This document shows, one piece after another, positions 1-64,000 of a stretch of DNA of 64,000 nt (position 1 is the first letter of the stretch; every line of letters begins with the position of its first letter). This DNA comes from Sphingomonadaceae bacterium 3R27C6 (GTDB taxonomy: Bacteria > Pseudomonadota > Alphaproteobacteria > Sphingomonadales > Sphingomonadaceae). The notes below the pieces were generated by a model. The model worked only from the letters and a program-made list of their open reading frames with translations, was not told the origin of the DNA and ran no database searches. Location: NCBI GenBank assembly GCA_005503215.1, contig SCNS01000001.1, positions 62,001 to 126,000 of the forward strand, written 5' to 3'. The position numbers and the translations under genes are program-made.

Positions 1-662
1 TCCTTGCCCGACAAGGATTGCAGGGCCTCGTGCAGCCATTCGGTCAGCGCCGGCTTGCCATCCTTCCGCACGCTCAGGCCCGAACAAAGCCCGAGCAGAT
101 TACGCCGCGTGACGCGCGCAACGCGCAAAACAGCGGCAATCGCGGCGCCGAGATAGGAGCAGATCGCCGAGGGCAACAGCACGGCGGCAACGCCGGCCGG
201 ACCCGCGAGCCAGTACCCGCCCGCAAGGAACAGGCCGAGCAAAAGCAGCGCTTCGAGCGGCGCGATCGCCACCACCGCCGCCGCGGCCACCAAGGCCTTG
301 CGCAGCACGCCCGCGTTCCCGGCGAGGGTGACGATCAATCGATAGGCGTTGCGCCCGCCGCCTGCGGGCTGGAACAGGCCGAAAATGAATCCCTCTGACG
401 AAAGCTGCGCCGCGACGCGTTCGAGCCCCGCAAAACCGAGCGTCGGGGGGCAGGGCGCCGCCGATCCCGATGCGACATGCTTGCGGTCGCCCAGCGCCGC
501 CGCCGCGGTGGCCGCCGCGGCGATCGCGCCCGCCGACGTCCCGCCGATATTCTTGAACCGGAAATCGCGCGCAAGCGCCAGGACGGCGTTGGGATAGACG
601 ATGCCGCTTGTGATGCCGCCCTTCATCACCAGGTCGCAATAGCGGGTGGCTGCATGGCTCAT
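1..662 (-). CDS. patatin-like phospholipase family protein (3' end outside window)
   Basis: The minus-strand frame is open from ATG at 662 to the window edge, giving about 220 N-terminal residues. It begins MSHAATRYCDLVMKGG, then has GGITSGIVYP, which fits the patatin oxyanion-hole region, and GGTSAGAIAAA, which carries the nucleophile elbow GTSAG (serine at about residue 43). An SD-like GGAGAG lies about 7 bases upstream of the ATG. Family members are serine lipid acyl hydrolases using a Ser-Asp dyad; the aspartate would lie outside the window. Residues about 115-170 are strongly hydrophobic and look like two membrane segments inserted in or after the first catalytic part, so it may be membrane-anchored. 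Substrate unknown. Confidence 0.8.
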   Translation of the reverse strand, partial: MSHAATRYCDLVMKGGITSGIVYPNAVLALARDFRFKNIGGTSAGAIAAAATAAAALGDRKHVASGSAAPCPPTLGFAGLERVAAQLSSEGFIFGLFQPAGGGRNAYRLIVTLAGNAGVLRKALVAAAAVVAIAPLEALLLLGLFLAGGYWLAGPAGVAAVLLPSAICSYLGAAIAAVLRVARVTRRNLLGLCSGLSVRKDGKPALTEWLHEALQSLSGK

Positions 663-812
663 GTCATCGCTCTCCGGTTGGGCGCGGCTTTTTCCTTTCT
701 TACCCCGGCGGGCCGGTCAAGTCGCTGTCCTTCTTGATGAATAGGGCCGATCAGGCGCACCATATAACGCAATTGCTTATGCTGTGTTGGGGCTGTAATA
801 CGGGCATTGCGC

Positions 813-2879
813 ATGAAATGGTTCCGTAAACCCGAAGGCCCCGATCCCACCCTCGCCGTGACGCCGGGTGGTCCGTTCGCCGATATAGCAGCCCAGCCGC
901 CGCCCCTTGTTCCCGAGACACGCGGACGCAAATGGATGCGCCGCATCTCGCGCGGCTTTGCGATCTTCTGCGTGACCTTCATCCTGCTCGTCGGCTGGCT
1001 CGCGCTGACCGCGCCGCTCTCCAAATCGCTCGAACCGATCGCACCGCCGCAGATCACCCTGCTCGCGTCGGACGGCACCCCGATCGCGCGCAGCGGGGCG
1101 ATCGTCGACACGCCGGTGAAGGCGGCGGACCTGCCCAAACATGTAACCGGCGCCTTCCTCGCGATCGAGGACCGGCGCTTCTATACCCATTGGGGCGTCG
1201 ATCCGCGCAGCATCGCGCGCGCCGTCTGGAGTAACCTCACCGGCGGGCGCACGCAGGGCGGCAGCACGATCACGCAGCAGCTCGCGAAATTCACCTTCCT
1301 GACGCCGAAACGCACGCTCGGGCGCAAGGCGCGCGAAGCGCTGATCGCCTTCTGGCTGGAAGCCTGGCTGAGCAAGGACGAGATCCTCGAACGCTATCTC
1401 TCGAACGCCTATTTCGGTGACAACACCTATGGTTTGCGCGCCGCTTCGCTCCATTATTTCTATCGCCAGCCCGAGAAGCTGACCCCGGCGCAGGCGGCGA
1501 TGCTCGCGGGGCTGGTGCAGGCGCCGTCGCGCCTCGCGCCGACCAAAAACCCCGACCTCGCCGAAAAGCGCATGAAGCTGGTGCTGAACGCGATGGTCGC
1601 GACGGGCTATCTCACCGAGCAGGAGCGGAAGGCGCTGCGCACCCCGCGCATCGATGTGCGCAGCCGCAACACGCTGCCGACCGGCACCTATTTCGCCGAC
1701 TGGGCGCTGCCCGCGGCGCGGAAATTGAGCGATGTCGGCTATTCGCGCCAGACGATCGCGACGACGCTCGACGCGCGGTTGCAGGGGGTCGCGCGCCGCG
1801 TGACCGGGCGCGCGGGGCTGGGCAAGGCGCAGGTCGCGCTCGTCGCGATGCGCCCGAATGGCGAGGTCGTCGCGATGATCGGCGGCAAGGATTATGCCGC
1901 ATCGCCCTTCAACCGCGCGACGCAGGCGCGGCGCCAGCCGGGATCGACCTTCAAGCTGTTCGTCTATCTCGCCGCGCTCCGCGCGGGCTGGGACCCCGAC
2001 GACATGATCGACAACAGCGCGATCGAGACCGGCTCCTATCGCCCCAAAAATTCGGGCGGCGCCTATTCGAAGGAAATCAGCCTCGAAGACGCCTTCGCCT
2101 CGTCGAGCAATGTCGCCGCGGTTCGCCTGCTCCGCGAGGTCGGCGACGACAAGGTCATCGACATGGCGCGCGACCTTGGCGTCACCGCGCCGATGGCCAA
2201 GGGCGACCCCAGCCTTGCGCTCGGCACGTCGAGCATGACCTTGCTCGAACTCACCGCCGCCTATGCCGCGGTCGCGGCGAACAGCTATCCGGTCGAGCCA
2301 CACGCGTTCGAGGCCGACGAAAAGGGCTGGTTCGAGAATCTGATCTCGGGCCCGTCGAGCTTCGGGTCGAGCGAGCATGAGGATATCGAACAAATGCTGC
2401 GCGCCGCGGTCAATCGCGGCACCGGCCGCGCCGCGCGTCTGCCGGAGGCCAATTTCGGCAAGACCGGCACCACCCAGGATAATCGCGATGCGCTGTTCGT
2501 CGGTTACGCTAACGGGCTCGTCGTCGGCGTGTGGATCGGCAATGACGACAATACGCCGCTGCAGGGCATTTCGGGCGGCGGGCTGCCGGCGCGCATCTGG
2601 CGCGACTTCATGACCGAGGCATCGGGGAAAAAGGCGGCGCCGCGACCGAAGAAGGTGGTCGATCCGACCGGCCCCGTCGAGCCGCTCGATATTCCCGACA
2701 TCGGCGACATTCCGATCGGCGACCGGACGCGCATCGGCATCGAGGGCAATGATGCGGTCATTACGACCGAAATCAACGGCAGCCGGATCGACCTGCGCCT
2801 GCCGATGCCGGAGGGGCGTCCGACGATCCAGGAGGGGCGCCCGCCGCCCGAGGCCGCCACCGCGCCGCCACCCGGATAG
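813..2879 (+). CDS. bifunctional penicillin-binding protein, PBP1 family (transglycosylase/transpeptidase)
   Basis: This 688-residue class A PBP polymerises and crosslinks peptidoglycan in the periplasm. A cytoplasmic N-terminus is followed by one membrane anchor (about residues 49-66). The glycosyltransferase domain has EDRRFYTHWG with the catalytic Glu near 119, plus GGSTITQQLAK and SNAYFG. The transpeptidase domain has the SxxK box STFK near 378, SSN near 432 and KTGT near 550. ATG 813 is preferred over an in-frame TTG at 807. The tail is proline-rich. Length and domain order fit PBP1A/1C-type enzymes, but it lacks the C-terminal domain typical of PBP1C. It stands alone, convergent with the next gene. 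Confidence 0.93.
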   Translation: MKWFRKPEGPDPTLAVTPGGPFADIAAQPPPLVPETRGRKWMRRISRGFAIFCVTFILLVGWLALTAPLSKSLEPIAPPQITLLASDGTPIARSGAIVDTPVKAADLPKHVTGAFLAIEDRRFYTHWGVDPRSIARAVWSNLTGGRTQGGSTITQQLAKFTFLTPKRTLGRKAREALIAFWLEAWLSKDEILERYLSNAYFGDNTYGLRAASLHYFYRQPEKLTPAQAAMLAGLVQAPSRLAPTKNPDLAEKRMKLVLNAMVATGYLTEQERKALRTPRIDVRSRNTLPTGTYFADWALPAARKLSDVGYSRQTIATTLDARLQGVARRVTGRAGLGKAQVALVAMRPNGEVVAMIGGKDYAASPFNRATQARRQPGSTFKLFVYLAALRAGWDPDDMIDNSAIETGSYRPKNSGGAYSKEISLEDAFASSSNVAAVRLLREVGDDKVIDMARDLGVTAPMAKGDPSLALGTSSMTLLELTAAYAAVAANSYPVEPHAFEADEKGWFENLISGPSSFGSSEHEDIEQMLRAAVNRGTGRAARLPEANFGKTGTTQDNRDALFVGYANGLVVGVWIGNDDNTPLQGISGGGLPARIWRDFMTEASGKKAAPRPKKVVDPTGPVEPLDIPDIGDIPIGDRTRIGIEGNDAVITTEINGSRIDLRLPMPEGRPTIQEGRPPPEAATAPPPG

Positions 2880-2898
2880 GCAACGCCGCCCGCCGGGA

Positions 2899-4002
2899 TC
2901 AGGCCGCCGGTAGAATATCGAACGCCGCGGTTGCCATCACCTGCCCGTTGACGATCAACTCGACCTCGTGCCGCCCCGGATGATGGCGGCGGGTGCTGAA
3001 GTCGCGGATTGTCTGGTTGATGCCGAGCGACGCGGCCTCTCCCGCCGCAAGTTCGAACGTTTTCAGCTTGAAGACCTTGGCGGCGCTCTTGCCGCCCGCG
3101 CGTGCATAATGGACGCGATAATCGACCACCAGCCGCTGATTTTCGGATGAATCCGAGGCGAGGCTGGCCGTGATGGCAATCCGGTCGCCAAGATGGACGG
3201 CCGACGGAGAAATGCTGAATTCGCGCACGCTCACCGCGGCGCCATGGCCGACCCCGATCAGCGCGAGGGCGGCGGGGTCGCCCTTCTTGATCAGCGTGCG
3301 CAGCGCATGGCGGACGATCCAGGCGGTGTGCGCGTCCTCCTGCGGCCACGCCGCTAGGCGGTCCAGCAACCAGTCGGGCCGGTCCTTGGCGATATCGTTC
3401 AGATGGTTCGCGACCGATTTGCGAACATAGAGGCTGGGGTCGGCCTTCAGCGTCTCGAGGATCGACGCGGCCAGCGTCGGGTCGGCCTTCAGCGCCGGAA
3501 CGCGCGCAGCCCATGGTAAGCGCGGCCGCGCGCCTTCGCTCGCGAGCCGGCGCACATGCTCGTCCTCGCTACTGGCCCACCGCATCATCACCGTCAGCGC
3601 ACGCGGCGTATCCGCGGCCAGAAACGGGCGGATCGCAAATTCGGCCGAGCCGAAGCGCGTCAGGTCGGCGAGCGCGTCCATCGACCGGTCGAAATCATCG
3701 AGTCCGTAGCGCGCGACATATTCGGTGACCGCCATCGCCTGAAACCCATGGGTGAGCCGCGGCGCCATCGCGCGGACGACATCGAGCGCCGCCGGGTAAT
3801 CGCCGGGCAGCGCGGCATGGAGCGCGTCGGCGATATGGCGCACGCGTTCCATGATCGACAGCGCATCGAGCCCGTCCGACGCTGCGGACAAAAAGGCGGC
3901 GCGATCGAAATGTCGTGACGCCGTCACCCCCGCATCGCCGATCGTCTGCAGTGCTTGCGGGCCCAGAATATCTTTGAGCAGGGCAGGGGTTTCTTGGGTC
4001 AT
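2899..4002 (-). CDS. HEAT-repeat DNA alkylation repair (AlkD-like) protein
   Basis: The 367-residue product is built of helical HEAT-like repeats (for example LPWAARVPALKADPTLAAS and LYVRKSVANHLNDIAKDRPD), the arrangement of AlkD-type DNA glycosylases that excise N3/N7-alkylated purines without base flipping. The C-terminal 90 residues look like a beta-rich extension found in the larger members of this family. I chose ATG 4002 because GGAAAG lies 6 bases upstream; an in-frame ATG at 4056 would add 18 basic residues but has no clear ribosome site. Catalytic residues cannot be assigned by eye, so glycosylase activity is a family inference. Confidence 0.75.
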   Translation of the reverse strand: MTQETPALLKDILGPQALQTIGDAGVTASRHFDRAAFLSAASDGLDALSIMERVRHIADALHAALPGDYPAALDVVRAMAPRLTHGFQAMAVTEYVARYGLDDFDRSMDALADLTRFGSAEFAIRPFLAADTPRALTVMMRWASSEDEHVRRLASEGARPRLPWAARVPALKADPTLAASILETLKADPSLYVRKSVANHLNDIAKDRPDWLLDRLAAWPQEDAHTAWIVRHALRTLIKKGDPAALALIGVGHGAAVSVREFSISPSAVHLGDRIAITASLASDSSENQRLVVDYRVHYARAGGKSAAKVFKLKTFELAAGEAASLGINQTIRDFSTRRHHPGRHEVELIVNGQVMATAAFDILPAA

Positions 4003-4144
4003 TGCGGCTTTCCGGGTTTCAGGCGCGCGCGTTGGCGCACGCTTCGGCGCCGACATAGCAACGCCGGAGTCCGGGCCGGAATGATTTTCGTCTCCTGGGG
4101 TTTCGCATGCCTTCCACGCTCACCTCCTTGCCCGTTTTTATTTC

Positions 4145-4166
4145 ATTCACACTCGTGAGAGTGAAT
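4145..4166. promoter_or_regulatory. 22-bp palindrome, candidate TetR operator (site 1)
   Basis: Arms ATTCACACTC and GAGAGTGAAT flank a central GT; the arms match at 9 of 10 positions. The site is 75 bases upstream of the TonB receptor start. Its right arm is identical to that of a second palindrome at 11878-11899, directly after the TetR gene of the same cluster. Placement suggests promoter control of the catabolic operon. Binding by that TetR protein is inferred. Confidence 0.65.
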
Positions 4167-4241
4167 ATTGACTCGCCACCGAACCGCTGCCATGAATGCG
4201 CCATGCCGGCGATCGAGCGGCGACTTTTGGGAGAGGGCAAG

Positions 4242-6575
4242 ATGAGGGTTCAGCTGTTTGCGTCCGTATGCGCGGGCGCGCTTTTCGCAATCCCGGCGGG
4301 CGCCGCCGCGCAGGATGCCGCCGAAACCGCACCGCAGACCGACGAGGCAGCGGGCGGCAACGACATCATCGTCACCGCAACGCGCCGCGCCGAACGCATT
4401 CAGGACGTGCCGATCAGCATCTCGGCCTTTTCGCAGGAAGAGCTGACCGAAAAAGGCATCGTCGGTTACGAAGGCATCGGGCGCGAGACGCCGGGCGTCG
4501 TGCTCAACAAGCCGACCGCGAACTTCAATAATTTCACCGCGCGCGGCATCGCGACCAATGGCTATAACGCCAATCTGCAAAGCTCGGTCGCCATCTATAT
4601 CGACGAGCTTCCGGTCTCGACGATCGGCAACACGACCGTCGTCGACCCGAACCTGTTCGACGTCGAGCGCGTCGAATTCCTGCGTGGGCCGCAGGGCACT
4701 TTGTTCGGCTCGGGCTCGCTGTCGGGCGCGGTGCGCATCCTCCAGAAAAGCCCCGACCTCAACGATTTCGACGTCTCGGCGCTCGTCGATCTCGGGCTGA
4801 CTGGCTCGGACTCGATCCGCCAGCGCTACAATGCGATGGTCAATGTACCGCTCGCCCAGGACAAGCTCGCGCTGCGCGTCGTCGGCTTCTACCGCGACGA
4901 GGAAGGCTATCTCGACAATGTCGGGACGGGCGTGAAAAACTCGAACACGCTGATCGATTATGGCGGCCGCGCGACCCTGCTGTGGCGCCCGACCGATCGC
5001 CTCTCGATCAAGCTGCTCGGCAGCTATGAATATAGCAATCCCAAGGACAGCTCGCTGACCAGCCCGTCGCTCGGCCGCAACAAACGCGTCTCGGACGAGC
5101 CCGACCGCTTTACCGGCAAGCAGCTGATCGCCAATGCGACGATCGACTATGAGTTCGATTTTGCCAAGCTCACCAGCTCATCGACCTATTCGGATTTCGA
5201 GCAGCGTTTCTATGTCGATCTCGCCGGCACGTTCCAGCCCGGTTCCTTCGCCGGTGCGCCGATCGCTTTCGGTCTCGACGCCGACGGCTATGACAAGGTG
5301 TTCGTGCAGGAAACGCGTCTCGCATCGACGCTCGACGGCCCGTTCCAGTTCGTGATTGGCGGCTTTTACCTCGATCGCCGCCGCGACGTCGATTATTTCT
5401 ACCGCTCGAACCCCGCGTTTCTGGCCGAGCGCAACATGACGGGGCTGCCCGACAAATATTATCAGAAGCAATATACCCATTCGCTCAGCAAGGAACTCGC
5501 CGGCTTCGGCGAACTGACCTATCGCTTCTCGGACAATTTCTGGCTCACCGGCGGCATGCGCTATGGCGAGACCTCGGCGCAGGGGTTTACCGAGGCGGGC
5601 GGCTATCTCGCGACCGCGCCGGGCTTCTTCAATCTGAACTATCTTCAAGCGGCTCTTGCCGGACTGAAAGGTCCCACGGGGACTTATCTTCCGGTCAATT
5701 TCACGACATTCACGCCCTATGCCGCGGTCACTGGCTTGAAAGCGAAGGGATCGAAACCGTCGTGGAAGGCGAGCGCGACCTTCAAGCCGAGCGAGAGCGT
5801 CACGACCTATGCGACCTTCTCGACGGGCTTTCGTGCGCCGATCGTCAACGCCTTTGCCGGCCGGGCGAGCGTCGTCGATGCCAACGACATCGTCATCCCC
5901 TTCGGCGCAACCTCGGACAGTCTCGAAAGCTATGAGGTCGGTGCGAAGGGGCGCTGGCTGGGTGGACGCGTCAGCATCAACGCCGCATTCTACCTGATCG
6001 ACTGGAGCAACATCCAGGCGCAGGCGAACCGCGTGTCGGACTCGGTACAGTTCGCGACCAACATCGGCGCCGCGCGCAGCAAGGGCTTCGAGTTCGAGGT
6101 CAATGTGATCCCGGCGACCGGGGTGTCGATCGGCTTCAACGGCGCCTATAACGACTCCAAGATCACTAAACTGTCGCCCGCCGAGGCGGCGATTTCGGGC
6201 GCGGTTCTAGGACACCGCCTGTCGGCGCCGCGTATCCAGGGCTCGGCCTATATGTCGTATAATTTCAAACTGGCGGCCGATGTTGACGCGATGCTCGCCG
6301 TGAATGCGCAGCATATCGGCGCGTACAACAGCAGCTTCCCGAACACCCCGGGCCGCCCCAATGTGCCGCTCTCGACCTTTGGAAAGACCGATGCCTACAG
6401 CAACGTCAACCTGAGCTTCGGTTTGAAGAAGGGCGATATTTCGGCGCAGCTCTATGTCGAGAATCTCTTCGACGATCATTCGATCACCTACATCCACCCC
6501 GAAGCCTTCCTGAACAGCCGCTTCGGCACGATGCGCCCGCGTACCTTCGGCATTCGCCTCGGCTACGGGCTCTAA
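4242..6575 (+). CDS. TonB-dependent outer-membrane receptor
   Basis: This 777-residue receptor would take up a substrate across the outer membrane using TonB energy. ATG 4242 follows GGGAGAGGG; the frame stays open upstream to 4107, but only from 4242 does a clean signal peptide appear (MRVQLFASVCAGALFAIP, cleavage likely after AAAQ). The plug domain starts with IIVTATRRAERIQDVPISI and contains VERVEFLRGPQGTLFGSGS. The barrel ends in FGIRLGYGL with the usual aromatic-rich strands. It is followed after three bases by an MFS carrier and heads the island up to the TetR gene. Substrate is unknown; the operon points to an organic ester rather than a siderophore. Confidence 0.92.
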   Translation: MRVQLFASVCAGALFAIPAGAAAQDAAETAPQTDEAAGGNDIIVTATRRAERIQDVPISISAFSQEELTEKGIVGYEGIGRETPGVVLNKPTANFNNFTARGIATNGYNANLQSSVAIYIDELPVSTIGNTTVVDPNLFDVERVEFLRGPQGTLFGSGSLSGAVRILQKSPDLNDFDVSALVDLGLTGSDSIRQRYNAMVNVPLAQDKLALRVVGFYRDEEGYLDNVGTGVKNSNTLIDYGGRATLLWRPTDRLSIKLLGSYEYSNPKDSSLTSPSLGRNKRVSDEPDRFTGKQLIANATIDYEFDFAKLTSSSTYSDFEQRFYVDLAGTFQPGSFAGAPIAFGLDADGYDKVFVQETRLASTLDGPFQFVIGGFYLDRRRDVDYFYRSNPAFLAERNMTGLPDKYYQKQYTHSLSKELAGFGELTYRFSDNFWLTGGMRYGETSAQGFTEAGGYLATAPGFFNLNYLQAALAGLKGPTGTYLPVNFTTFTPYAAVTGLKAKGSKPSWKASATFKPSESVTTYATFSTGFRAPIVNAFAGRASVVDANDIVIPFGATSDSLESYEVGAKGRWLGGRVSINAAFYLIDWSNIQAQANRVSDSVQFATNIGAARSKGFEFEVNVIPATGVSIGFNGAYNDSKITKLSPAEAAISGAVLGHRLSAPRIQGSAYMSYNFKLAADVDAMLAVNAQHIGAYNSSFPNTPGRPNVPLSTFGKTDAYSNVNLSFGLKKGDISAQLYVENLFDDHSITYIHPEAFLNSRFGTMRPRTFGIRLGYGL

Positions 6576-6578
6576 GCG

Positions 6579-7892
6579 ATGGCGAGTACAGAAGCCTCCC
6601 TCTCCCCGGCCGCAGCGTCCACGCGGCCGGGGGGCAATCCCACCTTCGTGCTCGGGATGCTCTGCTTCGTCTATGTGCTGAACTTCCTCGACCGGCAGTT
6701 GTTGTCGATTCTCGCGAAACCGATCCAGGACGCGCTGCAGATAAGCGACGGCCAGCTCGGGCTGATCAGCGGGCTCTATTTCGCGATGTTCTATTGCTTC
6801 ATCGCGATCCCCGTCGGCTGGTTCGCCGACCGCACCAGCCGCGTCGGCGTCCTGTCGGCGGCCTGCGCGATCTGGAGCGGGGCGACCGTCGCGTGTGGCA
6901 TGGCTGCCAATTATACGCAGCTGGTGGTCGCGCGCATGGTCGTCGGCTTTGGCGAGGCGGGGGGCGTTCCGCCCTCCTATGCGATCATCACCGACACCTA
7001 TCCGCCGGGCAAACGCGCCGCGGCGCTCGGCATCTTCAACCTCGGCCCGGCGATCGGCGCGGCGGCGGGGGTGGCGTTCGGTGCGGCGATCGCCGAACGC
7101 TTCGGCTGGCGCATTCCTTTCATCGCGGTGGGCGCGATCGGGATCGTGACGGCGCTGATCGTCTGGCTGACCGTGCGTGAGCCGACACGCGGCGCCACCG
7201 ATACCGACGGCCCGGCAGCGGCGGTCGAGAAGGCGCCGTTCTGGCCGACCGTCCGCATGTTCCTGTCGAACCGCATCCTGATGCTCGCGGCATTGGGCAG
7301 CGGTGCGACGCAGTTCGTCACCTACGGCCTCGGCAATTTCGCGGTGTTGTTCCTGATGCGCGAAAAGGGCATGGAACTGGGTGACGTTGCGATCTGGTAC
7401 GCGCTGGTGCTGCTGATCGGCATGGGCGGCGGGATGGTCGTCTCGGGCCGCGTGATCGACTGGATGGTCCGTAAATCGCGCACCGGCTATGCCATCGCCC
7501 CCGCGCTCTCGCTCGTCGTCGCGATGCCCTTTTACCTCGCCTTCGTCTGGGCGCCGGGCTGGCCGCTCGCGCTCGCGCTGCTCTCGGTCGTGATGGTGTT
7601 CAACTATTTCTATCTCTCGGCCTCGGTCGCGTTGGTGCAGGAGGAAGTGAAGCCCGGCCAGCGCGTGCTCGCCGGCGCCTTGTTGCTCCTCATCATGAAC
7701 TTCATCGGACTGGGGCTGGGACCGACATGGGTTGGCTTCGCCAGCGACTGGTTCAAGGCGCAGGGCGACCTCCACGGGCTGCAAACGGCGCTGTACACGC
7801 TGACGCCCTTTTATCTGATCGCAATCGGACTCTTCCTCTGGCTCGCGCGGCGGCTGCGCCGAGAGGGCAGCCGGCAGGAGTTGGCGGCATGA
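6579..7892 (+). CDS. MFS transporter, spinster-like
   Basis: A 437-residue inner-membrane carrier with about 12 hydrophobic segments. FLDRQLLSILAKPIQ in the first helix region and GWFADRTSRVGVLSA after helix 2 are typical of the spinster-like MFS subfamily common in sphingomonads. The start lies three bases after the receptor stop, and the stop overlaps the next start as ATGA (7889-7892), so translation is probably coupled. In context it would move the imported compound or its hydrolysis product into the cytoplasm. Substrate specificity cannot be read from sequence. Confidence 0.9.
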   Translation: MASTEASLSPAAASTRPGGNPTFVLGMLCFVYVLNFLDRQLLSILAKPIQDALQISDGQLGLISGLYFAMFYCFIAIPVGWFADRTSRVGVLSAACAIWSGATVACGMAANYTQLVVARMVVGFGEAGGVPPSYAIITDTYPPGKRAAALGIFNLGPAIGAAAGVAFGAAIAERFGWRIPFIAVGAIGIVTALIVWLTVREPTRGATDTDGPAAAVEKAPFWPTVRMFLSNRILMLAALGSGATQFVTYGLGNFAVLFLMREKGMELGDVAIWYALVLLIGMGGGMVVSGRVIDWMVRKSRTGYAIAPALSLVVAMPFYLAFVWAPGWPLALALLSVVMVFNYFYLSASVALVQEEVKPGQRVLAGALLLLIMNFIGLGLGPTWVGFASDWFKAQGDLHGLQTALYTLTPFYLIAIGLFLWLARRLRREGSRQELAA

Positions 7893-9517
7893 AGAAATTG
7901 AGCACCGCATTGTCGGCAGCCGGGCTTTTGATAGCGGCGCCCGCCGTCGCCGCCAGCCCGGTGGTTGAGGCGCCCGCAGGCGCGCTCGAGGGCAAGACCG
8001 TCGGCAAGGTCCGCGAGTTTAAGGGCATTCCCTTCGCGCAGCCGCCGGTCGGGCCGCTCCGCTGGAAAGCCCCGCAGCCGCTCGCGGCTTGGCGCGGCGT
8101 CCGCAAGGCGCAGAGCTTCGGCGCCGCCTGCATCCAGCCGCGTCCCGCCGCGGTGCATATCTATGCCAATCCGCCCGCGAAGATTTCCGAGGATTGCCTG
8201 ACGCTCAACATCTGGGCGCCTGAAAACATGAAAGATGCACCCGTGATCGTTTGGATCCACGGCGGCGCACTCGCGACCGGCTACAGCCACGAGGCCATGT
8301 ACGACGGCGCAAAGCTCGCGGCGCGCGGTGCGATCGTCGTGTCGCTCAACTACCGCCTCGGCGTGCTCGGCTATATGGCGCATCCGGGCCTCAGCGCGGA
8401 ATCGCCCGATGGTGTGTCGGGCAATTACGGCCTGCTCGACCAGATCGCGGCGCTCGAATGGGTGAAGACGAATATCGGCGCATTTGGGGGCGACGCCGCC
8501 AATGTCACCATTGCGGGCGAGTCCGCGGGCGCGCTCAGCGTGATGTATCTGATGGCGTCGCCAAAGGCGCGCGGCCTGTTCCACAAGGCGATCGCGCAGA
8601 GCGCCTATATGATCTCGACCCCGACGCTCAAGGAAGCGCGCCACGGCGAACCGGCGGCCGAAGCGACGGGCGAGAGGGTCGCCGCCGCGCTCGGCGCCGC
8701 CGACATCGCGGCGCTGCGCAAGGTCGATCCGGTCCAGCTGACCGATGGCGCTGCCAAGGCAGGCTATTTCCCGTGGGGCACCGTCGACGGCAAGATCCTG
8801 CCCGATCAGCTCGTCGACATTTTCGATCGTGGCGAGCAGGCACCCGTGCCGATGATCGCCGGGTTCAACATCGGCGAAATCCGCTCGCTGCGCATTCTCG
8901 CGCCGCCGGTTCCCGCCAACGCCGCCGCCTATGAGGCGGCGATCCGCGAACGGTACGGCGACCTCGCCGCCGCATGGCTGAAGCTTTACCCCGCAAAGGA
9001 CCTCGCCGAAACGATCCTCGCGACCCCGCGCGATGCGCTCTATGGCTGGACGTCCGAACGGCTCGCGATCAAGCAGACCGCGCTCGACCAGCCCGCCTAT
9101 CTTTACCTCTTCGACCACGGCTATCCGGCGGCGAGCGAGGCCGGACTGCACGGCTTCCACGCCGCCGAAATCCCTTTCATATTCGGCACCGCCGGCGACA
9201 CGCCGCCCTATTGGCCAAAGATCCCCGATACCGTAGCCGAGCGTAAATTCGCCAATGCGATGGGCGATTATTGGGTCTCGTTCGCGAGGACGGGCAAGCC
9301 CGAGGCGGCGGGGCAGGCGGTGTGGCGCCCTTATGGCAAGGACGCCGCCTTCATGGCTTTCGCCGATGTCCCGCGTCCCGGTACGCGGCTGATGCCCGGC
9401 ATGTATGCGCTGCACGAAGCCGCGGTCTGCCGCCGACGCGCCGCGGGCAACCAGCCGTGGAACTGGAACACGGGGATCGTCTCGCCCGTCCTCGCGAAGG
9501 ACGCGAACTGCCCATGA
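7889..9517 (+). CDS. exported type-B carboxylesterase
   Basis: A 542-residue alpha/beta hydrolase of the carboxylesterase type B family. It starts with a signal peptide (MKKLSTALSAAGLLIAAP, cleavage near AVA/AS), so it should act in the periplasm. EDCLTLNIWAP is the family's second signature, IHGGALATGY the oxyanion region, and GESAGALSV the nucleophile elbow with the catalytic serine; HGFHAAEIPFIFG near the C-terminus probably holds the catalytic histidine. ATG 7889 overlaps the MFS stop; an upstream open frame to 7727 lies inside the MFS gene and is not used. Its stop overlaps the ligase start as ATGA. It probably hydrolyses an ester imported by the receptor. Confidence 0.9.
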   Translation: MKKLSTALSAAGLLIAAPAVAASPVVEAPAGALEGKTVGKVREFKGIPFAQPPVGPLRWKAPQPLAAWRGVRKAQSFGAACIQPRPAAVHIYANPPAKISEDCLTLNIWAPENMKDAPVIVWIHGGALATGYSHEAMYDGAKLAARGAIVVSLNYRLGVLGYMAHPGLSAESPDGVSGNYGLLDQIAALEWVKTNIGAFGGDAANVTIAGESAGALSVMYLMASPKARGLFHKAIAQSAYMISTPTLKEARHGEPAAEATGERVAAALGAADIAALRKVDPVQLTDGAAKAGYFPWGTVDGKILPDQLVDIFDRGEQAPVPMIAGFNIGEIRSLRILAPPVPANAAAYEAAIRERYGDLAAAWLKLYPAKDLAETILATPRDALYGWTSERLAIKQTALDQPAYLYLFDHGYPAASEAGLHGFHAAEIPFIFGTAGDTPPYWPKIPDTVAERKFANAMGDYWVSFARTGKPEAAGQAVWRPYGKDAAFMAFADVPRPGTRLMPGMYALHEAAVCRRRAAGNQPWNWNTGIVSPVLAKDANCP

Positions 9518-11100
9518 TCCACGGTATGATGCAGGATTACCCGCTTACCCTCGACAAATTCCTCGATCACGCGGCGCGCTGGCACGGCGACGCCGAAGTC
9601 GTGACCGCGCGCGAGGATGGCAGCATCGCGCGGGTCGGCTATGCGATGCTGCGCGACCGCAGCCTTGCGATCTCGTCGCTGCTCGCCGGCCTCGCGGTGG
9701 GCGAGGGCGACCGCGTCGCGACGCTCGCCTGGAACAGCCAGGCGCATGTCGAGGCCTGGTATGCGACGATGGGGATAGGCGCGGTCTGCCACACGCTCAA
9801 TCCGCGCCTCACCGCGCCGCAGCTCGCGGCGATGGCGGTGCAATCGGGCGCGAAGCTGCTGATCGTCAGCGCCGACCTGCTGCCGCTCGCGCGGTCGATC
9901 GTCGAGCGCGCGCCGGCGATCGGGCAGGTATTGGTGATCGATGGGCCCGCGGGCGACTGGCCCGCCGCAGCGCCGCCGCTCCGCGAAATCGAAGCGCTGA
10001 TCGCCGGCGCGCCGGGCGGGACCCCATGGGGCGGCTTTGACGAGCGTTCACCTGCCGGGCTCTGCTTCACCTCTGGAACGACGGGCGCACCAAAGGGGGT
10101 GACCTACACGCACCGCGCAAGCTTCCTGCACACGCTGCGAGCGTTGCAGGCCGACGTGATGGCATTCACCCACCGCGACGCGGTGCTCGCGGTCGTCCCG
10201 ATGTTCCACGCCAACGCCTGGGGTCTGCCCTTCGCGCTCCCCGCCGTCGGCGGCAAGCTCGTGCTCCCCGGACGGCAGGCCGACGGCGCAAGCCTTGCAA
10301 GACTGATCGCCGCCGAGGGCGTGACGGTCGGCGTCGGCGTCCCGACGGTGTGGCTCGGCGTCGTCGAACATATCGAGGCGGCGGGCGGCGACCTGCCGTC
10401 GCTCGAGCGCGTCATCGTCGGCGGCGCGCCGATGGCGCCCGCGCTGATGGAGCGGATCGAACGCCGGCTCGGCGTCGCGGTACAGACGAGTTGGGGCATG
10501 ACCGAGCTGTCGCCGCTCGGTACGATCGCGCCGCCCGGCGATCCGCTGCGCACCGCATCGGTGTCGGGGCGTCCGGCGATCGGCGTCGACCTGCTGCTCA
10601 CCGACGCGGCGGGCGTACCGCTTCCCGAACAACGCGGGGTCGAGGGGCATCTTCGCGTTCGCGGATCGGCGGTGGTCGAACGCTATCTGGGGCAAGCCGA
10701 GTCCGCGACCGACGACGATGGCTGGTTCGCGACCGGTGACCTCGCGCGCATCGACGCACGCGGCAACCTGTCGATCACCGGCCGGGCCAAGGATTTGATC
10801 AAATCGGGCGGCGAGTGGATCAACCCCGCCGAGATCGAGGCCGTTGTCGGCGCGCTGCCGCAGGTGTCGCTCGCCGCGGTGATCGGCCGCGAGGACCCCA
10901 AATGGGGCGAACGGCCGGTGCTGCTCGTCGAACTCGGTTCGGACGTGGAAATCAGTGACGCCGATCTGCTCGCGCCGCTTGCGGGCCGCGTCGCCCCCTG
11001 GTGGATTCCCGATGCCGTCGTCCGCCTTGCCGCCATGCCGCTGGCGCCGACCGGAAAAATCGATAAGATTCGCTTGCGGAACGACCATGGCGCGGGTTGA
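9514..11100 (+). CDS. acyl-CoA synthetase / fatty-acid-CoA ligase (AMP-forming)
   Basis: A 528-residue adenylate-forming enzyme. The AMP-binding P-loop is FTSGTTGAPKGVTYTHR, followed by WGMTELSP (A5 region), TGDLARID (A7) and GRAKDLIKSGGEWINP (A8 hinge), with the A10 lysine region PTGKIDKIRLR at the C-terminus. It would convert a carboxylic acid, ATP and CoA to acyl-CoA, AMP and pyrophosphate; family resemblance is to medium/long-chain ligases. ATG 9514 overlaps the esterase stop by four bases. In context it activates the acid released by the esterase. Confidence 0.9.
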   Translation: MIHGMMQDYPLTLDKFLDHAARWHGDAEVVTAREDGSIARVGYAMLRDRSLAISSLLAGLAVGEGDRVATLAWNSQAHVEAWYATMGIGAVCHTLNPRLTAPQLAAMAVQSGAKLLIVSADLLPLARSIVERAPAIGQVLVIDGPAGDWPAAAPPLREIEALIAGAPGGTPWGGFDERSPAGLCFTSGTTGAPKGVTYTHRASFLHTLRALQADVMAFTHRDAVLAVVPMFHANAWGLPFALPAVGGKLVLPGRQADGASLARLIAAEGVTVGVGVPTVWLGVVEHIEAAGGDLPSLERVIVGGAPMAPALMERIERRLGVAVQTSWGMTELSPLGTIAPPGDPLRTASVSGRPAIGVDLLLTDAAGVPLPEQRGVEGHLRVRGSAVVERYLGQAESATDDDGWFATGDLARIDARGNLSITGRAKDLIKSGGEWINPAEIEAVVGALPQVSLAAVIGREDPKWGERPVLLVELGSDVEISDADLLAPLAGRVAPWWIPDAVVRLAAMPLAPTGKIDKIRLRNDHGAG

Positions 11101-11839
11101 TCGGCAAGGACGCGTTGCGGCCGGGGCGGCGACGGAACAGAAATTGAAAGTCGGACGAGTGGCAGAACAGGCGAAAACGCGTCGGCGATCGACCAAGGCC
11201 GAACAGCGCGCCGAGACGATGGAACAGATCCTCGACGAAGCCGAGTATCTCTTTTCGAAGCACGGGCTGCACGGCGTCACGCTCAAGGATGTCGCGAAGC
11301 GCGTCGGCGTACACCACACGCTGCTCAACTATTATTTCGAGGACAAGAGGAAGCTGTTTGACGCCGTCTTCGCGCGCCGCGCGGTGGTGACGAGCACTAG
11401 GCGAATGCAGGTGCTCGACGAATATGACCGCGCGACGGGCGGCAAGCCGACGGTCGAGGGGGCGCTCCATGCCTTCCTCGACACCGACCTCGATCTTTAT
11501 ATCCACGGCGGCGAGGGCTGGAAAAATTACGGCGCATTGGGCGCGCAGGTCGCCAACACCCCCGAATGGGGCGCCGAGCTGATGGACAGCCATTTCGACC
11601 CTGTCGTGCTCCGCCTGATCGACCTTCTGAAGCGCGCGCTGCCCGATTGCGCCGAAGAAGACATTTTCTGGGGCTATCATTTCGTCACCGGCGCGCTGAT
11701 GGTCACGCTCGCGCGCACCGGGCGCATCGACAAGCTGTCGGGCGGCGTCTGCAAGTCCGAGGATTTCGAAGCGATCAAGGCGCGCATGGCTTCGTTCATG
11801 GCGGCAGGCTTCCTGCAAATCTGCAACAAGAAGGCTTAG
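11087..11839 (+). CDS. TetR/AcrR-family transcriptional regulator of the ester island
   Basis: About 250 residues with an N-terminal helix-turn-helix (LKDVAKRVGVHHTLLNYYF, residues about 65-85) and a larger C-terminal ligand domain. ATG 11087 overlaps the end of the acyl-CoA ligase by 14 bases; a GTG near 11159 could give a shorter N-terminus. The first 45 residues are basic and unusual for the family, so the start is uncertain. The gene sits between the catabolic operon and the SDR gene, with a 22-bp palindrome 38 bases downstream. Most likely a repressor relieved by a pathway acyl-CoA or acid; the effector is inferred. Confidence 0.85.
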   Translation: MARVDRQGRVAAGAATEQKLKVGRVAEQAKTRRRSTKAEQRAETMEQILDEAEYLFSKHGLHGVTLKDVAKRVGVHHTLLNYYFEDKRKLFDAVFARRAVVTSTRRMQVLDEYDRATGGKPTVEGALHAFLDTDLDLYIHGGEGWKNYGALGAQVANTPEWGAELMDSHFDPVVLRLIDLLKRALPDCAEEDIFWGYHFVTGALMVTLARTGRIDKLSGGVCKSEDFEAIKARMASFMAAGFLQICNKKA

Positions 11840-11877
11840 GCGGAAGGACGGCCTCGCTCCTTTCGCTTGCTCAATAT

Positions 11878-11899
11878 ATTAACTCACTAGAGAGTGAAT
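11878..11899. promoter_or_regulatory. 22-bp palindrome, candidate TetR operator (site 2)
   Basis: Arms ATTAACTCACT and AGAGAGTGAAT match at 9 of 11 positions. The final ten bases GAGAGTGAAT are identical to site 1 at 4157-4166. It lies between the TetR stop and the SDR start, ending 10 bases before the chosen SDR ATG (11910), so a bound repressor would block initiation. It also overlaps the unused ATG at 11898. Confidence 0.65.
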
Positions 11900-11909
11900 G
11901 GAGATTGAT

Positions 11910-12818
11910 ATGGGACATGACAAATTGCCGCTGCACGGCCGGGTCGCGATCGTCACCGGTGCCGGGGGCGGACTGGGCCGCACGCATGCGCTCTACCTCG
12001 CCAAACAGGGCGCGCGCGTCGTCGTGAACGACCTCGCGATCGCCGCTGCCGAGCAGGTTGCCTCCGAAATCGTCGCGAACGGCGGCGAGGCGCTGGCGGT
12101 TGGGGGTTCGGTGACCGACGAGGCCGCGGTGGGTGCGATGGTTCACGAGACGCAGGGTGCGTGGGGACGCATCGACATTCTCGTCAACAACGCAGGCATC
12201 CTGCGCGACAAGAGCTTCGCCAAAATGAGCATCGACGATTTCCGATTGGTCGTCGACGTGCACCTTATGGGCGCCGCGATCTGTTGCAAGGCGGTGTGGG
12301 GCATGATGCGCGCGCAACAATATGGGCGCATCGTGATGACGACCTCGTCGTCGGGGCTGTGGGGCAATTTCGGCCAGGCGAATTATGGCGCCGCCAAGAT
12401 GGCGCTCGTCGGCCTGATGCAGACGCTGGCGATCGAGGGCGAGAAATATGGCATCCGCGTCAACGGCCTCGCGCCCACGGCCGCGACGCAAATGACGCAC
12501 GGCGTGCTTGCCGACGCCAGCCTCCAACTGCTCGATCCTGCGCTCGTCAGCCCCGGGCTGCTCGCGCTTGTCGGTGATGACGCACCGACGCGCGCGATCC
12601 TCTGCGCGGGTGCGGGGCATTTCGCCACGGCCGATGTGACCTTGTCGAATGGGCACTATGTCGGCGCGGCGGAAGATGCGGGCGAGCAGCTCGTCGCGCG
12701 CTGGTCCGATGTGTCCGCCCGTGCCGACGCGATCGTTCCAGCTTACGGTTTCAAGCAGGCCGAACGCGAACTGGCGAGCGCGGGATCGGGCCTGCCCGCG
12801 TTGGCAATCGCCCGGTAA
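11910..12818 (+). CDS. short-chain dehydrogenase/reductase (hydroxyacyl-CoA dehydrogenase-like)
   Basis: A 302-residue NAD(P)-dependent oxidoreductase. The Rossmann motif is TGAGGGLGRT, NNAG follows, and the catalytic set is a serine in TTSSSGLWG with YGAAK. The beginning (LPLHGRVAIVTGAGGGLGR, VVVNDL) resembles the dehydrogenase domain of peroxisomal multifunctional enzyme type 2, which oxidises (R)-3-hydroxyacyl-CoA. ATG 11910 has GGAG at 11900-11903; ATG 11898 lies within the palindrome and lacks a site. It is the last gene of the island, under its own operator, and probably oxidises a hydroxy intermediate made after CoA activation. Confidence 0.88.
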   Translation: MGHDKLPLHGRVAIVTGAGGGLGRTHALYLAKQGARVVVNDLAIAAAEQVASEIVANGGEALAVGGSVTDEAAVGAMVHETQGAWGRIDILVNNAGILRDKSFAKMSIDDFRLVVDVHLMGAAICCKAVWGMMRAQQYGRIVMTTSSSGLWGNFGQANYGAAKMALVGLMQTLAIEGEKYGIRVNGLAPTAATQMTHGVLADASLQLLDPALVSPGLLALVGDDAPTRAILCAGAGHFATADVTLSNGHYVGAAEDAGEQLVARWSDVSARADAIVPAYGFKQAERELASAGSGLPALAIAR

Positions 12819-12823
12819 AGGTT

Positions 12824-12849
12824 CGAGCGTCGCGGGTCAGCGACGCTCG
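12824..12849. terminator. hairpin between convergent genes, overlapping a stop codon
   Basis: CGAGCGTCGC and GCGACGCTCG form a perfect 10-bp stem with a 6-base loop. It lies between the convergent SDR and outer-membrane channel genes, and the last codons and stop of the channel gene are inside the stem. No U-tract follows on either strand, so intrinsic termination is plausible but not certain. Confidence 0.5.
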
Positions 12850-14237
12850 ACCAATCCACCACCCAGCGCGACATACAGCGTCACCAGATTGTCGACCTGC
12901 GCACGGCGCAGCTCGATCAGCGCCTGCTCGGCGGCGAACAAATTTCGTTCGGCGTCGAGGACTTCGAGATAGGTCGACACGCCTTCGCGATACCGCTTGC
13001 GCGCGAGGTCGGCGATCTGCCGGGTCGCGAGCGTGCCGCGTTCCTGCGCCTCGACCTGGTCCGCCAGATAACGTCGTCCGGCGAGCGCGTCGGCGACTTC
13101 GCGGAACGCGCCCTGCACGGTGCGCTCATAGGTCGCGACCGCGATATTCTCGCGCGCCTCGGCGACGGTCAGATTGCCTTTGTTGCGCCCGAAATCGAAG
13201 ATCGGCAGGCTGATCGACGGGCCAAAACTCCAGCCGAACCCATCGTTACTGAACAGGTTGTCGAGCGAACCCGAGGCGAAGCCAAGATTGCCGGTCAGCG
13301 AGATCGACGGGAAGAAGGCGGCGCGGGCGGCGCCGACATTGGCGCGCGCGGCGCGCAGCCGCTCTTCGGCCGCCACTACGTCGGGCCGCGCGACAAGCAG
13401 GTCCGACGGCAGCCCGGCGGTCAGCGTCGGCGACTGGCTCTGCGCGACGAGCGGCAGCGGCGCGGGCAGGGGACCGGTCACCGGTCCGCCGGTCAGCACG
13501 GCGAGGAAATTGTCGGCCTGCGCCTTGCCGAGCTTCAGGCTCGCAAGCTGTGTCTCGGCCTGCGTCAGCAGCGTTTCGGACTGGCGATAGTCGAGCGCTG
13601 AGGTGACCCCCGCGTCGAGGCGGCGCTTCGCGATCCGCAGCCCTTCCTTGCGGCTCGTCACCGTGGCTTCGGCGAGGCTGATCTGCTCGTCGGCGCCGCG
13701 CGATGCGAAATAGGACGAGGCAACGTCGCGCACCAGCGCGAGGCGGAAGGCGCGCTCGGCCGCCTCGGTCGCGAGATACTGGCTGCGCGCGGCTTCGGAC
13801 AGATTCTTGACGCGCCCCCAGAAATCGAGCTCGAACGAGGTCACGCCGACGCCGACCGAATAGCGATTGGTCGTGTCGGTCCCGGGTCCGGTCAACGAGG
13901 CGCCGCGCGTGCGTGTCGCGGCGGCGCTGGCGCCGACCGTCGGCAGGCGGTCGGCGTCCTGGATGCGGTACAGCCCGCGCGCTTCCTCGATCTGCGCGAC
14001 CGCGACGGCGAGGTCGCGGTTGCGCTCGATCGCCTGCGCGATCAGCACCTCGAGTTGCGGATCGGCAAAGAAGTCCTGCCAGCTGACCTCGGTCGCCCGC
14101 TGCCCGAGCGTCACATCGCCCGCGAACTCGGCCGGATAGGCGGGCGCGGTGGGCAGCGCCGGGCGCTCGTGCTTCGGCGCCATATTGACGCATCCGGCGA
14201 GCGTCGTCGCTGCGAGCAGCGCGATCAGGTTACGCAT
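12837..14237 (-). CDS. RND efflux outer-membrane channel lipoprotein, NodT family
   Basis: A 466-residue TolC/OprM-type channel completing the tripartite pump encoded upstream. The N-terminus MRNLIALLAATTLAGC carries a lipobox with cysteine at position 16. Two outer-membrane-efflux repeats follow, each with long alanine-rich helices (for example QIEEARGLYRIQDADRLP and VVAAEERLRAARANVGAAR). ATG 14237 overlaps the pump stop by 8 bases; an in-frame ATG at 14252 is possible. Third gene of the operon 18555-12837. Confidence 0.92.
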   Translation of the reverse strand: MRNLIALLAATTLAGCVNMAPKHERPALPTAPAYPAEFAGDVTLGQRATEVSWQDFFADPQLEVLIAQAIERNRDLAVAVAQIEEARGLYRIQDADRLPTVGASAAATRTRGASLTGPGTDTTNRYSVGVGVTSFELDFWGRVKNLSEAARSQYLATEAAERAFRLALVRDVASSYFASRGADEQISLAEATVTSRKEGLRIAKRRLDAGVTSALDYRQSETLLTQAETQLASLKLGKAQADNFLAVLTGGPVTGPLPAPLPLVAQSQSPTLTAGLPSDLLVARPDVVAAEERLRAARANVGAARAAFFPSISLTGNLGFASGSLDNLFSNDGFGWSFGPSISLPIFDFGRNKGNLTVAEARENIAVATYERTVQGAFREVADALAGRRYLADQVEAQERGTLATRQIADLARKRYREGVSTYLEVLDAERNLFAAEQALIELRRAQVDNLVTLYVALGGGLVERR

Positions 14238-17200
14238 GACCGGGTTCCTCATGATGTCCTTTTTCGGCGGGTGCGGGCGGTCGCTTGCGGCTGATCCACT
14301 TGCGCACCGAGAGATAGAAGAGCGGGATGAAGAAGATGCCGAGCAACGTCGCCGCGATCATCCCGCCCATCACGCCCGACCCGACCGCGATGCGGCTGGC
14401 GGCACCGGCTCCGCTCGCGATGACGAGCGGCACCATGCCCAGGATGAAAGCGAGGCTGGTCATGATGATCGGCCGCAGGCGCAGCTTGACCGCTTCCATC
14501 ACCGCGTCGAGCGTCGATTTGCCCTCGGCCTCCTGCTCGATCGCGAACTCGACGATCAGGATCGCATTCTTCGCGGCGAGCCCGATGATCGTGATCAGGC
14601 CGACGTTGAAGTAAATGTCGGCCGACAGCCCGCGCAGCATCGAGAAGAGCACCGCGCCGAGCACGCCGAGCGGCACGACCAGCAGGACCGCGACGGGCAC
14701 CGACCAGCTTTCGTAAAGCGCCGCGAGCAGCAGGAAGACGACGACGAGCGACAGGCCGAGCAGCATGCCGATCTGGCCCGCCGACTGCTTCTCTTCATAG
14801 GAAATGCCGGTCCATTCGGAGGAGAAGCCCGTCGGGAGCTGCTGTGCGAGCCGTTCCATTTCGGCCATCGCCTCGCCGGTCGACTGGCCGGGCGCGGGCT
14901 CGCCCGAAATCGTCATCGCGGGATAGCCGTTATAACGCTGGAGCTGCGGCGCTTCGGCCGACCATTCGGCGGTGCTGAACGATCCGAAAGGCACCATGTC
15001 GCCGTTCGCGCTGCGCACGCGCAGGTCGAGGACGTCCTGCGGGGTCATGCGGCTCGCGGCATCGGCCTGGAGCAGCACGCGCAGCACGCGGCCTTCGCGG
15101 GTGAAGTCGTTGGCGTAGGCGCTGCCGAAGCTGATCGCGAGCGTCGCGTTGACGTCGCCGATCGACAGGCCGAGCGCGCGTGCCTGAATGCGGTCGATGT
15201 CGACCTTCAGCACGGGCGCGTCCTCCTGACCCTCGGGGCGGACGTTGGCGAGCAGCTTGCTCTGCATCGCGCCGCCGAGCATCTGGTTGCGCGCGGCGAT
15301 CAGCGCGTCGCGCCCGTTGCCGCCGCGGTCCTGCAGCTTGAAGGTGAAGCCGCTCGACGTGCCGAGTTCGGGGATCGACGGCGGGCTCAGTGAGAAGGCA
15401 AAGGCTTCCTTGATGTTCGCGTAGGTGCCCATCGCCTTGCCCGCGATCGCGTCGGCGCTGTCGCCTTCGCCCTTGCGTTCTTCCCAAGGCTTGAGCGGGG
15501 TGAACATGATCGCGTTCGCCTGTCCCTGCCCAAAGAAGCTGAACCCGTTGACCGTCACGACATTGGCGACCTGCGGCTGCTCGGCGAAGAAGGCCTTCAC
15601 CTGCTTGGTCGCCTCGTTGGTGCGCTGTGTCGTCGCGCCCGGGGGCGCCTGGATCACGGTCACCAGATAGCCCTGGTCTTCCTGCGGCAGGAACGAGCCC
15701 GGCAGGCGGGTGAAGAGCAATGCGGTGATCGCGACCATCGCGACGAACACGCCGAGCCAGCGCAGCGGCGTCGCCAGCATCTTGCCGACGCCGCCCTGAT
15801 AGCGGTCGGTCGTGCGCCCGAACCATTCGTTGAAACGGCCGAAAAAGCGGTCGAAGAATGCGCCGATGCGGCCCTTGCGCTCGGTCTTGTCGTGCGGCTT
15901 CAGCAGCGTTGCGCACAGCGCAGGCGTCAGCGTCAGCGCAAGCAGCGCCGAGAAGGCGATCGAGATCGCGAGCGTCATCGAGAATTGGCGATAAATGCCG
16001 CCGGTCGACCCGGGGAAGAACGCCATCGGGATGAACACCGCGATCAGCACGAGCGTGATGCCGACGATCGCCGAGGTGATTTGGCTCATCGCCTTCACCG
16101 TCGCGTCATAGGGCGACAGATGCTCTTCGTTCATGATGCGCTCGACATTCTCGATCACGACGATCGCGTCATCGACGAGGATGCCGATCGCGAGCACCAT
16201 GCCGAACAGGGTCAGCACGTTGATCGAGAAACCGAACATCCAGAGGCCGAGGCATGCGCCCGCGAGCGCGATGGGGACGACGACGGTGGGGATGACGGTC
16301 GCGCGCCAGTTCTGGAGGAACAGGAACATGACGAGGAAGACGAGCAGCATCGCTTCGCCCAGCGTCTTCACCACCTCTTCGATCGACAGGCTGATGAACG
16401 GCGTCGTGTCATACGGGATCGACCAGGTGATGTCGGGCGGGAAACCCTTCGACAGCTCGTCCATCCGGTCGCGAATGCCCTGGGCGGTCGACAGCGCGTT
16501 GGCGCCGGGGGTCAGCTGGACCGCGAGGCCCGCCATCGGCTTGCCGTTGAGTTCGGACGAGAAAAGATAGCTCGCCGCGCCCAGTTCGACGCGGCCGACA
16601 TCGCCGAGCGTGACCGCCGACCCGTCGGGATTGGCGCGCAGGATGATGCTTTCGAACTGTTCGGGCTTGGTAAAGCGGCCCTGCGTCGTGATGACGGCGT
16701 TGAGCTGCGCGCCCTTGGCGATCGGCTGGTCGCCGAGCTGGCCGCCCGGGGTCTGGCTGTTCTGCTCCTGCACCGCGCCCAGCGCTTCGGCAGCGGAGAG
16801 ATTATACGACGCGAGCTTTTGCGGGTCGAGCCAGATGCGCATCGCATATTCGGGCGCAAAAGCCTGGACGTTGCCGACGCCGTTCACACGCCGCAGCTCG
16901 TCGAGCACGCGCGTGTTGGCGAAGTTGTTGACCTCCATCGGGTCGGTGTTGCCGCTCTTCGACGTGATCGCGACGATCAGCAGGAAGCCCGAATTGGCCT
17001 CGGTGACCGAGATGCCCTGGCGGCGCACATCCTCGGGCAGGCGCTGCTCGACGCGGCGCAGGCGGTTCTGCACTTCCATCTGCGCATTATCGATGTCGGT
17101 TCCCGCCTCGAAAGTCAGGTTAATCGACGCTGTGCCGTTCGATTCGCTGGTCGAGGCCATGTAGAGGAAGCCCTCGACCCCGTTCAGTTCCTGCTCGATG

Positions 17201-17394
17201 ACCTGCGTGACATTCTGTTCGAGCGTCTTGGCGTCGGCACCCGGATAAGTGACGCCGATGGTCAGCGATGGCGGTGCCACCGACGGATATTGCTCCACGG
17301 GAAGCCCGCGCAGCGCGATGATGCCCGACAACAGGATGCCGATGGCGATGACCCAGGAAAAGATGGGCCGGTCGATGAAGAAGCGGGGTGTCAT
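14230..17394 (-). CDS. RND efflux pump permease, AcrB/MexB (HAE1) family
   Basis: A 1054-residue inner-membrane proton/drug antiporter of normal length for the family. MTPRFFIDRPIFSWVIAIG is the classic start. The proton-relay aspartate pair is in GILVDDAIVVIENVERI (TM4) and the essential lysine in GLAAKNAILIVEFA (TM10). Two large periplasmic loops follow TM1 and TM7. It lies 6 bases after the adaptor gene and overlaps the channel gene. Likely exports hydrophobic or amphiphilic toxicants; the substrate range cannot be inferred. Expression is probably controlled by the divergent TetR gene. Confidence 0.96.
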   Translation of the reverse strand: MTPRFFIDRPIFSWVIAIGILLSGIIALRGLPVEQYPSVAPPSLTIGVTYPGADAKTLEQNVTQVIEQELNGVEGFLYMASTSESNGTASINLTFEAGTDIDNAQMEVQNRLRRVEQRLPEDVRRQGISVTEANSGFLLIVAITSKSGNTDPMEVNNFANTRVLDELRRVNGVGNVQAFAPEYAMRIWLDPQKLASYNLSAAEALGAVQEQNSQTPGGQLGDQPIAKGAQLNAVITTQGRFTKPEQFESIILRANPDGSAVTLGDVGRVELGAASYLFSSELNGKPMAGLAVQLTPGANALSTAQGIRDRMDELSKGFPPDITWSIPYDTTPFISLSIEEVVKTLGEAMLLVFLVMFLFLQNWRATVIPTVVVPIALAGACLGLWMFGFSINVLTLFGMVLAIGILVDDAIVVIENVERIMNEEHLSPYDATVKAMSQITSAIVGITLVLIAVFIPMAFFPGSTGGIYRQFSMTLAISIAFSALLALTLTPALCATLLKPHDKTERKGRIGAFFDRFFGRFNEWFGRTTDRYQGGVGKMLATPLRWLGVFVAMVAITALLFTRLPGSFLPQEDQGYLVTVIQAPPGATTQRTNEATKQVKAFFAEQPQVANVVTVNGFSFFGQGQANAIMFTPLKPWEERKGEGDSADAIAGKAMGTYANIKEAFAFSLSPPSIPELGTSSGFTFKLQDRGGNGRDALIAARNQMLGGAMQSKLLANVRPEGQEDAPVLKVDIDRIQARALGLSIGDVNATLAISFGSAYANDFTREGRVLRVLLQADAASRMTPQDVLDLRVRSANGDMVPFGSFSTAEWSAEAPQLQRYNGYPAMTISGEPAPGQSTGEAMAEMERLAQQLPTGFSSEWTGISYEEKQSAGQIGMLLGLSLVVVFLLLAALYESWSVPVAVLLVVPLGVLGAVLFSMLRGLSADIYFNVGLITIIGLAAKNAILIVEFAIEQEAEGKSTLDAVMEAVKLRLRPIIMTSLAFILGMVPLVIASGAGAASRIAVGSGVMGGMIAATLLGIFFIPLFYLSVRKWISRKRPPAPAEKGHHEEPGHA

Positions 17395-17400
17395 GTCAGA

Positions 17401-18555
17401 TCAGCGCTTCGCCGCGGGGGTCGAGGCCGTTCCTTTGGGCTGCGCAACGCGCACCGGCTGTCCCGGCTGCACCTTTTGCAGCCCGTCGACGATCACCCGG
17501 TCGCCGGGTTTCAGCCCGTCGAGGATCGCCCACTGGCCCGCGACCATCGTGCCGAGCTTCACCGGGCGCGGGGTTGCGATATTCTTGGCATCGAGCACCA
17601 TGACGCTGGCATTGTCGGCGGCCAGCTTGACCGCGCGCTGGGGGATCAGCACGCCGTCGGCGCGGTTACCCGCAAAGATGCGCGCACGCACGAACTGGCC
17701 GGGCAGCAGCGCCGCATTCGGGTTCGGGAATTCGGCGCGCAGCGCGGCGGTGCCCGTCGCCTCGTCGATCGACAGGTCAAGGAAGTCGAGATGGCCGACG
17801 ACCGGAAAGGCGGTGCCGTCCTCGAGGATCAGCTGGACTTCGACGCGCTCGAGCTGCGGCACGCTGACCTTGCCCGATCCCATCTCGCGACGCGTCGCGA
17901 GCAGGTCCGAACTCGACTGCCCGAAATTGACATAGACGCGGTCGATCTGTTCGATCGTCGTCAGCAGCGTGCCCGAGGCCGCGCTGACGAGCGCGCCCTC
18001 GGTGACTTCGGCGCGGCGCGCGCGTCCCGAAATCGGCGCCGCGACCGACGCGTAGCCTAGGTTCAGGCGCGCCGATTCCAGATTGGCCTGCGCCTGCTGC
18101 ACATCGGCTTCGGCGGTGCGTTGCGCGGCGACCGCGGCGTCATATTCCTGCTTGCCGATGGCCTGGTCGGCGAGGAGCGGCTGATAGCGGCCGACCACCT
18201 GCCGCGCGTTCGCCGCCGTGGCCTGCGCGCGGGCAAGCTGGGCGCGCGCCGCATTGGAGGTCGCGATCAATTCGCGCGGGTCGATCCGGAACAGCGGGGT
18301 CCCGGCACGGACATAGCTGCCTTCGTTGAACAGGCGACGCTCGACGATGCCGTTGACGCGCGCGCGCACTTCGGAGGTGCGATACGCCTGGACACGACCG
18401 GGCAACTCGATGACGTTCGGCACCGCCTGGGTGCTGACCGTCACGATATTGACTTCGGGCGGCGGCGGTGCCGGCGGCGCTTCGGACGAGCAGGAGGCCA
18501 GCAAAAGCGCCAGCGCAGCGCCGGCGGCGCTTGCAAGAGGACGTACGCGACTCAT
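17401..18555 (-). CDS. RND efflux periplasmic adaptor lipoprotein (HlyD/MexA family)
   Basis: A 384-residue membrane-fusion protein linking pump and channel. ATG 18555 follows AGGGG; a frame open to 18624 runs into the operator region and is not used. The signal peptide ends in the lipobox LLASC. The barrel-sandwich half-motifs (VRARVNGIVERRLFNEG and YASVAAPISGRARRAEV) surround an alpha-helical hairpin rich in Ala/Gln. First gene of the operon. Confidence 0.93.
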   Translation of the reverse strand: MSRVRPLASAAGAALALLLASCSSEAPPAPPPPEVNIVTVSTQAVPNVIELPGRVQAYRTSEVRARVNGIVERRLFNEGSYVRAGTPLFRIDPRELIATSNAARAQLARAQATAANARQVVGRYQPLLADQAIGKQEYDAAVAAQRTAEADVQQAQANLESARLNLGYASVAAPISGRARRAEVTEGALVSAASGTLLTTIEQIDRVYVNFGQSSSDLLATRREMGSGKVSVPQLERVEVQLILEDGTAFPVVGHLDFLDLSIDEATGTAALRAEFPNPNAALLPGQFVRARIFAGNRADGVLIPQRAVKLAADNASVMVLDAKNIATPRPVKLGTMVAGQWAILDGLKPGDRVIVDGLQKVQPGQPVRVAQPKGTASTPAAKR

Positions 18556-18623
18556 ATGGACCCCTGAAAAAATCGCAGTTGTGCGGGATTTGTTTATACG
18601 CGAAAGCTTGCGTTGAAGCGCCA

Positions 18624-18639
18624 TGTAATTTAAATTACA
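18624..18639. promoter_or_regulatory. perfect 16-bp palindrome, candidate efflux operator
   Basis: TGTAATTTAAATTACA is self-complementary over all 16 bases. It lies in the 111-base gap between the divergent adaptor (start 18555) and TetR (start 18667) genes, and is AT-only apart from its outer G and C, in a high-GC genome. Size and position match operators of AcrR/TtgR-type regulators, so the neighbouring TetR protein is the likely binder and may repress both directions. Confidence 0.7.
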
Positions 18640-18666
18640 AAAAAGCGCAAGGGAGGGGGATAAAAA

Positions 18667-19302
18667 ATGAGCATGTCGGAATCGGCCTTATGTCAAATGG
18701 ATAGGCTATCACCACGCGAACGGCGGCAGGGTGCGATCCTCGATGCCGCCGAGGCGCTGTTCCTCGAACAGGGTTACGAACGCACGAGCCTCGCCGAAAT
18801 CGTCAAGCGCTCGGGCGGCTCGCTCGCGACGCTCTATGAATTGTTCGGCAACAAGCAGGGGCTGCTTCGCGCGATCGCGACGCGCTGGTGCGACGAAGCG
18901 ATGCTGCGGTCGCTCGATGACGACGCGACCCGGGGACTGTCGACCGTCGAAATCCTGAAGAGCTACGCGCATCGTCAAAGCGAGCTGATGGAATCGCCGC
19001 ACGCCGTTGCCCTGATGCGCATGCTGATATCCGAGAGTTTGCGCGACCATGAATTCGCGATGCAGATTTACCGCGACCTGCACGTGCCCGCGCTCGAGGA
19101 ACTGATCGAGCTGTTCGCGGAATGGGCGGCGACCGGCAAGGCCGACATCGACCGTCCGGAGGCGGCCGCGCGGCTATTTTTCGATATCGTCGTCGGCGAT
19201 TCGATGCTGAGCACGCTGATGGGGATCGAGGACGAATGGCTCGACCCGGAAGAAATCGACTGGCGGCTCCAGCCGTTCCTGTCCCATTTCAATATCCGCT
19301 AG
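18667..19302 (+). CDS. TetR/AcrR-family regulator of the RND efflux operon
   Basis: A 211-residue regulator with an N-terminal helix-turn-helix (SLAEIVKRSGGSLATLYELF, residues about 39-58) and a C-terminal domain of the AcrR type that senses pump substrates. It is transcribed divergently from the adaptor-pump-channel operon, with a perfect palindrome in the shared promoter region, the usual arrangement of a local repressor. In-frame methionines at codons 3 and 11 are alternative starts. Confidence 0.88.
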   Translation: MSMSESALCQMDRLSPRERRQGAILDAAEALFLEQGYERTSLAEIVKRSGGSLATLYELFGNKQGLLRAIATRWCDEAMLRSLDDDATRGLSTVEILKSYAHRQSELMESPHAVALMRMLISESLRDHEFAMQIYRDLHVPALEELIELFAEWAATGKADIDRPEAAARLFFDIVVGDSMLSTLMGIEDEWLDPEEIDWRLQPFLSHFNIR

Positions 19303-19380
19303 CGCCGCCCAGCGGCGATCTGTTGACATGGCTGTCAATAGCTGAAAGCGTGCCGGCTCCTGTTTCGGGAGCATCGCGCC

Positions 19381-20697
19381 TTGGCCAGTACTGCCCTGCC
19401 TTCGGCCGCCCGCGCCGACGAAGCCCCGGCGTTGCGCCCGCGGACGGTTGCCGCCTACGCCGCGACGGCAGGGCCGACGGTGATGCTCGGCCTGCCATTC
19501 AGCGTCTACCTGCCGCCCTACATCGCGGAGGGCGGCGTGATTTCGGTGGCGCTGGTCGGGCTGCTCTTCTCGCTCACGACGATCTGGGATGGCGTCGTCG
19601 ACCCGCTGATCGGCAATATGGTCGACCGCGTGCGCACCGGGCTCGGCGCGCACCGGCGCTGGATGCTGCTGGCGGTCGTGCCGCTGGCGCTGCTGCTGCT
19701 CGCGCTGGTGACCATCGGCGACCGGCTGCCCTTCGCGGCGCTCTTCGTGATGATGGTGCTCTTTTATTCGAGCTACAGCCTCTACGAGGTTGCGCAATTG
19801 TCGTGGGGGTCGGCACTCGTGCGCACGCCCGCCGACAGCGCGCTTCTCTATGGGATGCGCGACTGGTTCGCGAAGATCGCGCTGATCTGCGCCTTTGCCG
19901 CCCCCGCGGCGGCACAGCTCCTGATCCCGGGGCTCAGCCTGCAGGGGCGGATCATGGCCTATGCCAGCCTCTTTCTGCTCATGGCCCCGGTCGCGCTCTT
20001 CGCGATCCGCCGCGTGCCGCCGCGCGCGGTCGTGGCCGAATCCGGCATCGGCTGGCGGCACGAGATCCGCGCCTCGCTGTCCTTCTCGCCGCTGATGCTG
20101 TTGCTGGGCGTGCAGTTCCTCAACAGCTTCGCTTTCGGATCGCTGACCTCGCTGTTCGTCTTCTTCGCCGCTGCGGTGCTCGATCTTGACGCGCAGAGCG
20201 CGGTGCTGCTCTTCGCAAGCTTCATCGGCGGGGCCTTCGCGTCGCCCCTCTGGACTTTCCTTGCGCGCCGCTTCGGCAAGCCGCCGATGATGATCGCGAT
20301 GGGGCTCCTGATTTCCAGCCTGCTCGTTGCGACCTTGTTCCAGCAACCGCAGGGACTGGCGCAGGCCGTCGGTTTCTCGCTGATGCTCGGAACGGGGTTC
20401 GTCGGATTGCTCTTCACATACTCGATGCTCGCCGACCTGATCCCGCGGGATGCCGCCCGCTGTGGCCGCAACCGGTCGGCCTTTCTCTTCGCGCTGCTCA
20501 ACCTGATGCAGAAGTTCGGGGTCGCCGCCGCGATCGCGGTCAGTTACCTTCTGCTCGACCTTGTCGGCTTCGATCCGCAGAACGGCGAGGCCGCGGCCCG
20601 CGAACTGCACCTGCTCTTCGCGCTCCAGCCGACACTCAGCTGGATTGTCATGGCGGGGCTGCTGCTCAGGATGCAGCGCGCGCTGTCCCGCCTTTGA
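19381..20697 (+). CDS. MFS transporter, GPH (sugar:cation symporter)-like
   Basis: A 438-residue integral membrane protein with about 12 hydrophobic segments. WDGVVDPLIGNMVDRVRTGLG after helix 2 matches the glycoside-pentoside-hexuronide:cation symporter signature of the MelB group. The best start is TTG 19381, preceded by GGGAG about 8 bases upstream; no suitable ATG is near. It follows the efflux regulator after about 80 bases and stands before secE. GPH-like proteins in sphingomonads are often next to catabolic genes; none is here, so the substrate is unknown. Confidence 0.83.
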   Translation: MASTALPSAARADEAPALRPRTVAAYAATAGPTVMLGLPFSVYLPPYIAEGGVISVALVGLLFSLTTIWDGVVDPLIGNMVDRVRTGLGAHRRWMLLAVVPLALLLLALVTIGDRLPFAALFVMMVLFYSSYSLYEVAQLSWGSALVRTPADSALLYGMRDWFAKIALICAFAAPAAAQLLIPGLSLQGRIMAYASLFLLMAPVALFAIRRVPPRAVVAESGIGWRHEIRASLSFSPLMLLLGVQFLNSFAFGSLTSLFVFFAAAVLDLDAQSAVLLFASFIGGAFASPLWTFLARRFGKPPMMIAMGLLISSLLVATLFQQPQGLAQAVGFSLMLGTGFVGLLFTYSMLADLIPRDAARCGRNRSAFLFALLNLMQKFGVAAAIAVSYLLLDLVGFDPQNGEAAARELHLLFALQPTLSWIVMAGLLLRMQRALSRL

Positions 20698-20882
20698 CTT
20701 GCAATCGCCGCAGCGCCCAAGTAAAGGCCGCTTTCATTCGGACAGATGCGCCGTTTTCCTTCCGCCTTTCGCCGACACGCTCGGGGAGGGTGGGCGGACT
20801 ATTGCCCCAAGCGCGCTTGACGCGTGGGGGGCGGCAACCCATCTGGCCCGGATCATTGACGTAAAAAGACAGGACGATCGAC

Positions 20883-21080
20883 ATGGCGAAGACCAGCCCG
20901 GCTGAGTTCATCAATCAGGTACGCGCCGAAGCCCGCAAGATCGTGTGGCCCACCAGCCGCGAAACGGTACAGACGACGATCATGGTGCTGATCATGACGA
21001 CGATCCTTTCGCTGTTCTTTTTCGGCGTCGACACGGTTTTCAACGCGATCGTCAGCTGGCTGACGTCGCTCGCGCGCTAA
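20883..21080 (+). CDS. secE: preprotein translocase subunit SecE
   Basis: A 65-residue short SecE with one C-terminal membrane segment (MVLIMTTILSLFFFGVDTVF) preceded by the conserved VRAEARKIVWPTSRET amphipathic helix. It stabilises SecY in the Sec translocon. The stop is 34 bases before nusG, the usual secE-nusG order. The tRNA-Trp gene that often precedes secE was looked for in 20698-20882 and not found. Confidence 0.96.
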   Translation: MAKTSPAEFINQVRAEARKIVWPTSRETVQTTIMVLIMTTILSLFFFGVDTVFNAIVSWLTSLAR

Positions 21081-21114
21081 CGCCCGCGGTTACAGGGACA
21101 GGATACGGATACAC

Positions 21115-21651
21115 ATGGCGCGCTGGTACATCATTCACGCCTATTCGGGTTTCGAGAACAAGGTTCGCGATTCGGTGCTTTCCGAAGCCGAACGCATGGG
21201 CCTGACCGATTTCGTCGAAGCGGTCGAAGTGCCGGTCGAAACCGTCACCGAGGTGAAGCGCGGCAAGAAGGTCCAGGCCGAGCGTAAGTTCTTCCCGGGC
21301 TACGTCCTCGCCAAGCTGACGATGACCGACGATGTCTATCACCTCGTCAAGAACACGCCGAAGGTCACGGGCTTCCTCGGTTCGATGGGCAAGCCGCAGG
21401 CGATCAGCGAAGCCGAAGCCGCGCGTATCCTGAACAGCAAGGAAGAGGCCGCGGCCCGTCCGAAGCAGGAAATCCGCGTCGATTACGAAATCGGCGACCA
21501 GGTCAAGGTGCTCGACGGTCCCTTCGCCAGCTTCAACGGGCTGGTCGAGGAGCTCGATTTCGAAAAGGCGCGCGTCAAGGTGTCGGTGTCGATCTTCGGT
21601 CGCGCCACCCCGGTCGAACTCGACTTCGAACAGGTCGAACGCTTCAAATAA
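21115..21651 (+). CDS. nusG: transcription termination/antitermination factor NusG
   Basis: A 178-residue NusG with the N-terminal NGN domain (RWYIIHAYSGFENKVRDSV, FFPGYVLAKL) and a C-terminal KOW domain (GDQVKVLDGPFASFNGLVEE). It binds RNA polymerase and couples it to Rho or ribosomes. It is co-transcribed with secE. Unlike the usual order, rplK does not follow directly: a repeat element and tesB intervene. Confidence 0.97.
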   Translation: MARWYIIHAYSGFENKVRDSVLSEAERMGLTDFVEAVEVPVETVTEVKRGKKVQAERKFFPGYVLAKLTMTDDVYHLVKNTPKVTGFLGSMGKPQAISEAEAARILNSKEEAAARPKQEIRVDYEIGDQVKVLDGPFASFNGLVEELDFEKARVKVSVSIFGRATPVELDFEQVERFK

Positions 21652-21675
21652 CGGCGCCGAAAGGCTGTCGTTTTT

Positions 21676-21854
21676 CCCTTCCCCCTTGATGGGGGAAGGA
21701 TATGCAGCCTTGCCGCTTTGGCGGCTAGGCGGAGTTGGATGGGGGTGATGGTGCGTCCGCGCACCGTCTGTTTCAGGCCGGAACCGCACCCCCTCCGCTG
21801 CAACCAGCCAGCAAGCTGGCAAGTTTCGCTGCCTCCCCCATCAAGGGGGAGGAT
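21676..21854. repeat. intergenic inverted-repeat element with poly-C/poly-G ends
   Basis: The gap between nusG and tesB is bounded by two short palindromic ends: CCTTCCCCCTTGATGGGGG at about 21678 and CCTCCCCCATCAAGGGGG at about 21832, inverted copies of each other. The interior contains AGCCAGCAAGCTGGC. This looks like a small non-coding repeat of the kind scattered in sphingomonad genomes; only one copy is in the window. Confidence 0.55.
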
Positions 21855-21896
21855 GGCTACCGCTTTCGCGGGGATGGCAAGAGGGCGGGCAAGGTC

Positions 21897-22826
21897 ATGA
21901 CTACTCTCACTCCCGAAGAGATGCAGGCTCGCGCTGACCATGCGCGCGAAATCTACGCCAGCGTCGATCGCGAGCGGCTCGTCCGGCATATCGTCCACCT
22001 CTTCGATCTCGAAGCCGCGGACGAGCCCGACGAATTCACTTACCCCGCCTTCTCCAAGCCCCGCCGCCAGCGCATCTTCGGCGGACAGGTGATTGCGCAG
22101 GCGATGGTCGCCGCGGCGCGCACCGTCGATCCCGGCAAGTCCGTCCATTCGCTCCATGCCTATTTCCTGCGCGGCGGCGACGAGGCGAAGCCGCTCCACT
22201 TCCGCGTCCACCGCGACTTCGACGGGCGCAGCTTTGCGAACCGCCGCGTCGTCGTGCGGCAGGACGGCAAGGTGATCTTCAACCTCACCGCCTCGTTCCA
22301 GGCGCCCGAGAAAGGCCTGTCGCACCAGATCCCGATGACCGGCATATTGCCGCCCGAGGAATGCTGGGACTTCGCCGATTTCGTCGCGGTCGATCCCAAG
22401 ATCAGCGATCGGCGCATCGAACATATGGCGCGCATGCACCCGTTCGAGGTCCGCGCCTTCCGCCCGCCGCCGTCCGAAAAGGCGACGATGCAATATGAAT
22501 GGTTCCGCATTTCGTCGCCCGTCGGCGACGATCCGCTGATCCACCGCGCGCTGCTCGCCTACGCCTCGGACATGGGGTTACTCTCGACGACGATGATGCC
22601 GCACGGGCTGACGTGGGACACGCCGGGCGTCTTTTCGACCAGCCTCGACCATGCGATGTGGTTCCACGGCGATATCCGCGTCGACGAATGGTTCGTCTAT
22701 GTCATGGACAGCGACTGGAGCGGCGGCGGGCGCGGGATCAACCGCGGGCGCATCTATCGCCGCGACGGCACGCTGATCGCCTCGGCGGTGCAGGAAGGGC
22801 TGATCCGCTACGATCCGTCGGCATAA
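21897..22826 (+). CDS. tesB: acyl-CoA thioesterase II
   Basis: A 309-residue double-hotdog thioesterase that hydrolyses acyl-CoA to free acid and CoA. RIFGGQVIAQAMVAAARTV and VHSLHAYFLRGGD belong to the first hotdog; LLSTTMMPHG, SLDHAMWFHG and GRGINRGRIYRRDG to the second, matching TesB in order and length. ATG 21897 is chosen because the longer frame runs through the repeat element. It is monocistronic by appearance, between nusG and rplK. Confidence 0.93.
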   Translation: MTTLTPEEMQARADHAREIYASVDRERLVRHIVHLFDLEAADEPDEFTYPAFSKPRRQRIFGGQVIAQAMVAAARTVDPGKSVHSLHAYFLRGGDEAKPLHFRVHRDFDGRSFANRRVVVRQDGKVIFNLTASFQAPEKGLSHQIPMTGILPPEECWDFADFVAVDPKISDRRIEHMARMHPFEVRAFRPPPSEKATMQYEWFRISSPVGDDPLIHRALLAYASDMGLLSTTMMPHGLTWDTPGVFSTSLDHAMWFHGDIRVDEWFVYVMDSDWSGGGRGINRGRIYRRDGTLIASAVQEGLIRYDPSA

Positions 22827-22888
22827 GGCTTGTTTTTGGCGGCGTTTGCGCATATGGGCGCCGCTTCGCGTCAGACAAGGGCGTGATT

Positions 22889-22928
22889 CCGTGCGGGAGG
22901 AAGGGGTGATGCCCTTCTGTTCGACCGC
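22889..22928 (+). promoter_or_regulatory. rplK leader structure, candidate ribosomal protein L1 operator
   Basis: Upstream of rplK the sequence GCGGGAGG, a hairpin AAGGGGTGATGCCCTT, and CGACCGC can fold into an outer GCGG/CCGC stem with asymmetric internal loops. GGGAGG and GACC placed around a hairpin resemble the L1-binding site of 23S rRNA, and L1 is known to repress rplK-rplA in other bacteria. The fold was made by eye only. Confidence 0.4.
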
Positions 22929-22981
22929 TAATTTTGAGGTTCACCGGAAACGGCGGGCCGACAGAAAGACAGGAGGCCATC

Positions 22982-23413
22982 ATGGCTAAGAAGATTAGCG
23001 GCTACATCAAGCTGCAAGTTCCGGCAGGGACCGCAAACCCCTCGCCGCCGCTCGGGCCGGCGCTCGGTCAGCGCGGCGTCAACATCATGGAATTCTGCAA
23101 GGCGTTCAACGCCGCGACCGACGGTATGGAAAAGGGTACGCCTACCCCGACCATCATCACCGTGTTCGCCGACAAGAGCTTTTCGTTCGTTACGAAGACG
23201 CCGCCGGCAACCTACCTGATCAAGAAGGCCGCGAACCTGAAGTCGGGTTCGAAGGAGCCGGGCAAGATCAGCGGCGGCAAGATCGCGCGCTCGAAGCTCG
23301 CCGAAATCGCCGAGATCAAGATGAAGGATCTCAACGCGAACGACATCGAACAGGCAACGAAGATCATCGAGGGCAGCGCGCGCTCGATGGGCCTCGAAGT
23401 GACGGAGGGCTGA
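22982..23413 (+). CDS. rplK: 50S ribosomal protein L11
   Basis: A 143-residue L11 with [20 protein letters not shown] and [17 protein letters not shown] in the N-terminal domain and the rRNA-binding C-terminal domain ending in [13 protein letters not shown]. Part of the GTPase-associated centre. ATG 22982 follows AGGAGG. Four bases separate it from rplA. Confidence 0.98.
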
Positions 23414-23417
23414 ACCG

Positions 23418-24116
23418 ATGGCAAAGCTGACCAAGAAGCAGAAGGCCCTCGAGGGCAAGGTTGACAGCCTCAAGCTGCACAGCGTCGATGAAGCGCTGAA
23501 GACCGTTCGCGAGCTGGCCTCGGCCAAGTTCGACGAAACGCTCGAAATCGCGATGAACCTCGGCGTCGATCCGCGCCACGCCGACCAGATGGTCCGCGGC
23601 GTCGTGACGCTGCCCGCCGGCACCGGCAAGGACGTCAAGGTTGCCGTGTTCGCGCGCGGCGACAATGCCGACAAGGCGCTGGCCGCCGGCGCCGACAAGG
23701 TCGGTGCCGAAGACCTGATGGAAGACATGCTCGCGGGTAACCTCGACTATGGCCGCGTCATCGCGACGCCGGACATGATGGGCATCGTCGGCCGCCTCGG
23801 CAAGACGCTGGGTCCGAAGGGCCTGATGCCGAACCCGAAGCTGGGCACCGTGACCCCGAACGTCGCCGAAGCCGTGAAGGCCGCCAAGGGCGGTCAGATC
23901 GAATTCCGCGTCGAAAAGGTCGGCATCATCCACGCCGGTCTCGGCAAGCTGTCGTTCGGTGAGGAAAAGCTCCGCCAGAACTTCGACGCCTTCGTCGATG
24001 CGATCGTCAAGGCCAAGCCGGCCGGCGCGAAGGGCAAATATGTCCGCAAGATCGCACTGTCGTCGTCGATGGGCCCCGGCGTGAAGGTCGATACGGCCGA
24101 CGTTACCGGCGCCTGA
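23418..24116 (+). CDS. rplA: 50S ribosomal protein L1
   Basis: A 232-residue L1 with the signature [20 protein letters not shown] and [14 protein letters not shown]. It forms the L1 stalk and in many bacteria represses its own operon. Here the operon ends at a terminator about 22 bases downstream, so rplJ-rplL are not in the same unit. Confidence 0.98.
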
Positions 24117-24138
24117 TCGAAGCGCTAACGAATTAGGG

Positions 24139-24171
24139 AAGGGCCGGGGGAAACTCCGGCCCTTTTCTTTT
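24139..24171 (+). terminator. Rho-independent terminator after rplA
   Basis: AAGGGCCGG and CCGGCCCTT form a 9-bp stem around a short loop, followed by TTTTCTTTT. It closes the rplK-rplA unit. Confidence 0.88.
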
Positions 24172-24208
24172 GGCAGCTTTGGGGTGGATTGCCGCCATTC
24201 CCAACATT

Positions 24209-24287
24209 CGTCATTCCCGCGAAAGCGGGAACCCAGAGCGTGCATCGGTTGACCCCGCACTGGGTTCCCGCTTTCGCGGGAATGACG
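24209..24287. repeat. REP-like palindrome pair, family A
   Basis: Two inverted arms, each itself palindromic (CATTCCCGCGAAAGCGGGAA), are separated by about 25 bases. The arms are the same as those of the element at 26733-26801. It lies between the rplA terminator and the convergent VOC gene. Confidence 0.8.
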
Positions 24288-24327
24288 AGTTGTGAGATAC
24301 CAAGCGTCGGCTTTCGGTCGCTAGCGG

Positions 24328-24738
24328 TCATTCCGACCGGCGAAACTCGATCAGGTCCCACTTGTTGCCATAGAGGTCGAGAAACACCGCGACCGTGCCA
24401 TAACCGGCCTCCAGCGGTTCGCGCTCGATCCGCACGCCCTTGTCGACGAGGCGTTGATAGTCGCGGGCGAAATCGTCGGTTTGCAGGAACAGGAAGACGC
24501 GTCCGCCCGCCTGATCGCCGACGAACTTCGCCTGTTCTTCATTCGCCGCCCGCGCCAGCAGGATCGTTGCACCCCCCGGCGGGTTGCCCGGCGGCGCGAC
24601 GAGCACCCAGCGCTTGTCCTGTGCCGGCTGATACTCGTCGGCGACGAGCGAAAAGCCCAGCGTGCCGACGTAAAAGTCGATCGCCTCGTCATAATCGCGC
24701 ACGACGAGCGCGATATGCGCAAGCGACTGGCGCGTCAT
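24328..24738 (-). CDS. VOC (glyoxalase/dioxygenase fold) family protein
   Basis: A 136-residue protein of the vicinal-oxygen-chelate superfamily. HIALVVRDYDEAIDFYVG starts the first beta-alpha-beta-beta-beta unit, with His at about residue 8 as a likely metal ligand, and GTVAVFLDLYGNKWDLIE ends the second, with Glu at about 131. Length and pattern resemble small glyoxalase/bleomycin-resistance proteins. ATG 24738 overlaps the ccmB stop as ATGA, so it is the last gene of the metallopeptidase-ccmA-ccmB-VOC operon. Activity unknown. Confidence 0.88.
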   Translation of the reverse strand: MTRQSLAHIALVVRDYDEAIDFYVGTLGFSLVADEYQPAQDKRWVLVAPPGNPPGGATILLARAANEEQAKFVGDQAGGRVFLFLQTDDFARDYQRLVDKGVRIEREPLEAGYGTVAVFLDLYGNKWDLIEFRRSE

Positions 24739-25382
24739 TCGCGCAAACCCCTCAGCGCCGCGCCCGCGGCGAACGGCCCGATCATGGTGAGGAGCAGGCT
24801 CGTCGCCGCCAGCAGCTTGATTGCGCCGCGCCCCGACGGGTCGAGCATGCCTGCGCCGAAGATCAGCATCGGCACGGCCAGCGGCAGGACGAGCAGCCCG
24901 CCGATCGCGCTGCCGCCCTTATGGTTTGCGGTCAGCGCCGCACTCAAGACCGCCAGCGAGGCAAGCGCCGGAATGGCGATGGCGATTCCCGTCGCGAGCA
25001 GTTCGACGCGCTCCCCATCCTGCGCCAGCAGCGCCGACGCGGGGAAGAGCGCGATCATCAGCGGCAGGCCAAAGCCGATCGCGTGCGCCGCGATCTTCAC
25101 CGCCGCGACAACCTCGTCGGCAAAACCGCGCACCGCAAGCTGGTCGAGCACGCCGGCATCGCGGTCAGGCCGCACCAGCCGGTCGATCGGCAGCAGCGCC
25201 GCGAGTAGCGCCGCGACCCAGACCATCCCGCCGCCGGCCCGCCTCAGCAACGGCGCGTCGGGGCCCACGGCGAACGGGAAGGCGGTCGCGACGAGCAGGA
25301 AGAACAGCACGGGCAACCAGAGTGCCCCGCTGCCCCACGCGCGGCGGAGGTCGCGCCAGAAGAGGGCGATCAGCGCGGTCAA
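24735..25382 (-). CDS. ccmB: cytochrome c maturation ABC permease CcmB
   Basis: A 215-residue membrane protein with six hydrophobic segments; the start [19 protein letters not shown] and middle LLIGG-type helices match CcmB. With CcmA and CcmC it releases haem-loaded CcmE at the inner membrane. The start is TTG 25382, overlapping the ccmA stop as TTGA; a much longer upstream frame is out of frame with ccmA and is a shadow. ccmC does not follow; a VOC gene does. Confidence 0.88.
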   Translation of the reverse strand: MTALIALFWRDLRRAWGSGALWLPVLFFLLVATAFPFAVGPDAPLLRRAGGGMVWVAALLAALLPIDRLVRPDRDAGVLDQLAVRGFADEVVAAVKIAAHAIGFGLPLMIALFPASALLAQDGERVELLATGIAIAIPALASLAVLSAALTANHKGGSAIGGLLVLPLAVPMLIFGAGMLDPSGRGAIKLLAATSLLLTMIGPFAAGAALRGLRE

Positions 25383-25963
25383 GCGAGCGCGCCCATGTCG
25401 AGTTCGGCCAGATCGGGGATGCCGAGCGCAAAATGCGAGGCGAGCAGCACTGCGCCGCCGTTGCTGCGGTGCTTTGCAATCGCGGCGACCAGCCGCGCCT
25501 GCGCCGCATCGTCCATCCCGTTCGCGGGCTCGTCGAGCAGCCAGATCGGTGCGCCGCTGGCGATGACGCGCACTATCGCCGCGCGCTTGCGCTGGCCAGT
25601 CGACAGCATTGATACCGGCACCTCGGCGAGCGGCGCCAGCGCCATCTCGTCCATCGCGCGGTCGACGGTGTGGCCGTCGACGGTGTCGACCCGCGCCCAG
25701 AAATCGAGCGCGCGGCGGAGCGGCAGTTCGGTGTCGAGCGCCGATGCCTCGTCGATCAGCGCAATCCGCTCGCGGCGCTCGACGGTCCCGGCGGCGGGGC
25801 GCAGAAGTCCGGCGACGAGGCGGATCAGGCTCGACTTGCCCGCGCCGTTGGGGCCGCGCAGCCACAGCGCGTCGCCGCGTCCGAGCGCGAACGAGAGATT
25901 TTCGAAGAGCAGCCGGTCGCCGCGGATGCACGCCACGTTGTCCAGCCGCAGCAGTTCGCTCAC
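25379..25963 (-). CDS. ccmA: cytochrome c maturation ABC ATPase CcmA
   Basis: A 194-residue ABC ATPase with Walker [14 protein letters not shown], signature [13 protein letters not shown], Walker [13 protein letters not shown] and switch histidine in LLASHF. The short length and the ccmB neighbour identify CcmA rather than another ABC protein. The start is GTG 25963, overlapping the metallopeptidase stop as GTGA. Function: ATP hydrolysis drives release of holo-CcmE from CcmC in c-type cytochrome maturation. Confidence 0.9.
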
Positions 25964-26388
25964 GCCATATCCTCGAGCGCGTGCATGTCGTCGTCGGAAA
26001 AGCCGAAATGATGGCCGATCTCGTGGATCAGTACGTGCCGTACCAGCGTGTCGAGCCGCTCGCCGGTCTCGATCCATTCGACGAGGATCGGGATGCGATA
26101 GAGCGTCACCCGGTCGGGCATCCCGCCGCTCTCGCCGATGCTGCGTTCGGTCAGCGGGCGGCCTTCGTAAAGCCCGGTGAGTTCATAAGGATGTTCGATG
26201 TCGAGCGACGCGAGCACCTCATCGTCGGCGAATTCCTCGATCGAGACGACCACGCCCTCGATATGCGGGACAAACACCGCGGGCATATTCGCCAGCGCCG
26301 CCTCGGCCATCGCGAACAGCGCATCGGCGTCGGGCGCGCCGCCGGTCCAGCCGGCTGGCAAATCGGGAAGGGCAGGCTTGTCGCTCAT
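25960..26388 (-). CDS. metallopeptidase family protein (minimal zincin)
   Basis: A 142-residue protein with the zinc-binding motif [14 protein letters not shown] near its C-terminus: HExxH with a likely third ligand downstream. This matches the short bacterial metallopeptidase family formerly described as DUF1025. ATG 26388 has GGAAGGG 5 bases upstream; the open frame extends to 26766 through a repeat and is not used. It is the first gene of the ccmAB operon. Substrates are unknown for the family. Confidence 0.88.
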
Positions 26389-26439
26389 CGCGCCCTTCCT
26401 TATGGCGGCGGCACGATATTGACCAGCGGGAGAAAGAAG

Positions 26440-26727
26440 ATGGTGCAGAAACTCGATGATGCAGCGCGCAGCGCGCTGCTGGCCCGCTTTCCCGAATGGA
26501 CGCACGAACCCGTACGCGATGCGATCACGCGCCAGTTCAAATTCGCCGACTTCGCGCAGGCTTTTGGTTTCATGGCGAGCGTCGCGATCATCGCCGAGAA
26601 GATGGACCATCATCCCGAATGGTCGAACGTCTATAATCGCGTCGATATTTTGCTCACGACGCACGACGCCGACGGATTGTCGGACCGCGACGCGAAGCTC
26701 GCCGAGGCGATCGAGGCTTTGCTGTAA
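26440..26727 (+). CDS. phhB: 4a-hydroxytetrahydrobiopterin dehydratase (pterin carbinolamine dehydratase)
   Basis: A 95-residue DCoH/PhhB-type enzyme that dehydrates the 4a-carbinolamine formed by pterin-dependent hydroxylases. The active-site motif is [20 protein letters not shown], with the expected histidines, and [10 protein letters not shown] follows. ATG 26440 has GGGAGAAAG upstream; the long frame extending to 25609 is a GC-rich artefact. Divergent from the metallopeptidase gene. A pterin-dependent hydroxylase gene such as phhA is not in the window. Confidence 0.93.
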
Positions 26728-26732
26728 TTCTT

Positions 26733-26801
26733 CGTCATTCCCGCGAAAGCGGGAACCCAGCAGCAACGTCGGACTGGGTTCCCGCTTTCGCGGGAATGAC
26801 G
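26733..26801. repeat. REP-like palindrome pair, family A
   Basis: The same inverted arms as at 24209-24287 (CGTCATTCCCGCGAAAGCGG and its complement) with a shorter, about 13-base centre. It starts 6 bases after the phhB stop and may act as its transcript end. Confidence 0.8.
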
Positions 26802-26882
26802 ATGTTGGTGAGGGTTGCGCTGTTATCCAGCGACCTTACAAGCGGCGCAAAGCACAGCAAACGCCCCAGGGGAGCCTACCGC

Positions 26883-28283
26883 ATGACCGACAGCCTGTTC
26901 CGCCGCAAACCGATCGTTCCGGAACGGCGCGAGGGCGAGCAGGCGCTGGCGCGGACGCTCGGCTGGCCGCATCTGATCGCGCTCGGCGTCGGGGCGATCG
27001 TCGGCACGGGCATATTGACCCTCATCGGCGTCGGCGCCGACAAGGCGGGGCCCGCGGTCATCCTGTCCTTCGGTATCGCGGGGCTGATCTGCGCCTGCGC
27101 CGCGCTTGCCTATGCCGAAATGGCGACGATGATCCCCGCTTCGGGCAGCGCCTATACCTACTCCTATGTCGTGATCGGCGAGCTTCTCGCATGGGTCGTC
27201 GGCTGGAGCCTGATCCTCGAATATTCGCTCGTGGTGAGCGCGGTCGCGGTCGGCTGGTCGGGCTATGCCGCACCCTTGCTACAAGCGTGGGCGGGTTTCC
27301 CGATGGCGTTGATGCAGGGCCCCGAACTCGGCGGCATCGTCAATCTGCCCGCGATTGCGATCATCGCGGTAGTCGCGGGGCTGCTGCTCGTCGGTACGCG
27401 CGAAAGCGCGACGCTCAACGCGATCCTCGTGCTGGTGAAGATCGTCGCGCTTGTCGTGTTCGTCGCGGTTGCGCTGCCTGCGTTCAATGCGGCCAATCTC
27501 GAACCCTTCAGCCCCTATGGCTTCGCCAAGCATATGGAGCCCGATGGCGTCGAGCGCGGCGTGATGGCCGCGGCGGCGATCATCTTCTTCGCCTTCTATG
27601 GCTTCGACGCGATCGCGACTGCGGCCGAGGAAGCGAAAAATCCCGACCGCGATCTCAAGATCGGCATCGTCGGGTCGATGTTCGCCTGCGTGATCATCTA
27701 TATCGCCGTCGCGGTCGCAGCGGTCGGCGCGATCGCCTACACCCGCTTCGCCAACAGCCCCGAACCGCTGGCGCTGATCCTGCGCGAACTCGGCAGCCCG
27801 CTCGCGGCGCAATATCTCGCGGTCTCGGCGATCATCGCGCTGCCGACGGTCATCCTTGCCTTCTTCTATGGCCAAAGCCGCATCTTCTTCACCATGGCGC
27901 GCGACGGGCTGCTCCCCGCGAGCCTGGCCAAGTTGTCGTCGCGCGGGACGCCGGTGCGGATCACCATCTTCACCGCGCTCGTCGTCGCGGTGCTCGCGGG
28001 CTTCATCCCGCTCGGCGAACTCGCCGCGCTCGCCAATGCCGGGACGCTCGCGGCGTTCACCGCGGTGTCGATCTGCATGCTGATCATGCGCCGCCGCGCG
28101 CCCGATGCGCCGCGCACCTTCCGCGCGCCGATGCCGTGGGTGGTCGGCGGCATCGCGGTGCTCGGCTGCATCTATCTCTTCTTCAGCCTGCCGGTGCAGA
28201 CGCAGCTCTGGTTCTTCGTGTGGAATGTCGGCGGGCTGGGCGTCTATTTCCTCTACGCCCGCCGACACGCCATTGTCGGTTGA
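26883..28283 (+). CDS. APC-family amino acid permease (cationic amino acid transporter type)
   Basis: A 466-residue inner-membrane transporter with about 12 helices. The helix-1 signature is GVGAIVGTGILTLIGVGAD, and FYGFDAIATAAEEAKNP in helix 6 is typical of the YfnA/CAT branch of the APC family. ATG 26883 is preceded by AGGGGAGC; the frame upstream runs through the repeat. It imports amino acids with protons or sodium; specificity is not readable. Convergent with the small zinc-finger gene, touching stop to stop. Confidence 0.9.
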   Translation: MTDSLFRRKPIVPERREGEQALARTLGWPHLIALGVGAIVGTGILTLIGVGADKAGPAVILSFGIAGLICACAALAYAEMATMIPASGSAYTYSYVVIGELLAWVVGWSLILEYSLVVSAVAVGWSGYAAPLLQAWAGFPMALMQGPELGGIVNLPAIAIIAVVAGLLLVGTRESATLNAILVLVKIVALVVFVAVALPAFNAANLEPFSPYGFAKHMEPDGVERGVMAAAAIIFFAFYGFDAIATAAEEAKNPDRDLKIGIVGSMFACVIIYIAVAVAAVGAIAYTRFANSPEPLALILRELGSPLAAQYLAVSAIIALPTVILAFFYGQSRIFFTMARDGLLPASLAKLSSRGTPVRITIFTALVVAVLAGFIPLGELAALANAGTLAAFTAVSICMLIMRRRAPDAPRTFRAPMPWVVGGIAVLGCIYLFFSLPVQTQLWFFVWNVGGLGVYFLYARRHAIVG

Positions 28284-28589
28284 TTAGTCGAACAGCTCGC
28301 TGAGGAAGCTCTTCTTGTAATTCTTCTTGTACGGCTTGCCGCCGTAATGACGGTCGTCATAGCCGCGCTCGCGATATTCGGGCTGCGGCGGCGGGGGAGG
28401 AGCCGACGCGCGTGGTGCGGGCGCGGGGGCGCTGGCGGCTTCGCTGCGCTCGATGATCTTGTCGAGCTCGCCGCGATCGAGCCAGACACCGCGGCATTGG
28501 GGGCAATAGTCGATCTCGATTCCCTGGCGTTCCGACATGGTTAGGTTCACGCGGCAGGTCGGGCAAAGCAGCCCTTGGGCATCGGACAC
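28284..28589 (-). CDS. TFIIB-type zinc-ribbon domain protein
   Basis: A 101-residue protein with an N-terminal zinc ribbon: CPTC and CPQCRGVWLDRGELDKII, the zf-TFIIB-like pattern. The remainder is proline/alanine-rich and then basic and tyrosine-rich, ending in KKSFLSELFD. The start is GTG 28589 with AAAGGAAA 6 bases upstream. Members are common in proteobacteria and uncharacterised; nucleic-acid or protein binding is only inferred. Confidence 0.85.
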   Translation of the reverse strand: MSDAQGLLCPTCRVNLTMSERQGIEIDYCPQCRGVWLDRGELDKIIERSEAASAPAPAPRASAPPPPPQPEYRERGYDDRHYGGKPYKKNYKKSFLSELFD

Positions 28590-28674
28590 GAAATTTCCTT
28601 TCAAAGCAAAGGCGGCCGGAGGGGGCGCCGTCTCTCTAACGTGTCATGCCTATCGTGCGTTCCGCAATAGGAAA

Positions 28675-28708
28675 GGCCCCGCTCCGACCGGGGAGGCGGA
28701 GCGGGGCC
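28675..28708 (-). terminator. terminator of the XRE/DUF2975 operon
   Basis: GGCCCCGCTCC and GGAGCGGGGCC form an 11-bp perfect stem with a 12-base loop. On the minus strand the stem is followed by TTTCC. It lies 20 bases after the xre stop. The rest of 28590-28727 shows no gene. Confidence 0.75.
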
Positions 28709-28727
28709 GAGTTTCGCCGCGCTCTAT

Positions 28728-28937
28728 TCAGCTTTCGGCTTCAAAGGCCAGCAAGTCGCCGGGCTGGCATTCGAGTTCGGTGCAGATGGCCTCCAGCGTC
28801 GAAAAACGCATCGCCTTGGCCTTGCCGGTCTTGAGGATCGACAAATTGGCGAGCGTGATGCCGATGCGGTCGGACAGGTCGGTCAGCGTCATCCGCTTGG
28901 CGTGGAGCAGGTCATCCAGTTTCACGACGATCGCCAT
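28728..28937 (-). CDS. small XRE-family HTH regulator (YozG-like)
   Basis: A 69-residue protein that is almost only a helix-turn-helix: LTDLSDRIGITLANLSILKTG then STLEAICTELECQPGDLL. ATG 28937 overlaps the DUF2975 stop (TGATG); an adjacent GTG at 28940 is possible. DUF2975 membrane proteins are often paired with such regulators. Four repeats ahead of the operon probably serve as its binding sites (autoregulation), which is an inference from position. Confidence 0.9.
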   Translation of the reverse strand: MAIVVKLDDLLHAKRMTLTDLSDRIGITLANLSILKTGKAKAMRFSTLEAICTELECQPGDLLAFEAES

Positions 28938-29461
28938 CACACAGTCCCTTCCAGCTCATCGCGCATCGCGGTGCCCTGTTCGAACACCGCCGCGAGGACG
29001 AAGGCGAGGAGGATCGCGAGCAGGTTTCCGAGCGAAATGCCGCCCATGTCGGCGAACGCGCTGCCCGCTTTGGCGATGTTGCCGGCGGTCCACTGGAGTG
29101 GGATCGCCAGCAACTGCGTGACGACCAGCGCCCAGCCGATCCGGCGCAGCCGTCCGGCATTGGCCGGGATGAAGGGATCACGCGCCGCGCTCGCCACGAG
29201 GGCCTGGAACTGGCGGATTATATAGGCTGCCGCAGCAAGGATCGCGAAGAGCAGCAGCATCAGCACGCCGACCGGGAAGCGCAGCGTCGCGACGTCGATG
29301 AATTCGGGGCTGCCGCGAAAGCCCTCCATGACCTCGGGCCAGGCGACGAGCAGCGCGATTGCGACGCCGACGACAAGCAGCGCGGACGCTACGATCAATC
29401 TGAGGATCAGCCAGAGCAGCCCGCGCGTCGCGCCGACGAGGGTCAAGTTGGGAACAGGCAT
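28937..29461 (-). CDS. DUF2975 domain membrane protein
   Basis: A 174-residue protein with four hydrophobic segments (about residues 15-42, 62-85, 108-127 and 143-163). The order and the SILK-type HTH partner match DUF2975 proteins. The ATG at 29461 has its GGAG ribosome site inside a TATCG-N5-CGATA repeat, so a repressor on that DNA, or a structure in the mRNA, could block translation or transcription. The function of DUF2975 is unknown. Confidence 0.82.
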   Translation of the reverse strand: MPVPNLTLVGATRGLLWLILRLIVASALLVVGVAIALLVAWPEVMEGFRGSPEFIDVATLRFPVGVLMLLLFAILAAAAYIIRQFQALVASAARDPFIPANAGRLRRIGWALVVTQLLAIPLQWTAGNIAKAGSAFADMGGISLGNLLAILLAFVLAAVFEQGTAMRDELEGTV

Positions 29462-29544
29462 ATCGTTCTCCGATAGGTTGATTATCGAAGAACGATATAT
29501 ACAAAATTCCCCTTATCGTCAATCGATAATATCGAAAAACGATA
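29461..29544. promoter_or_regulatory. four TATCG-N5-CGATA palindromes upstream of the XRE/DUF2975 operon
   Basis: Four 15-bp palindromes share arms TATCG and CGATA with a 5-base spacer: 29461-29475 (spacer TTCTC), 29483-29497 (AAGAA), 29514-29528 (TCAAT) and 29530-29544 (AAAAA). Centres are 22, 31 and 16 bases apart. The first covers the ribosome site of the DUF2975 gene. Likely operators for the co-encoded XRE protein. Confidence 0.78.
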
Positions 29545-29581
29545 ACCAGGCGCCTCGGTGACCAGCGGCACCTCTCCCTAT

Positions 29582-29673
29582 CGTCACCCCGGACTTGATC
29601 CGGGGTCCATGACGGCGTGCGCCGTGCTTCCGATCGAGGGCGCTATGGATCCCGGATCAAGTCCGGGATGACG
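29582..29673. repeat. REP-like palindrome pair, family B
   Basis: The arms CCCCGGACTTGATCCGGGG and CCCGGATCAAGTCCGGG are inverted and themselves palindromic. They are related to the element at 39755-39845. It lies between the DUF2975 promoter and the convergent end of the DUF2218 gene. Confidence 0.8.
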
Positions 29674-29685
29674 AAGGGAAAGGGG

Positions 29686-30003
29686 TCAAGCCGCCTGCCA
29701 GTCGAACGTTAGCGGCGCCTCGCGAAAGGCGAAGCGGTCGAGGTGGCGCGCCACCACGCCCTTCATCGCCTCGACATGCTCATCGCTGCTGGCGTCGATG
29801 CGGACCGACAGTGCGTCGGTTTCGGCATCGAATGTCACGAGCGCGTCGCTCGTCCATTCGGCACCGCGCGCATCCTTGGGGAAGGTCACGGTGCCGTGGT
29901 CTGCGGTGAATTCGACGACGAGATTATGCTGCCAATGCTTGCACAGCTGCTGCAGATATTTGCTCGCGTGGGAGGTGGGCACATTGGCGATCGCGCGGCT
30001 CAT
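29686..30003 (-). CDS. DUF2218 family protein
   Basis: A 105-residue protein (MSRAIANVPTSHASKYLQQL, then VVEFTADHGTVTFPKDARG and a C-terminal RFAFREAPLTFDW) matching DUF2218, a small domain often encoded beside or fused to siderophore-interacting ferric reductases. ATG 30003 overlaps the PadR stop (TGATG), so the two are translationally coupled. No reductase gene is nearby. The link to iron or metal handling is by family association only. Confidence 0.82.
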   Translation of the reverse strand: MSRAIANVPTSHASKYLQQLCKHWQHNLVVEFTADHGTVTFPKDARGAEWTSDALVTFDAETDALSVRIDASSDEHVEAMKGVVARHLDRFAFREAPLTFDWQAA

Positions 30004-30605
30004 CACAGCCGCTCGATCTTTTGCGCCGCCTCGTCGATCAGCGCGACGATGTCGTGCAACGCGGCATTGTCGAGGTCGCGGTCGCCGAGCCGGTTCATCA
30101 GCACCTGGCGCAGATTGCCCATCGCGCGGCGCACCGACGCCGAGTCCGTGCGCTGCGTTTCCTCACCGACCGCGGTCAGGCGAGTGATCGCGGCTTCGAC
30201 GATCTCGCTATTGGCGTCGAGTTCCGCGCGTCCCGCGTCGGTGATCGCGAACAGCTTTTTCGCGCCGTCGCTCTCTTGCGCTTCGATCAGGCCCATGTCG
30301 TCGAGCATCGTCAGTGTCGGATAGATGACGCCGGGGCTGGGCGCGTAGCTGCCGCCGGTCAGTTCCTCGATGTGGCGGATCAGGTCGTATCCGTGGCGCG
30401 GCTCGTCGGCGATCAGCTTGAGCAGTACGAGCCGCAATTCGCCGCCGTCGAACATCCGCCGGCGTTCGCCGCGCTCGCCTCGGCCACCGCCACGACGGCC
30501 ACCGCCAAAGCCATGCCCGAACCCGTGGCCAAAGCCGCGTCCGCCGCGATGCATCGCATGCCGCCCGCCACAACCGCGGCCTTCCATTTTCGCATAGAAT
30601 ATCAT
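30003..30605 (-). CDS. PadR-family regulator with Gly/His/Arg-rich N-terminal extension
   Basis: A 200-residue regulator. Residues about 50-130 are the PadR winged helix (LRLVLLKLIADEPRHGYDLI, then YAPSPGVIYPTLTMLDDMGL). The first 50 residues are an unusual tract with CGGRHAMHRGG, GFGHGFGHGFGGG and RRGGG. E. coli YqjI, a nickel-responsive PadR-type repressor, also has a His-rich N-terminal extension, so metal sensing is plausible. ATG 30605 follows AAGGA by 7 bases. A perfect palindrome lies 32 bases upstream. Confidence 0.88.
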   Translation of the reverse strand: MIFYAKMEGRGCGGRHAMHRGGRGFGHGFGHGFGGGRRGGGRGERGERRRMFDGGELRLVLLKLIADEPRHGYDLIRHIEELTGGSYAPSPGVIYPTLTMLDDMGLIEAQESDGAKKLFAITDAGRAELDANSEIVEAAITRLTAVGEETQRTDSASVRRAMGNLRQVLMNRLGDRDLDNAALHDIVALIDEAAQKIERL

Positions 30606-30637
30606 TTTTCGTTCCTTAGAGTGATCCTAGATGCGTC

Positions 30638-30651
30638 TAAGATATATCTTA
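30638..30651. promoter_or_regulatory. perfect 14-bp palindrome, candidate PadR operator
   Basis: TAAGATATATCTTA is fully self-complementary. It lies upstream of the padR-DUF2218 operon in an AT-rich patch, with a further AGATGCGTCT dyad just before it. Autoregulation is the usual mode for PadR proteins. Confidence 0.6.
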
Positions 30652-30703
30652 CGATGCGATATGCAAGAGGCTTCAGGAAAATGCTCCACGGAATGCGGGG
30701 TGA

Positions 30704-31147
30704 TCAGCTTTGCGGCGCGAAGCGCAAGTGAATCAGCGGATAGGCGCGCCCTTGGCTGTCGCGCTCCGACCGGCCGGTGGGCACGAAACCCAGGCGCTCG
30801 TAAAAGCCGACGGCCTGCCCATTTTGTTCGTTCACTTCGGTCGTCAGCACCGGATGGCGTTCCAGCGCATGCGCGACCAGCGCCCGCCCGACACCCGCCC
30901 CGCGATATGCGGGATCGATGAACAGCGCTTCCATGCTCGATCCGTCGAGCAGCATGAAGCCGATCGGCCGGTCATCGGCATCGACCGCGAGCCACAGCGA
31001 TGCGGCGGGCAGGAAGCCCTGGACTTCGGCTTCGATCGCGACGCGATCTTCGGCCGTCAGGAAGTCGTGCGTCGCGTCGACGGCGTCGCGCCAGATCTCG
31101 ACGGCGCGTTCACCATCGGCGGGTGTCGATTGTCGGATCCGTATCAT
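30704..31147 (-). CDS. GNAT acetyltransferase, YjaB-like
   Basis: A 147-residue GNAT protein with recall-level similarity to E. coli YjaB along its whole length: ATHDFLTAEDR, FMLLDGSSMEALFIDP, RGAGVGRALVAHAL (acetyl-CoA-binding loop) and EVNEQNGQAVGFYERLGF. It transfers acetyl from acetyl-CoA to an unknown amine; YjaB's substrate is also not settled. Monocistronic, divergent from the rplJ leader. Confidence 0.87.
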   Translation of the reverse strand: MIRIRQSTPADGERAVEIWRDAVDATHDFLTAEDRVAIEAEVQGFLPAASLWLAVDADDRPIGFMLLDGSSMEALFIDPAYRGAGVGRALVAHALERHPVLTTEVNEQNGQAVGFYERLGFVPTGRSERDSQGRAYPLIHLRFAPQS

Positions 31148-31277
31148 GGCCGGGGCTTTAGTCGATCGCGACAGGGCTCGCCAAGCTCGAAGGCAACCGG
31201 AATCCCGCCATCACACCTTGACTCTGCGCCCATCAACGCTATTAGCGCCCCCGTGTTGTCCCGGTCTCGGCCGTGGC

Positions 31278-31342
31278 AATTCCGTCCGAGACAGTTGGTG
31301 AAGGGGATTTGCCCTTCTTAATTTCCAGCCGAGACGGGGAAC
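31278..31342 (+). ncRNA. L10 leader (ribosomal protein L10-L12 binding site in the rplJL mRNA)
   Basis: About 180 bases upstream of rplJ is the L10-leader pattern: outer stem CCGTC/GACGG (31282-31286 with 31333-31337), repeated GAGAC on both sides, inner stem GTTGG/CCAGC, and an apical hairpin GAAGGGGATTTGCCCTTC followed by TTAATTT. It mimics the 23S rRNA site of L10 and allows feedback repression of rplJ-rplL. Beyond it, 31343-31520 has further small hairpins (GCCTG/CAGGC at 31361, GCGAGC/GCTCGC at 31424) and no gene. Confidence 0.8.
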
Positions 31343-31520
31343 AGTCTTTTTCGGTCGCCCGCCTGTGCAATCAGGCGACGCGTCTTGACCGACCCCATCG
31401 GACATCGTTGCGCAAAGACAGGCGAGCCTTGGCTCGCGTCTGCATTTGCGTGTGTTAGCCGCCCGGCGGCGTGTGCGTTTCGGCGTCTCGCGCATCCGGG
31501 CAGATGAGTGGAGTATAGGC

Positions 31521-32036
31521 ATGGATCGTACGGAAAAGGCCGAAGCCGTATCCTCGCTGAACGCTACGCTGGGATCAGCTGCTGCTGTTGTGGTCGTCCG
31601 CAACCTCGGCATGACCGTCGCTCAGTCGACGGTGCTGCGCCAGCAGATGCGCGATGCAGGGGCCGACTTTCGCGTCACGAAGAACCGTCTTGCCAAAATC
31701 GCGCTCGATGGCACGTCCTACACCGGTATCGGCGAACTGCTGACCGGTCCCACGGCCCTTGCAACCTCGACCGATCCGGTCTCGGCTGCGAAGATCGCCG
31801 TGGAATTTGCCAAGACCAACGACAAACTTGAAATCGTTGGCGGCGGCATGGGCGACGTGGTCCTCGACGTAGATGGCGTGAAGGCGCTTGCTTCGCTTCC
31901 CTCGCTCGACGAGCTCCGCGCCAAGATCATCGGTCTGGTGCAGGCTCCGGCCACCAAGGTTGCGCAGATTGCCGCAGCCCCGGCGGGCCAGTTGGCGCGG
32001 GTTTTTGGCGCATATGCCGCCAAAGAAGCAGCGTGA
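31521..32036 (+). CDS. rplJ: 50S ribosomal protein L10
   Basis: A 171-residue L10: [37 protein letters not shown] and a C-terminal helix ([19 protein letters not shown]) that anchors L12 dimers. ATG 31521 is chosen on alignment with family starts, though the frame is open upstream. It starts the rplJ-rplL unit. Confidence 0.97.
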
Positions 32037-32062
32037 TTTCGAACTAACCCTTTAAACTTACT

Positions 32063-32078
32063 ACCGGGATATCCCGGT
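32063..32078 (+). promoter_or_regulatory. rplJ-rplL intergenic hairpin
   Basis: ACCGGGATATCCCGGT is a perfect 16-bp palindrome that folds in RNA to a 6-bp GC-rich stem with an AUAU loop. It lies midway between rplJ and rplL and could be a processing or stability site. No U-tract follows. Confidence 0.5.
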
Positions 32079-32095
32079 TCTGATGGAGAATGAAC

Positions 32096-32467
32096 ATGGC
32101 TGATCTTGCAAAGATCGTTGAAGAACTGTCGGCGCTGACCGTCCTCGAAGCGGCTGACCTGTCGAAGCTGCTCGAAGAAAAGTGGGGCGTTTCGGCTGCC
32201 GCTGCTGTTGCTGCCGCTCCGGCTGCTGCCGCTGCTGGCCCGGCTGCTGAAGAGCAGACCGAATTCGACGTCATCCTGACGGGTGACGGCGGCAACAAGA
32301 TCAACGTGATTAAGGAAGTCCGTGCGATCACCGGTCTGGGTCTGGGCGAAGCCAAGGCACTCGTCGAAGGCGCACCGAAGGCCATCAAGGAAGGCGTGAA
32401 CAAGGCAGAAGCTGAAGAGCTGAAGGCCAAGATTCTCGCTGCCGGCGGCACCGTCGAACTGAAGTAA
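32096..32467 (+). CDS. rplL: 50S ribosomal protein L7/L12
   Basis: A 123-residue L7/L12 with N-terminal dimerisation helices ([20 protein letters not shown]), an Ala/Pro-type hinge ([17 protein letters not shown]) and the C-terminal factor-binding domain ([20 protein letters not shown]). ATG 32096 has GGAG 7 bases upstream; ATG 32090 is too close to it. Confidence 0.98.
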
Positions 32468-32522
32468 TTCGGTTGGATGGGTTCCGGCCGGATCATCCGG
32501 CCGGGTTCCAGCGAAAAAGAAT

Positions 32523-32554
32523 AAGGGCGGCGCCGCGAGGCACCGCCCTTTTTC
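32523..32554 (+). terminator. Rho-independent terminator after rplL
   Basis: AAGGGCGG and CCGCCCTT form the stem, followed by TTTTCT. It ends the rplJ-rplL unit and separates it from rpoB, which lies 8 kb downstream. Confidence 0.85.
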
Positions 32555-32590
32555 TATGCGGTGAGGGGACCACCGCGGATGATCGGGCGC

Positions 32591-33625
32591 TCAGCTCTTG
32601 GAATAGCCCGGGCGGAAGCTGGTTGAGGTGCGGACACGCGCGGGTTCGGGGCGGCGCACATCCTGTTCCTGCGTCGCCGGGGCAGGTCGCTGGGCGATTT
32701 CCCAAGCGCTGACCGGCTTGCGGGTCATGTCCTTCTGCGCGCCGAGCGTCTCGTCATAGGCGGTGCGTTCCTGGCGATCGAGGAAACGCGCATGCTTCAG
32801 CCGCTTGCTGAGCGTCGCAAAGGGATTGTCGTCGGTGGGCCCGGCCATCGCCATCGCTTCGTGACGACCCATGCTTCCGCTCGGCGCGGCGACAAAGGCG
32901 GGAACCGTCCGCGGCGCGACTTCTTCCTCTTCGGGCGGGGCATAGGCGGGCGTGATCCACGGCTGCGTTTCGCTGGTCACCGGCTCGGCTGCCGCAACGG
33001 ACGCGGGCTCATATTCATACGCCGCGGCTTCCGCACCGACCGCGCGGCGGCGGCGAGCGAAGGCCAATCCGGCGCCGCCGATGACCAGCAGCGCTGCTGC
33101 GCCGCCGGCGATCTCCCACGGGAACGCATCGCCGGTTGTCGCGGTTTCAGCGGGCAGCGGCGTGGGCTCGGCGATCGGTTCGGCCGGCGCTGCCATCGGG
33201 GCGGCGATCGGCGTGGCTTCCTCGATCAAGGGAGCCTCGGCGGCCGGTGCCGCGGCAGGGGTGGCAGCCGCTGCGACGGGCGCCGCGGGGCGTGCACGCG
33301 GCGCCGCGCGTTCGGCGCGCGCCGGAGCGGGCGCTGCGGCGCGTTCTGCTGCCTTGGGTGCGGGAGCGGTCTTTTCGGCGGGGATGTCCAGCGGGACGCG
33401 GATAATCGGGGCCGGCGCGGCGGGCTGCGCGGTCTGCGGGGTTGCGACCGGGGCGGTGGTGCTTGGTTCGGGGACCGTCGGCGGGGTTTGCGGCGTCGGC
33501 GCCGCCACGGGCGGGGTCATCGTAACGGTCGGCGCTTCCTGCGCAAAAGCGCCGGGAGTTGAAAGAACCAGGAACGCGGCAATCGCGCTCATGGCGGGGC
33601 GGGAGAGGGCGATATTTCTTGTCAT
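32591..33625 (-). CDS. Pro/Ala-rich single-pass membrane protein, unknown function
   Basis: A 344-residue protein. It has a signal peptide (MTRNIALSRPAMSAIAAFLV, cleavage near AFAQ), then about 130 residues of low-complexity Ala/Pro, one membrane helix (EIAGGAAALLVIGGAGLAFA) stopped by RRRR, and a C-terminal charged tail with NPFATLSKRLKHARFLDRQE. By orientation the low-complexity part is periplasmic and the tail cytoplasmic. ATG 33625 is chosen because it gives the better signal peptide; GTG 33646 is possible. Similar proteins occur in other sphingomonads, without assigned role. The gap 33626-33911 holds only a half REP-like arm at about 33870. Confidence 0.72.
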   Translation of the reverse strand: MTRNIALSRPAMSAIAAFLVLSTPGAFAQEAPTVTMTPPVAAPTPQTPPTVPEPSTTAPVATPQTAQPAAPAPIIRVPLDIPAEKTAPAPKAAERAAAPAPARAERAAPRARPAAPVAAAATPAAAPAAEAPLIEEATPIAAPMAAPAEPIAEPTPLPAETATTGDAFPWEIAGGAAALLVIGGAGLAFARRRRAVGAEAAAYEYEPASVAAAEPVTSETQPWITPAYAPPEEEEVAPRTVPAFVAAPSGSMGRHEAMAMAGPTDDNPFATLSKRLKHARFLDRQERTAYDETLGAQKDMTRKPVSAWEIAQRPAPATQEQDVRRPEPARVRTSTSFRPGYSKS

Positions 33626-33911
33626 AGTGAAGGACGAACGAGCCACCTGCCGAAAATGCTGCTCGGGCGGGGCGGTTTCCGGGATGAGCCGTGGCTGCCG
33701 AACGGCGCGGCGAGGATTCAGCGGCGGCTGGTCGTGCCGTCACACCATTTTTGCGATCGGGCGGACCGGAGCGATCGATCGCCCGGGCCGGTTCCGGGAG
33801 CACGCATTTCCGGTGATATGCGCTTCAATATGACAGGGGTTTTGCGTTTTGGTGTCGGCCGGGTCACCAATTCGTCATTCCCGCGCAACCTGGGCGTGAT
33901 CAACGCCGCGC

Positions 33912-34940
33912 ATGAAAACCACCGACCTTGCCCCGACCCGGCTGCCGAGCCAGCTGCGTGAAACGCAACGGCTGCTGTTCATCGCCAAGCATGCGCGCTG
34001 GACCGGCGGGCTGCATGCCGACGACGGCAATCACGCGCCCTACCACCGCGAAATGCGCGAGACGCTCGAAGCGATCGGCATCCAACTGCTGATCGCCGAT
34101 AGCTATGCCGCGCTGTTCGACCGGCCCGCCGCCGATTTCGTCTTCCCGCTGCTCAATCGCGGCGGCTTTTTCAATTCCGAAATGCTGCTGCCCTTGCTCT
34201 GCAACCAGCATGGTCTGCCGTACCTTGGCGCCTCGCCGATCGTGCGCGGCCTGTCCGACGACAAGCATCTGACCAAGCTCGAGGCCGCGGCGCGCGGCGT
34301 GCCGACCGCGCCCTGGGCGCTGTTCCGCCGCGGCGCGCCCGTCGACGTATCGCGCTGCCCGCCGGCGCGGCGCTGGGTGATCAAGCCGAACAACAGCTCG
34401 GCCTCGTGGGGCGTCCGCGACGCGCACGACCGGGTTCAACTTGCGCAGGCGGTCGCCGAAATCCACGCGCTCGACCATGATGCGCTCGTCGAACCCTTTA
34501 TCGACGGCAGCGACATCGAGGTGCCGGTGATCACGCTCGATGGCGAACCCGCGATGCTGCCGATGATGATTTTCGAGCAGGACGATCCGACGCAGCTGCG
34601 CACCTATCAGGAAAAGCGCGACCTCGTCGGCAACGTCGGATATAGCATCAAGCGGTTCGACGACCCCGCGATCGCGGAACGGATTGTCGACTATACCAAG
34701 CGGATGGCCGATATCTTCCGACCGTTCGACTATGGCCGGTTCGAGTTTCGCGTCGATCACACGACCGGCGATGTCCGGCTGCTCGAGGTCAATCTCAACT
34801 GCAATCTCTGGTCCGAAAAGCTGTTCTCGCGCTCGGCCGTCGCGGCCGGCTTCACCCACGCGGCGCTGATCGAAACGATCGTCGCCGAAAGCATGCTTCG
34901 CCAGATTGCGCCCGCCGCGGCGCGGCGGAGCGCCGCATGA
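33912..34940 (+). CDS. ATP-grasp ligase, D-Ala-D-Ala-ligase-like, unknown substrate
   Basis: A 342-residue ATP-grasp protein. DFVFPLLNRGGFFNSEMLLP and GLPYLGASPIVRGLSDDKHL resemble D-alanine-D-alanine ligase-like enzymes; RWVIKPNNSSASWGV is the first nucleotide-binding lysine strand, EPFIDGSDIEVPVITLDG the second region, and VRLLEVNLNCNLWS holds the metal-binding Glu/Asn pair. The typical Ddl omega-loop is not evident, so it probably joins other carboxylate and amine partners. Its stop overlaps the next start by four bases, implying a functional pair. Not the housekeeping ddl, which normally sits with mur genes. Confidence 0.78.
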   Translation: MKTTDLAPTRLPSQLRETQRLLFIAKHARWTGGLHADDGNHAPYHREMRETLEAIGIQLLIADSYAALFDRPAADFVFPLLNRGGFFNSEMLLPLLCNQHGLPYLGASPIVRGLSDDKHLTKLEAAARGVPTAPWALFRRGAPVDVSRCPPARRWVIKPNNSSASWGVRDAHDRVQLAQAVAEIHALDHDALVEPFIDGSDIEVPVITLDGEPAMLPMMIFEQDDPTQLRTYQEKRDLVGNVGYSIKRFDDPAIAERIVDYTKRMADIFRPFDYGRFEFRVDHTTGDVRLLEVNLNCNLWSEKLFSRSAVAAGFTHAALIETIVAESMLRQIAPAAARRSAA

Positions 34941-35797
34941 GCGGGTCGATCCTGATCCTTGCGGGTCGCCGCCCCGGGGCGGTCGATGCGCTCGCCGAGG
35001 CATATGGCGTCGGCGACAAATGCCTTGTGCCGGTCGCCGGGCGGCCGATGATCGCGCATGTTCTGGAAAGCGCAGCCGATAGCAGCGCCCGACAGGTGTT
35101 CGTTTCGACGCACCACGCTAGCTTGCTCGCCGAGTTGACCGACCCGGTGGTCGATCTGCTCGGCGACCGGCTGATCATTATACCGGCGGCCGATAATTTG
35201 GCGGATTCGGTTCTCGCGGTTGCGGGCATGGCCAGCTTTCCGCTGCTCGTCACGACCGCCGACAATTGCCTGCTGACCCCCGCGACGATCGCCGAGATCG
35301 AAGCCGAGGCGATACGACTCGGCGCCGATGCCGGGGTCGCGCTGGCGCGGCGCGAGGATGTGCTGGCGGTCCATCCCGAAGGCCAGCGGCGCTTTTACGA
35401 GTTTTCCGACGTCGCGGTATCGAACTGCAACGCCTATTGGATCGGGCATCCGAACGCGCTCCGCGCGGCGGAGGCGTTTCGTGGCGGCGGCCAGTTCGTC
35501 AAGAAGCCGTTTCGCGTGATGCAGGCGTTCGGCCTGATCAACCTGCTCCGTTTCCGCTTCGGGCTCGGTCCGATCCACCACATCTTCCAGCGCATTTCGC
35601 GCCATCTGGACGTCGAAATCGCCCCGCTGCTGGTGCGCAACGGGGCGACGGCGATCGATGTCGACAATGAAAGGTCGCTGCGGGTGACCGAGGCGCTGAT
35701 GAGGCGCCCCGACATCGTCAATCCGCGACCCAGTTCCCATGAAAGCCGGGAGGAACACGGTGCGGCAGATGCACGACAGCTTGCGGTGACCCGGTAA
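34937..35797 (+). CDS. nucleotidyltransferase (NTP-transferase, MobA/GlmU-like fold)
   Basis: A 286-residue protein with an N-terminal nucleotide-binding segment ILILAGRRPGAVDALAEAYG, KCLVPVAGRPMIAHVLES (the substrate loop of sugar-phosphate nucleotidyltransferases) and the metal-binding LLVTTADNCLLTP. The classical G-G-x-G-T-R/L motif is altered (AGRRPG). A central LINLLRFRFGLGPIHHIFQRI is hydrophobic and may contact a membrane. It overlaps the ATP-grasp gene (ATGA) and its 3' end overlaps the convergent carotenoid oxygenase gene by 80 bases. Possible role: activating a small phospho-compound to an NDP or CDP form for the partner ligase's product; inferred. Confidence 0.75.
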   Translation: MSGSILILAGRRPGAVDALAEAYGVGDKCLVPVAGRPMIAHVLESAADSSARQVFVSTHHASLLAELTDPVVDLLGDRLIIIPAADNLADSVLAVAGMASFPLLVTTADNCLLTPATIAEIEAEAIRLGADAGVALARREDVLAVHPEGQRRFYEFSDVAVSNCNAYWIGHPNALRAAEAFRGGGQFVKKPFRVMQAFGLINLLRFRFGLGPIHHIFQRISRHLDVEIAPLLVRNGATAIDVDNERSLRVTEALMRRPDIVNPRPSSHESREEHGAADARQLAVTR

Positions 35798-37160
35798 AAT
35801 CATCGGCGTTGAGGATGACGAGCGCGGTCGTTTCGTCATTCATGTTCACCACCAGCCCGATCAGCCAGCCATCGTCCTCGGCGCCGCCTTCGCTGCGCGG
35901 GACAAAGACGAACTCGCCGGGATGCCGGCCGGGGCCGAAATCATGGATCGCGGTCGTGCCCTCGCCCAGGTCGTGCTTGAACAGCCGCGTCTCGGCGAGC
36001 GCCCATTCGGCCGATTTCCCGTCGGGGATCGCGACCGTATAGGCATAGCGATAGGGCTTCGTGGTCAACCGTTCGTCATAGCGCGGGAATTCCTGTGCAT
36101 GATCGTGGATGACGGTGCGGGTCGTCGTTCCGGCGACCGCATCGATCGTCCAGCGCTCCATCCGCGACTTTTCGCTGTCGGGTCCACGCTTCGAGCTCGC
36201 GAACATAGTCTCGTGCGCGACGACGTCGACGATCACCTTGCCATCGGCGGTTTCATAAGCGTTGGCGGGGTGGAAGACGTAGCAGGGCTCGACCGGCACC
36301 CAGATGATGCTGTCGCCGCCGCCTTTCCTGGGGAGAAGGCCGACGCGCGCCGGATGCGCGTCGTTCCACGCATAGGGGAAGCGATAGCCGCCGAGCAGCA
36401 TCTTCATCGAGAAAGTGACGGGCAGGTCAAAGACAAGCACGTAATTCCGGGTGATCGCGCAATCATGGATCGACGGGCCATCGCTGACTGCAACCGCTTC
36501 TTCGCGGATGACGTGCGCATCCTTGTCCAGCACGACGTGCCACACCTTGTTCGGCTCATCGCCGCGATAGGTGATCGCGTGCATTTCGTCGGTGAGCGGG
36601 TCGTGATGCGGATGCGCCGTATAGGCGCCGGCGAGCGTGCCATCGAACGGGTTGTGCGCGATCGTGTTCAGTTCATAGCCGAGCTCGACGGGCTTGCCGC
36701 CGGCTTCGACGATGGCGAAGGTGCGGCCAGCGAGGCCGACAACATTGGTGTTCGGCGCATCGTTGCGGTCTTCGCGCGGGCCGGGGGGCAGTTCCTCGCC
36801 GAGCACTTCGCAGGCTTCCGAGCCGCGGACCCAGCGATTGCGATACCAGTCGGCCTTGCCGCCTTCGATGCGGATGCCGTGGACCATGCCGGCGCCGGTG
36901 AACCAGTGATAGCTGGCGGGATCGGGGGCGGCCGCCGGGTTCGGCCCGTTGCGCAGGTAACGGCCGGTCAGCGCGGCGGGGATTTCACCCTCGACGCGCA
37001 ATTCCTCCAGCGTGACCTCTTCGGTCATCGGCTTGTGGATGCCCGTCAGGAACGGGTGCGCATCGGTGGGGCGGGGGAGGCGCTTGCGGTTGAAGTCGGC
37101 GACCTTGCCGATGCCTTTGACAACCGCGCCGCGGATCAGGGTTTCGACGTTGCTTGCCAT
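35718..37160 (-). CDS. carotenoid/stilbene cleavage oxygenase
   Basis: A 480-residue non-haem iron oxygenase of the carotenoid oxygenase family. Iron-ligand histidine regions appear in order: HPHHDPLTDEMHAITYRG, SIHDCAITRNYVLVFDLP, and the C-terminal HDFGPGRHPGEFVFVPR; YLRNGPNPA near residue 70 is the family's N-terminal motif. ATG 37160 follows AAGGAG. Enzymes of this family cleave carotenoids, apocarotenoids or stilbenes; sphingomonads also use them on lignin stilbenes. It is divergent from a TetR gene. Precise substrate unknown. Confidence 0.9.
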   Translation of the reverse strand: MASNVETLIRGAVVKGIGKVADFNRKRLPRPTDAHPFLTGIHKPMTEEVTLEELRVEGEIPAALTGRYLRNGPNPAAAPDPASYHWFTGAGMVHGIRIEGGKADWYRNRWVRGSEACEVLGEELPPGPREDRNDAPNTNVVGLAGRTFAIVEAGGKPVELGYELNTIAHNPFDGTLAGAYTAHPHHDPLTDEMHAITYRGDEPNKVWHVVLDKDAHVIREEAVAVSDGPSIHDCAITRNYVLVFDLPVTFSMKMLLGGYRFPYAWNDAHPARVGLLPRKGGGDSIIWVPVEPCYVFHPANAYETADGKVIVDVVAHETMFASSKRGPDSEKSRMERWTIDAVAGTTTRTVIHDHAQEFPRYDERLTTKPYRYAYTVAIPDGKSAEWALAETRLFKHDLGEGTTAIHDFGPGRHPGEFVFVPRSEGGAEDDGWLIGLVVNMNDETTALVILNADDFTGSPQAVVHLPHRVPPGFHGNWVAD

Positions 37161-37227
37161 GATATTGCTCCTTACGGATGTTGGCGAAAGTACCGCGTGG
37201 CGGGGGCTTGTGCGGACGACTCGATAT

Positions 37228-37274
37228 GTTTACAGTGACAACATGATGGCGAACAAAGATAACAGTGTCAACAT
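37228..37274. promoter_or_regulatory. two tandem operator-like repeats at the TetR start
   Basis: ACAGTGACAACAT (37232-37244) and ACAGTGTCAACAT (37262-37274) are 12/13 identical and 30 bases apart. The first sits in the partly symmetric TGTTTACAGTGACAACA. They lie between the divergent oxygenase and TetR genes, the second just inside the TetR coding region. Three-turn spacing suggests two dimers on one face of the DNA. Confidence 0.55.
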
Positions 37275-37851
37275 AAAAAGCGACGGCGCGAAGGCGGCGG
37301 GCGCTTATCATCATGGCGACCTGCGCGCGGCGGTGATCGCGGCGGGGCTGAAACGGCTGGAGCAAGGCGACGGCGCCGAGCTCGGGCTGCGCGCGCTGGC
37401 GCGCGACGTCGGGGTGAGCGCGACCGCGCTGTACCGGCATTTCCCCGACAAGGAGGCGCTGCTCGACGCGCTCGCCGACGAAGGGCTGCGGCGGCTCGGG
37501 GCACTGCAGGCGCAGGCGTGGCTGAAGGCCGGCGGCGGTGTCGCGGGCTTCAAGGCGACGGGCATCGCCTATGTCCGCTTCGCCCACGACGAGCCAGCGC
37601 TGTTCCGGCTGAGCTTCACGCGCCAAATGCCCGACCGCAAGGAGGGCGGCGATGGCGGCGAGGTCGCATATAATCTGCTCCGCGCCGGGGTGGGTGAGGC
37701 GCTTCCCGGCGTCGAAGATCCCGATACCGCGGCGCTCCACGCGTGGGCGCTGGTGCATGGCCTCGCGATGCTGATCCTCGACCGGCGTATTGAATGGGAC
37801 GAGACGAAGGTCGCCGAAGTGGTTGGGCTGACCTTTGGCGGGATCGGCTGA
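37243..37851 (+). CDS. TetR-family regulator (WHG-domain type)
   Basis: A 202-residue regulator. YHHGDLRAAVIAAGLKRLEQ followed by LRALARDVGVSATALYRHFP is the helix-turn-helix and lead-in of the TetR group with a C-terminal WHG domain (here AWALVHGLAMLILDRRI). The start is ATG 37243 or 37246; neither has a strong ribosome site, and the repeats overlap the start. Divergent from the carotenoid oxygenase gene, which it probably controls. Confidence 0.87.
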   Translation: MMANKDNSVNIKSDGAKAAGAYHHGDLRAAVIAAGLKRLEQGDGAELGLRALARDVGVSATALYRHFPDKEALLDALADEGLRRLGALQAQAWLKAGGGVAGFKATGIAYVRFAHDEPALFRLSFTRQMPDRKEGGDGGEVAYNLLRAGVGEALPGVEDPDTAALHAWALVHGLAMLILDRRIEWDETKVAEVVGLTFGGIG

Positions 37852-37914
37852 AGGGGGCAGACACGGCCGGCATAATTTAGCGGTTTCTTTTCGGGTTTTT
37901 GGTTATCTGGGCGC

Positions 37915-39699
37915 ATGACCCGGTCGCTGCCCCCCAGAGTCGAAGCGATCTTTTGGCTCCTGCTGACTGCAACGGGATATTTCCTGCTGGCCAGCCTGTC
38001 GCTGTATGCGACCAAGGGAGCAGACAATATCGCTGCGGTGTGGCCGCCCAGCGGATATTTCCTGGCCCTTCTCCTCCTGATGCCCGCGCGCTGGCGAATT
38101 GCGTCCTTCACCGGCATGGCGGCGTCCAGTATGGCCGCAAACATGCTCGGCGGCACGGCGTTCGCGATGTCGGCCGCCTTCGTTCTCGCCAATGGCGTCG
38201 AGGCGGCCGTCGCGCTATGGCTGTTGCGTCGGCGCGAACCCGGCGAACTATCCTTTACGGCGCCGCGCGATGTTGTGCGTTTCTGCGGCGCCGCGCTGGC
38301 TGCAAGTTTCGTTGGCGCGGGTATAGCGACACTGTTCGCCGGCACTGGCTTCGATTTTTTTCTGTCCTGGCTGACGACGGTCGCGCTCGGCATATTGATT
38401 GTCACCCCGCCGATTGTCATGCTCGCGCGGCTTATCGTGTCGAATGCGTTCAGCAATGCGCCGGCTGGCATGAAAACCGAAGCGACGGCGATATTGACGG
38501 GTGCCGCCGCGATCACGGCTATCTGCTTTTCGCAATCGCAGTTTCCGGTCAATTTCCTGCCCTATGTGGCGGTCATTGTCGCATCCTACCGCCTCGGGCC
38601 GTTCGGCGCCGCCACCGGCATATTGATTGTCACGATCATCGCTTCGTTGCTGACGGCCCAGGGTTTTGGCCCGATCGCGGCCATCGACGGTGAGCCGAAG
38701 GTCAAGATATTCTTCCTGCAATTCTACCTGCTGTCGATGCTGGTCGTCGCGCTGCCGCTCGCCGCGTTGCTCGTCGTGCAGCGGCGGCTTTCGAGGCGGC
38801 TCGAGCAGAGCAACCGCTGGCTGCTCCAGGCCGAGGCCGCGGCGCTGGTCGGGCATTGGCGCGTCGACCTGGTCCATTGGACGATCACATGGTCGGATCA
38901 GAGCTATCGCATACACGGACTGGAACCCGGCATACCGGTCGACGTCGACTATAGCGTCAAACAATATGTGGCCGAGGACCGGTTGGCGGTGCGCAAGATT
39001 TTGGCGGAGGCTGTGCGGACCGGCCAGCCTTTCGAATTTCAGGGACGGATATTGCGCGCCGACGGCAAGATCAGGCACGTCAAATCGCACGGCTCGATCG
39101 AGATGGGGCGTGGCGGCAAGGCCGCCGCCATTTTCGGCACCGTCCAGGACGTGACCGAGACGGTCGAGAACGCCCGGATCCTCGAGGCAGCGCGCAGCGC
39201 GGCCGAACGCGTCGCCAATACCGACATGCTCACCGGGCTGCCCAACCGCCGCCACACGCTGGCGTCGCTCGAAAAGGCACTGACCGGCGCGCGCGACCAT
39301 GGTGCGCCGCTTGCCGTCGCGATTTTCGATATCGACCATTTCAAGCGGATCAACGACGCGCACGGTCATGCCGTCGGCGACGATGTGATCCGCCGCGTCG
39401 CTCAGCGTGCCAAGGCGGCGCTTCGCGACGCGGACATGCTCGGCCGCATCGGCGGCGAGGAGTTCGTCTGCATCCTCCAGCGGGCGAGCGCGCAGGCCGC
39501 CGAAATCGTCGCCGAGCGCGTCCGCAAGGCGGTCGAGACCGGGACCGCCGCCGAAGACGACCTCCCGAACGCGACGATCAGCGTCGGCCTCGCGGTCTAT
39601 GACGGCGAGGCCGATGTCGAGGAACTGCTTCACCGTGCCGACAAGGCGCTCTATGTCGCCAAGCGCGAAGGGCGGAACCGGCTGCGCAGCGCGGCGTGA
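37915..39699 (+). CDS. diguanylate cyclase with MASE1 membrane sensor and PAS domain
   Basis: A 594-residue c-di-GMP synthase. Residues about 10-285 form a MASE1-type sensor with about eight helices (IAAVWPPSGYFLALLLL is characteristic). A PAS domain follows (ALVGHWRVDLVHWTITWSD to about 410), then a GGDEF domain (DMLTGLPNRRHTLASLEKAL, FDIDHFKRINDAHGHAVGD, GRIGGEEFVCIL). The active site is intact as GGEEF, and an RxxD product-inhibition site (RDAD) lies five residues before it. MASE1 input is uncharacterised. Likely signal-dependent control of biofilm or motility. Confidence 0.92.
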   Translation: MTRSLPPRVEAIFWLLLTATGYFLLASLSLYATKGADNIAAVWPPSGYFLALLLLMPARWRIASFTGMAASSMAANMLGGTAFAMSAAFVLANGVEAAVALWLLRRREPGELSFTAPRDVVRFCGAALAASFVGAGIATLFAGTGFDFFLSWLTTVALGILIVTPPIVMLARLIVSNAFSNAPAGMKTEATAILTGAAAITAICFSQSQFPVNFLPYVAVIVASYRLGPFGAATGILIVTIIASLLTAQGFGPIAAIDGEPKVKIFFLQFYLLSMLVVALPLAALLVVQRRLSRRLEQSNRWLLQAEAAALVGHWRVDLVHWTITWSDQSYRIHGLEPGIPVDVDYSVKQYVAEDRLAVRKILAEAVRTGQPFEFQGRILRADGKIRHVKSHGSIEMGRGGKAAAIFGTVQDVTETVENARILEAARSAAERVANTDMLTGLPNRRHTLASLEKALTGARDHGAPLAVAIFDIDHFKRINDAHGHAVGDDVIRRVAQRAKAALRDADMLGRIGGEEFVCILQRASAQAAEIVAERVRKAVETGTAAEDDLPNATISVGLAVYDGEADVEELLHRADKALYVAKREGRNRLRSAA

Positions 39700-39754
39700 G
39701 GCGGTCGAGGCGGCAAGCGACCGGTTGGCGGCATTCTCTATCATCCTCTCTCAT

Positions 39755-39845
39755 CGTCACCCCCGGACTTGATCCGGGATCCCGCTTTTTGATGCATCGG
39801 CTGGCGTTGATCTCAAGCGGGCCCCCGGATCAAGTCCGGGGTGAC
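39755..39845. repeat. REP-like palindrome pair, family B
   Basis: Arms CCCCGGACTTGATCCGGGA and CCCCGGATCAAGTCCGGGG in inverted order, with a longer centre than the copy at 29582-29673. It follows the cyclase gene by 55 bases. Confidence 0.8.
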
Positions 39846-39957
39846 TAAGTAACAATGAATGAACGTCCGTTTCCTACCTCAAAACCCGTCGTTACGCTTT
39901 GGCGACGACCATTTTGCTGGTAGACTGGCACCGGTCACAAGCAGGGAAGATCGCGCC

Positions 39958-40626
39958 ATGGAATCGGACGAGGCAATGATGGCGCGGCGGATGCTGCTGA
40001 CGGGCGCGATCGGGACGCTCGCTTTGATCCATGCGCCGTGGGCGGTGGCGAAACTGCCGAAGAGCGGGGTGAAGGGGCTGATCGCGGGGGCGTCCGACGG
40101 CGCGCTCGACAAGCTCGCGGAGCCCGGCGCCTTTTATCGCGATGCCGCGGTGCGCATATTGTTACCCGGCGCGGGTGGGAAGCTGGCGTCGAAACTCTTT
40201 GGCATGGGCGACAAGCTGGGGCTCACGACCAATCTGACCAAAAGCCTGAACGACGCGGGCGGCAGGGCTGCGGGCGAGGCGAAGCCGGTGTTTCGCGCCG
40301 CGATCGACAATCTGCGCTGGACCGACGCGCCGGGGCTGGTGACGAAAAACGATGGAGCGACGCGCTATCTGCAGACGAGCGCGGGCAGCATATTGTTCAC
40401 CAAAGTGTCGCCGCTGATCGGATCGGCGTTGGAAAATGTCGGCGCCTATCGCCAGCTCGACCAGCTGTCGAAGGGCAACCAGCTGATGGCCTCGGCCGGG
40501 CTGACGCGCGACGGGCTGACGCGGTCGGTGACCGAACAGGCGTTGAAAGGCATCTTTCATTATATGGCGGGCGAAGAGGCGGCGCTACGCAGGAACCCGG
40601 CGGGCCTGCTGAAAGGTGTTTTCTAG
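39958..40626 (+). CDS. DUF4197 domain protein, exported
   Basis: A 222-residue protein of the DUF4197 type: SGVKGLIAGASDGALDKLAE, FRAAIDNLRWTDAPGLVT and TEQALKGIFHYMAGEEAALR are hallmarks. MMARRMLLTGAIGTLALIHA after an RR pair suggests a Sec or possibly Tat signal. ATG 39958 has GGGAAG upstream; the open frame to 39859 is not used. Mostly helical; function unknown. It is followed by 228 bases without a gene before rpoB, where the rpoB promoter must lie. Confidence 0.85.
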   Translation: MESDEAMMARRMLLTGAIGTLALIHAPWAVAKLPKSGVKGLIAGASDGALDKLAEPGAFYRDAAVRILLPGAGGKLASKLFGMGDKLGLTTNLTKSLNDAGGRAAGEAKPVFRAAIDNLRWTDAPGLVTKNDGATRYLQTSAGSILFTKVSPLIGSALENVGAYRQLDQLSKGNQLMASAGLTRDGLTRSVTEQALKGIFHYMAGEEAALRRNPAGLLKGVF

Positions 40627-40854
40627 GATTTTGATCGAGCGCTCCCGTTGACAGCGCGCCCCCCAAATCCTATATCGCGTCCTCACCCCATCGTCCGAGA
40701 TAGAGCCTGACTTTGCGCAGCAGGCTGTACGGATAGGTCGTTGGGGATTTCGACAGGCGTTAGAAAGCTGCGGTAGACCGGCAACGGTTGCCTGCGGCTT
40801 TTTTCGCGTCGATGCGCTCGCGACCTGATTTTTTGTAAGGCGAGACAATCACTT

Positions 40855-45033
<4,179 letters not shown>

Positions 45034-45045
45034 TGATTTTCCTCA

Positions 45046-45070
45046 CCCCCTTCGCCCGCGGCGAGGGGGG
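45046..45070 (+). promoter_or_regulatory. rpoB-rpoC intergenic hairpin
   Basis: CCCCCTTCGCC and GGCGAGGGGGG can pair with one bulged base around a CGC loop. It resembles the poly-C/poly-G ends of the element at 21676-21854 and lies just upstream of the rpoC ribosome site. A processing or translation role is possible. Confidence 0.45.
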
Positions 45071-45088
45071 AAGAGTGGAGCCTAGAAT

Positions 45089-49369
<4,281 letters not shown>

Positions 49370-49407
49370 GCCTGACCCTCGTTCCCGGGTGACAGCCTGA
49401 AAAGAAT

Positions 49408-49439
49408 AGCCCCGCCGGAGCGATCCGGCGGGGCTTTTT
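49408..49439 (+). terminator. Rho-independent terminator after rpoC
   Basis: AGCCCCGCCGG and CCGGCGGGGCT form an 11-bp stem with a 6-base loop, followed by TTTTTC. It closes the rpoBC operon. Confidence 0.92.
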
Positions 49440-49472
49440 CTTTGGTGGCTTTGGAGTGGGGAACTGCCGCTC

Positions 49473-49558
49473 GTGCACCCCGGCGAAAGCCGGGGCCCTG
49501 CGCGGAAAGCGCAAGGTTAGCGTTGGAATTCTGGGCCCCGGCTTTCGCCGGGATGCAC
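49473..49558. repeat. REP-like palindrome pair, family C
   Basis: Arms CACCCCGGCGAAAGCCGGGG and CCCCGGCTTTCGCCGGGATG are inverted around a 35-base centre. The centre contains GCGCGGAAAGCGC. With the rpoC terminator this is all that is seen in the gene-free stretch 49370-49687. Confidence 0.78.
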
Positions 49559-49687
49559 ATATCTATCGCTACCGGTCGCTAGCCGACAAATAGAAAAGGG
49601 CCCACCGGGGTGGCCGGTGAGCCCTTGGTCTTGGGAATGTGCGGGCCGGTGCGACTGCGCCTCGAAGGCGTCCGGCCCTTGGCTGCC

Positions 49688-49867
49688 CTAGGGCGCGAGG
49701 ATCGCGACGGCGAGGTACAGCAGCAGAGGCAGGCCGAAGCCCAAAAGCGTCAGGGCGACAAAGCCGACGCGCGTCCACAAGACGTCGATGCCGAACTGGT
49801 CTGACATCCCGGCGCACACGCCGAAGATCATCCCGTCGCGACGATTCTTGCGAAAACCCTGTTTCAT
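49688..49867 (-). CDS. small PspC-domain membrane protein
   Basis: A 59-residue protein. It begins MKQGFRKNRRDGMIFGVCAG (PspC start: basic residues, then a glycine-rich helix), then FGIDVLWTRVGFVALTLLG and a C-terminal hydrophobic end LYLAVAILAP. PspC domains are membrane-stress sensors that in E. coli activate the phage-shock response with PspA/PspB. GGAAAG precedes the ATG. It is probably co-transcribed with the 42-residue gene upstream; no pspA is near. Confidence 0.82.
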   Translation of the reverse strand: MKQGFRKNRRDGMIFGVCAGMSDQFGIDVLWTRVGFVALTLLGFGLPLLLYLAVAILAP

Positions 49868-49925
49868 TTCTTTCCTTTCGATCCCGGCTATTGGCCGGCG
49901 TTATTGGCGGGGTTGCGGGGGCTGG

Positions 49926-50054
49926 TCAGGCGACCAGCCCACCGAAGTGCGCAGCGTTCGGGCCGACAGCGGCGAGGAACATCATCGAGCAGTAAAGCGA
50001 AGCAACAGCGGCGATCGCGTAGCTCTTGAACGAGTCGACATTGAAATGGGCCAT
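49926..50054 (-). CDS. 42-residue small membrane protein
   Basis: The ORF starts MAHFNVDSFKSYAIAAVASL and ends AAHFGGLVA with one hydrophobic stretch containing CSMMFLAAVG. ATG 50054 has GGAAGG 9 bases upstream, which supports translation; the frame open to 50138 has no site. It lies 58 bases upstream of the PspC gene in the same direction. I do not recognise a named family. Confidence 0.6.
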   Translation of the reverse strand: MAHFNVDSFKSYAIAAVASLYCSMMFLAAVGPNAAHFGGLVA

Positions 50055-50296
50055 GATATTTTCCTTCCTTGAACCTTCCATTCCGGGCCATCCGGTGGAT
50101 GCCGACACTAATGCAGAGACCGTGCCAATTTCATTCATTGGCGGTTAAGTGGGGTTTTCGGGTTTGCGACAGATTGTTTCGTCGCGAAAAATACGCCAAG
50201 ATGGTGAAAATTCCCGCTAGTCGGAAAATATTCAACGGAACTGGGCTTGGCGTCGGACTGGAATCGCGCGAGGGGCTGGGGTAGGCGGACAGGCAG

Positions 50297-51406
50297 ATGA
50301 CGCTGACCCGCCTTTCGCTGACCGATTTTCGCAATCATGCCGGCGCGGACATGGCGGCCGCCCCGGGACTCGTCGCGCTGTACGGCGACAATGGCGCGGG
50401 CAAGACCAATATATTGGAAGCAATCTCGCTGCTCGCGCCGGGGCGGGGACTGCGGCGTGCCGCGCTGTCCGACATGGTGCGCGACGGCGCGGGCGGCGGC
50501 TTTGCCGTCTTTGCCGAGGTTCAGGCGGGTGCCGACCTGGCGCCGGTGGCGCTCGGAACGGGGATCGAGGCCGCGCAGCCGGGGCGGCGGATCGTGCGCA
50601 TCAATGGCGCGACCGCCGCCGCGACCGCACTCGGCGACTGGCTGGCGGTCTTGTGGCTGACCCCCGCGATGGACCGGCTGTTCGTCGAGACCGCGGGCAA
50701 CCGGCGGCGCTTCCTCGATCGGCTCGTGCTCGCGCTCGACCCGCGCCACGCGCAGCACAGCAATCGCTACGAGGCGGCGCTCCGTGCACGGGGCAAACTG
50801 CTCGCCGATCCCGCGCAAGCCGACCAGCAATGGCTGACGAGCCTCGAAGCGCAACTCGCCGAACATGGCGCGGCAATGGATGCGGCGCGGCAGCATATGC
50901 TCGCGGGCCTTTCGGCCGAACTCGCGGGCCAGCCCGACGCACCCTTCGCGCGCCCGCTATTGACGCTGGTCGACAGCGAAGGTGCCGCGCGTGCGGCGCC
51001 GCACGACGTCGAGGCGCTCAAGTCGCTCTTCGCATCCCGCCGCCGCATCGACACCGCCGCGGGGCGCGCGACCGCCGGACCGCACCGCGACGACCTTTCG
51101 GCCGTCCACGCCGCGACCGGCCGGGCGGCGGCGCGCTGTTCGACCGGCGAGCAAAAGGCGATGCTGCTCTCGCTCGTCCTTGCGCACAGCGACAGCGTCG
51201 CGCGTGCGCGCGGGCAAAGGCCGGTGCTGCTGCTCGACGAGGTTGCCGCGCATCTCGACCCGCTGCGCCGCAGCGCGCTCTACGAGCGGCTCGCTGGGCA
51301 GGGCGGGCAGGCATGGCTGACGGGAACCGAGGCGGCGCTGTTCGACGATATGCCGGGGCCGGTCACGCGCTTCCGGATCGCGGGCGGGCGGATCGTCGCC
51401 GGTTAG
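50297..51406 (+). CDS. recF: DNA replication and repair protein RecF
   Basis: A 369-residue SMC-like ATPase that loads RecA at gaps via Rec[12 protein letters not shown] begins it; Walker A is [16 protein letters not shown], the signature is [18 protein letters not shown], and Walker B is [17 protein letters not shown]. Not in the classic dnaA-dnaN-recF-gyrB cluster, as is usual in alphaproteobacteria. It overlaps the convergent arsC by four bases. Confidence 0.95.
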
Positions 51407-51747
51407 AGGATTTCGAGCACCCGGTCCTGCGGGCGGCACAGTCTCACGCCTTTATCGGTTTCGACGAACGGGCGTTCGACATAGGCGGGATTGGCAGCCA
51501 TCGCGGTGACGATTTCATCTTCGCCGGCATCCTTGAGCCCGCGTTCCTCGGCATCGGTGCCCCGCAGGCGCAGCGCGTCGCGCGCGGTCAGCCCGGCGTC
51601 CTTGAACAGCTGGCGCAGCTTGTCCGCGCTGTACGGGTTTTTCAGATATTCGACGACCGTCAGCGCGACGCCGGGCGTCTCCTGAAGGATCGCCAGCGTC
51701 TTGCGCGAGGTGCCGCAAGCGGGGTTGTGCCAGATGGTTGCGTTCAT
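51403..51747 (-). CDS. arsC: arsenate reductase family protein (ArsC)
   Basis: A 114-residue thioredoxin-fold protein with [16 protein letters not shown], where Cys10 is the likely catalytic residue of the glutaredoxin-dependent ArsC type, and the C-terminal [20 protein letters not shown]. It would reduce arsenate to arsenite. No arsR or arsB is adjacent, so it may be a housekeeping ArsC/YffB-like member. ATG 51747 fits the family start; the longer open frame is rejected. Confidence 0.9.
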
Positions 51748-51916
51748 GGCGCGTGTCCTAACGCAGCCTGACAGCAGCGTAAACTCGCTATTCATGGCAT
51801 ATATGGCACATCTTCCCGCATGAAGGGGAACCATCCGCTTGCCTTTCGCGGCCAACACACGACTTATGCAAGGTCGAGGGACCGTCAAAGGCGGCCAATG
51901 CGGGGTTGGGTTGCAA

Positions 51917-52663
51917 GTGAATGAATTGATCGATCGACGGGCGATGTTGGCAGCGATGGCTGGAGCGGGGGCGATGGCCGCCGTGCCCGCACGCGCACAA
52001 CTCCCCAACTGGATTCAGCAGCCGGTGGCGCCTTTGCCGCCGCCGGTCGATTACCTGGCCGTGGCGAAGAAGCAGCTCGCGATGCAGGGACGCAATATCC
52101 CGCAGAGCGACCGCGTCGGCGTCGTCGATTTCGGCCTGCCGTCGTCGCGCCCGCGCTTCGCACTCGTAGACATGGTCGCGGGCAAGGTTGAGATGTTCCC
52201 GGTGACGCACGGGCGCGGATCGGACCCCCAGCATGACGGCTGGCTCAAGAATTTCTCGAACCGCGTGGGCAGCCTGGCGACCTCGCGCGGGGCGTACCGC
52301 ACCAGCGATTATTATTGGGGCGCCAACGGATCGTCGATGCGGCTCGCGGGGCTCGAGCCCGACAATTATTCGGCCGACCAGCGCGCGATCGTCGTGCATG
52401 GCGCCTGGTACGCCGACCCGGCGCTGATCGCGACGCAGGGCAAGCTGGGGCGCAGCGAAGGCTGTTTCGTGTTCGGCGAAGAGCTGCTGCCGATGATCCT
52501 CTACAAGCTCGGGCCGGGCCGCTTGCTGTTCGCCGACCGGCTGAGCCTGCCGCCGCCGATGCCCAAGCCGTTCGAACTGCCGCCCTCTGACCCGCTTCCG
52601 GGCATGGAGAATCTGCGGCGCGCGAGCTCGATCAGCGGGCCGTTGCCGAAGACGGCGGACTAG
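51917..52663 (+). CDS. murein L,D-transpeptidase catalytic domain protein (YkuD-2 type)
   Basis: A 248-residue exported protein. DRRAMLAAMAGAGAMAAVPA is a signal peptide with an RR pair. The catalytic core has HGRGSDPQHDG, HGAWY and GRSEGCFVF, where the cysteine of S-x-G-C is the nucleophile. This is the variant L,D-transpeptidase family that differs from classical YkuD (S/H-x-GC-R). The start is probably GTG 51917; TTG 51839 is less likely. Predicted to crosslink or anchor peptidoglycan. Confidence 0.85.
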   Translation: MNELIDRRAMLAAMAGAGAMAAVPARAQLPNWIQQPVAPLPPPVDYLAVAKKQLAMQGRNIPQSDRVGVVDFGLPSSRPRFALVDMVAGKVEMFPVTHGRGSDPQHDGWLKNFSNRVGSLATSRGAYRTSDYYWGANGSSMRLAGLEPDNYSADQRAIVVHGAWYADPALIATQGKLGRSEGCFVFGEELLPMILYKLGPGRLLFADRLSLPPPMPKPFELPPSDPLPGMENLRRASSISGPLPKTAD

Positions 52664-52713
52664 GCGCTTCCACCCGCCGCCCCGGCGATGCGTGTATCGC
52701 GATGAACCTGCAT

Positions 52714-53958
52714 TCAGATCGTTCGTCGATGTTCGTCGGAGCGCGGTAGCAGGATTGTCGCAAGGCCCAGCAGGGGCAGATAGGCGCAGAACTTATACAC
52801 CCAGACGATGCCGTAGAGGTCCGCAAGCTGGCCGAGCCCGGCCGCGCCGATCCCGCTGATCCCGAACATCAGGCCGAACATCAACCCCGACACCAGCCCG
52901 ACGCGGCCGGGGACGAGCTCCTGCGCATAGACCACGAGTGCGGCGAACGCCGATGACATGATCAGGCCGATCGAGATGGCGAAGATCGTCGTCCAGAAGA
53001 GATTGGCGTGCGGCAGGATCATCGCGAAGGGCGCGACGCCGAGGAAGGACGCCCAGATCACGGCCTTCCGGCCGATGCGATCGCCCACCGGCCCGCCGGC
53101 GAAGGTGCCGACCGCGATCGCGGCGAGAAAGCAGAAGAGATAGAATTGGGATTCGCGCGCGGTCAGCGCGAACCGTTCGATGAGATAGAAGGTGAAATAG
53201 TTGGTGAAGGCGCCGATGTAGATGAACTTCGCGAACATCAGGATGCCGATCGCCGAAAGCGCGCGGATGATTTCGCGGCGGCTGTGCGGCGAGGCATGGG
53301 CGGCGGCGGGGGCGCTGGCCTGCGCCCGGCTGTGCTGGACTCTCCAGCGCGTGACGCCGAAGAGCACCCAGATCGCCGCGATGGCGACGAAGGCGAGCCA
53401 GCCGACCGCGGTCTGCCCGAACGGCAGGATGATCGCCGATGCGACGATGGGGCCCAGCGCCGAACCCGTGTTGCCGCCGACCTGAAACGCCGACTGGGCG
53501 GTTCCGAAGCGCCCGCCCGATGCCATCCGCGCGACGCGCGATGCCTCCGGATGGAAGGTCGCCGATCCGATGCCGATGACGGCGGACGCGAGGATCAGTG
53601 CCGAATAGCTGTCGGCCATCGCGAGACCGCCGACGCCAGCGAGCGTGACGACCATGCCGAGCGGCAGCAGATAGGGCAGGGGGCGCTTGTCGGTATAGAG
53701 ACCGACCCATGGTTGCAGCAGCGAGGCGGTGACCTGATAGATCAGCGCGATCCAGCCGATCTGGCCGAAGCTCAGATGATATTTATCCTTGAGCATCGGG
53801 TAAATCGCCGGGAGCACGGCCTGGATCAGGTCGTTCAGAAGATGCGCGAAGGCGACGGCGCCGACAATCTGCACGACGAGCTTCGGTCCATCCTGACGCG
53901 GCGCGGCGGGAGGAAGCATCTCGGGGGAGGCGGGCAGGCTGACGGCGGAATCGGTCAC
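52714..53958 (-). CDS. MFS exporter, fosmidomycin-resistance (Fsr) type
   Basis: A 414-residue transporter with about 12 helices. FAHLLNDLIQAVLPAIYPML and GIGSATFHPEASRVARMASG match E. coli Fsr, which exports fosmidomycin and related compounds. Divergent from an AraC-family gene with an inverted repeat between them, so induction by a toxicant is plausible. Natural substrate unknown. Confidence 0.88.
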   Translation of the reverse strand: MTDSAVSLPASPEMLPPAAPRQDGPKLVVQIVGAVAFAHLLNDLIQAVLPAIYPMLKDKYHLSFGQIGWIALIYQVTASLLQPWVGLYTDKRPLPYLLPLGMVVTLAGVGGLAMADSYSALILASAVIGIGSATFHPEASRVARMASGGRFGTAQSAFQVGGNTGSALGPIVASAIILPFGQTAVGWLAFVAIAAIWVLFGVTRWRVQHSRAQASAPAAAHASPHSRREIIRALSAIGILMFAKFIYIGAFTNYFTFYLIERFALTARESQFYLFCFLAAIAVGTFAGGPVGDRIGRKAVIWASFLGVAPFAMILPHANLFWTTIFAISIGLIMSSAFAALVVYAQELVPGRVGLVSGLMFGLMFGISGIGAAGLGQLADLYGIVWVYKFCAYLPLLGLATILLPRSDEHRRTI

Positions 53959-53993
53959 GATCGGATCTTTCGCTTTTCGGGAAGCGCGCCTCT

Positions 53994-54020
53994 AGCAAGC
54001 GTATTTCTTTCCCGCTTGCT
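53994..54020. promoter_or_regulatory. inverted repeat between fsr-like and araC-like genes
   Basis: AGCAAGCG and CGCTTGCT are perfect inverted 8-mers separated by 11 bases, in the 93-base divergent promoter region. They could be a binding site for the AraC protein or an RNA hairpin; AraC members more often use direct repeats. Confidence 0.4.
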
Positions 54021-54051
54021 TGTATGAGCCAATCATTTCTGCGAGTGGGAC

Positions 54052-54819
54052 ATGATGCAATTTTATCCCGACGAGAATGATCATGTGGCCCGGCCGGTCA
54101 TCGCGATTGGCCACGATTATCCGGGCTCGTTCGAGCTGGCCGAACATCGGCACCGCCGCAGCCAGTTTCTCTATGCCGCGAGCGGGGTGATGGCGGTCAG
54201 CACACCTTCGGGTGCGTGGGTGGCGCCGCCCGAACGCGCGGTCTGGATTCCGGGCGGCACGCCGCATTCGGTGCGCATGGTGGGCGCGGTGCAGACCCGA
54301 AGCGTTCTCGTCGAACCCGGAGAATGTCCCGGGCGGGGGCTCCAGTGCCAAGTGGTCGGGGTGTCACCGTTGCTTCGCCAGCTGCTGTCCGCCGCCGCGC
54401 ATGTTGCGCCCGAATATGATGTGGCTGGCCGCGACGGATTGGTGATGCATCTGCTGATGGCGGAAATCGACGCGGCGCCGCCGATCCCGCTGGCGGTTCC
54501 CTTTCCGTCGCATCCGGCGCTCGCAAGGCGATGCCACGCCTTCCTCGAGCGGCCAAACGCGGCTGCGACGATCGATGAATGGGCAGATGCGATGGGAATC
54601 AACCGTCGCAGCTTTACCCGGCTCTTCCGGCGCGAGACGACGATGAGCTTTGCCGAATGGCGCCAGCAGGCCTGCCTGTCGGTCGCCCTTCCGAAACTGG
54701 CGGCGGGGGAGCCGGTGACGTCGATCGCCTATGATCTCGGCTATGATGGGCCGGGCAATTTTTCGACGATGTTCAAGCGCGTGCTCGGCGTTCCGCCGAG
54801 CCGCTACCGCTTGCCATGA
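54052..54819 (+). CDS. AraC-family transcriptional regulator
   Basis: A 255-residue protein with an N-terminal cupin (ELAEHRHRRSQFLYAASGVM; PPERAVWIPGGTPHSVRM) and two C-terminal helix-turn-helix units (TIDEWADAMGINRRSFTRLF; VTSIAYDLGYDGPGNFSTMF). ATG 54052 or 54055 follows GTGGGA. Small cupin-AraC proteins of this kind usually control an adjacent exporter, here the Fsr-type gene. Confidence 0.9.
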   Translation: MMQFYPDENDHVARPVIAIGHDYPGSFELAEHRHRRSQFLYAASGVMAVSTPSGAWVAPPERAVWIPGGTPHSVRMVGAVQTRSVLVEPGECPGRGLQCQVVGVSPLLRQLLSAAAHVAPEYDVAGRDGLVMHLLMAEIDAAPPIPLAVPFPSHPALARRCHAFLERPNAAATIDEWADAMGINRRSFTRLFRRETTMSFAEWRQQACLSVALPKLAAGEPVTSIAYDLGYDGPGNFSTMFKRVLGVPPSRYRLP

Positions 54820-54826
54820 CATATTC

Positions 54827-54849
54827 GGTGCCGTCGCTGCGACGGCGCC
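54827..54849. terminator. hairpin between convergent araC-like and L,D-transpeptidase genes
   Basis: GGTGCCGTC and GACGGCGCC pair over 9 bp around GCTGC, in the 45-base convergent gap. No clear U-tract. Confidence 0.5.
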
Positions 54850-54864
54850 GTCCGGCGTTGTGCC

Positions 54865-56229
54865 TCAATAAATCCCGCTCGTCCCCGGCGTCGTAACCCG
54901 CGCGCTCGTCGTCACCGTCGGAACCACGGGCGGCGGCGTCGGCGCGATGATCGTCGCGGTCGGGCGGCCGGGCTTGGCAAAGCTCGCCACGACGGGCGCG
55001 TCGCGGCCATAGATGTCGGCGAGCTTCTTCACGCCGCCCTTGCCGTCGGGAATGACGGTCCAATAGGCGACATAGACGGGAAAGGGGTTGTCGAAGCCGA
55101 AGCGCGTCGTCGCGCCGCTGGCGATCGCCTCGCCGAATTCCTCGGGGCTTTTCCCGGCGAACATCACCGCCATCAGGCCCGAGAAGTGCAAGGCGCGCTC
55201 GGTACGGATGCAGCCATGGCTGAACGCGCGCGCCGCGGCGGCGAAGGCGCCCTTCGACGGCGTGTCGTGCAGATAGATGGCGTGCGGATTGAGCATCTCC
55301 ATCTTCATCACGCCGAGCGCGTTGTTCGCGCCGGCCTTTTGCACGACCGACAGCGTCTTGCCGCTGCCGGTCCAGGTATAGCCCTGCGCGCGTGCGGCGC
55401 CCGGGTTGCGCGCGATCGTTGCGCCGATGCCTTCGTTGATGATGCTGCGCGGCAGCGTCCAGGTCGGGTTGACGATAATGCCCGTCGCCATCGGGTTGAG
55501 CTGCGGCGTCGGGGTCGAATTCTTACCGACGACGGCTTTGTGCGTCGCGATGATCGTGCCGCCATGGACGACGCGGGTCAGATATTCGGGCACATTGCTG
55601 ACCACATAACGTTCGCCGAGCGTGCGCGGCATCCAGCGCCAGCGTTCCATATTGACGCGGATCGCGTTGGCGTCGGCGGGGGTTTTTGCCTTCTTGAGCG
55701 ACGCCTTGAGCGCCGCGAAATCGGGGTGCACGGGGTCGAGCGTCGCGAGCGTCTCGCCGACGGTTCCCGCGCCGAGCGCCGCGGCGAGCAGCGACAGCAA
55801 GGGCTCGCTGTCGCCGTCGCTGTCGACCATGAACCACTGTTTGCGCGCGGCGTTCGGCGTGCGCCCGTCGCGCAGGTGCGTCGCGAGCAGCAGGAAGGTG
55901 TCGGTCGCGGTCTTGTCGAGCCGCGCCTGATCGCCGCCCATGATCGCGGCAGCGAGCGCGTCGGGACTATAATCCTTGGGAAACAGGCCCTCGGCGCCGA
56001 CGCCCTCGATCGAAACCAGCAGCGCTTCGGCATTCTGCTTCGACCAGCTCGGCAAATTCGCTTCGGCCGCGGTTTCGACCACGGGGGCGTCGTCCTGTAC
56101 CTTGTCGGGCTGGAGGATCACCGAATCCTCCTTGACTCCCGGCTGCGCGAAAGCGGGCACCGCGAGCAGGCTCAGCGGAAGAAGAAGCGCCGCAGCGGGA
56201 CGCGCCGAAAAGGGGGGGGGGTTGACCAT
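54865..56229 (-). CDS. L,D-transpeptidase (YcbB-like)
   Basis: A 454-residue exported enzyme. The catalytic motif is FSHGCIRTERAL (S-H-G-C-I-R, Cys nucleophile), preceded by IYLHDTPSKGAF with the conserved histidine. A helical region at about 40-200 resembles the YcbB scaffold; VNMERWRWMPRTLGERYVVS is typical of that family. It forms 3-3 peptidoglycan crosslinks. The ATG at 56229 is followed almost at once by a C10 tract (codons 3-6) before the signal peptide's hydrophobic core, a possible slippage site. An upstream frame start at 56292 is less likely. Confidence 0.87.
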   Translation of the reverse strand: MVNPPPFSARPAAALLLPLSLLAVPAFAQPGVKEDSVILQPDKVQDDAPVVETAAEANLPSWSKQNAEALLVSIEGVGAEGLFPKDYSPDALAAAIMGGDQARLDKTATDTFLLLATHLRDGRTPNAARKQWFMVDSDGDSEPLLSLLAAALGAGTVGETLATLDPVHPDFAALKASLKKAKTPADANAIRVNMERWRWMPRTLGERYVVSNVPEYLTRVVHGGTIIATHKAVVGKNSTPTPQLNPMATGIIVNPTWTLPRSIINEGIGATIARNPGAARAQGYTWTGSGKTLSVVQKAGANNALGVMKMEMLNPHAIYLHDTPSKGAFAAAARAFSHGCIRTERALHFSGLMAVMFAGKSPEEFGEAIASGATTRFGFDNPFPVYVAYWTVIPDGKGGVKKLADIYGRDAPVVASFAKPGRPTATIIAPTPPPVVPTVTTSARVTTPGTSGIY

Positions 56230-56301
56230 GGTTAAAGCCCATAGCCAAAAAGCATCCACAGTTAAAGTGAGCTGCCGCACACTCCGTCGCAAGAATAGAT
56301 G

Positions 56302-57663
56302 TCAGGCTTTCGCTTCTTCATCCTGCTTTGCCAGCCATTCCTCGAGCCACTTGATCGTATAGTCGCCGTGGATCACATCGGGGTCGGCGAGCAGCGCCTG
56401 ATGCAGCGGAATATTCGTCTTCACGCCGCTGATCACCATTTCCTCGAGCGCGCGGCGCATCCGCATCATGCAGCTTTCGCGCGTGCGGCCGTAAACGATC
56501 AGCTTGCCGATCATGCTGTCGTAATAGGGCGGGATCGAATAGCCGGCGTAGAGCCCGCTATCGACGCGCACATGCATGCCGCCCGCGGCGTGATAGTTGG
56601 TGACCTTGCCTGGCGAGGGCAGGAAGGTGCGCGGATCCTCGGCATTGATGCGGCATTCCATCGAATGGCCGCGGAATTCGAGGTCTTCTTGGCGGACCGA
56701 CAGCCCCATGCCGCCCGCGATACGAATCTGTTCGCGGACGAGGTCGAAACCGGTGATCATTTCGGTCACCGGATGCTCGACCTGGATGCGCGTGTTCATC
56801 TCGATGAAGAAGAATTCGCCATTTTCCCACAGGAACTCGATCGTGCCGGCGCCGCGATAATGCATCGCCGCCATCGCGTCGGCGCACACCTTGCCCATGC
56901 GCGTGCGCTCCTCGGCCGAGATGATGGGCGAGGGGGCTTCCTCGAGCACTTTCTGGTGACGGCGCTGGAGCGAGCAGTCGCGCTCGCCGAGGTGAATTGC
57001 GCCCCCCTTGCCGTCGCCGAACACCTGGAATTCGATGTGGCGCGGGTTGCCGAGATATTTTTCCATATAGACGGTCGGATCGCCGAACGCCGCGGCGGCT
57101 TCGCTCGACGCCTGGCCCATCAGGCTTTCGAGGCTATCGGCGTCGGGGACGACCTTCATGCCCCTGCCGCCGCCGCCCGATGCCGCCTTGATCAGTACCG
57201 GATAGCCGATTTCCTCGGCCATTTTCCGGCATTCGTCGCCATAGGTGACCGCGCCGGGCGAGCCCGGAACGACCGGCAGGCCGAGCGCCACCGCGGTGCG
57301 CTTGGCCTCGACCTTGTCGCCCATCGTGCGGATATGCTCGGGCTTCGGCCCGACGAAAATCATGTCGTGCGCTTCGATGATCTCGGCGAAACGCTCGTTT
57401 TCGGACAGGAAGCCATAGCCAGGGTGGATCGCGTCGGCGCCAGTGATTTCGGCGGCCGAGATGATCGCGGGGATGTTGAGATAGCTGTCTTTCGCCGCGG
57501 GCGGGCCGATGCACACGGCTTCGTCGGCAAGGCGCACGTGCATCGCGTCGGCGTCGGCGGTCGAATGGACCGCGACGGTCTTGATGCCCATTTCGTGGCA
57601 CGCGCGATGGATGCGCAGCGCGATCTCGCCGCGGTTGGCGATCAGGAGCTTTTCAATGGCCAT
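56302..57663 (-). CDS. accC: acetyl-CoA carboxylase, biotin carboxylase subunit
   Basis: A 453-residue ATP-grasp carboxylase: [18 protein letters not shown] start, ATP-binding [15 protein letters not shown], and [17 protein letters not shown]. It carboxylates biotin on AccB in the first step of fatty-acid synthesis. Order aroQ-accB-accC on the minus strand is usual. ATG 57663 is 11 bases after the accB stop. Confidence 0.98.
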
Positions 57664-57673
57664 ATGTGGGGGC

Positions 57674-58153
57674 TCAGCTGATGGTGAACAGCGGCTGGTC
57701 GAACTCGACCGGCTGGCTGTTCTCGACATGCACGGCTTTCAGCGTGCCCGACGCCGGCGCGGTGATCGGGTTCATCACCTTCATCGCCTCGACGATGAGG
57801 ATCGTGTCGCCGGCCTTCACCGCCGAACCGATCGCGGCGAAATTGGCCGCGCCGGGTTCGGGCGAGAGATAGACGGTGCCGACCATCGGCGACTTCACCG
57901 CATCGGCGAAGTTGTCGGCCGCCGGAGCTGGCGCAGCGGCGGGCGCCGCGGGTGCCGCCGGAGCGGCCGCCGCAACCGGTGCGGCGGCGGGAGCGTAAGC
58001 GACGGGCGCGGCGTTCAGCGTGCGCGCGACGCGGATCTTGCGCTCGCCGTCCTCGACCTCGATTTCGGACAGGCCGGTGTCGTCGAGCAGTTCGGCGAGC
58101 GCGCGGACGTAGGCCGGATCGACGTTGATGCCATTGTCTTTATGGTCACCCAT
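57674..58153 (-). CDS. accB: acetyl-CoA carboxylase, biotin carboxyl carrier protein
   Basis: A 159-residue BCCP with an N-terminal part ([20 protein letters not shown]), an Ala/Pro linker ([20 protein letters not shown]) and the biotinyl domain with EAMKVMNPI, whose lysine is biotinylated. ATG 58153 is chosen; the upstream open frame is out of context. Confidence 0.98.
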
Positions 58154-58223
58154 GAGAATATTTCCTGTTGTTGCGGCGCCGTTGGATGCGGCGCTCTGAC
58201 CCCGTTTTTGATGCGCCCTATTG

Positions 58224-58676
58224 TCAGAGACGGGCGGCGGCGTCCAGCGCCAGCGTATAGCTGTTCGCGCCATGCCCGGCAAAATGCGCCACCGCGGCCA
58301 TGCCGACATAGCTGACGTGCCGGAATTCCTCGCGCTTCATCGGGTCCGACAGATGGACCTCGATCACCGGCACCTTGATCGACTTGATCGCATCGTGGAT
58401 CGCGATCGAGGTGTGGGTATAGCCGCCGGCATTGAGCAGCACCGCCTTGGCGCCCGCGATATAGGCTTCGTGCAGCCAGTCGATCAGCACGCCTTCGTGG
58501 TTCGTCTGGCGGCATTCGACACGCAATCCCAGCTCGTCGGCCTGCGCCTCCAACCGCGCGTGGATGTCGTTCAGCGTGTCGTGCCCGTAAATCTCGGGCT
58601 CGCGCGTGCCGAGCAGGTTGAGGTTAGGGCCAGAAAAGACAAAGACGGTCGGCTTGTCGGGGCGCTCGTTGGTCAA
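58224..58676 (-). CDS. aroQ: type II 3-dehydroquinate dehydratase
   Basis: A 150-residue dehydroquinase of the shikimate pathway. [18 protein letters not shown] has the catalytic tyrosine, [12 protein letters not shown] the substrate-binding asparagine, and [18 protein letters not shown] the histidine loop. The best start is TTG 58676; no ATG or GTG fits. First gene of the aroQ-accB-accC operon, divergent from thiS. Confidence 0.93.
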
Positions 58677-58757
58677 GGGCTTGGCTTTCGGTTGCGAGGA
58701 GGCTCGCTGCCCCTATATGGGCTGCTCGGCAAAAGGCAAAGCAAGGCGGATTCCCCA

Positions 58758-58958
58758 GTGATCTCGGTCATCCTCAACGGCGAAACAAGGCAGGTGCGCG
58801 AAGGCAGTATCGCCGACCTCGTCGCCTCGCTCGGCCTCGACGTGAAAAAGGTCGCGGTCGAGCGCAATCGCGAGATCGTGCCGCGCTCGACGCTTGCCGA
58901 TGTGACGCTCGCCGAGGGCGATGCGCTGGAAATAGTCCATTTTGTGGGAGGCGGTTGA
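58758..58958 (+). CDS. thiS: thiamine biosynthesis sulfur carrier ThiS
   Basis: A 66-residue ubiquitin-like protein: [20 protein letters not shown] and ending VHFVGGG with the C-terminal diglycine that is thiocarboxylated. The start is GTG 58758 with GGCGGA 7 bases upstream; the long frame extending into aroQ antisense is rejected. Followed immediately by thiG. Confidence 0.93.
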
Positions 58959-58959
58959 G

Positions 58960-59733
58960 TTGTCAGCGGATCAGTGGAGTGTTGCCGGCCGGACGTTCAC
59001 GTCGCGGCTGATTGTCGGCACCGGCAAATATAAGGATTTCGAGCAGAATGCCGCCGCGGTCGCGGCGTCGGGGGCGGAAATCGTCACCGTCGCGGTGCGC
59101 CGCGTCAATGTCTCGGACCCCAATGCGCCGATGCTGACCGACTATATCGATCCGAAGAAAATCACTTACCTGCCCAACACGGCGGGTTGCTTCAATGCCG
59201 ACGACGCGATCCGCACGCTGCGGCTGGCGCGCGAAGCGGGCGGCTGGGATCTGGTGAAGCTCGAAGTGCTCGGCGAGGCGAAGACGCTCTATCCGAACAT
59301 GCGCGAGACGCTGGAGGCGACCGAAGTCCTCGCTAAGGAAGGCTTCCTGCCGATGGTCTATTGCGTCGACGACCCGATCGCCGCGAAGCAATTGGAAGAC
59401 GCGGGCGCGGTCGCGGTGATGCCTTTGGGCGCGCCGATCGGATCGGGGCTGGGTATCCAGAACCGGGTGACGATCCGCCTGATCGTCGAAGGCGCCTCGG
59501 TGCCGGTGCTCGTCGATGCAGGGGTCGGGACGGCGAGTGACGCCGCGGTGGCGATGGAACTCGGCTGCGACGGCGTGCTGATGAACACCGCGATTGCCGA
59601 GGCCAAGGACCCCATTCGCATGGCGCGCGCGATGAAGCTTGCGGTCGAGGCGGGACGCGATTCCTATCTCGCGGGGCGCATGGGCGTGCGGCGCTACGCC
59701 GATCCGTCGAGCCCGCTGGCGGGGCTGATCTAA
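58960..59733 (+). CDS. thiG: thiazole synthase ThiG
   Basis: A 257-residue TIM-barrel enzyme that forms the thiamine thiazole from deoxyxylulose phosphate, dehydroglycine and ThiS thiocarboxylate. [16 protein letters not shown] contains the Schiff-base lysine; [16 protein letters not shown] and [20 protein letters not shown] are phosphate-binding loops. The start is TTG 58960, one base after the thiS stop, with GGGAGG about 10 bases upstream inside thiS. TTG 58942 is an alternative. Confidence 0.95.
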
Positions 59734-59738
59734 GCCCT

Positions 59739-60482
59739 TTAGTCCGGATAGACGTCGAGGCCCATCGCCGCGAGCAGATGCGGCTGCTGGCCTGCCGATA
59801 CGATCATGCCTTCAAGGGTCGCGAGTTCCCTGAGGTTCAGGTCGGCGACATCCGCGCCGCGCAGGTCGGCGCGCGCGAATTTGGCGCCGGCGGTGAGCGC
59901 GAGGACAAGATCGCTCCCGCGCAGGTCGGCGCCTTCCAGATCGGAATCGAACAGGACCGCCTCACGAAAGTTCGAGTTCGAAAGCTCGCAATCGGGCATC
60001 CGGACGCCGTTCAGGTCGGCGAATTCGAGGTTGCAGCCGCGCAAGGTCGCCGCTGTCTTGACGAGCTTCCGGCCGAACGTCCGGCTGAAGTCGGCCTTGT
60101 GAAACTCGGCGCCGCGCATGTTGCAGGCGTCGAATTCGACGCCGAACAGCGTCGAGCGATCGATCTTGGCAAAAGAAAGTTCGCAGCGCCTGAAACGCGC
60201 CTGGTCGAGCCGCGAGAAGGCGAATTGCGCGCCGGTGTGGCCCGCGTCGTCGATGAAGGAACAATCCTCGAAAATCGCATCGCGCATATCGACATTCGCG
60301 AAGCGGCACCGGATCAGGCGCACCTGGGTCAAGCGAGCATCCTGCAGGCAGGTTCCTGTAAACTGCACATCGCGCAGTATACATTGCGTCAGCGTCGCGC
60401 CGGCGAGGTCTATTTCGGCGAAATCGACGCCGGAAAGATCGGCGTCTTCGATGATGCAGCCGGGTTCGAGTTTCACCGCCAT
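59739..60482 (-). CDS. pentapeptide-repeat protein
   Basis: A 247-residue protein with A(D/N)LxX-type repeats through most of its length (DADLSGVDFAEIDLAGATL, NMRGAEFHKADFSRTF, SDLEGADLRGSDLVLALTAG). These form a right-handed quadrilateral beta-helix that can mimic DNA. No signal peptide is visible, so cytosolic. Length and repeat content are near those of Qnr/MfpA gyrase-protecting proteins, but no Qnr-specific identity can be claimed. ATG 60482 is preferred over 60485 for spacing from AGAGG. Convergent with thiG. Confidence 0.88.
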   Translation of the reverse strand: MAVKLEPGCIIEDADLSGVDFAEIDLAGATLTQCILRDVQFTGTCLQDARLTQVRLIRCRFANVDMRDAIFEDCSFIDDAGHTGAQFAFSRLDQARFRRCELSFAKIDRSTLFGVEFDACNMRGAEFHKADFSRTFGRKLVKTAATLRGCNLEFADLNGVRMPDCELSNSNFREAVLFDSDLEGADLRGSDLVLALTAGAKFARADLRGADVADLNLRELATLEGMIVSAGQQPHLLAAMGLDVYPD

Positions 60483-60673
60483 CATTTCCTCTCAGCCATC
60501 GCGCGTCGAAGCAGTAAGCAATGGCGCGGAACGTATCAAGAACAATTATGGCGATGGGCCGGCTGCCCCTTACCCTGAACGCTTTGCCTCGTTCCCGGAA
60601 CAAACTCTCGGGCGATCCGTTGGTGTGGCAAGAGGCGAGCCCCTCCCGCCTCTGAAAACCAAGGAGAAACCCC

Positions 60674-60856
60674 GTGGGTGAATTCACCGAAAAGGCGAAA
60701 GGCATCGCCAACGAAGCCGCCGGCAACGCGAAGCAGGCGGCCGGCAAGGCGACCGATAACGAGCGTCTTCGCGCCGAAGGCGAAGCGCAGGAGCGCAAGG
60801 GCGAAGCCCAGAATCTGAAGGGCAAGGTCCAGGGCGCGCTCGGCGACAAGATCTGA
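60674..60856 (+). CDS. CsbD family stress protein
   Basis: A 60-residue hydrophilic, Lys/Glu/Ala-rich protein: MGEFTEKAKGIANEAAGNAK, AAGKATDN and a second half AQNLKGKVQGALGDKI, the CsbD pattern. GTG 60674 has AAGGAG 8 bases upstream. CsbD members are induced by general stress in Bacillus and others; the molecular role is unknown. A bidirectional terminator follows. Confidence 0.92.
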   Translation: MGEFTEKAKGIANEAAGNAKQAAGKATDNERLRAEGEAQERKGEAQNLKGKVQGALGDKI

Positions 60857-60881
60857 CCACTTGCGCGTCACGTAAGCCATG

Positions 60882-60920
60882 AAAAAGGCCCCGGGGCATC
60901 CCTCTCCCCGGGGCCTTTTT
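60882..60920. terminator. bidirectional terminator after csbD and the lipoprotein gene
   Basis: AAAAAGGCCCCGGGG and CCCCGGGGCCTTTTT form a 15-bp inverted repeat with T-runs on both strands, between convergent genes. Confidence 0.92.
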
Positions 60921-60942
60921 CATTGTGCAGCTTTAAAGTGGC

Positions 60943-61692
60943 TTATTTGCCCCCGGACGCCACCAGGTCGACGTCGGTCATCGCGCCGTCGCGGCGCATC
61001 ATCAGGACATAGGCAAGATCGCCCTTCGTGCCGCCGAGCATATGCTCGTTGCCATTGATCCGATGGTCGCTGGTGTAGCCGGCGCGGATCGCCATCGTGT
61101 GATAATAATCGAGCACCGCCTGCATCGACGCCGCGGTCTGGAAATTGACGACGCGGATGTTGCACTTGCCGCCAGCGATGCCCGCGGCTTCGCGCAGCGT
61201 CGCGCGCGGATAGACTTTGAACGCGGCGGGAAGGCGATCGGCCCAGGCGTTGCTGTAGGTCAGCTTGGCGTCGCAGCCGCCCTTTTGCTGGTCGCGCGCG
61301 AGCGCGCCGATGGTCACGGGGCGCTGCTTGGCTTCGCAGCCGTCGCATCCGGCCTCGAACGGCAGGGCTTTCGGCGCAGAGAGCAATTTACCCGCTGCAA
61401 GGGCCGCATTGGCTTCGGCAACGGTCGCGGCTTTGCCACCCGCGACGCCGGGAACGCCGCCGTCGACGGGCCGGTTGCCCGGACCGACTGCGTTGCGGTT
61501 CGACTGGCCCGCAAGCTTCGGGTCGACCATGATCTTGTCTTCGAGCGAGCCCTTGATCGCCGGGTCGGCGTTGGTCAGCCCGTCGTCGAGCGGGGCGAGA
61601 TCGGCCTTGGCTTGGGGATTGTCCCGGCAGCCGGCGAGCGGCGCCGCCGCTATCAGAAAGCCGGTAACCAGCCATTTTCCGCGCACCATCAT
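60943..61692 (-). CDS. predicted lipoprotein, unknown function
   Basis: A 249-residue lipoprotein: MMVRGKWLVTGFLIAAAPLA, then the lipobox GC. The mature part has cysteines in EAGCDGCEAKQRPV, KGGCDAKL and GGKCNIRV that could form disulfides, and FQTAASMQAVLDYYHTMAIR. ATG 61692 has GGGAG 8 bases upstream; the open frame to 61887 is not used. Sphingomonad-type hypothetical; I recognise no characterised family. Confidence 0.78.
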   Translation of the reverse strand: MMVRGKWLVTGFLIAAAPLAGCRDNPQAKADLAPLDDGLTNADPAIKGSLEDKIMVDPKLAGQSNRNAVGPGNRPVDGGVPGVAGGKAATVAEANAALAAGKLLSAPKALPFEAGCDGCEAKQRPVTIGALARDQQKGGCDAKLTYSNAWADRLPAAFKVYPRATLREAAGIAGGKCNIRVVNFQTAASMQAVLDYYHTMAIRAGYTSDHRINGNEHMLGGTKGDLAYVLMMRRDGAMTDVDLVASGGK

Positions 61693-61822
61693 CGCTAACA
61701 CTCCCTTAATCCATTGCCGGGAATGCCCTATTCTGGTCAAAAAGGCCCAAATAAAATGCGTTAACGGGCAGGGCTTTGTTTGGCGAAAACTGTCTCGGAG
61801 CGAGACGCTTTTGCGATTTCGC

Positions 61823-62380
61823 TCACGCTCCGGGCAGAAATTCCTTGCGCTTGACGCGCCATGCGTCGGCGCTTTGGGTCCATGCATCGACCGGCGCGTC
61901 CTGAAAAGGCGCGGGCAGGCGGGTCGGGCCGCTGTTCGTCGCGCCGAGCCGTTTCGCGAGCGCCTGCGAGCGCGTGTTCGCGGGGTCGATGCTGTGCATC
62001 AGTTCGGGCCATTTCAGGAATTCGACCGCGAAATCGCACGCCGCGACGCTGCCTTCGAGCGCATAGCCCTTGCCGGCGAATTTGGCGCGCACGCCGTAAC
62101 CGATCTCGGGCGCCGGCCAGCCGTCGGGCTCCCACGGGCCGAGGCGTCCGACCCATTCGCCGGTCGCGCGCTCGATCACCGAGAACATCGAAAAGCCGCG
62201 GATATGCCAGGCACCTGCGAGCGTGCACCACATCCGCCACGCCTGCGAGCGCGGGCAGGTGCCGCCGATGAAGCGCATCGTGTCTTCCTCGGCGCACATT
62301 TCGGCGAAGCCATCGAAATCCTCGGTCGCGGGCGGACGCAGGATCAGCCGCTCGGTGACGAGCAGGGGGCCGTTCAACAT
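61823..62380 (-). CDS. GNAT family N-acetyltransferase (RimJ/RimL type)
   Basis: A 185-residue protein of the acetyltransf_3 group: LLVTERLILRPPATEDFDGF, then MFSVIERATGEWVGRLGPW, IGYGVRAKFAGKGYALEG (acetyl-CoA pyrophosphate loop) and the end SQALAKRLGA. The RimJ/RimL type acetylates protein N-termini or small amines; the target here is unknown. ATG 62380 has AGAGAG upstream; the frame open to 62497 crosses a hairpin. Confidence 0.87.
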   Translation of the reverse strand: MLNGPLLVTERLILRPPATEDFDGFAEMCAEEDTMRFIGGTCPRSQAWRMWCTLAGAWHIRGFSMFSVIERATGEWVGRLGPWEPDGWPAPEIGYGVRAKFAGKGYALEGSVAACDFAVEFLKWPELMHSIDPANTRSQALAKRLGATNSGPTRLPAPFQDAPVDAWTQSADAWRVKRKEFLPGA

Positions 62381-62463
62381 ATTTTTTCTCTCTCTTGCGC
62401 GGCGATGGCGACGCTTCTGCGGCAAGAGGAGGTTTTGGGCAAGCAAATGCGACGGATACGCTT

Positions 62464-62492
62464 GAGGGCACCGGCGGTTAACCGGTGCCCTC
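62464..62492. terminator. intergenic hairpin after the glycine-zipper gene
   Basis: GAGGGCACCGG and CCGGTGCCCTC form an 11-bp stem around a 7-base loop, 60 bases past the stop of the minus-strand glycine-zipper gene. No U-tract, so its terminating power is uncertain. Confidence 0.45.
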
Positions 62493-62551
62493 TCCATCAG
62501 CGTGTACGGGCGGAGGGGTCCAAACCCGCACTCGAGACGGGAGCGGTTATG

Positions 62552-62947
62552 TTAGCGGCAGCGATATTTCGACTTGTCGATCTCGCGGCCAAGCAGAGCG
62601 CCACCGGCAGCACCCAGAACGGTGCCGAGCAGCTTGTCGCCGCCGCCGGCGATTTCGTGACCGGCGAGGCCGCCGACCGCACCGCCGATCAGCAGACCGG
62701 TGGTGCCATTATCCTTTTTACAGCGATAACGGCCGTCCCGATCGCGCCACACGCGGGTGTTGTTATTGACGCGCTCGTCGCGGGCATAATAGCGGCGATC
62801 CTTCTTACGATGGAAGTTCGACGACTGGTCGAGCTGATGGAAGCCTTCGGCCTTCGCCGGAGCCGCGATACCCGCATAGGCAGGCGCGGTCAGGGCGACA
62901 CTGGCGGCAGCAAAAGCGCCCATCATGCCCTTGGTGAAATTACGCAT
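62552..62947 (-). CDS. glycine-zipper 2TM envelope protein
   Basis: A 131-residue exported protein. Signal peptide MRNFTKGMMGAFAAASVALT with cleavage near AYA/G. Residues about 83-125 form a glycine zipper (LLIGGAVGGLAGHEIAGGGD, LLGTVLGAAGGALLGREIDK), the pattern of the 17-kDa surface antigen/SlyB-like group. The middle is rich in Arg/Asp/Tyr (DRDGRYRCKKDNGTTG). ATG 62947 follows AGGAC. It probably inserts in or contacts the outer membrane. Confidence 0.88.
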   Translation of the reverse strand: MRNFTKGMMGAFAAASVALTAPAYAGIAAPAKAEGFHQLDQSSNFHRKKDRRYYARDERVNNNTRVWRDRDGRYRCKKDNGTTGLLIGGAVGGLAGHEIAGGGDKLLGTVLGAAGGALLGREIDKSKYRCR

Positions 62948-63129
62948 AAAAAGTCCTTTCCTGGTCTCGGCGCCTCGTCCCGCTTGCACAAGACCGGGCG
63001 CTTCGATGGGAAAACGAGCCGGGCTGCAAAGCCGTTGCATGAACCCAAGGCAACAAGACGAACCGAGCGCTTCCATCGACGAACCGAAAGGCTCTTGCCG
63101 CATCGGCGGCGGCATGCGACAATCCCGGC

Positions 63130-63351
63130 ATGCTCAATATCGGATCGCTCGTCATTGGCGCTATCGCCTTGGTTCTGGCCGTTTTTGCGTTCATCCCGCT
63201 GCTCGGCTGGGCGAACTGGGTGATCATACCCTTCGCCGTCGTCGGCCTTGCGCTCGGCGCGATGTCGGACAAGACGAGCGGGCGAAACCTGAACATCGTC
63301 GTCATCGTCATCGGCGTCATCCGCCTGATGCTCGGCGGCGGCATCATCTGA
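63130..63351 (+). CDS. small membrane protein, unknown function
   Basis: A 73-residue protein with three likely helices (SLVIGAIALVLAVFAFIPLL, VIIPFAVVGLALGAMSD and IVVIVIGVIRLMLGGGII). Start ATG 63130 lacks a strong ribosome site. It precedes the rarD-like gene by 20 bases and may be co-transcribed. Similar short proteins exist in sphingomonads, without assigned role. Confidence 0.7.
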   Translation: MLNIGSLVIGAIALVLAVFAFIPLLGWANWVIIPFAVVGLALGAMSDKTSGRNLNIVVIVIGVIRLMLGGGII

Positions 63352-63371
63352 TCCAGCCGGACTAGCCGACC

Positions 63372-64000
63372 ATGAACCAGCCAGCGGCCCCCGCGGGGAG
63401 CAATCAGGGCGGCTTGCCCTTTGCGATCAGCGCTTATTTGATCTGGGGTTTCGTTCCGCTCTTTTTCAAACTGCTGTCGAGCGTTCCACCGGTCGAAGTG
63501 CTGGCGCAGCGCATCGTCTGGTCGCTGCCGCTCTGTTTCCTGATCATGGTCTTCCGCCGCCAGATCGGCGAATATCTCGCGGCGCTTCGCGATTGGCGCG
63601 TGCTGCGGCTGCTGCTTGTCAGTTCGGTGCTGATCGCACTCAACTGGCTCGTCTATATCTATTCGATCTTCACCGACCATGTGCTCGCGGCCAGCCTCGG
63701 CTATTATCTCAACCCGCTCGTCAATGTGATGCTCGGCATGACCTTCCTCGGCGAACGGCTCTCGCGGCTTCAGGCGCTTGCGGTCGTCATCGCCGGGATC
63801 GGCGTCGCGATCCTGCTCGCGGGCGCGCTCGACACGCTGTGGATCAGCCTGACCCTGGCGTTCAGTTTCGGCACCTATGGCCTGATCCGCAAGATCGTGC
63901 CCGTTGGCTCGCTTCCGGGTCTCGCAATCGAGACGACGTTGCTGTTGCCGCTCTCGGTCGCCGGCGCGGCCTATTATATCTGGCTCGGCGACGGCCGCGG
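63372..64000 (+). CDS. rarD: EamA/RarD-like permease (3' end outside window)
   Basis: The frame is open from ATG 63372 to the window edge, giving about 209 residues of a DMT-superfamily transporter. ISAYLIWGFVPLFFKLLSSV, VEVLAQRIVWSLPLCFLI and LIALNWLVYIYSIFTDHVL are characteristic of RarD (chloramphenicol-sensitivity protein); LGYYLNPLVNVMLGMTFLGE follows. At least six helices are seen. The substrate of RarD is not established. Confidence 0.9.
   Translation, partial: MNQPAAPAGSNQGGLPFAISAYLIWGFVPLFFKLLSSVPPVEVLAQRIVWSLPLCFLIMVFRRQIGEYLAALRDWRVLRLLLVSSVLIALNWLVYIYSIFTDHVLAASLGYYLNPLVNVMLGMTFLGERLSRLQALAVVIAGIGVAILLAGALDTLWISLTLAFSFGTYGLIRKIVPVGSLPGLAIETTLLLPLSVAGAAYYIWLGDGR

Follow-up and report, generated by a model that had tools for sequence, protein, structure and literature searches.

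What two abutting genes, one for an ATP-grasp enzyme and one for a nucleotidyltransferase, might make together is the question raised by positions 33912-35797 of the window (the whole stretch of 64,000 nucleotides that was analysed). Gene A (33912-34940, plus strand, 342 aa) encodes an ATP-grasp protein of the D-Ala-D-Ala ligase superfamily, and gene N (34937-35797, plus strand, 286 aa) encodes a MobA-like nucleotidyltransferase whose closest solved structure is TTHA0179 (2dpw). The four-base overlap given in the preliminary description was confirmed: the stop codon of A and the start codon of N share ATGA at 34937-34940 of the plus strand, with both ORFs at the coordinates given above. The overlap is more than chance, because exactly four bases are kept in 43 of the 54 relatives in which both ORFs were recovered. 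When the window was compared with two close relatives, pN/pS came to 0.07 and 0.13 for A and to 0.155 and 0.255 for N, in keeping with constraint on both as protein-coding genes; values of A against L106, L111, and L120 were excluded since these are ungapped comparisons that look inflated. Named Sphingopyxis records carry A proteins that are 90-97% identical to that of the window, and by this measure the window belongs to a Sphingopyxis genome. No description of the A/N module is apparent from titles and abstracts in the open-access literature, subscription journals being outside the scope of this search. A/N is a widely kept, uncharacterised module.

The pair was previously described as standing alone between rplL and a carotenoid oxygenase gene, both names being that description's own. 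The pair is not entirely alone: between A and the presumed rplL there is a minus-strand ORF (32591-33592 or 32591-33646), and the last 80 bases of N (35718-35797) are shared with the next gene, a convergent one of 480 aa. Inverted repeats around the pair amount to one short palindrome. Judged by eye, the intervening ORF (32591-33646, minus strand) is Pro/Ala-rich, begins like a signal sequence, and has a single hydrophobic segment; it is present in two other genomes of the window's genus.

The resemblance of A to D-Ala-D-Ala ligases noted earlier is borne out by its match to PF07478 (59.9 bits, gathering score 24, E=3.1e-16), which places it in the ATP-grasp superfamily, and by a profile match to Ddl structures at E about 1e-18; its nearest relatives by profile are Ddl ligases. 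The NCBIfam matches listed (25 of 32) are all below cut-off, and none of the Ddl/Van models among them is near it, TIGR01205 reaching 77 bits with a cut-off of 245.65. The window's A was aligned with 19 relatives (n=20, identity down to 39%). The ATP-grasp lysine and loop are found at residues 158-167 (KPNNSSASWG; 34383-34412, plus strand), where K158, P159, N160, S162, S163, S165, and W166 are invariant in the 20 sequences. At residues 292-300 (EVNLNCNLW; 34785-34811, plus strand), an alignment including E. coli DdlB places E292 and N294 opposite DdlB E270 and N272. Altogether K158, S162, S163, K235, R276, E292, and N294 are invariant and aligned to DdlB, and we take them to be the ATP-grasp catalytic residues (K, loop, R, E, and N). 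A thus shares with the Ddl ligases the ATP-grasp domain, the lysines, the loop, the arginine, and the E/N metal residues, whereas its N-terminal part is unaligned over the first 60 or so residues. DdlB residues G276 and S281, which presumably serve the D-Ala site, are without equivalents in A, where these positions are occupied by the invariant N298 and the nearly invariant K303. Judged from these alignments, A seems to be functional as an ATP-grasp enzyme but to act on a substrate other than that of Ddl. The candidate function of D-Ala-D-Ala ligase proper was ruled out by the NCBIfam score and the site residues.

N scores 45.4 bits against PF12804 (MobA-like NTP transferase), above the gathering score of 27, and is borderline for PF02348 (22.7 bits against 22.6), while all 15 NCBIfam families listed for it (MobA, KdsB, GlmU, and others) are far below their cut-offs. 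An altered P-loop (AGRRPG) and a retained KCLVPVAGRPM motif had been pointed out before. Both motifs are present, but AGRRPG is the signature of N's own family, with R12, G14, and K28 invariant in 26 aligned sequences. In the same alignment L19 and A20 are also invariant, and the segment of residues 12-28 (34970-35020, plus strand) is presumed, by analogy, to bind the nucleotide. Two further invariant sites are D109 (35261-35263, plus strand), a presumed metal ligand, and DVDN at residues 241-244 (35657-35668, plus strand), in which D241, D243, and N244 are invariant and which we take to be a second metal site. An insert at residues 146-193 (35372-35515, plus strand) carries the invariant residues H146, QRRFY 150-154, SNCN 162-165, FR 181-182, GGQF 184-187, K189, and R193. 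With its many R, K, Q, N, and H residues, this insert would suit an anionic acceptor.

The predicted structure of N (mean pLDDT 84.5) has TTHA0179 (2dpw) as its best fold match, with Z 24.4, rmsd 2.4, 230 aligned residues, and 25% identity, followed by GlmU, TarI, IspD, and CobY at Z 17 to 19. The alignment with TTHA0179, whose entry is titled hypothetical, covers the insert and extends as far as the DVD motif near the C terminus; the QRRFY..SNCN..GGQF residues that are invariant in the N family, however, are mostly not kept in it, and no reported function of TTHA0179 was found in the open-access literature. The hydrophobic helix singled out in the preliminary description corresponds to helices near residues 191-208, where the confidence of the model is low; they are a family feature, because their region aligns with this solved Thermus protein. 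With regard to the nucleotide, the CTP enzymes among the fold matches are TarI and IspD, plus KdsB in a separate comparison, and the invariant S91 of N aligns with the 'SV' of an IspD. Enzymes using UTP (GlmU) and GTP (CobY) match the fold at Z similar to the CTP enzymes. No sign of a degenerate active site was found in the two proteins, by alignment for A and by alignment and model for N.

We searched 199 genomes of the family with each protein and counted A above 280 bits and N above 145 bits, the latter cut being placed by eye in the narrow interval between 145.9 bits (G058) and the next match at 133.1. A was present in 71 genomes and N in 76; 70 genomes have both, one has A alone, six have N alone, and 122 have neither. 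The best matches are at most 4 kb apart in 42 of these 70 genomes and are distant or on separate contigs in the other 28. Genome counts are non-independent events and genus tallies only soften the phylogenetic bias; by genus, A is found in 45 of 96, and A plus N in one genome in 44 of 96. That the two genes belong together is thus upheld, as 70 of the 71 A genomes have N, 28 of these with the genes unlinked. Phylum-wide, A was found in 10 of 398 genomes (E<=1e-25). Outside the family it was found in four genomes (two of the same order and two of other families of the class) and N is adjoining in 4/4, so the pairing extends beyond close relatives to other genera and families of the class. Neither outcome that the preliminary description named as refuting it, a pairing confined to close relatives or a degenerate active site, was observed. 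Among named-genome relatives of A, of which the best 80 of 331 were kept, N is directly downstream of A in 57 of the 80 loci, some of which are cut by contig ends. In one order-level relative (L190, G515:C1:223000-239000) A is located between two N-type genes, with a neighbour that we take to be an MmgE/PrpD-like gene. The neighbours of unlinked N, presumably glycine-cleavage, homoserine-dehydrogenase, acyl-CoA dehydrogenase, and miaB-phoH-ybeY genes, were considered as partners and judged to be housekeeping surroundings.

A third gene encodes a PLP-type enzyme, mostly of 460-515 aa, and is divergent from A in 52 of the 80 loci (best 80 of 331). It was detected in 31 of the 199 family genomes, with A present in 31/31, and 40 of the 71 A-positive genomes are without it. 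The gene was not found in the window's genome or in G042, and it is present in G122, a third genome of the genus. Searches gave no Pfam match (2 members, E<=0.01), no substantial match in NCBIfam (one chance match at E=0.079 among 4 members), and no relative among PDB sequences (best E 0.58). A model of the L120 copy, from a gene absent from the window, reaches a mean pLDDT of 90.1 and shows the fold of class V aminotransferases, AEP transaminase, and cysteine desulfurases, with top structural matches at Z 22.7 to 25.1; AEP transaminase is the top Foldseek match, tied with many class V enzymes. D256 and K283 are invariant in the PLP family and, judged from the alignment, probably have PLP roles. 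An example member is L120:2753-4267 (minus strand), and in G104 and L126 the gene comes out in two pieces. A second copy of A, about 50-57% identical to the window's A, is located near the PLP gene in several genera (L067, L069, L070, L144, L147, L149, L153, and L154). Such doubling of A may mean two successive ATP-grasp steps.

A MOP-type flippase (PF01943) adjoins the PLP gene in several genera, and N in some genomes with A distant. Strong flippase matches were taken as those above 230 bits, a cut made by eye in a very small gap (237.8 versus 228.7, the latter in G051, a genome without strong N). By this cut the flippase is present in 42 of 199 genomes, and 40 of the 42 have N. Of these 40 genomes, 19 have it at most 500 bp from N and another 5 no more than 6 kb away; in the other 16 it is elsewhere. 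With 24 of the 40 genomes thus having the two genes close together (6 kb or less), the envelope link suggested earlier is plausible. There was no flippase match in the window's genome at E<=1e-20, and in most Sphingopyxis loci of the named set none of the searched flippases is near the A/N pair. In some genera a PF14397 sugar-transfer-associated ATP-grasp protein, a TonB receptor with a PF01663 phosphodiesterase-type protein, or a PF03372 phosphodiesterase-type protein is encoded near A; no consistent neighbour of A or N that could be a product-using transferase was found. At L065 two acyltransferase genes (PF01553 and PF13444) are beside A.

At the site of the A/N module in some related bacteria, others carry a different set of genes predicted to serve a surface polymer. 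A paralogue of N (29% identity to N) is encoded on another contig of the window's genome. In 13 paralogue loci, most of the 12 beyond the first having been picked for a nearby flippase, we observed a TagF-like gene in 12, a flippase in 12, a HAD phosphatase in 9, and genes that we take to be sdhB and RNase E in 11 and 7, respectively. Without that selection the flippase link of the paralogue looks looser: for 53 paralogue matches, 34 genomes have a weak flippase match, and in these 34 the distance is at most 500 bp in 14 and at most 10 kb in 28. In other genomes A and the PLP gene adjoin the same two families: among 65 clustered loci, the sdhB family is adjoining in 24 and the RNase E family in 13. 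The TagF-like protein has no Pfam match and resembles Cps3D (E=5.5e-4) and TarL (0.089) only weakly by profile. These weak matches, together with the flippase and the N paralogue, make the alternative set similar to TagF-like teichoic/capsule polymerases.

The TagF-like gene is present in 82 of 199 genomes. It was found in none of the 44 A-positive genomes without the N paralogue, which sets the A module apart from such polymerases, and in 18 of the 27 A-positive genomes with the paralogue (paralogue counts in A-positive genomes were taken from match numbers, with G142 left out since its second match is a second N). The N paralogue itself is present in 27 of 71 A-positive genomes versus 85 of 128 A-negative ones. 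Fourteen genera hold both a species with A and no TagF-like gene and a species with the TagF-like gene and no A. In 3/3 congeneric pairs, selected from gene maps already suggesting exchange, the flanks are common and the contents differ, with the A set in one species and the TagF-like set in the other at the same locus. This alternation is a tendency and not a rule, because 15 genera, including Sphingopyxis, have species with both A and the TagF-like gene, and the two sets are not exclusive because the window's genome and 17 other A-positive genomes carry both. One locus of the window's genome (L080, G000:C6:28000-46000, about 9600-16000) encodes MobA-like and PF00483-type nucleotidyltransferases, a PF01066 CDP-alcohol phosphatidyltransferase, a TagF-like protein, a HAD protein, a flippase beside sdhB, and presumably a HIT-like protein. 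A teichoic- or inositol-phosphate-like function of this locus is conceivable.

We propose, with a probability of roughly 40%, that A and N catalyze consecutive steps toward a nucleotide-activated, amino-acid-like building block for an exported envelope conjugate. A would spend ATP on activating an acid group carried by a small, amino-acid-like metabolite, and would then join the activated acid to an amine, as Ddl-family enzymes do, with amide chemistry expected from the superfamily. N would act next in the presumed order of steps, transferring a nucleotidyl group from an NTP to a phosphate on A's metabolite, and CMP is weakly favoured as that group. The nucleotide-activated product may serve as the donor for an envelope lipid or polymer, which the MOP-type flippase would export. 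In many lineages the class-V-fold PLP-type enzyme may supply or alter the amine, a step without a counterpart in the window's genome. The module would alternate with the set of paralogous nucleotidyltransferase, flippase, TagF-like transferase, and HAD phosphatase, which in some congeners is found at the same locus. Sphingomonads largely use glycosphingolipids in place of LPS. A broader reading, rather doubtful at present, is that they exchange capsule-like surface-polymer types at one locus, one type teichoic-acid-like and the other based on a nucleotide-activated amino acid or peptide, the latter yielding a previously unseen conjugate by way of the ATP-grasp enzyme, the nucleotidyltransferase, and the PLP-type enzyme. 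What looked like an isolated two-gene curiosity becomes a module with defined partners and an alternative, and congeners differing in locus content allow an envelope comparison. If a nucleotide-activated amino acid or peptide is indeed the product, the module would reveal a surface component so far unseen in a large bacterial order, and bacteria would have their own version of the chemistry that has been proposed for pseudomurein precursors.

Known systems are similar to the proposed pathway in part. According to one report, the phosphoglycerate cytidylyltransferase CpgD of Caulobacter is needed for an anionic envelope lipid in the ceramide diphosphoglycerate pathway (PMC12275187), and it is likewise an alphaproteobacterial nucleotidyltransferase for an envelope lipid. 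CpgD is reported to be of the COG1213 type; the PF00483-type protein of the window's genome is encoded by a separate gene on another contig (in L080). For pseudomurein, the same two enzyme classes are discussed in a second report in connection with a nucleotide-activated amino acid and a wall polymer (PMC11915815). The likeness is one of enzyme classes; the pseudomurein genes belong to archaea and are found in separate clusters, together with Mur ligases and MraY-like genes.

A close rival of the ligase reading, itself possible but somewhat unlikely, is that A is a small-molecule kinase that phosphorylates an amino-acid-like metabolite and that N nucleotidylates the phosphate so formed. A and N are the most strictly paired genes, which would be explained if two enzymes sufficed to start from a precursor that lacks a phosphate; the residues found in A at the DdlB G276 and S281 positions (N, invariant, and K, nearly so) would be in keeping with this route. 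On the other hand, the nearest relatives of A are the Ddl ligases, whose chemistry goes through acyl phosphates and not through stable phosphate esters. Precedents are found in both reports cited above: the pseudomurein candidate set, for which nucleotide-activated glutamate is proposed, contains an ATP-grasp protein, suggested to phosphorylate L-Glu, and a MobA-like NTP transferase (PMC11915815), and Cj1416 of Campylobacter is a phosphoglutamine cytidylyltransferase (PMC12275187). The first precedent is weakened by the location of the two archaeal genes in separate clusters (PMC11915815). It is also conceivable, but unlikely, that A and N form one pathway to a soluble metabolite (an osmolyte or a natural product) and that the flippase link is incidental. 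This would account for the 16 of 40 genomes with the flippase more than 6 kb from N or elsewhere, for the lack of a match (E<=1e-20) in the window's genome, and for the Sphingopyxis loci, most of which are without the searched flippases near the pair, but it leaves unexplained that 40 of 42 strong flippase matches are in N-positive genomes and that A alternates with a flippase plus TagF-like set at one locus.

The remaining explanations would separate the two genes or place them in other pathways. Shared horizontal transfer of A and N with unrelated functions would suit the narrow range (10 of 398 genomes phylum-wide, E<=1e-25) and the variable locus; we regard it as improbable, with 28 genomes retaining both genes although they are unlinked. 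The MobA-like Pfam domain of N may suggest a cofactor enzyme of the MobA, CofC, or IspD type with A as a side gene, but the 15 NCBIfam models listed are far below cut-off, strong N is missing in 123 of 199 genomes, and N has its own conserved insert, making this very improbable; N as a cofactor nucleotidyltransferase was ruled out on scores and distribution. Phosphonate tailoring of the Pnt type combines a nucleotidyltransferase with a class-V-fold aminotransferase, a logic shared with the module, and PntC occurs fused to an AEP transaminase domain according to one report (PMC6697681). The top Foldseek match of the PLP model (AEP transaminase, in a tie with many class V enzymes) points the same way, and both genomes with PEP mutase over the curated cut-off (G042 and G001) have A. 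That enzyme, however, passes the cut-off in only 2 of 199 genomes versus 71 with A and is below it in the window's genome; a phosphonate pathway for the A/N module was ruled out by this distribution and is the least probable of the readings considered. The two PEP mutase genes are located at G042:C1:815308-816156 and G001:C1:1067532-1068344, and phosphonate synthesis may occur sporadically in the family.
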